A stretch of DNA of 64,000 bases, from contig JALAAN010000010.1 of assembly GCA_023078555.1 (NCBI GenBank), positions 248,001-312,000 on the forward strand, in the 5' to 3' direction. Under the pieces are notes generated by a model. It saw only the letters and a program-made list of their open reading frames with translations, ran no database searches and was not told where the DNA came from. Made by a program: the position numbers and the translations under genes. Shown here in pieces: positions 1 to 64,000 of the stretch (position 1 is the first letter of the stretch; each line of letters begins with the position of its first letter). Origin of the DNA: Ulva prolifera. Taxonomy: Eukaryota; Chlorophyta; Ulvophyceae; Ulvales; Ulvaceae.

Positions 1-124
1 AGGAATGTGGTCTAGAAGTTTGGAGGCAATCAAGTGACAAGTCAGGGCAAGGGCTGCTATCAATGTTGAAATGGCAGCGCGCTCTCCCGCCACTCATGCA
101 GAAATCCCGCGCTTCACAAAAATA

Positions 125-706
125 GGTTCCCAACCTCACGTTCGGGGCTGAATCTTTGCACATGATGCTCTCTATGTCAAAGGAATGTGGTGTAGAAGTT
201 TGGAGGCAATCAAGTGATAAGTCAGGGCTAGGGCTGCTATCAATGTTGAAATGGCAGCGCGCTCTCCCGCCACTCATGCAGAAATCCCGCGCCTCACAAA
301 AACAGGTTCCCAACCTCACGTTAGGGGCTGATCCTTTGCACATGATGCTCTCTTTGTCAAAGGAATGTGGTCTAGAAGTTTGGAGGCAATCAAGTGATAA
401 GTCAGGGCAAGGGTTGCTATCAATGTTGAAAAGGCAGCGCGCTCTCCCGCCCCTCATGCAGAAATCCCGCGCCTCACAAAAACAGGTTCCCAACCTCACG
501 TTAGGGGCTGAATCTTTGCACATGATGCTCTCTATGTCAAAGGAATGTGGTCTAGAAGTTTGGAGGCAATCAAGTGACAAGTCAGGGCAAGGGCTGCTAT
601 CAATGTTGAAATGGCAGCGCGCTCTCCCGCCACTCATGCAGAAATCCCGCGCTTCACAAAAACAGGTTCCCAACCTCACGTTAGGGGCTGAATCTTTGCA
701 CATGAT
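125..706. repeat. Three-monomer block shared with 4258-4839
   Basis: This stretch recurs 4133 bp downstream (23 monomers). It carries the rare variant 'ggggctgatcctttgcac' at about 325, found elsewhere only at about 4458. The match starts in 'cacgttcggggctg' and ends where one copy switches to 'gatactc' and the other keeps 'gatgctc'. Shared rare variants indicate common descent by duplication rather than parallel mutation. Confidence 0.8.
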
Positions 707-876
707 ACTCTCTATGTCACAGGAATGTGGTCTAGAAGTTTGGAGGCAATCAAGTGATAAGTCAGGGCAAGGGCTCCTATCAATGTTGAAATGGCAGCGC
801 GCTCTCCCGCCACTCATGCAGAAATCTCGCCCTCACAAAAACAGGTTCCCAACCTCACGTTAAGGGCTGAATCTTT

Positions 877-960
877 GCACATGATGCTATCTATGTCAAA
901 TTAATGTGATGTGAGGGTTTGGAGGCAATCAAGTGATAACTCAGGGCTAGGGCTGCTTTA
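877..960. repeat. Spacer-type diverged monomer half (first of about 45)
   Basis: The run 'gatgctatctatgtcaaatt', 'aatgtgatgtgagggtttgg', 'gtgataactcaggg' and 'ctgctttaa' replaces the ordinary 'gatgctctctatgtcaaagg', 'aatgtggtctagaagtttgg', 'gtgataagtcaggg' and 'ctgctatca'. It contains TAA and TGA in the plus frame that is otherwise open. The first copy here has 'tttaattgttg'; later copies have 'tttaaatgttg'. Later copies end near 3113, 3472, 6888, 8686, 11561, 12998, 14796, 17671, 19288, 20726, 22701, 23060 and on to 63438. Spacings between them are whole numbers of monomers. Confidence 0.9.
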
Positions 961-1392
961 ATTGTTGAAATGGCAGCGTGCTCCCATGCCACTCATGCAG
1001 AAATCTCGCACCTCACAAAAACAGGTTCCCAACCTCACCTTAGGGGCTGAATCTTTGCACATGATGCTCTCTATGTCAAAGGAATGTGGTGTAGAAGTTT
1101 GGAGGCAATCAAGTGATAAGTCAGGGCTAGGGCTGCTATCAATGATGAAATGGCAGCGCGCTCTCCCGCCACTCATGCAGAAATCCCGCGCCTCACAAAA
1201 ACAGGTTCCCAACCTCACGTTAGGGGCTGAATCTTTGCACATGATGCTCTCTTTGTCAAAGGAATGTGGTCTAGAAATTTGGAGGCAATCAAGTGATAAG
1301 TCAGGGCTAGGGCTGCTATCAATGTTGAAATGGCAGCGTGCTCCCATGCCACTCATGCAAAAATCTCGCGCCTCACAAAAACATGTTCCCAA

Positions 1393-1406
1393 CCTCATTT
1401 TTGAGG
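1393..1406. repeat. Hairpin-bearing variant monomer (one of 12)
   Basis: In this monomer class the usual 'cctcacgttaggggctg' is replaced by 'cctcatttttgaggctg' of equal length. That creates a 5-bp stem (CCTCA/TGAGG) with a T4 loop. The same monomer usually has 'catgcaaaaatctcgc' upstream. I see it at 1393, 4987, 19723, 20981, 28528, 30326, 32304, 36619, 37877, 58842, 59561 and 63154. It tags one lineage of monomers that has spread through the array. Confidence 0.85.
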
Positions 1407-2187
1407 CTGAATCTTTGCACATGATGCTCTCTATGTCACAGGAATGTGGTCTAGAAGTTTGGAGGCAATCAAGTGACAAGTCAGGGCAAGGGCTGCTATC
1501 AATGTTGAAATGGCAGCGCGCTCTCCCGCCACACATGCAGGAATCCCGCGCCTCACAAAAACATGTTCCCAACCTCACGTTAGGGGCTGAATCTTTGCAC
1601 ATGATGCTCTCTATGTCAAAGGAATGTGGTCTAGAAGTTTGGAGGCAATCAAGTGATAAGTCAGGGCTAGGGCTGCCATCAATGTTGAAATGGCAGCGTG
1701 CTCCCATGCCACTCATGCAGAAATCCCGCGCCTCACAAAAACATGTTCACAACATCACGTTAGGGGCTGAATCTTTGCACATGATGCTCTCTATGTCAAA
1801 GGAATGTGGTCTAGAAGTTTGGAGGCAATCAAGTGATAAGTCAGGGCTAGGGCTGCTATCAATGTTGAAATGGCAGCGTGCTCCCATGCCCCTCATGCAG
1901 AAATCTCGCCCTCACAAAAACAGGTTCCCAACCTCACGTTCGGGGCTGAATCTTTGCACATGATGCTCTCTATGTCAAAGGAATGTGGTGTAGAAGTTTG
2001 GAGGCAATCAAGTGATAAGTCAGGGCTAGGGCTGCTATCAATGTTGAAATGGCAGCGTGCTCCCATGCCCCTCATGCAGAAATCCCGCGCCTCACAAAAA
2101 CATGTTCCCAACCTCACGTTAGGGGCTGAATCTTTGCACATGATGCTCTCTATGTCAAAGGAATGTGGTGTAGAAGTTTGGAGGCCA

Positions 2188-3140
2188 TCAAGTGACAAGT
2201 CAGGGCAAGGGTTGCTATCAATGTTGAAATGGCAGCGCGCTCTCCCGCCCCTCATGCAGAAATCTCGCCCTCACAAAAACAGGTTCCCAACCTCACGTTC
2301 GGGGCTGAATCTTTGCACATGATGCTCTCTATGTCAAAGGAATGTGGTGTAGAAGTTTGGAGGCAATCAAGTGATAAGTCAGGGCAAGGGTTGCTATCAA
2401 TGTTGAAAAGGCAGCGCGCTCTCCCGCCCCTCATGCAGAAATCCCGCGCCTCACAAAAACAGGTTCCCAACCTCACGTTTGGGGCTGAATCTTTGCACAT
2501 GATACTCTCTATGTCAAAGGAATGTCATGTAGAAGTTTGGAGGCAATCAAGTGATAAGTCAGGGCTAGGGCTGCTATCAATGTTGAAATGGCAGCACGCT
2601 CTCCCGCCACTCATGCAGAAATCTCGCCCTCGCAAAAACAGGTTCCCAACCTCACTTTAGGGGCTGAATCTTTGCACATGATGCTATCTATGTCAAATTA
2701 ATGTGATGTGATGGTTTGGAGGCAATCAAGTGATAACTCAGGGCAAGGGTTGCTATCAATGTTGAAATGGCAGCGTGCTCCCATGCCACTCATGCAGAAT
2801 TCTCGCACCTCACCAAAACAGGTTCCCAACCTCACCTTAGGGGCTGAATCTTTGCACATGATGCTCTCTATGTCAAAGGAATGTGGTGTAGAAGTTTGGA
2901 GGCAATCAAGTGATAAGTCAGGGCTAGGGCTGCTATCAATGTTGAAATGGCAGCACGCTCTCCCGCCACTCATGCAGAAATCTCGCCCTCGCAAAAACAG
3001 GTTCCCAACCTCACGTTAGGGGCTGAATCTTTGCACATGATGCTATCTATGTCAAATTAATGTGATGTGAGGGTTTGGAGGCAATCAAGTGATAACTCAG
3101 GGCTAGGGCTGCTTTAAATGTTGAAATGGCAGCGTGCTCC
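2188..3140. repeat. Landmark cassette: 'gtcatgtag' monomer, gcacgc monomer, spacer, GAATTC monomer (first copy)
   Basis: A distinctive run of monomers. One carries 'aatgtcatgtagaag' instead of 'aatgtggtgtagaag' (about 2525). Next comes a gcacgc-class monomer ending 'cgccctcgcaaaaac', then the spacer 'caaattaatgtgatgtgatgg', then a gcgtgc monomer with GAATTC at 2797. The same cassette lies 3774 bp downstream (5962-6914). The 'gtcatgtag' landmark recurs near 2525, 6300, 12410, 22470, 25884, 33974, 40267, 42606, 46559 and 52310, each time followed by the same kind of neighbours. Some later copies have aaatct in place of GAATTC. Confidence 0.85.
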
Positions 3141-3475
3141 CAAGCCACTCATGCAGAAATCTCGCACCTCACAAAAACAGGTTCCCATCCTCACCTTAGG
3201 GGCTGAATCTTTGCACATGATGCTCTCTATGTCAAAGGAATGTGGTGTAGAAGTTTGGAGGCAATCAAGTGATAAGTCAGGGCTAGGGCTGCTATCAATG
3301 TTGAAATGGCAGCACGCTCTCCCGCCACTCATGCAGAAATCTCGCCCTCGCAAAAACAGGTTCCCAACCTCACGTTAGGGGCTGAATCTTTGCACATGAT
3401 GCTATCTATGTCAAATTAATGTGATGTGAGGGTTTGGAGGCAATCAAGTGATAACTCAGGGCTAGGGCTGCTTTA
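3114..3475. repeat. 359-bp dimer unit (gcgtgc monomer plus gcacgc/spacer monomer)
   Basis: A two-monomer unit of 359 bp: 'ctttaaatgttgaaatggc' with the gcgtgc class, then a gcacgc class ending 'cgccctcgcaaaaac' and running into 'caaattaatgtgatgtgagg'. It is tandem at 61102/61461/61820 and 22701/23060/23419. It also appears at 26115/26474, 34206/34565, 40501/40860, 42836/43195, 46788/47147, 52539/52898 and 55532/55891. The copies at 3114, 23060 and 61461 share 'cccaagccactc' and 'ttcccatcctcacc'. This is the shortest higher-order unit in the window. Confidence 0.8.
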
Positions 3476-4257
3476 AATGTTGAAATGGCAGCGTGCTCCC
3501 ATGCCACTCATGCAGAAATCTCGCACCTCACAAAAACAGGTTCCCAACCTCACCTTAGGGGCTGAATCTTTGCACATGATGCTCTCTATGTCAAAGGAAT
3601 GTGGTGTAGAAGTTTGGAGGCAATCAAGTGATAAGTCAGGGCTAGGGCTGCTATCAATGTTGAAATGGCAGCGCGCTCTCCCGCCACTCATGCAGAAATC
3701 CCGCGCCTCACAAAAACATGTTCCCAACCTCACGTTAGGGGCTGAATCTTTGCACATGATGCTCTCTTTGTCAAAGGAATGTGGTCTAGAAGTTTGGAGG
3801 CAATCAAGTGATAAGTCAGGGCAAGGGCTGCTATCAATGTTGAAAAGGCAGCGCGCTCTCCCGCCCCTCATGCAGAAATCCCGCGCCTCACAAAAACAGG
3901 TTCCCAACCTCACGTTTGGGGCTGAATCTTTGCACATGATACTCTCTATGTCAAAGGAATGTGGTGTAGAAGTTTGGAGGCAATCAAGTGATAAGTCAGG
4001 GCAAGGGCTGCTATCAATGTTGAAATGGCAGCGTGCTCCCATGCCACTCATGCAGAAATCCCGCGCCTCACAAAAACAGGTTCCCAACCTCACGTTAGGG
4101 GCTGAATCTTTGCACATGATGCTCTCTATGTCAAAGGAATGTGGTCTAGAAGTTTGGAGGCAATCAAGTGATATGTCAGGGCTAGGGCTGCTATCAATGT
4201 TGAAATGGCAGCGTGCTCCCATGCCCCTCATGCAGAAATCCCGCCCTCACAAAAACA

Positions 4258-4839
4258 GGTTCCCAACCTCACGTTCGGGGCTGAATCTTTGCACATGATG
4301 CTCTCTATGTCAAAGGAATGTGGTGTAGAAGTTTGGAGGCAATCAAGTGATAAGTCAGGGCTAGGGCTGCTATCAATGTTGAAATGGCAGCGCGCTCTCC
4401 CGCCACTCATGCAGAAATCCCGCGCCTCACAAAAACAGGTTCCCAACCTCACGTTAGGGGCTGATCCTTTGCACATGATGCTCTCTTTGTCAAAGGAATG
4501 TGGTCTAGAAGTTTGGAGGCAATCAAGTGATAAGTCAGGGCAAGGGTTGCTATCAATGTTGAAAAGGCAGCGCGCTCTCCCGCCCCTCATGCAGAAATCC
4601 CGCGCCTCACAAAAACAGGTTCCCAACCTCACGTTAGGGGCTGAATCTTTGCACATGATGCTCTCTATGTCAAAGGAATGTGGTCTAGAAGTTTGGAGGC
4701 AATCAAGTGACAAGTCAGGGCAAGGGCTGCTATCAATGTTGAAATGGCAGCGCGCTCTCCCGCCACTCATGCAGAAATCCCGCGCCTCACAAAAACAGGT
4801 TCCCAACCTCACGTTAGGGGCTGAATCTTTGCACATGAT
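4258..4839. repeat. Second copy of the 125-706 block
   Basis: Carries the same 'ctgatcctttg' variant as 125-706, followed by the same order of monomer classes (gaaaagg type, then gaaatgg type with 'gataagt' and 'gacaagt' forms in the same places). After 4839 the order departs: 'gatgctctctttgtcaaag' replaces 'gatactctctatgtcacag'. Confidence 0.8.
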
Positions 4840-5894
4840 GCTCTCTTTGTCAAAGGAATGTGGTCTAGAAATTTGGAGGCAATCAAGTGATAAGTCAGGG
4901 CTAGGGCTGCTATCAATGTTGAAATGGCAGCGTGCTCCCATGCCACTCATGCAAAAATCTCGCGCCTCACAAAAACATGTTCCCAACCTCATTTTTGAGG
5001 CTGAATCTTTGCACATGATGCTCTCTTTGTCAAAGGAATGTGGTCTAGAAATTTGGAGGCAATCAAGTGACAAGTCAGGGCAAGGGCTGCTATCAATGTT
5101 GAAATGGCAGCGCGCTCTCCCGCCACACATGCAGGAATCCCGCGCCTCACAAAAACATGTTCCCAACCTCACGTTAGGGGCTGAATCTTTGCACATGATG
5201 CTCTCTATGTCAAAGGAATGTGGTCTAGAAGTTTGGAGGCAATCAAGTGATAAGTCAGGGCTAGGGCTGCCATCAATGTTGAAATGGCAGCGTGCTCCCA
5301 TGCCACTCACGCAGAAATCCCGCGCCTCACAAAAACATGTTCCCAACCTCACGTTAGGGGCTGAATCTTTGCACATGATGCTCTCTATGTCAAAGGAATG
5401 TGGTGTAGAAGTTTGGAGGCCATCAAGTGACAAGTCAGGGCAAGGGCTGCTATCAATGTTGAAATGGCAGCGCGCTCTCCCGCCACTCATGCAGAAATCC
5501 CGCGCTTCACAAAAACAGGTTCCCAACCTCACGTTAGGGGCTGAATCTTTGCACATGATACTCTCTATGTCACAGGAATGTGGTCTAGAAGTTTGAAGGC
5601 AATCAAGTGATAAGTCAGGGCTAGGGCTGCTATCAATGTTGAAAAGGCAGCGCGCTCTCCCGCCCCTCATGCAGAAATCCCGCGCCTCACAAAAACAGGT
5701 TCCCAACCTCACGTTAGGGGCTGAATCTTTGCACATGATACTCTCTATGTCACAGGAATGTGGTCTAGAAGTTTGGAGGCAATCAAGTGATAAGTCAGGG
5801 CAAGGGCTCCTATCAATGTTGAAATGGCAGCGCGCTCTCCCGCCACTCATGCAGAAATCTCGCCCTCACAAAAACAGGTTCCCAACCTCACGTT

Positions 5895-8800
5895 AGGGGC
5901 TGAATCTTTGCACATGATGCTCTCTATGTCAAAGGAATGTGGTCTAGAAGTTTGGAGGCAATCAAGTGACAAGTCAGGGCAAGGGTTGCTATCAATGTTG
6001 AAATGGCAGCGCGCTCTCCCGCCCCTCATGCAGAAATCTCGCCCTCACAAAAACAGGTTCCCAACCTCACGTTCGGGGCTGAATCTTTGCACATGATGCT
6101 CTCTATGTCAAAGGAATGTGGTGTAGAAGTTTGGAGGCAATCAAGTGATAAGTCAGGGCAAGGGTTGCTATCAATGTTGAAAAGGCAGCGCGCTCTCCCG
6201 CCCCTCATGCAGAAATCCCGCGCCTCACAAAAACAGGTTCCCAACCTCACGTTTGGGGCTGAATCTTTGCACATGATACTCTCTATGTCAAAGGAATGTC
6301 ATGTAGAAGTTTGGAGGCAATCAAGTGATAAGTCAGGGCTAGGGCTGCTATCAATGTTGAAATGGCAGCACGCTCTCCCGCCACTCATGCAGAAATCTCG
6401 CCCTCGCAAAAACAGGTTCCCAACCTCACTTTAGGGGCTGAATCTTTGCACATGATGCTATCTATGTCAAATTAATGTGATGTGATGGTTTGGAGGCAAT
6501 CAAGTGATAACTCAGGGCAAGGGTTGCTATCAATGTTGAAATGGCAGCGTGCTCCCATGCCACTCATGCAGAATTCTCGCACCTCACCAAAACAGGTTCC
6601 CAACCTCACCTTAGGGGCTGAATCTTTGCACATGATGCTCTCTATGTCAAAGGAATGTGGTGTAGAAGTTTGGAGGCAATCAAGTGATAAGTCAGGGCTA
6701 GGGCTGCTATCAATGTTGAAATGGCAGCACGCTCTCCCGCCACTCATGCAGAAATCTCGCCCTCGCAAAAACAGGTTCCCAACCTCACGTTAGGGGCTGA
6801 ATCTTTGCACATGATGCTATCTATGTCAAATTAATGTGATGTGAGGGTTTGGAGGCAATCAAGTGATAACTCAGGGCTAGGGCTGCTTTAAATGTTGAAA
6901 TGGCAGCGTGCTCCCATGCCACTCATGCAGAAATCCCGCGCCTCACAAAAACATGTTCCCAACATCACGTTAGGGGCTGAATCTTTGCACATGATGCTCT
7001 CTATGTCAAAGGAATGTGGTCTAGAAGTTTGGAGGCAATCAAGTGACAAGTCAGGGCAAGGGCTGCTATCAATGTTGAAATGGCAGCGCGCTCTCCCGCC
7101 ACTCATGCAGAAATCCCGCGCTTCACAAAAATAGGTTCCCAACCTCACGTTAGGGGCTGAATCTTTGCAAATGATGCTCTCTATGTCAAAGGAATGTGGT
7201 CTAGAAGTTTGGAGGCAATCAAGTGATATGTCAGGGCTAGGGCTGCTATCAATGTTGAAATGGCAGCGTGCTCCCATGCCCCTCATGCAGAAATCCCGCC
7301 CTCACAAAAACAGGTTCCCAACCTCACGTTCGGGGCTGAATCTTTGCACATGATGCTCTCTATGTCAAAGGAATGTGGTGTAGAAGTTTGGAGGCAATCA
7401 AGTGATAAGTCAGGGCTAGGGCTGCTATCAATGTTGAAATGGCAGCGCGCTCTCCCGCCACTCATGCAGAAATCCCGCGCCTCACAAAAACAGGTTCCCA
7501 ACCTCACGTTAGGGGCTGAATCTTTGCACATGATGCTCTCTTTGTCAAAGGAATGTGGTCTAGAAGTTTGGAGGCAATCAAGTGATAAGTCAGGGCAAGG
7601 GTTGCTATCAATGTTGAAAAGGCAGCGCGCTCTCCCGCCCCTCATGCAGAAATCCCGCGCCTCACAAAAACAGGTTCCCAACCTGACGTTAGGGGCTGAA
7701 TCTTTGCACATGATGCTCTCTATGTCAAAGGAATGTGGTCTAGAAGTTTGGAGGCAATCAAGTGACAAGTCAGGGCAAGGGCTGCTATCAATGTTGAAAT
7801 GGCAGCGCGCTCTCCCGCCACTCATGCAGAAATCCCGCGCTTCACAAAAATAGGTTCCCAACCTCACGTTAGGGGCTGAATCTTTGCACATGATACTCTC
7901 TATGTCACAGGAATGTGGTCTAGAAGTTTGGAGGCAGTCAAGTGATAAGTCAGGGCAAGGGCTCCTATCAATGTTGAAATGGCAGCGCGCTCTCCCGCCA
8001 CTCATGCAGAAATCTCGCGCCTCACAAAAACATGTTCCCAACCTCACGTTAGGGGCTGAATCTTTGCACATGATGCTCTCTATGTTAAAGGAATGTGGTG
8101 TAGAAGTTTGGAGGCAATCAAGTGATAAGTCAGGGCTAGGGCTGCCATCAATGTTGAAATGGCAGCGTGCTCCCATGCCACTCATGCAGAAATCCCGCGC
8201 CTCACAAAAACATGTTCCCAACATCACGTTAGGGGCTGAATCTTTGCACATGATGCTCTCTATGTCAAAGGAATGTGGTCTAGAAGTTTGGAGGCAATCA
8301 AGTGATAAGTCAGGGCTAGGGCTGCTATCAATGTTGAAATGGCAGCGTGCTCCCATGCCCCTCATGCAGAAATCTCGCACCTCACAAAAACAGGTTCCCA
8401 ACCTCACCTTAGGGGCTGAATCTTTGCACATGATGCTCTCTATGTCAAAGGAATGTGGTGTAGAAGTTTGGAGGCAATCAAGTGATAAGTCAGGGCTAGG
8501 GCTGCTATCAATGTTGAAATGGCAGCACGCTCTCCCGCCACTCATGCAGAAATCTCGCCCTCGCAAAAACAGGTTCCCAACCTCACGTTAGGGGCTGAAT
8601 CTTTGCACATGATGCTATCTATGTCAAAATAATGTGATGTGAGGGTTTGGAGGCAATCAAGTGATAACTCAGGGCTAGGGCTGCTTTAAATGTTGAAATG
8701 GCAGCGTGCTCCCATGCCACTCATGCAGAAATCTCGCACCTCACAAAAACAGGTTCCCAACCTCACCTTAGGGGCTGAATCTTTGCACATGATGCTCTCT

Positions 8801-11800
8801 ATGTCAAAGGAATGTGGTGTAGAAGTTTGGAGGCAATCAAGTGATAAGTCAGGGCTAGGGCTGCTATCAATGTTGAAATGGCAGCGCGCTCTCCCGCCAC
8901 TCATGCAGAAATCCCGCGCCTCACAAAAACAGGTTCCCAACCTCACGTTAGGGGCTGAATCTTTGCACATGATGCTCTCTTTGTCAAAGGAATGTGGTCT
9001 AGAAGTTTGGAGGCAATCAAGTGATAAGTCAGGGCAAGGGTTGCTATCAATGTTGAAAAGGCAGCGCGCTCTCCCGCCCCTCATGCAGAAATCCCGCGCC
9101 TCACAAAAACAGGTTCCCAACCTCACGTTAGGGGCTGAATCTTTGCACATGATACTCTCTATGTCAAAGGAATGTGGTGTAGAAGTTTGGAGGCAATCAA
9201 GTGATAAGTCAGGGCAAGGGCTGCTATCAATGTTGAAAAGGCAGCGCGCTCTCCCGCCCCTCATGCAGAAATCTCGCCCTCACAAAAACAGGTTCCCAAC
9301 CTCACGTTAGGGGCTGAATCTTTGCACATGATGCTCTCTATGTCAAAGGAATGTGGTGTAGAAGTTTGGAGGCAATCAAGTGATAAGTCAGGGCTAGGGC
9401 TGCCATCAATGTTGAAATGGCAGCGTGCTCCCATGCCACTCATGCAGAAATCCCGCGCCTCACAAAAACATGTTCCCAACATCACGTTAGGGGCTGAATC
9501 TTTGCACATGATGCTCTCTATGTCAAAGGAATGTGCTCTAGAAGTTTGGAGGCAATCAAGTGATAAGTCAGGGCTAGGGCTGCTATCAATGTTGAAATGG
9601 CAGCGTGCTCCCATGCCCCTCATGCAGAAATCTCGCCCCCACAAAAACAGGTTCCCAACCTCACGTTAGGGGCTGAATCTTTGCACATGATGCTCTCTTT
9701 GTCAAAGGAATGTGGTCTAGAAGTTTGGAGGCAATCAAGTGATAAGTCAGGGCAAGGGTTGCTATCAATGTTGAAAAGGCAGCGCGCTCTCCCGCCCCTC
9801 ATGCAGAAATCCCGCGCCTCACAAAAACAGGTTCCCAACCTCACGTTAGGGGCTGAATCTTTGCACATGATGCTATCTATGTCAAAGGAATGTGGTCTAG
9901 AAGTTTGGAGGCAATCAAGTGACAAGTCAGGGCAAGGGCTGCTATCAATGTTGAAATGGCAGCGCGCTCTCCCGCCACTCATGCAGAAATCCCGCGCTTC
10001 ACAAAAACAGGTTCCCAACCTCACGTTAGGGGCTGAATCTTTGCACATGATACTCTCTATGTCACAGGAATGTGGTCTAGAAGTTTGGAGGCAGTCAAGT
10101 GATAAGTCAGGGCAAGGGCTCCTATCAATGTTGAAATGGCAGCGCGCTCTCCCGCCACTCATGCAGAAATCTCGCGCCTCACAAAAACATGTTCCCAACC
10201 TCACGTTAGGGGCTGAATCTTTGCACATGATGCTCTTTATGTCAAAGGAATGTGGTGTAGAAGTTTGGAGGCAATCAAGTGATAAGTCAGGGCTAGGGCT
10301 GCCATCAATGTTGAAATGGCAGCGTGCTCCCATGCCACTCATGCAGAAATCCCGCGCCTCACAAAAACATGTTCCCAACATCACGTTAGGGGCTGAATCT
10401 TTGCACATGATGCTCTCTATGTCAAAGGAATGTGGTCTAGAAGTTTGGAGGCAATCAAGTGATAAGTCAGGGCTAGGGCTGCTATCAATGTTGAAATGGC
10501 AGCGTGCTCCCATGCCCCTCATGCAGAAATCTCGCACCTCACAAAAACAGGTTCCCAACCTCACCTTAGGGGCTGAATCTTTGCACATGATGCTCTCTTT
10601 TACAAGGAATGTGGTGTAGAAGTTTGGAGGCAATCAAGTGATAAGTCAGGGCTAGGGCTGCTATCAATGTTGAAATGGCAGCACGCTCTCCCGCCACTCA
10701 TGCAGAAATCTCGCCCTCGCAAAAACAGGTTCCCAACCTCACGTTAGGGGCTGAATCTTTGCACATGATGCTCTCTATGTCAAAAGAATGTGGTGTAGAA
10801 GTTTGGAGGCAATCAAGTGATAAGTCAGGGCTAGGGCTGCTATCAATGTTGAAATGGCAGCGCGCTCTCCCGCCACTCATGCAGAAATCCCGCGCCTCAC
10901 AAAAACAGGTTCCCAACCTCACGTTAGGGGCTGAATCTTTGCACATGATGCTCTCTTTGTCAAAGGAATGTGGTCTAGAAGTTTGGAGGCAATCAAGTGA
11001 TAAGTCAGGGCAAGGGTTGCTATCAATGTTGAAAAGGCAGCGCGCTCTCCCGCCCCTCATGCAGAAATCCCGCGCCTCACAAAAACAGGTTCCCAACCTC
11101 ACCTTAGGGGCCGAATCTTTGCACATGATGCTCTCTATGTCAAAGGAATGTGGTCTAGAAGTTTGGAGGCAATCAAGTGACAAGTCAGGGCAAGGGCTGC
11201 TATCAATGTTGAAATGGCAGCGCGCTCTCCCGCCACTCATGCAGAAATCCCGCGCTTCACAAAAACAGGTTCCCAACCTCACGTTAGGGGCTGAATCTTT
11301 GCACATGATACTCTCTATGTCACAGGAATGTGGTCTAGAAGTTTGGAGGCAATCAAGTGATAAGTCAGGGCAAGGGCTCCTATCAATGTTGAAATGGCAG
11401 CGCGCTCTTCCGCCACTCATGCAGAAATCTCGCCCTCACAAAAACAGGTTCCCAACCTCACGTTAAGGGCTGAATCTTTGCACATGATGCTATCTATGTC
11501 AAATTAATGTGATGTGAGGGTTTGGAGGCAATCAAGTGATAGCTCAGGGCTAGGGCTGCTTTAAATGTTGAAATGGCAGCGTGCTCCCATGCCACTCATG
11601 CAGAAATCTCGCACCTCACAAAAACAGGTTCCCAACCTCACCTTAGGGGCTGAATCTTTGCACATGATGCTCTCTATGTCAAAGGAATGTGGTGTAGAAG
11701 TTTGGAGGCAATCAAGTGATAAGTCAGGGCTAGGGCTGCTATCAATGATGAAATGGCAGCGCGCTCTCCAGCCACTCATGCAGAAATCCCGCGCCTCACA

Positions 11801-12004
11801 AAAACAGGTTCCCAACCTCACGTTAGGGGCTGAATCTTTGCACATGATGCTATCTATGTCAAAGGAATGTGGTCTAGAAGTTTGGAGGCAATCAAGTGAC
11901 AAGTCAGGGCAAGGGCTGCTATCAATGTTGAAATGGCAGCGCGCTCTCCCGCCACTCATGCAGAAATCCCGCGCTTCACAAAAACAGGTTCCCAACCTCA
12001 CCTT
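5895..12004. repeat. 6110-bp higher-order unit, copy 1 (34 monomers)
   Basis: Equivalent sites recur exactly 6110 bp downstream through most of this block (for example the spacers at 6888, 8686 and 11561 against 12998, 14796 and 17671). 6110 equals 34 x 180 minus 10. Rare shared features include 'tttgcaaatgatgctc' (about 7166), 'ctatgttaaaggaatg' (about 8081), 'cacttccgc'-type changes such as 'cgctcttccgcc' (about 11403), and the indel-bearing 'ctcttttacaaggaatg' (about 10595). An internal part, 9525-10035, does not match its partner although the spacing is kept (see findings). Homology with copy 2 stops at about 11845. Confidence 0.88.
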
Positions 12005-15000
12005 AGGGGCTGAATCTTTGCACATGATGCTCTCTATGTCAAAGGAATGTGGTCTAGAAGTTTGGAGGCAATCAAGTGACAAGTCAGGGCAAGGGTTGCT
12101 ATCAATGTTGAAATGGCAGCGCGCTCTCCCGCCCCTCATGCAGAAATCTCGCCCTCACAAAAACAGGTTCCCAACCTCACGTTCGGGGCTGAATCTTTGC
12201 ACATGATGCTCTCTATGTCAAAGGAATGTGGTGTAGAAGTTTGGAGGCAATCAAGTGATAAGTCAGGGCAAGGGTTGCTATCAATGTTGAAAAGGCAGCG
12301 CGCTCTCCCGCCCCTCATGCAGAAATCCCGCGCCTCACAAAAACAGGTTCCCAACCTCACGTTTGGGGCTGAATCTTTGCACATGATACTCTCTATGTCA
12401 AAGGAATGTCATGTAGAAGTTTGGAGGCAATCAAGTGATAAGTCAGGGCTAGGGCTGCTATCAATGTTGAAATGGCAGCACGCTCTCCCGCCACTCATGC
12501 AGAAATCTCGCCCTCGCAAAAACAGGTTCCCAACCTCACTTTAGGGGCTGAATCTTTGCACATGATGCTATCTATGTCAAATTAATGTGATGTGATGGTT
12601 TGGAGGCAATCAAGTGATAACTCAGGGCAAGGGTTGCTATCAATGTTGAAATGGCAGCGTGCTCCCATGCCACTCATGCAGAATTCTCGCACCTCACCAA
12701 AACAGGTTCCCAACCTCACCTTAGGGGCTGAATCTTTGCACATGATGCTCTCTATGTCAAAGGAATGTGGTGTAGAAGTTTGGAGGCAATCAAGTGATAA
12801 GTCAGGGCTAGGGCTGCTATCAATGTTGAAATGGCAGCACGCTCTCCCGCCACTCATGCAGAAATCTCGCCCTCGCAAAAACAGGTTCCCAACCTCACGT
12901 TAGGGGCTGAATCTTTGCACATGATGCTATCTATGTCAAATTAATGTGATGTGAGGGTTTGGAGGCAATCAAGTGATAACTCAGGGCTAGGGCTGCTTTA
13001 AATGTTGAAATGGCAGCGTGCTCCCATGCCACTCATGCAGAAATCCCGCGCCTCACAAAAACATGTTCCCAACATCACGTTAGGGGCTGAATCTTTGCAC
13101 ATGATGCTCTCTATGTCAAAGGAATGTGGTCTAGAAGTTTGGAGGCAATCAAGTGACAAGTCAGGGCAAGGGCTGCTATCAATGTTGAAATGGCAGCGCG
13201 CTCTCCCGCCACTCATGCAGAAATCCCGCGCTTCACAAAAATAGGTTCCCAACCTCACGTTAGGGGCTGAATCTTTGCAAATGATGCTCTCTATGTCAAA
13301 GGAATGTGGTCTAGAAGTTTGGAGGCAATCAAGTGATATGTCAGGGCTAGGGCTGCTATCAATGTTGAAATGGCAGCGTGCTCCCATGCCCCTCATGCAG
13401 AAATCCCGCCCTCACAAAAACAGGTTCCCAACCTCACGTTCGGGGCTGAATCTTTGCACATGATGCTCTCTATGTCAAAGGAATGTGGTGTAGAAGTTTG
13501 GAGGCAATCAAGTGATAAGTCAGGGCTAGGGCTGCTATCAATGTTGAAATGGCAGCGCGCTCTCCCGCCACTCATGCAGAAATCCCGCGCCTCACAAAAA
13601 CAGGTTCCCAACCTCACGTTAGGGGCTGAATCTTTGCACATGATGCTCTCTTTGTCAAAGGAATGTGGTCTAGAAGTTTGGAGGCAATCAAGTGATAAGT
13701 CAGGGCAAGGGTTGCTATCAATGTTGAAAAGGCAGCGCGCTCTCCCGCCCCTCATGCAGAAATCCCGCGCCTCACAAAAACAGGTTCCCAACCTGACGTT
13801 AGGGGCTGAATCTTTGCACATGATGCTCTCTATGTCAAAGGAATGTGGTCTAGAAGTTTGGAGGCAATCAAGTGACAAGTCAGGGCAAGGGCTGCTATCA
13901 ATGTTGAAATGGCAGCGCGCTCTCCCGCCACTCATGCAGAAATCCCGCGCTTCACAAAAATAGGTTCCCAAACTCACGTTAGGGGCTGAATCTTTGCACA
14001 TGATACTCTCTATGTCACAGGAATGTGGTCTAGAAGTTTGGAGGCAGTCAAGTGATAAGTCAGGGCAAGGGCTCCTATCAATGTTGAAATGGCAGCGCGC
14101 TCTCCCGCCACTCATGCAGAAATCTCGCGCCTCACAAAAACATGTTCCCAACCTCACGTTAGGGGCTGAATCTTTGCACATGATGCTCTCTATGTTAAAG
14201 GAATGTGGTGTAGAAGTTTGGAGGCAATCAAGTGATAAGTCAGGGCTAGGGCTGCCATCAATGTTGAAATGGCAGCGTGCTCCCATGCCACTCATGCAGA
14301 AATCCCGCGCCTCACAAAAACATGTTCCCAACATCACGTTAGGGGCTGAATCTTTGCACATGATGCTCTCTATGTCAAAGGAATGTGGTGTAGAAGTTTG
14401 GAGGCAATCAAGTGATAAGTCAGGGCTAGGGCTGCTATCAATGTTGAAATGGCAGCGTGCTCCCATGCCCCTCATGCAGAAATCTCGCACCTCACAAAAA
14501 CAGGTTCCCAACCTCACCTTAGGGGCTGAATCTTTGCACATGATGCTCTCTATGTCAAAGGAATGTGGTGTAGAAGTTTGGAGGCAATCAAGTGATAAGT
14601 CAGGGCTAGGGCTGCTATCAATGTTGAAATGGCAGCACGCTCTCCCGCCACTCATGCAGAAATCTCGCCCTCGCAAAAACAGGTTCCCAACCTCACGTTA
14701 GGGGCTGAATCTTTGCACATGATGCTATCTATGTCAAAATAATGTGATGTGAGGGTTTGGAGGCAATCAAGTGATAACTCAGGGCTAGGGCTGCTTTAAA
14801 TGTTGAAATGGCAGCGTGCTCCCATGCCACTCATGCAGAAATCTCGCACCTCACAAAAACAGGTTCCCAACCTCACCTTAGGGGCTGAATCTTTGCACAT
14901 GATGCTCTCTATGTCAAAGGAATGTGGTGTAGAAGTTTGGAGGCAATCAAGTGATAAGTCAGGGCTAGGGCTGCTATCAATGTTGAAATGGCAGCGCGCT

Positions 15001-17955
15001 CTCCCGCCACTCATGCAGAAATCCCGCGCCTCACAAAAACAGGTTCCCAACCTCACGTTAGGGGCTGAATCTTTGCACATGATGCTCTCTTTGTCAAAGG
15101 AATGTGGTCTAGAAGTTTGGAGGCAATCAAGTGATAAGTCAGGGCAAGGGTTGCTATCAATGTTGAAAAGGCAGCGCGCTCTCCCGCCCCTCATGCAGAA
15201 ATCCCGCGCCTCACAAAAACAGGTTCCCAACCTCACGTTAGGGGCTGAATCTTTGCACATGATACTCTCTATGTCAAAGGAATGTGGTGTAGAAGTTTGG
15301 AGGCAATCAAGTGATAAGTCAGGGCAAGGGCTGCTATCAATGTTGAAAAGGCAGCGCGCTCTCCCGCCCCTCATGCAGAAATCTCGCCCTCACAAAAACA
15401 GGTTCCCAACCTCACGTTAGGGGCTGAATCTTTGCACATGATGCTCTCTATGTCAAAGGAATGTGGTGTAGAAGTTTGGAGGCAATCAAGTGATAAGTCA
15501 GGGCTAGGGCTGCCATCAATGTTGAAATGGCAGCGTGCTCCCATGCCACTCATGCAGAAATCCCGCGCCTCACAAAAACATGTTCCCAACATCACGTTAG
15601 GGGCTGAATCTTTGCACATGATGCTCTCTATGTCACAGGAATGTGGTCTAGAAGTTTGGAGGCAATCAAGTGACAAGTCAGGGCAAGGGCTGCTATCAAT
15701 GTTGAAATGGCAGCGCGCTCTCCCGCCACACATGCAGAAATCCCGCGCCTCACAAAAACATGTTCCCAACCTCACGTTAGGGGCTGAATCTTTGCACATG
15801 ATGCTCTCTATGTCAAAGGAATGTGGTCTAGAAGTTTGGAGGCAATCAAGTGATAAGTCAGGGCTAGGGCTGCCATCAATGTTGAAATGGCAGCGTGCTC
15901 CCATGCCACTCATGCAGAAATCCCGCGCCTCACAAAAACATGTTCACAACATCACGTTAGGGGCTGAATCTTTGCACATGATGCTCTCTATGTCAAAGGA
16001 ATGTGGTCTAGAAGTTTGGAGGCAATCAAGTGATAAGTCAGGGCTAGGGCTGCTATCAATGTTGAAATGGCAGCGTGCTCCCATGCCCCTCATGCAGAAA
16101 TCTCGCCCTCACAAAAACAGGTTCCCAACCTCACGTTCGGGGCTGAATCTTTGCACATGATACTCTCTATGTCACAGGAATGTGGTCTAGAAGTTTGGAG
16201 GCAGTCAAGTGATAAGTCAGGGCAAGGGCTCCTATCAATGTTGAAATGGCAGCGCGCTCTCCCGCCACTCATGCAGAAATCTCGCGCCTCACAAAAACAT
16301 GTTCCCAACCTCACGTTAGGGGCTGAATCTTTGCACATGATGCTCTTTATGTCAAAGGAATGTGGTGTAGAAGTTTGGAGGCAATCAAGTGATAAGTCAG
16401 GGCTAGGGCTGCCATCAATGTTGAAATGGCAGCGTGCTCCCATGCCACTCATGCAGAAATCCCGCGCCTCACAAAAACATGTTCCCAACATCACGTTAGG
16501 GGCTGAATCTTTGCACATGATGCTCTCTATGTCAAAGGAATGTGGTCTAGAAGTTTGGAGGCAATCAAGTGATAAGTCAGGGCTAGGGCTGCTATCAATG
16601 TTGAAATGGCAGCGTGCTCCCATGCCCCTCATGCAGAAATCTCGCACCTCACAAAAACAGGTTCCCAACCTCACCTTAGGGGCTGAATCTTTGCACATGA
16701 TGCTCTCTTTTACAAGGAATGTGGTGTAGAAGTTTGGAGGCAATCAAGTGATAAGTCAGGGCTAGGGCTGCTATCAATGTTGAAATGGCAGCACGCTCTC
16801 CCGCCACTCATGCAGAAATCTCGCCCTCGCAAAAACAGGTTCCCAACCTCACGTTAGGGGCTGAATCTTTGCACATGATGCTCTCTATGTCAAAAGAATG
16901 TGGTGTAGAAGTTTGGAGGCAATCAAGTGATAAGTCAGGGCTAGGGCTGCTATCAATGTTGAAATGGCAGCGCGCTCTCCCGCCACTCATGCAGAAATCC
17001 CGCGCCTCACAAAAACAGGTTCCCAACCTCACGTTAGGGGCTGAATCTTTGCACATGATGCTCTCTTTGTCAAAGGAATGTGGTCTAGAAGTTTGGAGGC
17101 AATCAAGTGATAAGTCAGGGCAAGGGTTGCTATCAATGTTGAAAAGGCAGCGCGCTCTCCCGCCCCTCATGCAGAAATCCCGCGCCTCACAAAAACAGGT
17201 TCCCAACCTCACCTTAGGGGCCGAATCTTTGCACATGATGCTCTCTATGTCAAAGGAATGTGGTCTAGAAGTTTGGAGGCAATCAAGTGACAAGTCAGGG
17301 CAAGGGCTGCTATCAATGTTGAAATGGCAGCGCGCTCTCCCGCCACTCATGCAGAAATCCCGCGCTTCACAAAAACAGGTTCCCAACCTCACGTTAGGGG
17401 CTGAATCTTTGCACATGATACTCTCTATGTCACAGGAATGTGGTCTAGAAGTTTGGAGGCAATCAAGTGATAAGTCAGGGCAAGGGCTCCTATCAATGTT
17501 GAAATGGCAGCGCGCTCTTCCGCCACTCATGCAGAAATCTCGCCCTCACAAAAACAGGTTCCCAACCTCACGTTAAGGGCTGAATCTTTGCACATGATGC
17601 TATCTATGTCAAATTAATGTGATGTGAGGGTTTGGAGGCAATCAAGTGATAACTCAGGGCTAGGGCTGCTTTAAATGTTGAAATGGCAGCGTGCTCCCAT
17701 GCCACTCATGCAGAAATCTCGCACCTCACAAAAACAGGTTCCCAACCTCACCTTAGGGGCTGAATCTTTGCACATGATGCTCTCTATGTCAAAGGAATGT
17801 GGTGTAGAAGTTTGGAGGCAATCAAGTGATAAGTCAGGGCTAGGGCTGCTATCAATGATGAAATGGCAGCGCGCTCTCCAGCCACTCATGCAGAAATCCC
17901 GCGCCTCACAAAAACAGGTTCCCAACCTCACGTTAGGGGCTGAATCTTTGCACAT
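12005..17955. repeat. 6110-bp higher-order unit, copy 2
   Basis: Directly adjoins copy 1 and matches it with a constant offset of 6110 bp at 12005-15635 and 16145-17955, with few differences ('gatagctc' at about 11539 against 'gataactc' at 17649; 'aactcacg' against 'acctcacg' near 13970). The adjacency and equal length indicate one large tandem duplication by unequal exchange. The intervening 15635-16145 stretch instead carries the 'ccacacatgc' and 'tgttcacaacatcacg' monomers typical of the 1.5-1.8 kb and 19.8-20.1 kb regions. Confidence 0.88.
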
Positions 17956-19570
17956 GATACTCTCTATGTCACAGGAATGTGGTCTAGAAGTTTGGAGGCA
18001 GTCAAGTGATAAGTCTGGGCAAGGGCTCCTATCAATGTTGAAATGGCAGCGCGCTCTCCCGCCACTCATGCAGAAATCTCGCGCCTCACAAAAACATGTT
18101 CCCAACCTCACGTTAGGGGCTGAATCTTTGCACATGATGCTCTTTATGTCAAAGGAATGTGGTGTAGAAGTTTGGAGGCAATCAAGTGATAAGTCAGGGC
18201 TAGGGCTGCCATCAATGTTGAAATGGCAGCGTGCTCCCATGCCACTCATGCAGAAATCTCGCACCTCACAAAAACAGGTTCCCAACCTCACCTTAGGGGC
18301 TGAATCTTTGCACATGATGCTCTCTTTTACAAGGAATGTGGTGTAGAAGTTTGGAGGCAATCAAGTGATAAGTCAGGGCTAGGGCTGCTATCAATGTTGA
18401 AATGGCAGCACGCTCTCCCGCCACTCATGCAGAAATCTCGCCCTCGCAAAAACAGGTTCCCAACCTCACGTTAGGGGCTGAATCTTTGCACATGATGCTC
18501 TCTATGTCAAAAGAATGTGGTGTAGAAGTTTGGAGGCAATCAAGTGATAAGTCAGGGCTAGGGCTGCTATCAATGTTGAAATGGCAGCGCGCTCTCCCGC
18601 CACTCATGCAGAAATCCCGCGCCTCACAAAAACAGGTTCCCAACCTCACGTTAGGGGCTGAATCTTTGCACATGATGCTCTCTTTGTCAAAGGAATGTGG
18701 TCTAGAAGTTTGGAGGCAATCAAGTGATAAGTCAGGGCAAGGGTTGCTATCAATGTTGAAAAGGCAGCGCGCTCTCCCGCCCCTCATGCAGAAATCCCGC
18801 GCCTCACAAAAACAGGTTCCCAACCTCACCTTAGGGGCCGAATCTTTGCACATGATGCTCTCTATGTCAAAGGAATGTGGTCTAGAAGTTTGGAGGCAAT
18901 CAAGTGACAAGTCAGGGCAAGGGCTGCTATCAATGTTGAAATGGCAGCGCGCTCTCCCGCCACTCATGCAGAAATCCCGCGCTTCACAAAAACAGGTTCC
19001 CAACCTCACGTTAGGGGCTGAATCTTTGCACATGATACTCTCTATGTCACAGGAATGTGGTCTAGAAGTTTGGAGGCAATCAAGTGATAAGTCAGGGCAA
19101 GGGCTCCTATCAATGTTGAAATGGCAGCGCGCTCTTCCGCCACTCATGCAGAAATCTCGCCCTCACAAAAACAGGTTCCCAACCTCACGTTAAGGGCTGA
19201 ATCTTTGCACATGATGCTATCTATGTCAAATTAATGTGATGTGAGGGTTTGGAGGCAATCAAGTGATAACTCAGGGCTAGGGCTGCTTTAAATGTTGAAA
19301 TGGCAGCGTGCTCCCATGCCACTCATGCAGAAATCTCGCACCTCACAAAAACAGGTTCCCAACCTCACCTTAGGGGCTGAATCTTTGCACATGATGCTCT
19401 CTATGTCAAAGGAATGTGGTGTAGAAGTTTGGAGGCAATCAAGTGATAAGTCAGGGCTAGGGCTGCTATCAATGATGAAATGGCAGCGCGCTCTCCAGCC
19501 ACTCATGCAGAAATCCCGCGCCTCACAAAAACAGGTTCCCAACCTCACGTTAGGGGCTGAATCTTTGCAC
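17956..19570. repeat. 6110-bp higher-order unit, partial third copy with one monomer removed
   Basis: 17956-18230 matches copy 2 at offset 1797, and 18250-19570 matches it at offset 1617. The change of 180 bp means exactly one monomer was lost in this copy. It contains the third instance of the 'ctcttttacaaggaatg' variant (about 18322), which otherwise occurs only near 10595 and 16705. A private 'aagtctgggc' lies near 18010. Confidence 0.85.
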
Positions 19571-22500
19571 ATGATGCTCTCTTTGTCAAAGGAATGTGGT
19601 CTAGAAATTTGGAGGCAATCAAGTGATAAGTCAGGGCTAGGGCTGCTATCAATGTTGAAATGGCAGCGTGCTCCCATGCCACTCATGCAAAAATCTCGCG
19701 CCTCACAAAAACAGGTTCCCAACCTCATTTTTGAGGCTGAATCTTTGCACATGATGCTCTCTATGTCACAGGAATGTGGTCTAGAAGTTTGGAGGCAATC
19801 AAGTGACAAGTCAGGGCAAGGGCTGCTATCAATGTTGAAATGGCAGCGCGCTCTCCCGCCACACATGCAGAAATCCCGCGCCTCACAAAAACATGTTCCC
19901 AACCTCACGTTAGGGGCTGAATCTTTGCACATGATGCTCTCTATGTCAAAGGAATGTGGTCTAGAAGTTTGGAGGCAATCAAGTGATAAGTCAGGGCTAG
20001 GGCTGCCATCAATGTTGAAATGGCAGCGTGCTCCCATGCCACTCATGCAGAAATCCCGCGCCTCACAAAAACATGTTCACAACATCACGTTAGGGGCTGA
20101 ATCTTTGCACATGATGCTCTCTATGTCAAAGGAATGTGGTCTAGAAGTTTGGAGGCAATCAAGTGATAAGTCAGGGCTAGGGCTGCTATCAATGTTGAAA
20201 TGGCAGCGTGCTCCCATGCCCCTCATGCAGAAATCTCGCCCTCACAAAAACAGGTTCCCAACCTCACGTTCGGGGCTGAATCTTTGCACATGATGCTCTC
20301 TATGTCAAAGGAATGTGGTGTAGAAGTTTGGAGGCAATCAAGTGATAAGTCAGGGCTAGGGCTGCTATCAATGTTGAAATGGCAGCGTGCTCCCATGCCC
20401 CTCATGCAGAAATCCCGCGCCTCACAAAAACATGTTCCCAACCTCACCTTAGGGGCTGAATCTTTGCACATGATACTCTCTATGTCACAGGAATGTGGTC
20501 TAGAAGTTTGGAGGCAATCAAGTGATAAGTCAGGGCTAGGGCTGCTATCAATGTTGAAATGGCAGCACGCTCTCCCGCCACTCATGCAGAAATCTCGCCC
20601 TCGCAAAAACAGGTTCCCAACCTCACGTTAGGGGCTGAATCTTTGCACATGATGCTATCTATGTCAAATTAATGTGATGTGAGGGTTTGGAGGCAATTAA
20701 GTGATAACTCAGGGCTAGGGCTGCTTTAAATGTTGAAATGGCAGCGTGCTCCCAAGCCACTCATGCAGAAATCTCGCACCTCACCAAAACAGGTTCCCAA
20801 CCTCACCTTAGGGGCTGAATCTTTGCACATGATGCTCTCTATGTCAAAGGAATGTGGTCTAGAAATTTGGAGGCAATCAAGTGATAAGTCAGGGCTAGGG
20901 CTGCTATCAATGTTGAAATGGCAGCGTGCTCCCATGCCACTCATGCAAAAATCTCGCGCCTCACAAAAACATGTTCCCAACCTCATTTTTGAGGCTGAAT
21001 CTTTGCACATGATGCTCTCTATGTCACAGGAATGTGGTCTAGAAGTTTGGAGGCAATCAAGTGACAAGTCAGGGCAAGGGCTGCTATCAATGTTGAAATG
21101 GCAGCGCGCTCTCCCGCCACACATGCAGAAATCCCGCGCCTCACAAAAACATGTTCCCAACCTCACGTTAGGGGTTGAATCTTTGCACATGATGCTCTCT
21201 ATGTCAAAGGAATGTGGTCTAGAAGTTTGGAGGCAATCAAGTGAGAAGTCAGGGCAAGGGCTCCTATCAATGTTGAAATGGCAGCGCGCTCTCCCGCCAC
21301 TCATGCAGAAATCTCGCCCTCACAAAAACAGGTTCCCAACCTCACGTTAGGGGCTGAATCTTTGCACATGATGCTCTCTATGTCAAAGGAATGTGGTCTA
21401 GAAGTTTGGAGGCAATCGAGTGACAAGTCAGGGCAAGGGTTGCTATCAATGTTGAAATGGCAGCGCGCTCTCCCGCCCCTCATGCAGAAATCTCGCCCTC
21501 ACAAAAACAGGTTCCCAACCTCACGTTCGGGGCCGAATCTTTGCACATGATGCTCTCTATGTCAAAGGAATGTGGTGTAGAAGTTTGGAGGCAATCAAGT
21601 GATAAGTCAGGGCTAGGGCTGCTATCAATGTTGAAATGGCAGCGTGCTCCCATGCCCCTCATGCAGAAATCCCGCGCCTCACAAAAACAGGTTCCCAACC
21701 TCACGTTAGGGGCTGAATCTTTGCACATGATACTCTCTATGTCACAGGAATGTGGTCTAGAAGTTTGGAGGCAATCAAGTGATAAGTCAGGGCTAGGGCT
21801 GCTATCAATGTTGAAAAGGCAGCGCGCTCTCCCGCCCCTCATGCAGAAATCCCGCGCCTCACAAAAACAGGTTCCCAACCTCACGTTAGGGGCTGAATCT
21901 TTGCACATGATACTCTCTATGTCACAGGAATGTGGTCTAGAAGTTTGGAGGCAATCAAGTGATAAGTCAGGGCAAGGGCTCCTATCAATGTTGAAATGGC
22001 AGCGCGCTCTCCCGCCACTCATGCAGAAATCTCGCCCTCACAAAAACAGGTTCCCAACCTCACGTTAGGGGCTGAATCTTTGCACATGATGCTCTCTATG
22101 TCAAAGGAATGTGGTCTAGAAGTTTGGAGGCAATCAAGTGACAAGTCAGGGCAAGGGTTGCTATCAATGTTGAAATGGCAGCGCGCTCTCCCGCCCCTCA
22201 TGCAGAAATCTCGCCCTCACAAAAACAGGTTCCCAACCTCACGTTCGGGGCCGAATCTTTGCACATGATGCTCTCTATGTCAAAGGAATGTGGTGTAGAA
22301 GTGTGGAGGCAATCAAGTGATAAGTCAGGGCAAGGGTTGCTATCAATGTTGAAAAGGCAGCGCGCTCTCCCGCCCCTCATGCAGAAATCCCGCGCCTCAC
22401 AAAAACAGGTTCCCAACCTCACGTTTGGGGCTGAATCTTTGCACATGATACTCTCTATGTCAAAGGAATGTCATGTAGAAGTTTGGAGGCAATCAAGTGA

Positions 22501-25014
22501 TAAGTCAGGGCTAGGGCTGCTATCAATGTTGAAATGGCAGCACGCTCTCCCGCCACTCATGCAGAAATCTCGCCCTCGCAAAAACAGGTTCCCAACCTCA
22601 CTTTAGGGGCTGAATCTTTGCACATGATGCTATCTATGTCAAATTAATGTGATGTGATGGTTTGGAGGCAATCAAGTGATAACTCAGGGCTAGGGCTGCT
22701 TTAAATGTTGAAATGGCAGCGTGCTCCCATGCCACTCATGCAGAATTCTCGCACCTCACCAAAACAGGTTCCCAACCTCACCTTAGGGGCTGAATCTTTG
22801 CACATGATGCTCTCTATGTCAAAGGAATGTGGTGTAGAAGTTTGGAGGCAATCAAGTGATAAGTCAGGGCTAGGGCTGCTATCAATGTTGAAATGGCAGC
22901 ACGCTCTCCCGCCACTCATGCAGAAATCTCGCCCTCGCAAAAACAGGTTCCCAACCTCACGTTAGGGGCTGAATCTTTGCACATGATGCTATCTATGTCA
23001 AATTAATGTGATGTGAGGGTTTGGAGGCAATCAAGTGATAACTCAGGGCTAGGGCTGCTTTAAATGTTGAAATGGCAGCGTGCTCCCAAGCCACTCATGC
23101 AGAAATCTCGCACCTCACAAAAACAGGTTCCCATCCTCACCTTAGGGGCTGAATCTTTGCACATGAACCTCTCTATGTCAAAGGAATGTGGTGTAGAAGT
23201 TTGGAGGCAATCAAGTGATAAGTCAGGGCTAGGGCTGCTATCAATGTTGAAATGGCAGCACGCTCTCCCGCCACTCATGCAGAAATCTCGCCCTCGCAAA
23301 AACAGGTTCCCAACCTCACGTTAGGGGCTGAATCTTTGCACATGATGCTATCTATGTCAAATTAATGTGATGTGAGGGTTTGGAGGCAATCAAGTGATAA
23401 CTCAGGGCTAGGGCTGCTTTAAATGTTGAAATGGCAGCGTGCTCCCATGCCACTCATGCAGAAATCTCGCACCTCACAAAAACAGGTTCCCAACCTCACC
23501 TTAGGGGCTGAATCTTTGCACATGATGCTCTCTATGTCAAAGGAATGTGGTGTAGAAGTTTGGAGGCAATCAAGTGATAAGTCAGGGCTAGGGCTGCTAT
23601 CAATGTTGAAATGGCAGCGCGCTCTCCCGCCACTCATGCAGAAATCCCGCGCCTCACAAAAACAGGTTCCCAACCTCACGTTAGGGGCTGAATCTTTGCA
23701 CATGATGCTCTCTTTGTCAAAGGAATGTGGTCTAGAAGTTTGGAGGCAATCAAGTGATAAGTCAGGGCAAGGGTTGCTATCAATGTTGAAAAGGCAGCGC
23801 GCTCTCCCGCCCCTCATGCAGAAATCCCGCGCCTCACAAAAACAGGTTCCCAACCTCACGTTTGGGGCTGAATCTTTGCACATGATACTCTCTATGTCAA
23901 AGGAATGTGGTGTAGAAGTTTGGAGGCAATCAAGTGATAAGTCAGGGCAAGGGCTGCTATCAATGTTGAAAAGGCAGCGCGCTCTCCCGCCCCTCATGCA
24001 GAAATCTCGCCCTCACAAAAACAGGTTCCCAACCTCACGTTAGGGGCTGAATCTTTGCACATGATGCTCTCTATGTCAAAGGAATGTGGTGTAGAAGTTT
24101 GGAGGCAATCAAGTGATAAGTCAGGGCTAGGGCTGCCATCAATGTTGAAATGGCAGCGTGCTCCCATGCCACTCATGCAGAAATCCCGCGCCTCACAAAA
24201 ACATGTTCCCAACCTCACGTTAGGGGCTGAATCTTTGCACATGATGCTCTCTTTGTCAAAGGAATGTGGTCTAGAAGTTTGGAGGCAATCAAGTGATAAG
24301 TCAGGGCAAGGGTTGCTATCAATGTTGAAAAGGCAGCGCGCTCTCCCGCCCCTCATGCAGAAATCCCGCGCCTCACAAAAACAGGTTCCCAACCTCACCT
24401 TAGGGGCTGAATCTTTGCACATGATGCTCTCTATGTCAAAGGAATGTGGTGTAGAAGTTTGGAGGCAATCAAGTGATAAGTCAGGGCTAGGGCTGCTATC
24501 AATGATGAAATGGCAGCGCGCTCTCCCGCCACTCATGCAGAAAACCCGCGCCTCACAAAAACAGGTTCCCAACCTCACGTTAGGGGCTGAATCTTTGCAC
24601 ATGATGCTCTCTTTGTCAAAGGAATGTGGTCTAGAAATTTGGAGGCAATCAAGTGATAACTCAGGGCTAGGGCTGCTTTAAATGTTGAAATGGCAGCGTG
24701 CTCCCATGCCACTCATGCAGAAATCTCGCACCTCACAAAAACAGGTTCCCAACCTCACCTTAGGGGCTGAATCTTTGCACATGATGCTCTCTATGTCAAA
24801 GGAATGTGGTGTAGAAGTTTGGAGGCAATCAAGTGATAAGTCAGGGCTAGGGCTGCTATCAATGATGAAATGGCAGCGCGCTCTCCCGCCACTCATGCAG
24901 AAATCCCGCGCCTCACAAAAACAGGTTCCCAACCTCACGTTAGGGGCTGAATCTTTGCACATGATGCTCTCTTTGTCAAAGGAATGTGGTCTAGAAATTT
25001 GGAGGCAATCAAGT

Positions 25015-28000
25015 GACAAGTCAGGGCAAGGGCTGCTATCAATGTTGAAATGGCAGCGCGCTCTCCCGCCACTCATGCAGAAATCCCGCGCTTCACAAAA
25101 ACAGGTTCCCAACCTCACGTTAGGGGCTGAATCTTTGCACATGATACTCTCTATGTCACAGGAATGTGGTCTAGAAGTTTGGAGGCAATCAAGTGATAAG
25201 TCAGGGCTAGGGCTGCTATCAATGTTGAAAAGGCAGCGCGCTCTCCCGCCCCTCATGCAGAAATCCCGCGCCTCACAAAAACAGGTTCCCAACCTCACGT
25301 TAGGGGCTGAATCTTTGCACATGATACTCTCTATGTCACAGGAATGTGGTCTAGAAGTTTGGAGGCAATCAAGTGATAAGTCAGGGCAAGGGCTCCTATC
25401 AATGTTGAAATGGCAGCGCGCTCTCCCGCCACTCATGCAGAAATCTCGCCCTCACAAAAACAGGTTCCCAACCTCACGTTAGGGGCTGAATCTTTGCACA
25501 TGATGCTCTCTATGTCAAAGGAATGTGGTCTAGAAGTTTGGAGGCAATCAAGTGACAAGTCAGGGCAAGGGTTGCTATCAATGTTGAAATGGCAGCGCGC
25601 TCTCCCGCCCCTCATGCAGAAATCTCGCCCTCACAAAAACAGGTTCCCAACCTCACGTTCGGGGCTGAATCTTTGCACATGATGCTCTCTATGTCAAAGG
25701 AATGTGGTGTAGAAGTTTGGAGGCAATCAAGTGATAAGTCAGGGCAAGGGTTGCTATCAATGTTGAAAAGGCAGCGCGCTCTCCCGCCCCTCATGCAGAA
25801 ATCCCGCGCCTCACAAAAACAGGTTCCCAACCTCACGTTTGGGGCTGAATCTTTGCACATGATACTCTCTATGTCAAAGGAATGTCATGTAGAAGTTTGG
25901 AGGCAATCAAGTGATAAGTCAGGGCTAGGGCTGCTATCAATGTTGAAATGGCAGCACGCTCTCCCGCCACTCATGCAGAAATCTCGCCCCCGCAAAAACA
26001 GGTTCCCAACCTCACTTTAGGGGCTGAATCTTTGCACATGATGCTATCTATGTCAAATTAATGTGATGTGATGGTTTGGAGGCAATCAAGTGATAACTCA
26101 GGGCTAGGGCTGCTTTAAATGTTGAAATGGCAGCGTGCTCCCATGCCACTCATGCAGAATTCTCGCACCTCACCAAAACAGGTTCCCAACCTCACCTTAG
26201 GGGCTGAATCTTTGCACATGATGCTCTCTATGTCAAAGGAATGTGGTGTAGAAGTTTGGAGGCAATCAAGTGATAAGTCAGGGCTAGGGCTGCTATCAAT
26301 GTTGAAATGGCAGCACGCTCTCCCGCCACTCATGCAGAAATCTCGCCCTCGCAAAAACAGGTTCCCAACCTCACTTTAGGGGCTGAATCTTTGCACATGA
26401 TGCTATCTATGTCAAATTAATGTGATGTGATGGTTTGGAGGCAATCAAGTGATAACTCAGGGCTAGGGCTGCTTTAAATGTTGAAATGGCAGCGTGCTCC
26501 CATGCCACTCATGCAGAAATCTCGCACCTCACAAAAACAGGTTCCCAACCTCACCTTAGGGGCTGAATCTTTGCACATGATGCTCTCTATGTCAAAGGAA
26601 TGTGGTGTAGAAGTTTGGAGGCAATCAAGTGATAAGTCAGGGCTAGGGCTGCTATCAATGTTGAAAAGGCAGCGCGCTCTCCCGCCCCTCATGCAGAAAT
26701 CCCGCGCCTCACAAAAACAGGTTCCCAACCTCACGTTTGGGGCTGAATCTTTGCACATGATACTCTCTATGTCAAAGGAATGTGGTGTAGAAGTTTGGAG
26801 GCAATCAAGTGATAAGTCAGGGCAAGGGCTGCTATCAATGTTGAAAAGGCAGCGCGCTCTCCCGCCCCTCATGCAGAAATCTCGCCCTCACAAAAACAGG
26901 TTCCCAACCTCACGTTAGGGGCTGAATCTTTGCACATGATGCTCTCTATGTCAAAGGAATGTGGTGTAGAAGTTTGGAGGCAATCAAGTGATAAGTCAGG
27001 GCTAGGGCTGCCATCAATGTTGAAATGGCAGCGTGCTCCCATGCCACTCATGCAGAAATCCCGCGCCTCACAAAAACATGTTCCCAACCTCACGTTAGGG
27101 GCTGAATCTTTGCACATGATGCTATCTATGTCAAATTAATGTGATGTGAGGGTTTGGAGGCAATCAAGTGATAACTCAGGGCTAGGGCTGCTTTAAATGT
27201 TGAAATGGCAGCGTGCTCCCATGCCACTCATGCAGAAATCTCGCACCTCACAAAAACAGGTTCCCAACCTCACCATAGGGGCTGAATCTTTGCACATGAT
27301 GCTCTCTATGTCAAAGGAATGTGGTGTAGAAGTTTGGAGGCAATCAAGTGATAAGTCAGGGCTAGGGCTGCTATCAATGTTGAAATGGCAGCGCGCTCTC
27401 CCGCCACTCATGCAGAAATCCCGCGCCTCACAAAAACAGGTTCCCAACCTCACGTTAGGGGCTGAATCTATGCACATGATGCTCTCTATGTCAAAGGAAT
27501 GTGGTGTAGAAGTTTGGAGGCAATCAAGTGATAAGTCAGGGCTAGGGCTGCCATCAATGTTGAAATGGCAGCGTGCTCCCATGCCACTCATGCAGAAATC
27601 CCGCGCCTCACAAAAACATGTTCCCAACCTCACGTTAGGGGCTGAATCTTTGCACATGATGCTCTCTTTGTCAAAGGAATGTGGTCTAGAAGTTTGGAGG
27701 CAATCAAGTGATAAGTCAGGGCAAGGGTTGCTATCAATGTTGAAAAGGCAGCGCGCTCTCCCGCCCCTCATGCAGAAATCCCGCGCCTCACAAAAACAGG
27801 TTCCCAACCTCACCTTAGGGGCTGAATCTTTGCACATGATGCTCTCTATGTCAAAGGAATGTGGTGTAGAAGTTTGGAGGCAATCAAGTGATAAGTCAGG
27901 GCTAGGGCTGCTATCAATGATGAAATGGCAGCGCGCTCTCCCGCCACTCATGCAGAAAACCCGCGCCTCACAAAAACAGGTTCCCAACCTCACGTTAGGG

Positions 28001-29075
28001 GCTGAATCTTTGCACATGATGCTCTCTTTGTCAAAGGAATGTGGTCTAGAAATTTGGAGGCAATCAAGTGATAACTCAGGGCTAGGGCTGCTTTAAATGT
28101 TGAAATGGCAGCGTGCTCCCATGCCACTCATGCAGAAATCTCGCACCTCACAAAAACAGGTTCCCAACCTCACCTTAGGGGCTGAATCTTTGCACATGAT
28201 GCTCTCTATGTCAAAGGAATGTGGTGTAGAAGTTTGGAGGCAATCAAGTGATAAGTCAGGGCTAGGGCTGCTATCAATGATGAAATGGCAGCGCGCTCTC
28301 CCGCCACTCATGCAGAAATCCCGCGCCTCACAAAAACAGGTTCCCAACCTCACGTTAGGGGCTGAATCTTTGCACATGATGCTCTCTTTGTCAAAGGAAT
28401 GTGGTCTAGAAATTTGGAGGCAATCAAGTGATAAGTCAGGGCTAGGGCTGCTATCAATGTTGAAATGGCAGCGTGCTCCCATGCCACTCATGCAAAAATC
28501 TCGCGCCTCACAAAAACATGTTCCCAACCTCATTTTTGAGGCTGAATCTTTGCACATGATGCTCTCTATGTCACAGGAATGTGGTCTAGAAGTTTGGAGG
28601 CAATCAAGTGACAAGTCAGGGCAAGGGCTGCTATCAATGTTGAAATGGCAGCGCGCTCTCCCGCCACACATGCAGAAATCCCGCGCCTCACAAAAACATG
28701 TTCCCAACCTCACGTTAGGGGCTGAATCTTTGCACATGATGCTCTCTATGTCAAAGGAATGTGGTCTAGAAGTTTGGAGGCAATCAAGTGATAAGTCAGG
28801 GCTAGGGCTGCCATCAATGTTGAAATGGCAGCGTGCTCCCATGCCACTCATGCAGAAATCCCGCGCCTCACAAAAACATGTTCACAACATCACGTTAGGG
28901 GCTGAATCTTTGCACATGATGCTCTCTATGTCAAAGGAATGTGGTCTAGAAGTTTGGAGGCAATCAAGTGATAAGTCAGGGCTAGGGCTGCTATCAATGT
29001 TGAAATGGCAGCGTGCTCCCATGCCCCTCATGCAGAAATCTCGCCCTCACAAAAACAGGTTCCCAACCTCACGTT
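25015..29075. repeat. 4.06-kb dispersed duplication, copy 1
   Basis: Matches 33105-37166 at an offset of 8090 bp, becoming 8091 bp after a one-base insertion in the second copy near 34080 ('cccccacaaaaac' against 'cccccgcaaaaac'). It includes the landmark cassette, two 359-bp dimers, the 'caccataggggctg' variant (about 27273), 'gaatctatgcac' (about 27467) and 'gaaaacccgcgcc' (about 27957). Outside these limits the order of monomer classes differs. Confidence 0.85.
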
Positions 29076-29664
29076 AGGGGCTGAATCTTTGCACATGATG
29101 CTCTCTATGTCAAAGGAATGTGGTGTAGAAGTTTGGAGGCCATCAAGTGACAAGTCAGGGCAAGGGCTGCTATCAATGTTGAAATGGCAGCGCGCTCTCC
29201 CGCCACACATGCAGAAATCCCGCGCCTCACAAAAACATGTTCCCAACCTCACGTTAGGGGCTGAATCTTTGCACATGATGCTCTCTATGTCAAAGGAATG
29301 TGGTCTAGAAGTTTGGAGGCAATCAAGTGATAAGTCAGGGCTAGGGCTGCCATCAATGTTGAAATGGCAGCGTGCTCCCATGCCACTCATGCAGAAATCC
29401 CGCGCCTCACAAAAACATGTTCACAACATCACGTTAGGGGCTGAATCTTTGCACATGATGCTCTCTATGTCAAAGGAATGTGGTCTAGAAGTTTGGAGGC
29501 AATCAAGTGATAAGTCAGGGCTAGGGCTGCTATCAATGTTGAAATGGCAGCGTGCTCCCATGCCCCTCATGCAGAAATCTCGCCCTCACAAAAACAGGTT
29601 CCCAACCTCACGTTCGGGGCTGAATCTTTGCACATGATGCTCTCTATGTCAAAGGAATGTGGTG

Positions 29665-31642
29665 TAGAAGTTTGGAGGCAATCAAGTGATAAGTCAGGGC
29701 TAGGGCTGCTATCAATGTTGAAATGGCAGCGTGCTCCCATGCCCCTCATGCAGAAAACCCGCGCCTCACAAAAACAGGTTCCCAACCTCACGTTAGGGGC
29801 TGAATCTTTGCACATGATGCTCTCTTTGTCAAAGGAATGTGGTCTAGAAATTTGGAGGCAATCAAGTGATAACTCAGGGCTAGGGCTGCTTTAAATGTTG
29901 AAATGGCAGCGTGCTCCCATGCCACTCATGCAGAAATCTCGCACCTCACAAAAACAGGTTCCCAACCTCACCTTAGGGGCTGAATCTTTGCACATGATGC
30001 TCTCTATGTCAAAGGAATGTGGTGTAGAAGTTTGGAGGCAATCAAGTGATAAGTCAGGGCTAGGGCTGCTATCAATGATGAAATGGCAGCGCGCTCTCCC
30101 GCCACTCATGCAGAAATCCCGCGCCTCACAAAAACAGGTTCCCAACCTCACGTTAGGGGCTGAATCTTTGCACATGATGCTCTCTTTGTCAAAGGAATGT
30201 GGTCTAGAAAATTGGAGGCAATCAAGTGATAAGTCAGGGCTAGGGCTGCTATCAATGTTTCAATGGCAGCGTGCTCCCATGCCACTCATGCAAAAATCTC
30301 GCGCCTCACAAAAACATGTTCCCAACCTCATTTTTGAGGCTGAATCTTTGCACATGATGCTCTCTATGTCACAGGAATGTGGTCTAGAAGTTTGGAGGCA
30401 ATCAAGTGACAAGTCAGGGCAAGGGCTGCTATCAATGTTGAAATGGCAGCGCGCTCTCCCGCCACACATGCAGAAATCCCGCGCCTCACAAAAACATGTT
30501 CCCAACCTCACGTTAGGGGCTGAATCTTTGCACATGATGCTCTCTATGTCAAAGGAATGTGGTCTAGAAGTTTGGAGGCAATCAAGTGATAAGTCAGGGC
30601 TAGGGCTGCCATCAATGTTGAAATGGCAGCGTGCTCCCATGCCACTCATGCAGAAATCCCGCGCCTCACAAAAACATGTTCACAACATCACGTTAGGGGC
30701 TGAATCTTTGCACATGATGCTCTCTATGTCAAAGGAATGTGGTCTAGAAGTTTGGAGGCAATCAAGTGATAAGTCAGGGCTAGGGCTGCTATCAATGTTG
30801 AAATGGCAGCGTGCTCCCATGCCCCTCATGCAGAAATCTCGCCCTCACAAAAACAGGTTCCCAACCTCACGTTCGGGGCTGAATCTTTGCACATGATGCT
30901 CTCTATGTCAAAGGAATGTGGTGTAGAAGTTTGGAGGCAATCAAGTGATAAGTCAGGGCTAGGGCTGCTATCAATGTTGAAATGGCAGCGTGCTCCCATG
31001 CCCCTCATGCAGAAATCCCGCGCCTCACAAAAACATGTTCCCAACCTCACGTTAGGGGCTGAATCTTTGCACATGATGCTCTCTATGTCAAAGGAATGTG
31101 GTGTAGAAGTTTGGAGGCCATCAAGTGACAAGTCAGGGCAAGGGCTGCTATCAATGTTGAAATGGCAGCGCGCTCTCCCGCCACTCATGCAGAAATCCCG
31201 CGCTTCACAAAAACAGGTTCCCAACCTCACGTTAGGGGCTGAATCTTTGCACATGATACTCTCTATGTCACAGGAATGTGGTCTAGAAGTTTGGAGGCAA
31301 TCAAGTGATAAGTCAGGGCTAGGGCTGCTATCAATGTTGAAAAGGCAGCGCGCTCTCCCGCCCCTCATGCAGAAATCCCGCGCCTCACAAAAACAGGTTC
31401 CCAACCTCACGTTAGGGGCTGAATCTTTGCACATGATACTCTCTATGTCACAGGAATGTGGTCTAGAAGTTTGGAGGCAATCAAGTGATAAGTCAGGGCA
31501 AGGGCTCCTATCAATGTTGAAATGGCAGCGCGCTCTCCCGCCACTCATGCAGAAATCTCGCCCTCACAAAAACAGGTTCCCAACCTCACGTTAGGGGCTG
31601 AATCTTTGCACATGATGCTCTCTATGTCAAAGGAATGTGGTC
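29665..31642. repeat. 1978-bp tandem duplication, copy 1 (11 monomers)
   Basis: Identical, as far as I can see, to the next 1978 bp. Diagnostic shared variants are 'ctagaaaattggagg' (about 30204) and 'caatgtttcaatggc' (about 30253), which recur at +1978 and nowhere else I noticed. Each copy starts with the spacer half 'caagtgataactcaggg' grafted onto an ordinary monomer. Confidence 0.9.
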
Positions 31643-33642
31643 TAGAAGTTTGGAGGCAATCAAGTGATAAGTCAGGGCTAGGGCTGCTATCAATGTTGAA
31701 ATGGCAGCGTGCTCCCATGCCCCTCATGCAGAAAACCCGCGCCTCACAAAAACAGGTTCCCAACCTCACGTTAGGGGCTGAATCTTTGCACATGATGCTC
31801 TCTTTGTCAAAGGAATGTGGTCTAGAAATTTGGAGGCAATCAAGTGATAACTCAGGGCTAGGGCTGCTTTAAATGTTGAAATGGCAGCGTGCTCCCATGC
31901 CACTCATGCAGAAATCTCGCACCTCACAAAAACAGGTTCCCAACCTCACCTTAGGGGCTGAATCTTTGCACATGATGCTCTCTATGTCAAAGGAATGTGG
32001 TGTAGAAGTTTGGAGGCAATCAAGTGATAAGTCAGGGCTAGGGCTGCTATCAATGATGAAATGGCAGCGCGCTCTCCCGCCACTCATGCAGAAATCCCGC
32101 GCCTCACAAAAACAGGTTCCCAACCTCACGTTAGGGGCTGAATCTTTGCACATGATGCTCTCTTTGTCAAAGGAATGTGGTCTAGAAAATTGGAGGCAAT
32201 CAAGTGATAAGTCAGGGCTAGGGCTGCTATCAATGTTTCAATGGCAGCGTGCTCCCATGCCACTCATGCAAAAATCTCGCGCCTCACAAAAACATGTTCC
32301 CAACCTCATTTTTGAGGCTGAATCTTTGCACATGATGCTCTCTATGTCACAGGAATGTGGTCTAGAAGTTTGGAGGCAATCAAGTGACAAGTCAGGGCAA
32401 GGGCTGCTATCAATGTTGAAATGGCAGCGCGCTCTCCCGCCACACATGCAGAAATCCCGCGCCTCACAAAAACATGTTCCCAACCTCACGTTAGGGGCTG
32501 AATCTTTGCACATGATGCTCTCTATGTCAAAGGAATGTGGTCTAGAAGTTTGGAGGCAATCAAGTGATAAGTCAGGGCTAGGGCTGCCATCAATGTTGAA
32601 ATGGCAGCGTGCTCCCATGCCACTCATGCAGAAATCCCGCGCCTCACAAAAACATGTTCACAACATCACGTTAGGGGCTGAATCTTTGCACATGATGCTC
32701 TCTATGTCAAAGGAATGTGGTCTAGAAGTTTGGAGGCAATCAAGTGATAAGTCAGGGCTAGGGCTGCTATCAATGTTGAAATGGCAGCGTGCTCCCATGC
32801 CCCTCATGCAGAAATCTCGCCCTCACAAAAACAGGTTCCCAACCTCACGTTCGGGGCTGAATCTTTGCACATGATGCTCTCTATGTCAAAGGAATGTGGT
32901 GTAGAAGTTTGGAGGCAATCAAGTGATAAGTCAGGGCTAGGGCTGCTATCAATGTTGAAATGGCAGCGTGCTCCCATGCCCCTCATGCAGAAATCCCGCG
33001 CCTCACAAAAACATGTTCCCAACCTCACGTTAGGGGCTGAATCTTTGCACATGATGCTCTCTATGTCAAAGGAATGTGGTGTAGAAGTTTGGAGGCCATC
33101 AAGTGACAAGTCAGGGCAAGGGCTGCTATCAATGTTGAAATGGCAGCGCGCTCTCCCGCCACTCATGCAGAAATCCCGCGCTTCACAAAAACAGGTTCCC
33201 AACCTCACGTTAGGGGCTGAATCTTTGCACATGATACTCTCTATGTCACAGGAATGTGGTCTAGAAGTTTGGAGGCAATCAAGTGATAAGTCAGGGCTAG
33301 GGCTGCTATCAATGTTGAAAAGGCAGCGCGCTCTCCCGCCCCTCATGCAGAAATCCCGCGCCTCACAAAAACAGGTTCCCAACCTCACGTTAGGGGCTGA
33401 ATCTTTGCACATGATACTCTCTATGTCACAGGAATGTGGTCTAGAAGTTTGGAGGCAATCAAGTGATAAGTCAGGGCAAGGGCTCCTATCAATGTTGAAA
33501 TGGCAGCGCGCTCTCCCGCCACTCATGCAGAAATCTCGCCCTCACAAAAACAGGTTCCCAACCTCACGTTAGGGGCTGAATCTTTGCACATGATGCTCTC
33601 TATGTCAAAGGAATGTGGTCTAGAAGTTTGGAGGCAATCAAG
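31643..33642. repeat. 1978-bp tandem duplication, copy 2
   Basis: Second copy of 29665-31642, carrying the same 'gaaaattgg' (about 32185) and 'atgtttcaatgg' (about 32232) changes. Its last part is also the start of the 4.06-kb block at 33105, so the two duplications are nested or overlapping. Confidence 0.9.
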
Positions 33643-36600
33643 TGACAAGTCAGGGCAAGGGTTGCTATCAATGTTGAAATGGCAGCGCGCTCTCCCGCCC
33701 CTCATGCAGAAATCTCGCCCTCACAAAAACAGGTTCCCAACCTCACGTTCGGGGCTGAATCTTTGCACATGATGCTCTCTATGTCAAAGGAATGTGGTGT
33801 AGAAGTTTGGAGGCAATCAAGTGATAAGTCAGGGCAAGGGTTGCTATCAATGTTGAAAAGGCAGCGCGCTCTCCCGCCCCTCATGCAGAAATCCCGCGCC
33901 TCACAAAAACAGGTTCCCAACCTCACGTTTGGGGCTGAATCTTTGCACATGATACTCTCTATGTCAAAGGAATGTCATGTAGAAGTTTGGAGGCAATCAA
34001 GTGATAAGTCAGGGCTAGGGCTGCTATCAATGTTGAAATGGCAGCACGCTCTCCCGCCACTCATGCAGAAATCTCGCCCCCCACAAAAACAGGTTCCCAA
34101 CCTCACTTTAGGGGCTGAATCTTTGCACATGATGCTATCTATGTCAAATTAATGTGATGTGATGGTTTGGAGGCAATCAAGTGATAACTCAGGGCTAGGG
34201 CTGCTTTAAATGTTGAAATGGCAGCGTGCTCCCATGCCACTCATGCAGAATTCTCGCACCTCACCAAAACAGGTTCCCAACCTCACCTTAGGGGCTGAAT
34301 CTTTGCACATGATGCTCTCTATGTCAAAGGAATGTGGTGTAGAAGTTTGGAGGCAATCAAGTGATAAGTCAGGGCTAGGGCTGCTATCAATGTTGAAATG
34401 GCAGCACGCTCTCCCGCCACTCATGCAGAAATCTCGCCCTCGCAAAAACAGGTTCCCAACCTCACTTTAGGGGCTGAATCTTTGCACATGATGCTATCTA
34501 TGTCAAATTAATGTGATGTGATGGTTTGGAGGCAATCAAGTGATAACTCAGGGCTAGGGCTGCTTTAAATGTTGAAATGGCAGCGTGCTCCCATGCCACT
34601 CATGCAGAAATCTCGCACCTCACAAAAACAGGTTCCCAACCTCACCTTAGGGGCTGAATCTTTGCACATGATGCTCTCTATGTCAAAGGAATGTGGTGTA
34701 GAAGTTAGGAGGCAATCAAGTGATAAGTCAGGGCTAGGGCTGCTATCAATGTTGAAAACCCAGCGCGCTCTCCCGCCCCTCATGCAGAAATCCCGCGCCT
34801 CACAAAAACAGGTTCCCAACCTCACGTTTGGGGCTGAATCTTTGCACATGATACTCTCTATGTCAAAGGAATGTGGTGTAGAAGTTTGGAGGCAATCAAG
34901 TGATAAGTCAGGGCAAGGGCTGCTATCAATGTTGAAAAGGCAGCGCGCTCTCCCGCCCCTCATGCAGAAATCTCGCCCTCACAAAAACAGGTTCCCAACC
35001 TCACGTTAGGGGCTGAATCTTTGCACATGATGCTCTCTATGTCAAAGGAATGTGGTGTAGAAGTTTGGAGGCAATCAAGTGATAAGTCAGGGCTAGGGCT
35101 GCCATCAATGTTGAAATGGCAGCGTGCTCCCATGCCACTCATGCAGAAATCCCGCGCCTCACAAAAACATGTTCCCAACCTCACGTTAGGGGCTGAATCT
35201 TTGCACATGATGCTATCTATGTTAAATTAATGTGATGTGAGGGTTTGGAGGCAATCAAGTGATAACTCAGGGCTAGGGCTGCTTTAAATGTTGAAATGGC
35301 AGCGTGCTCCCATGCCACTCATGCAGAAATCTCGCACCTCACAAAAACAGGTTCCCAACCTCACCATAGGGGCTGAATCTTTGCACATGATGCTCTCTAT
35401 GTCAAAGGAATGTGGTGTAGAAGTTTGGAGGCAATCAAGTGATAAGTCAGGGCTAGGGCTGCTATCAATGTTGAAATGGCAGCGCGCTCTCCCGCCACTC
35501 ATGCAGAAATCCCGCGCCTCACAAAAACAGGTTCCCAACCTCACGTTAGGGGCTGAATCTATGCACATGATGCTCTCTATGTCAAAGGAATGTGGTGTAG
35601 AAGTTTGGAGGCAATCAAGTGATAAGTCAGGGCTAGGGCTGCCATCAATGTTGAAATGGCAGCGTGCTCCCATGCCACTCATGCAGAAATCCCGCGCCTC
35701 ACAAAAACATGTTCCCAACCTCACGTTAGGGGCTGAATCTTTGCACATGATGCTCTCTTTGTCAAAGGAATGTGGTCTAGAAGTTTGGAGGCAATCAAGT
35801 GATAAGTCAGGGCAAGGGTTGCTATCAATGTTGAAAAGGCAGCGCGCTCTCCCGCCCCTCATGCAGAAATCCCGCGCCTCACAAAAACAGGTTCCCAACC
35901 TCACCTTAGGGGCTGAATCTTTGCACATGATGCTCTCTATGTCAAAGGAATGTGGTGTAGAAGTTTGGAGGCAATCAAGTGATAAGTCAGGGCTAGGGCT
36001 GCTATCAATGATGAAATGGCAGCGCGCTCTCCCGCCACTCATGCAGAAAACCCGCGCCTCACAAAAACAGGTTCCCAACCTCACGTTAGGGGCTGAATCT
36101 TTGCACATGATGCTCTCTTTGTCAAAGGAATGTGGTCTAGAAATTTGGAGGCAATCAAGTGATAACTCAGGGCTAGGGCTGCTTTAAATGTTGAAATGGC
36201 AGCGTGCTCCCATGCCACTCATGCAGAAATCTCGCACCTCACAAAAACAGGTTCCCAACCTCACCTTAGGGGCTGAATCTTTGCACATGATGCTCTCTAT
36301 GTCAAAGGAATGTGGTGTAGAAGTTTGGAGGCAATCAAGTGATAAGTCAGGGCTAGGGCTGCTATCAATGATGAAATGGCAGCGCGCTCTCCCGCCACTC
36401 ATGCAGAAATCCCGCGCCTCACAAAAACAGGTTCCCAACCTCACGTTAGGGGCTGAATCTTTGCACATGATGCTCTCTTTGTCAAAGGAATGTGGTCTAG
36501 AAATTTGGAGGCAATCAAGTGATAAGTCAGGGCTAGGGCTGCTATCAATGTTGAAATGGCAGCGTGCTCCCATGCCACTCATGCAAAAATCTCGCGCCTC

Positions 36601-37166
36601 ACAAAAACATGTTCCCAACCTCATTTTTGAGGCTGAATCTTTGCACATGATGCTCTCTATGTCACAGGAATGTGGTCTAGAAGTTTGGAGGCAATCAAGT
36701 GACAAGTCAGGGCAAGGGCTGCTATCAATGTTGAAATGGCAGCGCGCTCTCCCGCCACACATGCAGAAATCCCGCGCCTCACAAAAACATGTTCCCAACC
36801 TCACGTTAGGGGCTGAATCTTTGCACATGATGCTCTCTATGTCAAAGGAATGTGGTCTAGAAGTTTGGAGGCAATCAAGTGATAAGTCAGGGCTAGGGCT
36901 GCCATCAATGTTGAAATGGCAGCGTGCTCCCATGCCACTCATGCAGAAATCCCGCGCCTCACAAAAACATGTTCACAACATCACGTTAGGGGCTGAATCT
37001 TTGCACATGATGCTCTCTATGTCAAAGGAATGTGGTCTAGAAGTTTGGAGGCAATCAAGTGATAAGTCAGGGCTAGGGCTGCTATCAATGTTGAAATGGC
37101 AGCGTGCTCCCATGCCCCTCATGCAGAAATCTCGCCCTCACAAAAACAGGTTCCCAACCTCACGTT
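33105..37166. repeat. 4.06-kb dispersed duplication, copy 2
   Basis: Near-identical to 25015-29075. I saw only a handful of differences: a one-base insertion near 34080, 'gaagttaggagg' near 34704, 'gaaaacccagcg' near 34753 and 'atgttaaatt' near 35219. All are private to this copy. The low divergence points to a recent origin. Confidence 0.85.
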
Positions 37167-37490
37167 CGGGGCTGAATCTTTGCACATGATGCTCTCTATG
37201 TCAAAGGAATGTGGTGTAGAAGTTTGGAGGCAATCAAGTGATAAGTCAGGGCTAGGGCTGCTATCAATGTTGAAATGGCAGCGTGCTCCCATGCCCCTCA
37301 TGCAGAAATCCCGCGCCTCACAAAAACATGTTCCCAACCTCACGTTAGGGGCTGAATCTTTGCACATGATGCTCTCTATGTCAAAGGAATGTGGTGTAGA
37401 AGTTTGGAGGCCATCAAGTGACAAGTCAGGGCAAGGGCTGCTATCAATGTTGAAATGGCAGCGCGCTCTCCCGCCACACATGCAGAAATC
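36242..37490. repeat. 1258-bp tandem duplication, copy 1 (7 monomers)
   Basis: Matches 37500-38748 at offset 1258. It contains the 'cctcatttttgagg' hairpin monomer (36619), the 'ccacacatgc' monomer, the 'tgttcacaacatcacg' monomer and the 'gaggccatcaagtgacaag' monomer in the same order as the second copy. Confidence 0.82.
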
Positions 37491-37499
37491 TCGCCCTCA

Positions 37500-38748
37500 C
37501 AAAAACAGGTTCCCAACCTCACCTTAGGGGCTGAATCTTTGCACATGATGCTCTCTATGTCAAAGGAATGTGGTGTAGAAGTTTGGAGGCAATCAAGTGA
37601 TAAGTCAGGGCTAGGGCTGCTATCAATGATGAAATGGCAGCGCGCTCTCCCGCCACTCATGCAGAAATCCCGCGCCTCACAAAAACAGGTTCCCAACCTC
37701 ACGTTAGGGGCTGAATCTTTGCACATGATGCTCTCTTTGTCAAAGGAATGTGGTCTAGAAATTTGGAGGCAATCAAGTGATAAGTCAGGGCTAGGGCTGC
37801 TATCAATGTTGAAATGGCAGCGTGCTCCCATGCCACTCATGCAAAAATCTCGCGCCTCACAAAAACATGTTCCCAACCTCATTTTTGAGGCTGAATCTTT
37901 GCACATGATGCTCTCTATGTCACAGGAATGTGGTCTAGAAGTTTGGAGGCAATCAAGTGACAAGTCAGGGCAAGGGCTGCTATCAATGTTGAAATGGCAG
38001 CGCGCTCTCCCGCCACACATGCAGAAATCCCGCGCCTCACAAAAACATGTTCCCAACCTCACGTTAGGGGCTGAATCTTTGCACATGATGCTCTCTATGT
38101 CAAAGGAATGTGGTCTAGAAGTTTGGAGGCAATCAAGTGATAAGTCAGGGCTAGGGCTGCCATCAATGTTGAAATGGCAGCGTGCTCCCATGCCACTCAT
38201 GCAGAAATCCCGCGCCTCACAAAAACATGTTCACAACATCACGTTAGGGGCTGAATCTTTGCACATGATGCTCTCTATGTCAAAGGAATGTGGTCTAGAA
38301 GTTTGGAGGCAATCAAGTGATAAGTCAGGGCTAGGGCTGCTATCAATGTTGAAATGGCAGCGTGCTCCCATGCCCCTCATGCAGAAATCTCGCCCTCACA
38401 AAAACAGGTTCCCAACCTCACGTTCGGGGCTGAATCTTTGCACATGATGCTCTCTATGTCAAAGGAATGTGGTGTAGAAGTTTGGAGGCAATCAAGTGAT
38501 AAGTCAGGGCTAGGGCTGCTATCAATGTTGAAATGGCAGCGTGCTCCCATGCCCCTCATGCAGAAATCCCGCGCCTCACAAAAACATGTTCCCAACCTCA
38601 CGTTAGGGGCTGAATCTTTGCACATGATGCTCTCTATGTCAAAGGAATGTGGTGTAGAAGTTTGGAGGCCATCAAGTGACAAGTCAGGGCAAGGGCTGCT
38701 ATCAATGTTGAAATGGCAGCGCGCTCTCCCGCCACACATGCAGAAATC
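37500..38748. repeat. 1258-bp tandem duplication, copy 2
   Basis: Same monomer order as 36242-37490, including the hairpin monomer at 37877. The junction sits in a 179-bp-type 'cgccctcac' box next to a 'ccacacatgc' box (37481-37500), a combination absent from the first copy. This is the expected hybrid at an unequal crossover. Confidence 0.82.
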
Positions 38749-39452
38749 CCGCGCCTCACAAAAACATGTTCCCAACCTCACGTTAGGGGCTGAATCTTTG
38801 CACATGATGCTCTCTATGTCAAAGGAATGTGGTCTAGAAGTTTGGAGGCAATCAAGTGATAAGTCAGGGCTAGGGCTGCCATCAATGTTGAAATGGCAGC
38901 GTGCTCCCATGCCACTCATGCAGAAATCCCGCGCCTCACAAAAACATGTTCACAACATCACGTTAGGGGCTGAATCTTTGCACATGATGCTCTCTATGTC
39001 AAAGGAATGTGGTCTAGAAGTTTGGAGGCAATCAAGTGATAAGTCAGGGCTAGGGCTGCTATCAATGTTGAAATGGCAGCGTGCTCCCATGCCCCTCATG
39101 CAGAAATCTCGCCCTCACAAAAACAGGTTCCCAACCTCACGTTCGGGGCTGAATCTTTGCACATGATGCTCTCTATGTCAAAGGAATGTGGTGTAGAAGT
39201 TTGGAGGCAATCAAGTGATAAGTCAGGGCTAGGGCTGCTATCAATGTTGAAATGGCAGCGTGCTCCCATGCCCCTCATGCAGAAATCCCGCGCCTCACAA
39301 AAACATGTTCCCAACCTCACGTTAGGGGCTGAATCTTTGCACATGATGCTCTCTATGTCAAAGGAATGTGGTGTAGAAGTTTGGAGGCCATCAAGTGACA
39401 AGTCAGGGCAAGGGCTGCTATCAATGTTGAAATGGCAGCGCGCTCTCCCGCC
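38675..39452. repeat. 719-bp tandem duplication (4 monomers), second copy of 37956-38674
   Basis: Offset 719 bp from 37956. The shared order is the 'ccacacatgc', 'tgttcacaacatc', 'cacgttcgggg' and 'gaggccatc' monomers. The match stops where 'ccacacatgc' becomes 'ccactcatgc' at about 39433. Confidence 0.78.
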
Positions 39453-39814
39453 ACTCATGCAGAAATCCCGCGCTTCACAAAAACAGGTTCCCAACCTCAC
39501 GTTAGGGGCTGAATCTTTGCACATGATACTCTCTATGTCACAGGAATGTGGTCTAGAAGTTTGGAGGCAATCAAGTGATAAGTCAGGGCTAGGGCTGCTA
39601 TCAATGTTGAAAAGGCAGCGCGCTCTCCCGCCCCTCATGCAGAAATCCCGCGCCTCACAAAAACAGGTTCCCAACCTCACGTTAGGGGCTGAATCTTTGC
39701 ACATGATACTCTCTATGTCACAGGAATGTGGTCTAGAAGTTTGGAGGCAATCAAGTGATAAGTCAGGGCAAGGGCTCCTATCCATGTTGAAATGGCAGCG
39801 CGCTCTCCCGCCAC

Positions 39815-42153
39815 TCATGCAGAAATCTCGCCCTCACAAAAACAGGTTCCCAACCTCACGTTAGGGGCTGAATCTTTGCACATGATGCTCTCTATGTCAA
39901 AGGAATGTGGTCTAGAAGTTTGGAGGCAATCAAGTGACAAGTCAGGGCAAGGGTTGCTATCAATGTTGAAATGGCAGCGCGCTCTCCCGCCCCTCATGCA
40001 GAAATCTCGCCCTCACAAAAACAGGTTCCCAACCTCACGTTCGGGGCTGAATCTTTGCACATGATGCTCTCTATGTCAAAGGAATGTGGTGTAGAAGTTT
40101 GGAGGCAATCAAGTGATAAGTCAGGGCAAGGGTTGCTATCAATGTTGAAAAGGCAGCGCGCTCTCCCGCCCCTCATGCAGAAATCCCGCGCCTCACAAAA
40201 ACAGGTTCCCAACCTCACGTTTGGGGCTGAATCTTTGCACATGATACTCTCTATGTCAAAGGAATGTCATGTAGAAGTTTGGAGGCAATCAAGTGATAAG
40301 TCAGGGCTAGGGCTGCTATCAATGTTGAAATGGCAGCACGCTCTCCCGCCACTCACGCAGAAATCTCGCCCCCGCAAAAACAGGTTCCCAACCTCACTTT
40401 AGGGGCTGAATCTTTGCACATGATGCTATCTATGTCAAATTAATGTGATGTGATGGTTTGGAGGCAATCAAGTGATAACTCAGGGCGGGCTAGGGCTGCT
40501 TTAAATGTTGAAATGGCAGCGTGCTCCCATGCCACTCATGCAGAAATCTCGCACCTCACAAAAACAGGTTCCCAACCTCACCTTAGGGGCTGAATCTTTG
40601 CACATGATGCTCTCTATGTCAAAGGAATGTGGTGTAGAAGTTTGGAGGCAATCAAGTGATAAGTCAGGGCTAGGGCTGCTATCAATGTTGAAATGGCAGC
40701 ACGCTCTCCCGCCACTCATGCAGAAATCTCGCCCTCGCAAAAACAGGTTCCCAACCTCACTTTAGGGGCTGAATCTTTGCACATGATGCTATCTATGTCA
40801 AATTAATGTGATGTGATGGTTTGGAGGCAATCAAGTGATAACTCAGGGCTAGGGCTGCTTTAAATGTTGAAATGGCAGCGTGCTCCCATGCCACTCATGC
40901 AGAAATCTCGCACCTCACAAAAACAGGTTCCCAACCTCACCTTAGGGGCTGAATCTTTGCACATGATGCTCTCTATGTCAAAGGAATGTGGTGTAGAAGT
41001 TTGGAGGCAATCAAGTGATAAGTCAGGGCTAGGGCTGCTATCAATGTTGAAAAGGCAGCGCGCTCTCCCGCCCCTCATGCAGAAATCCCGCGCCTCACAA
41101 AAACAGGTTCCCAACCTCACGTTTGGGGCTGAATCTTTGCACATGATACTCTCTATGTCAAAGGAATGTGGTGTAGAAGTTTGGAGGCAATCAAGTGATA
41201 AGTCAGGGCAAGGGCTGCTATCAATGTTGAAAAGGCAGCGCGCTCTCCCGCCCCTCATGCAGAAATCTCGCCCTCACAAAAACAGGTTCCCAACCTCACG
41301 TTAGGGGCTGAATCTTTGCACATGATGCTCTCTATGTCAAAGGAATGTGGTGTAGAAGTTTGGAGGCAATCAAGTGATAAGTCAGGGCTAGGGCTGCCAT
41401 CAATGTTGAAATGGCAGCGTGCTCCCATGCCACTCATGCAGAAATCCCGCGCCTCACAAAAACATGTTCCCAACCTCACGTTAGGGGCTGAATCTTTGCA
41501 CATGATGCTATCTATGTCAAATTAATGTGATGTGAGGGTTTGGAGGCAATCAAGTGATAACTCAGGGCTAGGGCTGCTTTAAATGTTGAAATGGCAGCGT
41601 GCTCCCATGCCACTCATGCAGAAATCTCGCACCTCACAAAAACAGGTTCCCAACCTCACCATAGGGGCTGAATCTTTGCACATGATGCTCTCTATGTCAA
41701 AGGAATGTGGTGTAGAAGTTTGGAGGCAATCAAGTGATAAGTCAGGGCTAGGGCTGCTATCAATGTTGAAATGGCAGCGCGCTCTCCCGCCACTCATGCA
41801 GAAATCCCGCGCCTCACAAAAACAGGTTCCCAACCTCACGTTAGGGGCTGATTCTATGCACATGATGCTCTCTTTGTCAAAGGAATGTGGTCTAGAAGTT
41901 TGGAGGCAATCAAGTGATAAGTCAGGGCAAGGGTTGCTATCAATGTTGAAAAGGCAGCGCGCTCTCCCGCCCCTCATGCAGAAATCCCGCGCCTCACAAA
42001 AACAGGTTCCCAACCTCACGTTAGGGGCTGAATCTTTGCACATGATACTCTCTATGTCAAAGGAATGTGGTGTAGAAGTTTGGAGGCAATCAAGTGATAA
42101 GTCAGGGCAAGGGCTGCTATCAATGTTGAAAAGGCAGCGCGCTCTCCCGCCCC
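39815..42153. repeat. 2339-bp tandem duplication, copy 1 (13 monomers plus 4 bp)
   Basis: Matches 42154-44585 at offset 2339 before 40485 and 2335 after it. The difference is a four-base GGGC duplication in 'cagggcgggctagggctg' (40481-40498), private to this copy. A private 'ctcacgcag' lies near 40352 and 'gattctatgcac' near 41849. Confidence 0.88.
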
Positions 42154-44585
42154 TCATGCAGAAATCTCGCCCTCACAAAAACAGGTTCCCAACCTCACGT
42201 TAGGGGCTGAATCTTTGCACATGATGCTCTCTATGTCAAAGGAATGTGGTCTAGAAGTTTGGAGGCAATCAAGTGACAAGTCAGGGCAAGGGTTGCTATC
42301 AATGTTGAAATGGCAGCGCGCTCTCCCGCCCCTCATGCAGAAATCTCGCCCTCACAAAAACAGGTTCCCAACCTCACGTTCGGGGCTGAATCTTTGCACA
42401 TGATGCTCTCTATGTCAAAGGAATGTGGTGTAGAAGTTTGGAGGCAATCAAGTGATAAGTCAGGGCAAGGGTTGCTATCAATGTTGAAAAGGCAGCGCGC
42501 TCTCCCGCCCCTCATGCAGAAATCCCGCGCCTCACAAAAACAGGTTCCCAACCTCACGTTTGGGGCTGAATCTTTGCACATGATACTCTCTATGTCAAAG
42601 GAATGTCATGTAGAAGTTTGGAGGCAATCAAGTGATAAGTCAGGGCTAGGGCTGCTATCAATGTTGAAATGGCAGCACGCTCTCCCGCCACTCATGCAGA
42701 AATCTCGCCCCCGCAAAAACAGGTTCCCAACCTCACTTTAGGGGCTGAATCTTTGCACATGATGCTATCTATGTCAAATTAATGTGATGTGATGGTTTGG
42801 AGGCAATCAAGTGATAACTCAGGGCTAGGGCTGCTTTAAATGTTGAAATGGCAGCGTGCTCCCATGCCACTCATGCAGAAATCTCGCACCTCACAAAAAC
42901 AGGTTCCCAACCTCACCTTAGGGGCTGAATCTTTGCACATGATGCTCTCTATGTCAAAGGAATGTGGTGTAGAAGTTTGGAGGCAATCAAGTGATAAGTC
43001 AGGGCTAGGGCTGCTATCAATGTTGAAATGGCAGCACGCTCTCCCGCCACTCATGCAGAAATCTCGCCCTCGCAAAAACAGGTTCCCAACCTCACTTTAG
43101 GGGCTGAATCTTTGCACATGATGCTATCTATGTCAAATTAATGTGATGTGATGGTTTGGAGGCAATCAAGTGATAACTCAGGGCTAGGGCTGCTTTAAAT
43201 GTTGAAATGGCAGCGTGCTCCCATGCCACTCATGCAGAAATCTCGCACCTCACAAAAACAGGTTCCCAACCTCACCTTAGGGGCTGAATCTTTGCACATG
43301 ATGCTCTCTATGTCAAAGGAATGTGGTGTAGAAGTTTGGAGGCAATCAAGTGATAAGTCAGGGCTAGGGCTGCTATCAATGTTGAAAAGGCAGCGCGCTC
43401 TCCCGCCCCTCATGCAGAAATCCCGCGCCTCACAAAAACAGGTTCCCAACCTCACGTTTGGGGCTGAATCTTTGCACATGATACTCTCTATGTCAAAGGA
43501 ATGTGGTGTAGAAGTTTGGAGGCAATCAAGTGATAAGTCAGGGCAAGGGCTGCTATCAATGTTGAAAAGGCAGCGCGCTCTCCCGCCCCTCATGCAGAAA
43601 TCTCGCCCTCACAAAAACAGGTTCCCAACCTCACGTTAGGGGCTGAATCTTTGCACATGATGCTCTCTATGTCAAAGGAATGTGGTGTAGAAGTTTGGAG
43701 GCAATCAAGTGATAAGTCAGGGCTAGGGCTGCCATCAATGTTGAAATGGCAGCGTGCTCCCATGCCACTCATGCAGAAATCCCGCGCCTCACAAAAACAT
43801 GTTCCCAACCTCACGTTAGGGGCTGAATCTTTGCACATGATGCTATCTATGTCAAATTAATGTGATGTGAGGGTTTGGAGGCAATCAAGTGATAACTCAG
43901 GGCTAGGGCTGCTTTAAATGTTGAAATGGCAGCGTGCTCCCATGCCACTCATGCAGAAATCTCGCACCTCACAAAAACAGGTTCCCAACCTCACCATAGG
44001 GGCTGAATCTTTGCACATGATGCTCTCTATGTCAAAGGAATGTGGTGTAGAAGTTTGGAGGCAATCAAGTGATAAGTCAGGGCTAGGGCTGCTATCAATG
44101 TTGAAATGGCAGCGCGCTCTCCCGCCACTCATGCAGAAATCCCGCGCCTCACAAAAACAGGTTCCCAACCTCACGTTAGGGGCTGAATCTATGCACATGA
44201 TGCTCTCTTTGTCAAAGGAATGTGGTCTAGAAGTTTGGAGGCAATCAAGTGATAAGTCAGGGCAAGGGTTGCTATCAATGTTGAAAAGGCAGCGCGCTCT
44301 CCCGCCCCTCATGCAGAAATCCCGCGCCTCACAAAAACAGGTTCCCAACCTCACGTTAGGGGCTGAATCTTTGCACATGATACTCTCTATGTCAAAGGAA
44401 TGTGGTGTAGAAGTTTGGAGGCAATCAAGTGATAAGTCAGGGCAAGGGCTGCTATCAATGTTGAAAAGGCAGCGCGCTCTCCCGCCCCTCATGCAGAAAT
44501 CTCGCCCTCACAAAAACAGGTTCCCAACCTCACGTTAGGGGCTGAATCTTTGCACATGATGCTCTCTATGTCAAAGGAATGTGGT
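42154..44585. repeat. 2335-bp tandem duplication, copy 2
   Basis: Second copy of 39815-42153 without the GGGC insertion. Part of it (42155-44224) recurs at 46107-48176 (offset 3952), differing mainly by GAATTC and 'ctcaccaaaac' in the later copy. Another stretch (41470-43643) recurs at 51173-53346 (offset 9703). Confidence 0.87.
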
Positions 44586-46945
44586 GTAGAAGTTTGGAGG
44601 CAATCAAGTGATAAGTCAGGGCTAGGGCTGCCATCAATGTTGAAATGGCAGCGTGCTCCCATGCCACTCATGCAGAAATCCCGCGCCTCACAAAAACATG
44701 TTCCCAACATCACGTTAGGGGCTGAATCTTTGCACATGATGCTCTCTATGTCAAAGGAATGTGCTCTAGAAGTTTGGAGGCAATCAAGTGATAAGTCAGG
44801 GCTAGGGCTGCTATCAATGTTGAAATGGCAGCGTGCTCCCATGCCCCTCATGCAGAAATCTCGCCCTCACAAAAACAGGTTCCCAACCTCACGTTAGGGG
44901 CTGAATCTTTGCACATGATGCTCTCTTTGTCAAAGGAATGTGGTCTGGAAGTTTGGAGGCAATCAAGTGACAAGTCAGGGCAAGGGCTGCTATCAATGTT
45001 GAAATGGCAGCGCGCTCTCCCGCCACTCATGCAGAAATCCCGCGCTTCACAAAAACAGGTTCCCAACCTCACGTTAGGGGCTGAATCTTTGCACATGATA
45101 CTCTCTATGTCACAGGAATGTGGTCTAGAAGTTTGGAGGCAGTCAAGTGATAAGTCAGGGCAAGGGCTCCTATCAATGTTGAAATGGCAGCGCGCTCTCC
45201 CGCCACTCATGCAGAAATCTCGCGCCTCACAAAAACATGTTCCCAACCTCACGTTAGGGGCTGAATCTTTGCACATGATGCTCTCTATGTCAAAGGAATG
45301 TGGTGTAGAAGTTTGGAGGCAATCAAGTGATAAGTCAGGGCTAGGGCTGCCATCAATGTTGAAATGGCAGCGTGCTCCCATGCCACTCATGCAGAAATCC
45401 CGCGCCTCACAAAAACATGTTCCCAACATCACGTTAGGGGCTGAATCTTTGCACATGATGCTCTCTATGTCAAAGGAATGTGGTCTAGAAGTTTGGAGGC
45501 AATCAAGTGATAAGTCAGGGCTAGGGCTGCCATCAATGTTGAAATGGCAGCGTGCTCCCATGCAACTCATGCAGAAATCCCGCGCCTCACAAAAACATGT
45601 TCCCAACATCACGTTAGGGGCTGAATCTTTGCACATGATGCTCTCTATGTCAAAGGAATGTGGTGTAGAAGTTTGGAGGCAATCAAGTGATAAGTCAGGG
45701 CTAGGGCTGCCATCAATGTTGAAAAGGCAGCGCGCTCTCCCGCCCCTCATGCAGAAATCCCGCGCCTCACAAAAACAGGTTCCCAACCTCACGTTTGGGG
45801 CTGAATCTTTGCACATGATACTCTCTATGTCAAAGGAATGTGGTGTAGAAGTTTGGAGGCAATCAAGTGATAAGTCAGGGCTAGGGCTGCTATCAATGTT
45901 GAAATGGCAGCACGCTCTCCCGCCACTCATGCAGAAATCTCGCCCTCGCAAAAACAGGTTCCCAACCTCACGTTAGGGGCTGAATCTTTGCACATGATAC
46001 TCTCTATGTCACAGGAATGTGGTCTAGAAGTTTGGAGGCAATCAAGTGATAAGTCAGGGCAAGGGCTCCTATCAATGTTGAAATGGCAGCGCGCTCTCCC
46101 GCCACTCATGCAGAAATCTCGCCCTCACAAAAACAGGTTCCCAACCTCACGTTAGGGGCTGAATCTTTGCACATGATGCTCTCTATGTCAAAGGAATGTG
46201 GTCTAGAAGTTTGGAGGCAATCAAGTGACAAGTCAGGGCAAGGGTTGCTATCAATGTTGAAATGGCAGCGCGCTCTCCCGCCCCTCATGCAGAAATCTCG
46301 CCCTCACAAAAACAGGTTCCCAACCTCACGTTCGGGGCTGAATCTTTGCACATGATGCTCTCTATGTCAAAGGAATGTGGTGTAGAAGTTTGGAGGCAAT
46401 CAAGTGATAAGTCAGGGCAAGGGTTGCTATCAATGTTGAAAAGGCAGCGCGCTCTCCCGCCCCTCATGCAGAAATCCCGCGCCTCACAAAAACAGGTTCC
46501 CAACCTCACGTTTGGGGCTGAATCTTTGCACATGATACTCTCTATGTCAAAGGAATGTCATGTAGAAGTTTGGAGGCAATCAAGTGATAAGTCAGGGCTA
46601 GGGCTGCTATCAATGTTGAAATGGCAGCACGCTCTCCCGCCACTCATGCAGAAATCTCGCCCCCGCAAAAACAGGTTCCCAACCTCACTTTAGGGGCTGA
46701 ATCTTTGCACATGATGCTATCTATGTCAAATTAATGTGATGTGATGGTTTGGAGGCAATCAAGTGATAACTCAGGGCTAGGGCTGCTTTAAATGTTGAAA
46801 TGGCAGCGTGCTCCCATGCCACTCATGCAGAATTCTCGCACCTCACCAAAACAGGTTCCCAACCTCACCTTAGGGGCTGAATCTTTGCACATGATGCTCT
46901 CTATGTCAAAGGAATGTGGTGTAGAAGTTTGGAGGCAATCAAGTG

Positions 46946-49102
46946 ATAAGTCAGGGCTAGGGCTGCTATCAATGTTGAAATGGCAGCACGCTCTCCCGCC
47001 ACTCATGCAGAAATCTCGCCCTCGCAAAAACAGGTTCCCAACCTCACTTTAGGGGCTGAATCTTTGCACATGATGCTATCTATGTCAAATTAATGTGATG
47101 TGATGGTTTGGAGGCAATCAAGTGATAACTCAGGGCTAGGGCTGCTTTAAATGTTGAAATGGCAGCGTGCTCCCATGCCACTCATGCAGAAATCTCGCAC
47201 CTCACAAAAACAGGTTCCCAACCTCACCTTAGGGGCTGAATCTTTGCACATGATGCTCTCTATGTCAAAGGAATGTGGTGTAGAAGTTTGGAGGCAATCA
47301 AGTGATAAGTCAGGGCTAGGGCTGCTATCAATGTTGAAAAGGCAGCGCGCTCTCCCGCCCCTCATGCAGAAATCCCGCGCCTCACAAAAACAGGTTCCCA
47401 ACCTCACGTTTGGGGCTGAATCTTTGCACATGATACTCTCTATGTCAAAGGAATGTGGTGTAGAAGTTTGGAGGCAATCAAGTGATAAGTCAGGGCAAGG
47501 GCTGCTATCAATGTTGAAAAGGCAGCGCGCTCTCCCGCCCCTCATGCAGAAATCTCGCCCTCACAAAAACAGGTTCCCAACCTCACGTTAGGGGCTGAAT
47601 CTTTGCACATGATGCTCTCTATGTCAAAGGAATGTGGTGTAGAAGTTTGGAGGCAATCAAGTGATAAGTCAGGGCTAGGGCTGCCATCAATGTTGAAATG
47701 GCAGCGTGCTCCCATGCCACTCATGCAGAAATCCCGCGCCTCACAAAAACATGTTCCCAACCTCACGTTAGGGGCTGAATCTTTGCACATGATGCTATCT
47801 ATGTCAAATTAATGTGATGTGAGGGTTTGGAGGCAATCAAGTGATAACTCAGGGCTAGGGCTGCTTTAAATGTTGAAATGGCAGCGTGCTCCCATGCCAC
47901 TCATGCAGAAATCTCGCACCTCACAAAAACAGGTTCCCAACCTCACCATAGGGGCTGAATCTTTGCACATGATGCTCTCTATGTCAAAGGAATGTGGTGT
48001 AGAAGTTTGGAGGCAATCAAGTGATAAGTCAGGGCTAGGGCTGCTATCAATGTTGAAATGGCAGCGCGCTCTCCCGCCACTCATGCAGAAATCCCGCGCC
48101 TCACAAAAACAGGTTCCCAACCTCACGTTAGGGGCTGAATCTATGCACATGATGCTCTCTTTGTCAAAGGAATGTGGTGTAGAAGTTTGGAGGCAATCAA
48201 GTGATAAGTCAGGGCTAGGGCTGCCATCAATGTTGAAATGGCAGCGTGCTCCCATGCCACTCATGCAGAAATCCCGCGCCTCACAAAAACATGTTCCCAA
48301 CCTCACGTTAGGGGCTGAATCTTTGCACATGATGCTATCTATGTCAAATTAATGTGATGTGAGGGTTTGGAGGCAATCAAGTGATAACTCAGGGCTAGGG
48401 CTGCTTTAAATGTTGAAATGGCAGCGTGCTCCCATGCCACTCATGCAGAAATCTCGCACCTCACAAAAACAGGTTCCCAACCTCACCATAGGGGCTGAAT
48501 CTTTGCACATGATGCTCTCTATGTCAAAGGAATGTGGTGTAGAAGTTTGGAGGCAATCAAGTGATAAGTCAGGGCTAGGGCTGCTATCAATGTTGAAAAG
48601 GCAGCGCGCTCTCCCGCCACTCATGCAGAAATCCCGCGCCTCACAAAAACAGGTTCCCAACCTCACGTTTGGGGCTGAATCTATGCACATGATACTCTCT
48701 ATGTCAAAGGAATGTGGTCTAGAAGTTTGGAGGCAATCAAGTGATAAGTCAGGGCAAGGGTTGCTATCAATGTTGAAAAGGCAGCGCGCTCTCCCGCCCC
48801 TCATGCAGAAATCTCGCCCTCACAAAAACAGGTTCCCAACCTCACGTTAGGGGCTGAATCTTTGCACATGATGCTCTCTATGTCAAAGGAATGTGGTGTA
48901 GAAGTTTGGAGGCAATCAAGTGATAAGTCAGGGCTAGGGCTGCCATCAATGTTGAAATGGCAGCGTGCTCCCATGCCACTCATGCAGAAATCCCGCGCCT
49001 CACAAAAACAGGTTCCCAACCTCACGTTAGGGGCTGAATCTTTGCACATGATGCTATCTATGTCAAATTAATGTGATGTGAGGGTTTGGAGGCAATCAAG
49101 TG
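46946..49102. repeat. 2157-bp tandem duplication, copy 1 (12 monomers)
   Basis: Matches 49103-51280 at a constant offset of 2157 bp. Within it are spacers at 47147, 47866 and 48406, two 'caccataggggctg' monomers and 'gaatctatgcacatgatac' (about 48678). Confidence 0.88.
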
Positions 49103-51280
49103 ATAACTCAGGGCTAGGGCTGCTATCAATGTTGAAATGGCAGCACGCTCTCCCGCCACTCATGCAGAAATCTCGCCCTCGCAAAAACAGGTTCCCAACC
49201 TCACTTTAGGGGCTGAATCTTTGCACATGATGCTATCTATGTCAAATTAATGTGATGTGATGGTTTGGAGGCAATCAAGTGATAACTCAGGGCTAGGGCT
49301 GCTTTAAATGTTGAAATGGCAGCGTGCTCCCATGCCACTCATGCAGAAATCTCGCACCTCACAAAAACAGGTTCCCAACCTCACCTTAGGGGCTGAATCT
49401 TTGCACATGATGCTCTCTATGTCAAAGGAATGTGGTGTAGAAGTTTGGAGGCAATCAAGTGATAAGTCAGGGCTAGGGCTGCTATCAATGTTGAAAAGGC
49501 AGCGCGCTCTCCCGCCCCTCATGCAGAAATCCCGCGCCTCACAAAAACAGGTTCCCAACCTCACGTTTGGGGCTGAATCTTTGCACATGATACTCTCTAT
49601 GTCAAAGGAATGTGGTGTAGAAGTTTGGAGGCAATCAAGTGATAAGTCAGGGCAAGGGCTGCTATCAATGTTGAAAAGGCAGCGCGCTCTCCCGCCCCTC
49701 ATGCAGAAATCTCGCCCTCACAAAAACAGGTTCCCAACCTCACGTTAGGGGCTGAATCTTTGCACATGATGCTCTCTATGTCAAAGGAATGTGGTGTAGA
49801 AGTTTGGAGGCAATCAAGTGATAAGTCAGGGCTAGGGCTGCCATCAATGTTGAAATGGCAGCGTGCTCCCATGCCACTCATGCAGAAATCCCGCGCCTCA
49901 CAAAAACATGTTCCCAACCTCACGTTAGGGGCTGAATCTTTGCACATGATGCTATCTATGTCAAATTAATGTGATGTGAGGGTTTGGAGGCAATCAAGTG
50001 ATAACTCAGGGCTAGGGCTGCTTTAAATGTTGAAATGGCAGCGTGCTCCCATGCCACTCATGCAGAAATCTCGCACCTCACAAAAACAGGTTCCCAACCT
50101 CACCATAGGGGCTGAATCTTTGCACATGATGCTCTCTATGTCAAAGGAATGTGGTGTAGAAGTTTGGAGGCAATCAAGTGATAAGTCAGGGCTAGGGCTG
50201 CTATCAATGTTGAAATGGCAGCGCGCTCTCCCGCCACTCATGCAGAAATCCCGCGCCTCACAAAAACAGGTTCCCAACCTCACGTTAGGGGCTGAATCTA
50301 TGCACATGATGCTCTCTTTGTCAAAGGAATGTGGTGTAGAAGTTTGGAGGCAATCAAGTGATAAGTCAGGGCTAGGGCTGCCATCAATGTTGAAATGGCA
50401 GCGTGCTCCCATGCCACTCATGCAGAAATCCCGCGCCTCACAAAAACATGTTCCCAACCTCACGTTAGGGGCTGAATCTTTGCACATGATGCTATCTATG
50501 TCAAATTAATGTGATGTGAGGGTTTGGAGGCAATCAAGTGATAACTCAGGGCTAGGGCTGCTTTAAATGTTGAAATGGCAGCGTGCTCCCATGCCACTCA
50601 TGCAGAAATCTCGCACCTCACAAAAACAGGTTCCCAACCTCACCATAGGGGCTGAATCTTTGCACATGATGCTCTCTATGTCAAAGGAATGTGGTGTAGA
50701 AGTTTGGAGGCAATCAAGTGATAAGTCAGGGCTAGGGCTGCTATCAATGTTGAAAAGGCAGCGCGCTCTCCCGCCACTCATGCAGAAATCCCGCGCCTCA
50801 CAAAAACAGGTTCCCAACCTCACGTTTGGGGCTGAATCTATGCACATGATACTCTCTATGTCAAAGGAATGTGGTCTAGAAGTTTGGAGGCAATCAAGTG
50901 ATAAGTCAGGGCAAGGGTTGCTATCAATGTTGAAAAGGCAGCGCGCTCTCCCGCCCCTCATGCAGAAATCTCGCCCTCACAAAAACAGGTTCCCAACCTC
51001 ACGTTAGGGGCTGAATCTTTGCACATGATGCTCTCTATGTCAAAGGAATGTGGTGTAGAAGTTTGGAGGCAATCAAGTGATAAGTCAGGGCTAGGGCTGC
51101 CATCAATGTTGAAATGGCAGCGTGCTCCCATGCCACTCATGCAGAAATCCCGCGCCTCACAAAAACAGGTTCCCAACCTCACGTTAGGGGCTGAATCTTT
51201 GCACATGATGCTATCTATGTCAAATTAATGTGATGTGAGGGTTTGGAGGCAATCAAGTGATAACTCAGGGCTAGGGCTGC
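49103..51280. repeat. 2157-bp tandem duplication, copy 2
   Basis: Second copy of 46946-49102. It begins at the unique hybrid 'gataactcagggctagggc' followed by 'tgctatcaatg' (49101-49131). That hybrid joins the left half of a spacer monomer to the right half of an ordinary one, and looks like the crossover point. Confidence 0.88.
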
Positions 51281-53340
51281 TTTAAATGTTGAAATGGCAG
51301 CGTGCTCCCATGCCACTCATGCAGAAATCTCGCACCTCACAAAAACAGGTTCCCAACCTCACCATAGGGGCTGAATCTTTGCACATGATGCTCTCTATGT
51401 CAAAGGAATGTGGTGTAGAAGTTTGGAGGCAATCAAGTGATAAGTCAGGGCTAGGGCTGCTATCAATGTTGAAATGGCAGCGCGCTCTCCCGCCACTCAT
51501 GCAGAAATCCCGCGCCTCACAAAAACAGGTTCCCAACCTCACGTTAGGGGCTGAATCTATGCACATGATGCTCTCTTTGTCAAAGGAATGTGGTCTAGAA
51601 GTTTGGAGGCAATCAAGTGATAAGTCAGGGCAAGGGTTGCTATCAATGTTGAAAAGGCAGCGCGCTCTCCCGCCCCTCATGCAGAAATCCCGCGCCTCAC
51701 AAAAACAGGTTCCCAACCTCACGTTAGGGGCTGAATCTTTGCACATGATACTCTCTATGTCAAAGGAATGTGGTGTAGAAGTTTGGAGGCAATCAAGTGA
51801 TAAGTCAGGGCAAGGGCTGCTATCAATGTTGAAAAGGCAGCGCGCTCTCCCGCCCCTCATGCAGAAATCTCGCCCTCACAAAAACAGGTTCCCAACCTCA
51901 CGTTAGGGGCTGAATCTTTGCACATGATGCTCTCTATGTCAAAGGAATGTGGTCTAGAAGTTTGGAGGCAATCAAGTGACAAGTCAGGGCAAGGGTTGCT
52001 ATCAATGTTGAAATGGCAGCGCGCTCTCCCGCCCCTCATGCAGAAATCTCGCCCTCACAAAAACAGGTTCCCAACCTCACGTTCGGGGCTGAATCTTTGC
52101 ACATGATGCTCTCTATGTCAAAGGAATGTGGTGTAGAAGTTTGGAGGCAATCAAGTGATAAGTCAGGGCAAGGGTTGCTATCAATGTTGAAAAGGCAGCG
52201 CGCTCTCCCGCCCCTCATGCAGAAATCCCGCGCCTCACAAAAACAGGTTCCCAACCTCACGTTTGGGGCTGAATCTTTGCACATGATACTCTCTATGTCA
52301 AAGGAATGTCATGTAGAAGTTTGGAGGCAATCAAGTGATAAGTCAGGGCTAGGGCTGCTATCAATGTTGAAATGGCAGCACGCTCTCCCGCCACTCATGC
52401 AGAAATCTCGCCCCCGCAAAAACAGGTTCCCAACCTCACTTTAGGGGCTGAATCTTTGCACATGATGCTATCTATGTCAAATTAATGTGATGTGATGGTT
52501 TGGAGGCAATCAAGTGATAACTCAGGGCTAGGGCTGCTTTAAATGTTGAAATGGCAGCGTGCTCCCATGCCACTCATGCAGAAATCTCGCACCTCACAAA
52601 AACAGGTTCCCAACCTCACCTTAGGGGCTGAATCTTTGCACATGATGCTCTCTATGTCAAAGGAATGTGGTGTAGAAGTTTGGAGGCAATCAAGTGATAA
52701 GTCAGGGCTAGGGCTGCTATCAATGTTGAAATGGCAGCACGCTCTCCCGCCACTCATGCAGAAATCTCGCCCTCGCAAAAACAGGTTCCCAACCTCACTT
52801 TAGGGGCTGAATCTTTGCACATGATGCTATCTATGTCAAATTAATGTGATGTGATGGTTTGGAGGCAATCAAGTGATAACTCAGGGCTAGGGCTGCTTTA
52901 AATGTTGAAATGGCAGCGTGCTCCCATGCCACTCATGCAGAAATCTCGCACCTCACAAAAACAGGTTCCCAACCTCACCTTAGGGGCTGAATCTTTGCAC
53001 ATGATGCTCTCTATGTCAAAGGAATGTGGTGTAGAAGTTTGGAGGCAATCAAGTGATAAGTCAGGGCTAGGGCTGCTATCAATGTTGAAAAGGCAGCGCG
53101 CTCTCCCGCCCCTCATGCAGAAATCCCGCGCCTCACAAAAACAGGTTCCCAACCTCACGTTTGGGGCTGAATCTTTGCACATGATACTCTCTATGTCAAA
53201 GGAATGTGGTGTAGAAGTTTGGAGGCAATCAAGTGATAAGTCAGGGCAAGGGCTGCTATCAATGTTGAAAAGGCAGCGCGCTCTCCCGCCCCTCATGCAG
53301 AAATCTCGCCCTCACAAAAACAGGTTCCCAACCTCACGTT

Positions 53341-54437
53341 AGGGGCTGAATTTTGCACATGATGCTCTCTATGTCAAAGGAATGTGGTGTAGAAGTTTGG
53401 AGGCAATCAAGTGATAAGTCAGGGCTAGGGCTGCCATCAATGTTGAAATGGCAGCGTGCTCCCATGCCACTCATGCAGAAATCCGCGCCTCACAAAAAAA
53501 CATGTTCCCAACTCACGTTAGGGGCTGAATCTTTGCACATGATGCTATCTATGTCAAATTAATGTGATGTGAGGGTTTGGAGGCAATCAAGTGATAACTC
53601 AGGGCTAGGGCTGCTTTTAAATGTTGAAATGGCAGCGTGCTCCCATGCCACTCATGCAGAAATCTCGCACCTCACAAAAACAGGTTCCCAACTCACCATA
53701 GGGGCTGAATCTTTGCACATGATGCTCTCTATGTCAAAGGAATGTGGTTGGTAGAGTTTGGAGGCAATCAAGTGATAAGTCAGGGGCTAGGGCTGCTATC
53801 AATGTTGAAATGGCAGCGCGCTCTCCCGCCACTCATGCAGAAAATCCCGCGCCTCACAAAAACAGGTTCCCAAACTCACGTTAGGGGCTGAATCTAGCAC
53901 ATGATGCTCTCTTTGTCAAAGGAATGTGGTGTAGAAGTTTGGAGGCAATCAAGTGATAGTCAGGGCTAGGGCTGCCATCAATGTTGAAATGGCAGCGTGC
54001 TCCCATGCCACTCATGCAGAAATCCCGCGCCTCACAAAAAAACATGTTCCCAACCTCACGTTAGGGGCTGAATCTTTGCACATGATGCTATCTATGTCAA
54101 ATTAATGTGATGTGAGGGTTTGGAGGCAATCAAGTGATAACTCAGGGCTAGGGGCTGCTTTAAAGTTGAAATGGCAGCTGCTCCCATGCCACTCATGCAG
54201 AAATCTCGCACCTCACAAAAACAGGTTCCCACCTCACCATAGGGGCTGAATCTTTGCACATGATGTCTCTAGGTCAAAGGAGGAATGTGGGTAGAAGTTT
54301 GGAGGCAATCAAGTGATAAGTCAGGGCTAGGGCTGATCAATGTTGAAAAGGCAGCGCGCTCTCCCGCCACTCATGCAGAAATCCCGCGCATCACAAAAAC
54401 AGGTTCCCAACCTCACGTTTGGGGCTGAACTATGCAC
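53341..54437. repeat. Indel-rich satellite segment before the N
   Basis: By monomer order this is another copy of 47590-48687 (and of 49747-50844). Unlike every other part of the array, it carries about 20 short indels in 1.1 kb. Many lie in homopolymers: 'cacaaaaaaacatg' (about 53491), 'ctgcttttaaatg' (about 53610), 'caggggctaggg' (about 53782), 'gaaaatcccg' (about 53840). Others are lost or gained bases such as 'gaattttgcac' (53349), 'gatagtcaggg' (about 53956), 'taaagttgaaatgg' (54162) and 'gtgggtagaag' (about 54287). The pattern looks like uncorrected long-read error at a contig end. Real decay at an array boundary is possible but less likely, because substitutions do not rise with the indels. 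Confidence 0.85.
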
Positions 54438-54438
54438 N
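54438..54438. other. Ambiguous base (N): probable assembly join
   Basis: The only N I see in the window lies exactly where satellite ('gctgaactatgcac') turns into unrelated sequence ('ctgtatgcaacacgg'). It suggests a joined or gap-filled boundary, so adjacency across it should not be assumed. Confidence 0.8.
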
Positions 54439-54914
54439 CTGTATGCAACACGGACACACACACGATTCAGCCGGCGGGCGGTGTGTCCAGCCCCAAGGCA
54501 CCAACACAGAGTAAACGCGAATGAAGCAGGTGACACACACGGCCGCGAAGTCAGCAGTCCCGTACACTATACCATCTGATAGTGCCATTAGTCGATATGT
54601 TTGAAGGACGGCGTGCGGGGGTAGCACAGGGCTCCTAGCTGCGCTGTGATACGTGCAGAAGATTGCGCTGATCGGACAACACGGCACGCCTCAGCGTGGC
54701 ACTGACAACCATCTCAGGAAGGACGTACCGCTTGAAAAACAAAAATCAATGGAAACACATCCGAGTGACGACCGGTGGGAGAGGATGACGCCGAGGAACA
54801 TTGCTTCGTAGTGCGCCATGTCTTGTATGGCGGGCACTATCTGCACGTCACTCCCTGCTACCAAACAAACCCCAACTGACTGCGATAGAGACGTTGTGCC
54901 ATCTACAGAGTAAT

Positions 54915-55313
54915 ATGTTAAGAATACCACCCGCTGATGCCGACTTCAGTAGTTATGCTGCAACGTGTGGCAGCATCACTCAACCACAACAGCCAAGACA
55001 CACGCTAGATTCCAACGTACATACCGAGCATACACTAGCCCTCGGTCCCAATAGCTTCCAGCAAGTCACACTGTTGCTTAAGGATCGGTGCGCGACAGTT
55101 CTAGCGCGAGAGGTCTTGCAGATACCGCGAACAGGGGCTACCTGGTTCAGATCGCCTCACGCATGTAAGTGCCCAGGCGCCCACCAACCGGCACCCCGAA
55201 CGCACACAGACGACATCATCGCCTATCTCAAAGTCATCAGGGTCGTATCTGCATCCCCGGGCTCGCCTTTTGGGGCTGATATGCCGGACAGCCGAAACGA
55301 GGGTGATTCATAA
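54915..55313 (+). CDS. Hypothetical ORF, 132 codons, function unknown
   Basis: An ATG-initiated frame starting MLRIPPADADFSSY and ending at a TAA (55311-55313). The frame stays open upstream to a TTG at 54801, which would give 170 codons but is not a usual eukaryotic start. I recognise no domain, signal peptide, membrane segment, zinc-binding pattern or repeat. The composition is unremarkable, with several Pro, Thr and His. An open frame of this length is only mildly unusual by chance in 1 kb of about 50% GC, and no splice or promoter context supports it. It could also be part of an exon or purely random. Confidence 0.12.
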   Translation: MLRIPPADADFSSYAATCGSITQPQQPRHTLDSNVHTEHTLALGPNSFQQVTLLLKDRCATVLAREVLQIPRTGATWFRSPHACKCPGAHQPAPRTHTDDIIAYLKVIRVVSASPGSPFGADMPDSRNEGDS

Positions 55314-55464
55314 TAACGTTCGTAACTTGACCAAATGGGACCCGATCGACCTCAGAATTGTTCCATGTTACACAGAAGAGACATATAGACAATGTAGACG
55401 TGTAATTATGCCATTTGGAGCTCTTTTCGAAAACTTTTGATTCGCATTTCTATCGCGCACCAAC

Positions 55465-55489
55465 AGTCGCGCACCCCGGGTGCGCGACT
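55465..55489. repeat. 25-nt palindrome, 12-bp arms around one C
   Basis: Arms 'agtcgcgcaccc' and 'gggtgcgcgact' are exact reverse complements separated by a single C. The motif 'tcgcgcacc' also occurs just upstream at 55453. It sits 17 bp before the satellite resumes at 55507. Possible readings are a dimeric protein-binding site, a cruciform-prone hairpin, the tip of a mobile element or a short junction artefact. The sequence alone does not choose among them. Confidence 0.75.
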
Positions 55490-58104
55490 TGGCGGTAGGC
55501 CCTGTGGTGATAACTCAGGGCTAGGGCTGCTTTAAATGTTGAAATGGCAGCGTGCTCCCATGCCACTCATGCAGAATTCTCGCACCTCACCAAAACAGGT
55601 TCCCAATCTCACCTTAGGGGCTGAATCTTTGCACATGATGCTCTCTATGTCAAAGGAATGTGGTGTAGAAGTTTGGAGGCAATCAAGTGATAAGTCAGGG
55701 CTAGGGCTGCTATCAATGTTGAAATGGCAGCACGCTCTCCCGCCACTCATGCAGAAATCTCGCCCTCGCAAAAACAGGTTCCCAACCTCACTTTAGGGGC
55801 TGAATCTTTGCACATGATGCTATCTATGTCAAATTAATGTGATGTGATGGTTTGGAGGCAATCAAGTGATAACTCAGGGCTAGGGCTGCTTTAAATGTTG
55901 AAATGGCAGCGTGCTCCCATGCCACTCATGCAGAAATCTCGCACCTCACAAAAACAGGTTCCCAACCTCACCTTAGGGGCTGAATCTTTGCACATGATGC
56001 TCTCTATGTCAAAGGAATGTGGTGTAGAAGTTTGGAGGCAATCAAGTGATAAGTCAGGGCTAGGGCTGCTATCAATGTTGAAATGGCAGCGCGCTCTCCC
56101 GCCACTCATGCAGAAATCCCGCGCCTCACAAAAACAGGTTCCCAACCTCACGTTAGGGGCTGAATCTTTGCACATGATGCTCTCTTTGTCAAAGGAATGT
56201 GGTCTAGAAGTATGGAGGCAATCAAGTGATAAGTCAGGGCAAGGGTTGCTATCAATGTTGAAAAGGCAGCGCGCTCTCCCGCCCCTCATGCAGAAATCCC
56301 GCGCCTCACAAAAACAGGTTCCCAACCTCACGTTTGGGGCTGAATCTTTGCACATGATACTCTCTATGTCAAAGGAATGTGGTGTAGAAGTTTGGAGGCA
56401 ATCAAGTGATAAGTCAGGGCAAGGGCTGCTATCAATGTTTAAAAGGCAGCGCGCTCTCCCGCCCCTCATGCAGAAATCTCGCCCTCACAAAAACAGGTTC
56501 CCAACCTCACGTTAGGGGTTGAATCTTTGCACATGATGCTCTCTATGTCAAAGGAATGTGGTGTAGAAGTTTGGAGGCAATCAAGTGATAAGTCAGGGCT
56601 AGGGCTGCCATCAATGTTAAAATGGCAGCGTGCTCCCATGCCACTCATGCAGAAATCCCGCGCCTCACAAAAACATGTTCCCAACCTCACGTTAGGGGCT
56701 GAATCTTTGCACATGATGCTCTCTATGTCAAAGGAATGTGGTGTAGAAGTTTGGAGGCAATCAAGTGATAAGTCAGGGCTAGGGCTGCTATCAATGTTGA
56801 AATGGCAGCGCGCTCTCCCGCCACTCATGCAGAAATCCCGCGCCTCACAAAAACAGGTTCCCAACCTCACGTTAGGGGCTGAATCTTTGCACATGATGCT
56901 CTCTTTGTCAAAGGACTGTGGTCTAGAAGTTTGGAGGCAATCAAGAGATAAGTCAGGGCAAGGGTTGCTATCAATGTTGAAAAGGCAGCGCGCTCTCCCG
57001 CCCCTCATGCAGAAATCCCGCGCCTCACAAAAACAGGTTCCCAACCTCACGTTAGGGGCTGAATCTTTGCACATGATACTCTCTATGTCAAAGGAATGTG
57101 GTGTAGAAGTTTGGAGGCAATCAAGTGATAAGTCAGGGCAAGGGCTGCTATCAATGTTGAAAAGGCAGCGCGCTCTCCCGCCCCTCATGCAGAAATCTCG
57201 CCCTCACAAAAACAGGTTCCCAACCTCACGTTAGGGGCTGAATCTTTGCACATGATGCTCTCTATGTCAAAGGAATGTGGTGTAGAAGTTTGGAGGCAAT
57301 CAAGTGATAAGTCAGGGCTAGGGCTGCCATCAATGTTGAAATGGCAGCGTGCTCCCATGCCACTCATGCAGAAATCCCGCGCCTCACAAAAACATGTTCC
57401 CAACATCACGTTAGGGGCTGAATCTTTGCACATGATGCTCTCTATGTCAAAGGAATGTGGTCTAGAAGTTTGGAGGCAATCAAGTGATAAGTCAGGGCTA
57501 GGGCTGCTATCAATGTTGAAATGGCAGCGTGCTCCCATGCCCCTCATGCAGAAATCTCGCCCTCACAAAAACAGGTTCCCAACCTCACGTTCGGGGCTGA
57601 ATCTTTGCACATGATGCTCTCTATGTCAAAGGAATGTGGTGTAGAAGTTTGGAGGCAATCAAGTGATAAGTCAGGGCTAGGGCTGCTATCAATGTTGAAA
57701 TGGCAGCGCGCTCTCCCGCCACTCATGCAAAAATCCCGCGCCTCACAAAAACAGGTTCCCAACCTCACGTTAGGGGCTGAATCTTTGCACATGATGCTCT
57801 CTTTGTCAAAGGAATGTGGTCTAGAAGTTTGGAGGCAATCAAGTGATAAGTCAGGGCAAGGGTTGCTATCAATGTTGAAAAGGCAGCGCGCTCTCCCGCC
57901 CCTCATGCAGAAATCCCGCGCCTCACAAAAACAGGTTCCCAACCTCACGTTAGGGGCTGAATCTTTGCACATGATGCTCTCTATGTCAAAGGAATGTGGT
58001 CTAGAAGTTTGGAGGCAATCAAGTGACAAGTCAGGGCAAGGGCTGCTATCAATGTTGAAATGGCAGCGCGCTCTCCCGCCACTCATGCAGAAATCCCGCG
58101 CTTC

Positions 58105-59491
58105 ACAAAAACAGGTTCCCAACCTCACGTTAGGGGCTGAATCTTTGCACATGATACTCTCTATGTCACAGGAATGTGGTCTAGAAGTTTGGAGGCAATC
58201 AAGTGATAAGTCAGGGCAAGGGCTCCTATCAATGTTGAAATGGCAGCGCGCTCTCCCGCCACTCATGCAGAAATCTCGCCCTCACAAAAACAGGTTCCCA
58301 ACCTCACGTTAAGGGCTGAATCTTTGCACATGATGCTATCTATGTCAAATTATTGTGATGTGAGGGTTTGGAGGCAATCAAGTGATAACTCAGGGCTAGG
58401 GCTGCTTTAAATGTTGAAATGGCAGCAAGCTCCCATGCCACTCATGCAGAAATCTCGCACCTCACAAAAACAGGTTCCCAACCTCACCTTAGGGGCTGAA
58501 TCTTTGCACATGATGCTCTCTATGTCAAAGGAATGTGGTGTAGAAGTTTGGAGGCAATCAAGTGATAAGTCAGGGCTAGGGCTGCTATCAATGATGAAAT
58601 GGCAGCGCGCTCTCCCGCCACTCATGCAGAAATCCCGCGCCTCACAAAAACAGGTTCCCAACCTCACGTTAGGGGCTGAATCTTTGCACATGATGCTCTC
58701 TTTGTCAAAGGAATGTGGTCTAGAAATTTGGAGGCAATCAAGTGATAAGTCAGGGCTAGGGCTGCTATCAATGTTGAAATGTCAGCTGGCTCCCATGCCA
58801 CTCATGCAAAAATCTCGCGCCTCACAAAAACATGTTCCCAACCTCATTTTTGAGGCTGAATCTTTGCACATGATGCTCTCTATGTCACAGGAATGTGGTC
58901 TAGAAGTTTGGAGGCAATCAAGTGACAAGTCAGGGCAAGGGCTCCTATCAATGTTGAAATGGCAGCGCGCTCTCCCGCCACTCATGCAGAAATCTCGCCC
59001 TCACAAAAACAGGTTCCCAACCTCACGTTAAGGGCTGAATCTTTGCACATGATGCTATCTATGTCAAATTAATGTGATGTGAGGGTTTGGAGGCAATCAA
59101 GTGATAACTCAGGGCTAGGGCTGCTTTAAATGTTGAAATGGCAGCAAGCTCCCATGCCACTCATGCAGAAATCTCGCACCTCACAAAAACAGGTTCCCAA
59201 CCTCACCTTAGGGGCTGAATCTTTGCACATGATGCTCTCTATGTCAAAGGAATGTGGTGTAGAAGTTTGGAGGCAATCAAGTGATAAGTCAGGGCTAGGG
59301 CTGCTATCAATGATGAAATGGCAGCGCGCTCTCCCGCCACTCATGCAGAAATCCCGCGCCTCACAAAAACAGGTTCCCAACCTCACGTTAGGGGCTGAAT
59401 CTTTGCACATGATGCTCTCTTTGTCAAAGGAATGTGGTCTAGAAATTTGGAGGCAATCAAGTGATAAGTCAGGGCTAGGGCTGCTATCAAT
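58105..59491. repeat. 1.39-kb block repeated 4312 bp downstream, copy 1
   Basis: Matches 62417-63803 at offset 4312 (24 monomers). Within it, 58407 and 59126 are themselves 719 bp apart. Shared rare variants are 'ggcagcaagctccc' (about 58422) and 'aatgtcagctggctcc' (about 58779). Only one difference was noticed ('attattgtgatg' at about 58349 against 'attaatgtgatg'). Confidence 0.82.
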
Positions 59492-62416
59492 GTTGAAATG
59501 GCAGCTGGCTCCCATGCCACTCATGCAAAAATCTCGCGCCTCACAAAAACATGTTCCCAACCTCATTTTTGAGGCTGAATCTTTGCACATGATGCTCTCT
59601 ATGTCACAGGAATGTGGTCTAGAAGTTTGGAGGCAATCAAGTGACAAGTCAGGGCAAGGGCTGCTATCAATGTTGAAATGGCAGCGCGCTCTCCCGCCAC
59701 ACATGCAGAAATCCCGCGCCTCACAAAAACATGTTCCCAACCTCACGTTAGGGGCTGAATCTTTGCACATGATGCTCTCTATGTCAAAGGAATGTGGTCT
59801 AGAAGTTTGGAGGCAATCAAGTGATAAGTCAGGGCTAGGGCGGCCATCAATGTTGAAATGGCAGCGTGCTCCCATGCCACTCATGCAGAAATCCCGCGCC
59901 TCACAAAAACATGTTCACAACATCACGTTAGGGGCTGAATCTTTGCACATGATGCTCTCTATGTCAAAGGAATGTGGTCTAGAAGTTTGGAGGCAATCAA
60001 GTGATAAGTCAGGGCTAGGGCTGCTATCAATGTTGAAATGGCAGCGTGCTCCCATGCCCCTCATGCAGAAATCTCGCCCTCACAAAAACAGGTTCCCAAC
60101 CTCACGTTCGGGGCTGAATCTTTGCACATGATGCTCTCTATGTCAAAGGAATGTGGTGTAGAAGTTTGGAGGCAATCAAGTGATAAGTCAGGGCTAGGGC
60201 TGCTATCAATGTTGAAATGGCAGCGTGCTCCCATGCCCCTCATGCAGAAATCCCGCGCCTCACAAAAACATTTTCCCAACCTCACGTTAGGGGCTGAATC
60301 TTTGCACATGATGCTCTCTATGTCAAAGGAATGTGGTGTAGAAGTTTGGAGGCCATCAAGTGATAAGTCAGGGCAAGGGTTGCTATCAATTTTGAAAAGG
60401 CAGCGCGCTCTCCCGCCCCTCATGCAGAAATCCCGCGCCTCACAAAAACAGGTTCCCAACCTCACGTTAGGGGCTGAATCTTTGCACATGATACTCTCTA
60501 TGTCACAGGAATGTGGTCTAGAAGTTTGGAGGCAATCAAGTGATAAGTCAGGGCAAGGGCTCCTATCAATGTTGAAATGGCAGCGCGCTCTCCCGCCACT
60601 CATGCAGAAATCTCGCCCTCACAAAAACAGGTTCCCAACCTCACGTTAGGGGCTGAATCTTTGCACATGATGCTCTCTATGTCAAAGGAATGTGGTCTAG
60701 AAGTTTGGAGGCAATCAAGTGACAAGTCAGGGCAAGGGTTGCTATCAATGTTGAAATGGCAGCGCGCTCTCCCGCCCCTCATGCAGAAATCTCGCCCTCA
60801 CAAAAACAGGTTCCCAACCTCACGTTCGGGGCTGAATCTTTGCACATGATGCTCTCTATGTCAAAGGAATGTGGTGTAGAATTTTGGAGGCAATCAAGTG
60901 ATAAGTCAGGGCTAGGGCTGCTATCAATGTTGAAATGGCAGCACGCTCTCCCGCCACTCATGCAGAAATCTCGCCCTCGCAAAAACAGGTTCCCAACCTC
61001 ACGTTAGGGGCTGAATCTTTGCACATGATGCTATCTATGTCAAATTAATGTGATGTGAGGGTTTGGAGGCAATCAAGTGATAACTCAGGGCTAGGGCTGC
61101 TTTAAATGTTGAAATGGCAGCGTGCTCCCATGCCACTCATGCAGAAATCTCGCACCTCACAAAAACAGGTTCCCATCCTCACCTTAGGGGCTGAATCTTT
61201 GCACATGATGCTCTCTATGTCAAAGGAATGTGGTGTAGAAGTTTGGAGGCAATCAAGTGATAAGTCAGGGCTAGGGCTGCTATCAATGTTGAAATGGCAG
61301 CACGCTCTCCCGCCACTCATGCAGAAATCTCGCCCTCGCAAAAACAGGTTCCCAACCTCACGTTAGGGGCTGAATCTTTGCACATGATGCTATCTATGTC
61401 AAATTAATGTGATGTGAGGGTTTGGAGGCAATCAAGTGATAACTCAGGGCTAGGGCTGCTTTAAATGTTGAAATGGCAGCGTGCTCCCAAGCCACTCATG
61501 CAGAAATCTCGCACCTCACAAAAACAGGTTCCCATCCTCACCTTAGGGGCTGAATCTTTGCACATGATGCTCTCTATGTCAAAGGAATGTGGTGTAGAAG
61601 TTTGGAGGCAATCAAGTGATAAGTCAGGGCTAGGGCTGCTATCAATGTTGAAATGGCAGCACGCTCTCCCGCCACTCATGCAGAAATCTCGCCCTCGCAA
61701 AAACAGGTTCCCAACCTCACGTTAGGGGCTGAATCTTTGCACATGATGCTATCTATGTCAAATTAATGTGATGTGAGGGTTTGGAGGCAATCAAGTGATA
61801 ACTCAGGGCTAGGGCTGCTTTAAATGTTGAAATGGCAGCGTGCTCCCATGCCACTCATGCAGAAATCTCGCACCTCACAAAAACAGGTTCCCAACCTCAC
61901 CTTAGGGGCTGAATCTTTGCACATGATGCTCTCTATGTCAAAGGAATGTGGTGTAGAAGTTTGGAGGCAATCAAGTGATAAATCAGGGCTAGGGCTGCTA
62001 TCAATGTTGAAATGGCAGCGCGCTCTCCCGCCACTCATGCAGAAATCCCGCGCCTCACAAAAACAGGTTCCCAACCTCACGTTAGGGGCTGAATCTTTGC
62101 ACATGATGCTCTCTTTGTCAAAGGAATGTGGTCTAGAAGTTTGGAGGCAATCAAGTGATAAGTCAGGGCAAGGGTTGCTATCAATGTTGAAAAGGCAGCG
62201 CGCTCTCCCGCCCCTCATGCAGAAATCCCGCGCCTCACAAAAACAGGTTCCCAACCTCACGTTTGGGGCTGAATCTTTGCACATGATACTCTCTATGTCA
62301 AAGGAATGTGGTGTAGAAGTTTGGAGGCAATCAAGTGATAAGTCAGGGCTAGGGCTGCTTTAAATGTTGAAATGGCAGCGTGCTCCCATGCCACTCATGC
62401 AGAAATCTCGCACCTC

Positions 62417-63803
62417 ACAAAAACAGGTTCCCAACCTCACGTTAGGGGCTGAATCTTTGCACATGATACTCTCTATGTCACAGGAATGTGGTCTAGAAGT
62501 TTGGAGGCAATCAAGTGATAAGTCAGGGCAAGGGCTCCTATCAATGTTGAAATGGCAGCGCGCTCTCCCGCCACTCATGCAGAAATCTCGCCCTCACAAA
62601 AACAGGTTCCCAACCTCACGTTAAGGGCTGAATCTTTGCACATGATGCTATCTATGTCAAATTAATGTGATGTGAGGGTTTGGAGGCAATCAAGTGATAA
62701 CTCAGGGCTAGGGCTGCTTTAAATGTTGAAATGGCAGCAAGCTCCCATGCCACTCATGCAGAAATCTCGCACCTCACAAAAACAGGTTCCCAACCTCACC
62801 TTAGGGGCTGAATCTTTGCACATGATGCTCTCTATGTCAAAGGAATGTGGTGTAGAAGTTTGGAGGCAATCAAGTGATAAGTCAGGGCTAGGGCTGCTAT
62901 CAATGATGAAATGGCAGCGCGCTCTCCCGCCACTCATGCAGAAATCCCGCGCCTCACAAAAACAGGTTCCCAACCTCACGTTAGGGGCTGAATCTTTGCA
63001 CATGATGCTCTCTTTGTCAAAGGAATGTGGTCTAGAAATTTGGAGGCAATCAAGTGATAAGTCAGGGCTAGGGCTGCTATCAATGTTGAAATGTCAGCTG
63101 GCTCCCATGCCACTCATGCAAAAATCTCGCGCCTCACAAAAACATGTTCCCAACCTCATTTTTGAGGCTGAATCTTTGCACATGATGCTCTCTATGTCAC
63201 AGGAATGTGGTCTAGAAGTTTGGAGGCAATCAAGTGACAAGTCAGGGCAAGGGCTCCTATCAATGTTGAAATGGCAGCGCGCTCTCCCGCCACTCATGCA
63301 GAAATCTCGCCCTCACAAAAACAGGTTCCCAACCTCACGTTAAGGGCTGAATCTTTGCACATGATGCTATCTATGTCAAATTAATGTGATGTGAGGGTTT
63401 GGAGGCAATCAAGTGATAACTCAGGGCTAGGGCTGCTTTAAATGTTGAAATGGCAGCAAGCTCCCATGCCACTCATGCAGAAATCTCGCACCTCACAAAA
63501 ACAGGTTCCCAACCTCACCTTAGGGGCTGAATCTTTGCACATGATGCTCTCTATGTCAAAGGAATGTGGTGTAGAAGTTTGGAGGCAATCAAGTGATAAG
63601 TCAGGGCTAGGGCTGCTATCAATGATGAAATGGCAGCGCGCTCTCCCGCCACTCATGCAGAAATCCCGCGCCTCACAAAAACAGGTTCCCAACCTCACGT
63701 TAGGGGCTGAATCTTTGCACATGATGCTCTCTTTGTCAAAGGAATGTGGTCTAGAAATTTGGAGGCAATCAAGTGATAAGTCAGGGCTAGGGCTGCTATC
63801 AAT
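62417..63803. repeat. 1.39-kb block, copy 2
   Basis: Second copy of 58105-59491 with the same 'gcagcaagctcc' and 'tgtcagctggctcc' variants and the same internal 719-bp step (62719, 63438). The match ends where 'caatgttgaaatgg' becomes 'caatgatgaaatgg' near 63792, after which 'gcgtgctcccatgcc' replaces 'gctggctcccatgcc'. Confidence 0.82.
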
Positions 63804-64000
63804 GATGAAATGGCAGCGTGCTCCCATGCCACTCATGCAGAAATCCCGCGCCTCACAAAAACATGTTCACAACATCACGTTAGGGGCTGAATCTTTGCAC
63901 ATGATGCTCTCTATGTCAAAGGAATGTGGTCTAGAAGTTTGGAGGCAATCAAGTGATAAGTCAGGGCTAGGGCTGCTATCAATGTTGAAATGGCAGCGTG

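Follow-up and report, generated by a model that had tools for sequence, protein, structure and literature searches.

A contig-end fault at a single-N scaffold gap as the likely cause of a clipped transposon insertion in a satellite array of Ulva prolifera

The 64,000-nucleotide stretch analysed here, called the window below (C10:248001-312000, in a searched genome of 88.9 Mb in 44 contigs), is made of a 180-bp satellite, and the monomer spacing of this satellite is broken by 1196 bp at an island of other DNA that directly follows a single N. Is this island, together with the cluster of indels in front of it and the phase-shifted array behind it, the trace of a biological event or a product of the assembly? 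The preliminary description had recorded the N, the non-satellite DNA and the phase-shifted restart, all of which are present, and had proposed that one join explains everything. As set out below this holds for the indel burst and for the left edge of the island, but neither the island itself nor the restart of the array is a product of the join. Judged from the sequence, it is very likely that the locus reflects a contig-end fault at a scaffold gap, where the right contig starts inside a real transposon that is thereby clipped to its 3' end. Unprefixed positions are those of the window, and its features are given on the forward strand. The host is taken to be a green-lineage alga: the chlorophyll a/b-binding family has 38 matches in the genome, and for two of the encoded proteins the first match is a solved chain named LHCI-2, followed by numerous chlorophyll a-b binding proteins.

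A 360-bp satellite query returned at least 121 genome matches, all of them on C10 (40 of 236 candidates scored). The array was compared over C10:218001-352000 and C10:480001-600000 by cutting these regions into 360-bp tiles that overlap by half and scoring each tile against the rest of the fetched array; 1273 of 1395 tiles were scored, a match over at least 95% of the tile length being required and the remainder being dropped. The array of the left contig (1..53350) has a clean consensus. All 295 tiles of this left 53 kb (C10:248001-300991) were scored, 283 of them without a gap base, and just two had three gap bases or more (C10:288201 and C10:288381), these two being overlapping tiles with one 4-bp gap. 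The spacing of the monomer anchors is 184 bp at 40402-40586, i.e., a 4-bp insertion within an otherwise indel-poor array.

This changes at 53351. When window positions 53001-54437 were aligned to their two best array copies (C10:295250-296688 and C10:297407-298845), the noisy tail of the left contig (53351..54437) differed by 22 indel events, which span 53351-54429, and by 3 substitutions. The 1138 bases that directly precede the N, for which C10:295549-296688 and C10:297706-298845 are the best matches, have 3 mismatches and 22 gap openings with 28 gap bases. The earlier estimate of about 20 indels in the last 1.1 kb before the N, after almost none in the preceding 53 kb or so, is borne out by this count. 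The number of events in successive fifths of the tail is 4, 5, 3, 4, and 6, i.e., roughly flat, and the burst is a step and not a slope. The view that consensus quality falls towards the contig end is thus not upheld on the left side, but on the island side the indels do become fewer further from the N. Similarly, many of the indels do lie in homopolymers (12 of 22 within runs) as had been noted, but with about 45% of the array bases in runs this is not a significant bias (P = 0.24), and homopolymer bias was dropped as evidence.

The N itself (54438) is a scaffold gap between two contigs. The other gaps in the two array regions are of 28, 374, and 500 N, and C10:352001-372000 has none. The 360-bp tiles that lie flush with the eight edges of these four gaps have 13, 9, 12, 6, 5, 3, 30, and 12 gap bases, where the third and fourth values belong to the window's own N; an excess of indels, 3-30 gap bases per tile, is therefore found at 8/8 gap edges. 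Away from gaps the median per tile is 0 gap bases and the mean is 0.33. Three or more gap bases were present in 18 of the 40 tiles within 1.1 kb of a gap vs. 30 of 1221 elsewhere (Fisher P = 6e-17; 1261 satellite tiles, 12 scored tiles from two islands having been dropped), a P-value that is only a guide as the tiles half-overlap. On both sides of the window's N indels exceed substitutions, 22 vs. 3 on the left and in the form of private indels on the right. An indel burst thus appears to be the usual look of a contig end in this assembly, and the sequence comparisons support the reading of both the burst and the left island edge as contig-end artefacts at a scaffold gap, in agreement with the attribution of the burst to a fault at a join in the preliminary description. 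Against this reading stand three indel clusters without any N, which (C10:239061-242481, C10:332661-336981, and C10:565861-567121) together hold 28 of the 30 indel-rich tiles distant from gaps, some of them with substitutions too. Indel bursts therefore also occur away from visible gaps, and these three are perhaps hidden joins or poorly corrected patches. A single N may denote a negative gap estimate, a reading on which nothing here rests. Excerpts of PMC6733440, PMC5368935, PMC8110574, and PMC9326850 do not state this equivalence, for which a printed source was sought there.

It could be argued that the burst is instead biological decay of satellite DNA beside an insertion, and the abrupt start of the indels near the island would fit with this. 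However, an intact insertion of the same element on C10 (see below) lacks a burst in the last 1.1 kb of its left flank, which differs from the six best other copies listed by 1-4 mismatches and at most one gap base, and the preceding 1.1 kb there has 1-2 gap bases even though it is 32-35 mismatches away from its nearest copies. Furthermore, the 22 indels of the window are not matched by a rise of substitutions, of which there are three, and the same burst is present at gap edges without any insertion. On these grounds biological decay was rejected, and we consider it scarcely conceivable.

The right contig opens with the island (54439..55506), which is a DNA transposon of 11.49 kb with terminal inverted repeats, clipped to its 3'-terminal 1068 bp. 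The island was originally described as unrelated sequence, which is not the case, as it has 13 matches in the genome of which six, the window included, span essentially all of it at 91-100% identity. The near-full copies besides the window are located at C10:534306-535371 and on C2, C1, and C9 (98-99% identity) and on C7 (91%). In all five of these copies (L002-L006) homology extends to the left past the point that corresponds to the N, and the next 1000 bp of the element leftwards from the break, which are absent beside the window, are present at C10:533306-534305 and on other contigs. The first 36 bp of the island are garbled. Beyond them, only indels set the island apart from its closest sister copy, and these become fewer away from the N; insertions private to the window are found at 54707, 54732, 54793-54794, 54812, and 55301. 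At all 14 of the 14 substitution columns that vary among L001-L005, the first 36 bases left out, the window shares the base of the intact copy on C10 (L002), and as column 54950 alone separates L002 from L003 these columns say little about which sister is the nearest. The right end of the element (55465..55506) consists of a palindrome with perfect 12-bp arms, AGTCGCGCACCC and GGGTGCGCGACT, at 55465-55489, followed by the terminal repeat ending GGCCCTGTG; L014 carries the same palindrome.

The intact copy is 11,493 bp long (C10:523879-535371), begins CACAGAGACTACAGCC and ends GGCGGTAGGCCCTGTG, and its terminal inverted repeats are CACAGAGACTACAGCC on the left and, as reverse complement, CACAGGGCCTACCGCC on the right. 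Target-site duplication was examined on both sides at the C10 and C1 copies, the former being bounded by GT on both sides and the latter by CT. When the flanks of the C10 copy are joined with one GT removed, they match 800/800 bases of uninterrupted array at five listed sites, two of which are empty target sites within the window (25692..26491 and 46365..47164). Exact 800-base empty sites together with a flanking GT imply insertion with a 2-bp target duplication, and the element at C10:523879-535371 was inserted into the satellite with duplication of GT. In the window the right copy of this duplication is retained (GT at 55507..55508), the left one having been lost at the N. Dispersed copies of the element have the same termini in different flanks. 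The foreign DNA, which had been explained by the join, is in other words a genuine transposon 3' end with an intact counterpart in the same satellite on C10.

Some copies of the element are themselves interrupted: C2:10565235-10573954 by two insertions of about 2.5 and 2.9 kb, C9:951838-983983 by about 32 kb, and C7:5387413-5400679 by about 13 kb. The array also has a second non-satellite island, at about C10:500140-512040 (L011 and L012), the first 5 kb of which is approximately 100% identical, in two pieces, to C2:3221787-3226649 and also matches C2:7362437 and C9:929987 over short lengths, and which contains a unit of about 350 bp repeated near 508.6-510.2 kb.

The right edge of the island presents a different picture from the left. 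The same transposon/satellite junction is present without a gap at C10:535371/535372, and the satellite that follows the element in the window (55507..58311) is a near-duplicate of C10:535372-537816. Thus, 55507-56600 has 3 mismatches to C10:535372-536465, the only register with three edits or fewer, the next best having 12 edits (1334 full-length registers in the fetched array, the window's own included), and 57004-58311 is identical to C10:536509-537816, the next best having 15 edits. The copy-specific bases of the window in the first block are at 55607, 56288, and 56519. Between the two blocks there is a length difference of 360 bp, i.e., two monomers. As both the island and the satellite behind it are near-duplicates of the intact junction, the right edge is genuine and the left edge is a contig start; the sequence comparison establishes the right edge as a true transposon/satellite junction, inherited from the same insertion as that at C10:535371. 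The flanking satellite was counted as stronger evidence for this common origin than the island columns. The near-identity to C10:535372 onwards lasts for about 4.3 kb, then breaks up, and isolated tiles at about 7-8 kb are all that recover it. The right contig was not found to be collinear with C10:534306 onwards over its whole length, the in-register identity being 93.3% vs. 93.0-93.8% for the 25 best of 803 registers.

Across the element the phase of the satellite closes at the intact copy (179 bp, one monomer) but not in the window (127 bp, not about 180), where the satellite is out of phase because the left part of the element and the true insertion site are missing at the N. Continuation of the left contig in phase into the right flank was considered and rejected: when the two flanks in the window are joined, even the five best array matches differ by 16-17 mismatches and 65 gap bases. 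Moreover, the noisy last kilobase has its nearest matches at other sites of the array, and its seven best listed matches do not include the left flank of the intact copy. This indicates from the sequence that the contigs on either side of the N are not necessarily neighbours.

We return to the contig-end fault. Two contigs meet at the N, the left one ending in about 1.1 kb of poorly corrected satellite consensus and the right one (C10:302439-344116, 41.7 kb up to the next gap) starting 1068 bp before the 3' end of the transposon, likewise with errors in its initial bases. The contig was probably broken here because three or more other large contigs carry near-identical copies of the 11.49-kb element and the array is homogeneous, which would have left reads without a unique placement. 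On this very likely reading the window contains a second version of the insertion at C10:523879-535371, cut to its right end by an assembly gap. The missing part of the element would be expected to exist in the genome at the window copy, and the two contigs would have been joined wrongly or too tightly. The alternative that the element is truly 5'-truncated and directly abuts the satellite, with nothing hidden by the N, can point to a differently shortened version without an N at C10:124849-127826. Against this, the truncation coincides with the N to the base and the consensus is rich in errors on both sides, and we regard true truncation as distinctly improbable.

That shortened version, the third of the insertion, retains the left junction and 2,978 bp from the start of the element (C10:124849-127826; L038 = C10:126601-128600), after which satellite follows without any N. 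Its element part has matches that round to 100%, with no difference over the 1226 bases read. The satellite after it (C10:127827-128600) has 1 mismatch in 774 both to C10:536789-537562 and to C10:305284-306057, the next best of the ten matches listed having 6, and its break would therefore be a deletion of about 9.9 kb from the element into the right flank.

How many of these versions are real? One possibility is a false duplication, where the right contig represents C10:534306-581594 a second time, as the alternative haplotype or as a duplicate contig that was not collapsed, and sits about 232 kb left of its proper place. Gaps flank the piece on either side, and the island plus the first 1094 bp of satellite differ from C10:534306 onwards by indels mostly near the N and by 3 substitutions; excerpts of PMC8081667 and PMC9516828 describe false duplications close to contig boundaries. 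However, near-identity ends after about 4.3 kb and the whole-piece register is no better than others, and the third flank version has a deletion junction of its own and one mismatch in 774 to each of the other two (although a single mismatch could be an error). Three flank versions are poorly explained by two haplotypes alone, and we look upon false duplication as a serious but rather doubtful possibility. The other possibility is a real copy, where a stretch of the array with its insertion has been duplicated by unequal exchange and only the left part of it is absent from the assembly. The three versions of the insertion surroundings on C10, one of them with a clean 9.9-kb deletion, argue for this, as does the two-monomer length difference relative to C10:535372 onwards, which is expected of unequal exchange. 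On the other hand all three versions lie on one gapped scaffold, and placement is unreliable in a homogeneous array, so that for the window copy we hold this reading to be evenly balanced. As two haplotypes do not readily account for three versions, part of the copy number is probably real duplication in the array, as far as the sequences tell. It is tempting to speculate, a little on the doubtful side of an even balance, that copies of one insertion, each with the array around it, came to lie at three places or more (C10:124849, C10:302439, and C10:523879), once with the 9.9-kb deletion, and that the element serves as a natural tag for the order and tempo of satellite turnover in this alga.

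The distinction matters: without it, a contig-end artefact could be taken for biological decay, or for an insertion into the satellite whose left boundary is odd, whereas with it the real part, a transposon insertion with known empty sites, is retained. It also suggests that in this scaffold contig ends may be recognised with the help of indel bursts, which would be useful at one-N gaps, although three bursts lack an N.

Compared with known systems, the element resembles TIR DNA transposons with a 2-bp duplication in its inverted termini CACAG(A/G)G..., its GT and CT duplications, its exact empty sites and its dispersed near-identical copies. It differs from them in that no transposase family reaches the Pfam cut-off, and its superfamily is unassigned: the ten open frames of the intact copy, compared with Pfam at E up to 1, gave no match above the cut-off and just a weak C2H2/BED finger. 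CACTA/EnSpm termini begin CACTA or CACTG, and this superfamily was set aside as the termini of the element begin CACAG. The placement of the window copy is similar to homotype or heterotype false duplication, in so far as this is characterised in excerpts of PMC8081667 and PMC9516828, in that a near-duplicate on the same scaffold lies beside a gap and the boundary consensus is of lower quality. False duplication is defined by depth and k-mer evidence, and the window case differs from it in having a third flank version, which argues for some real duplication.
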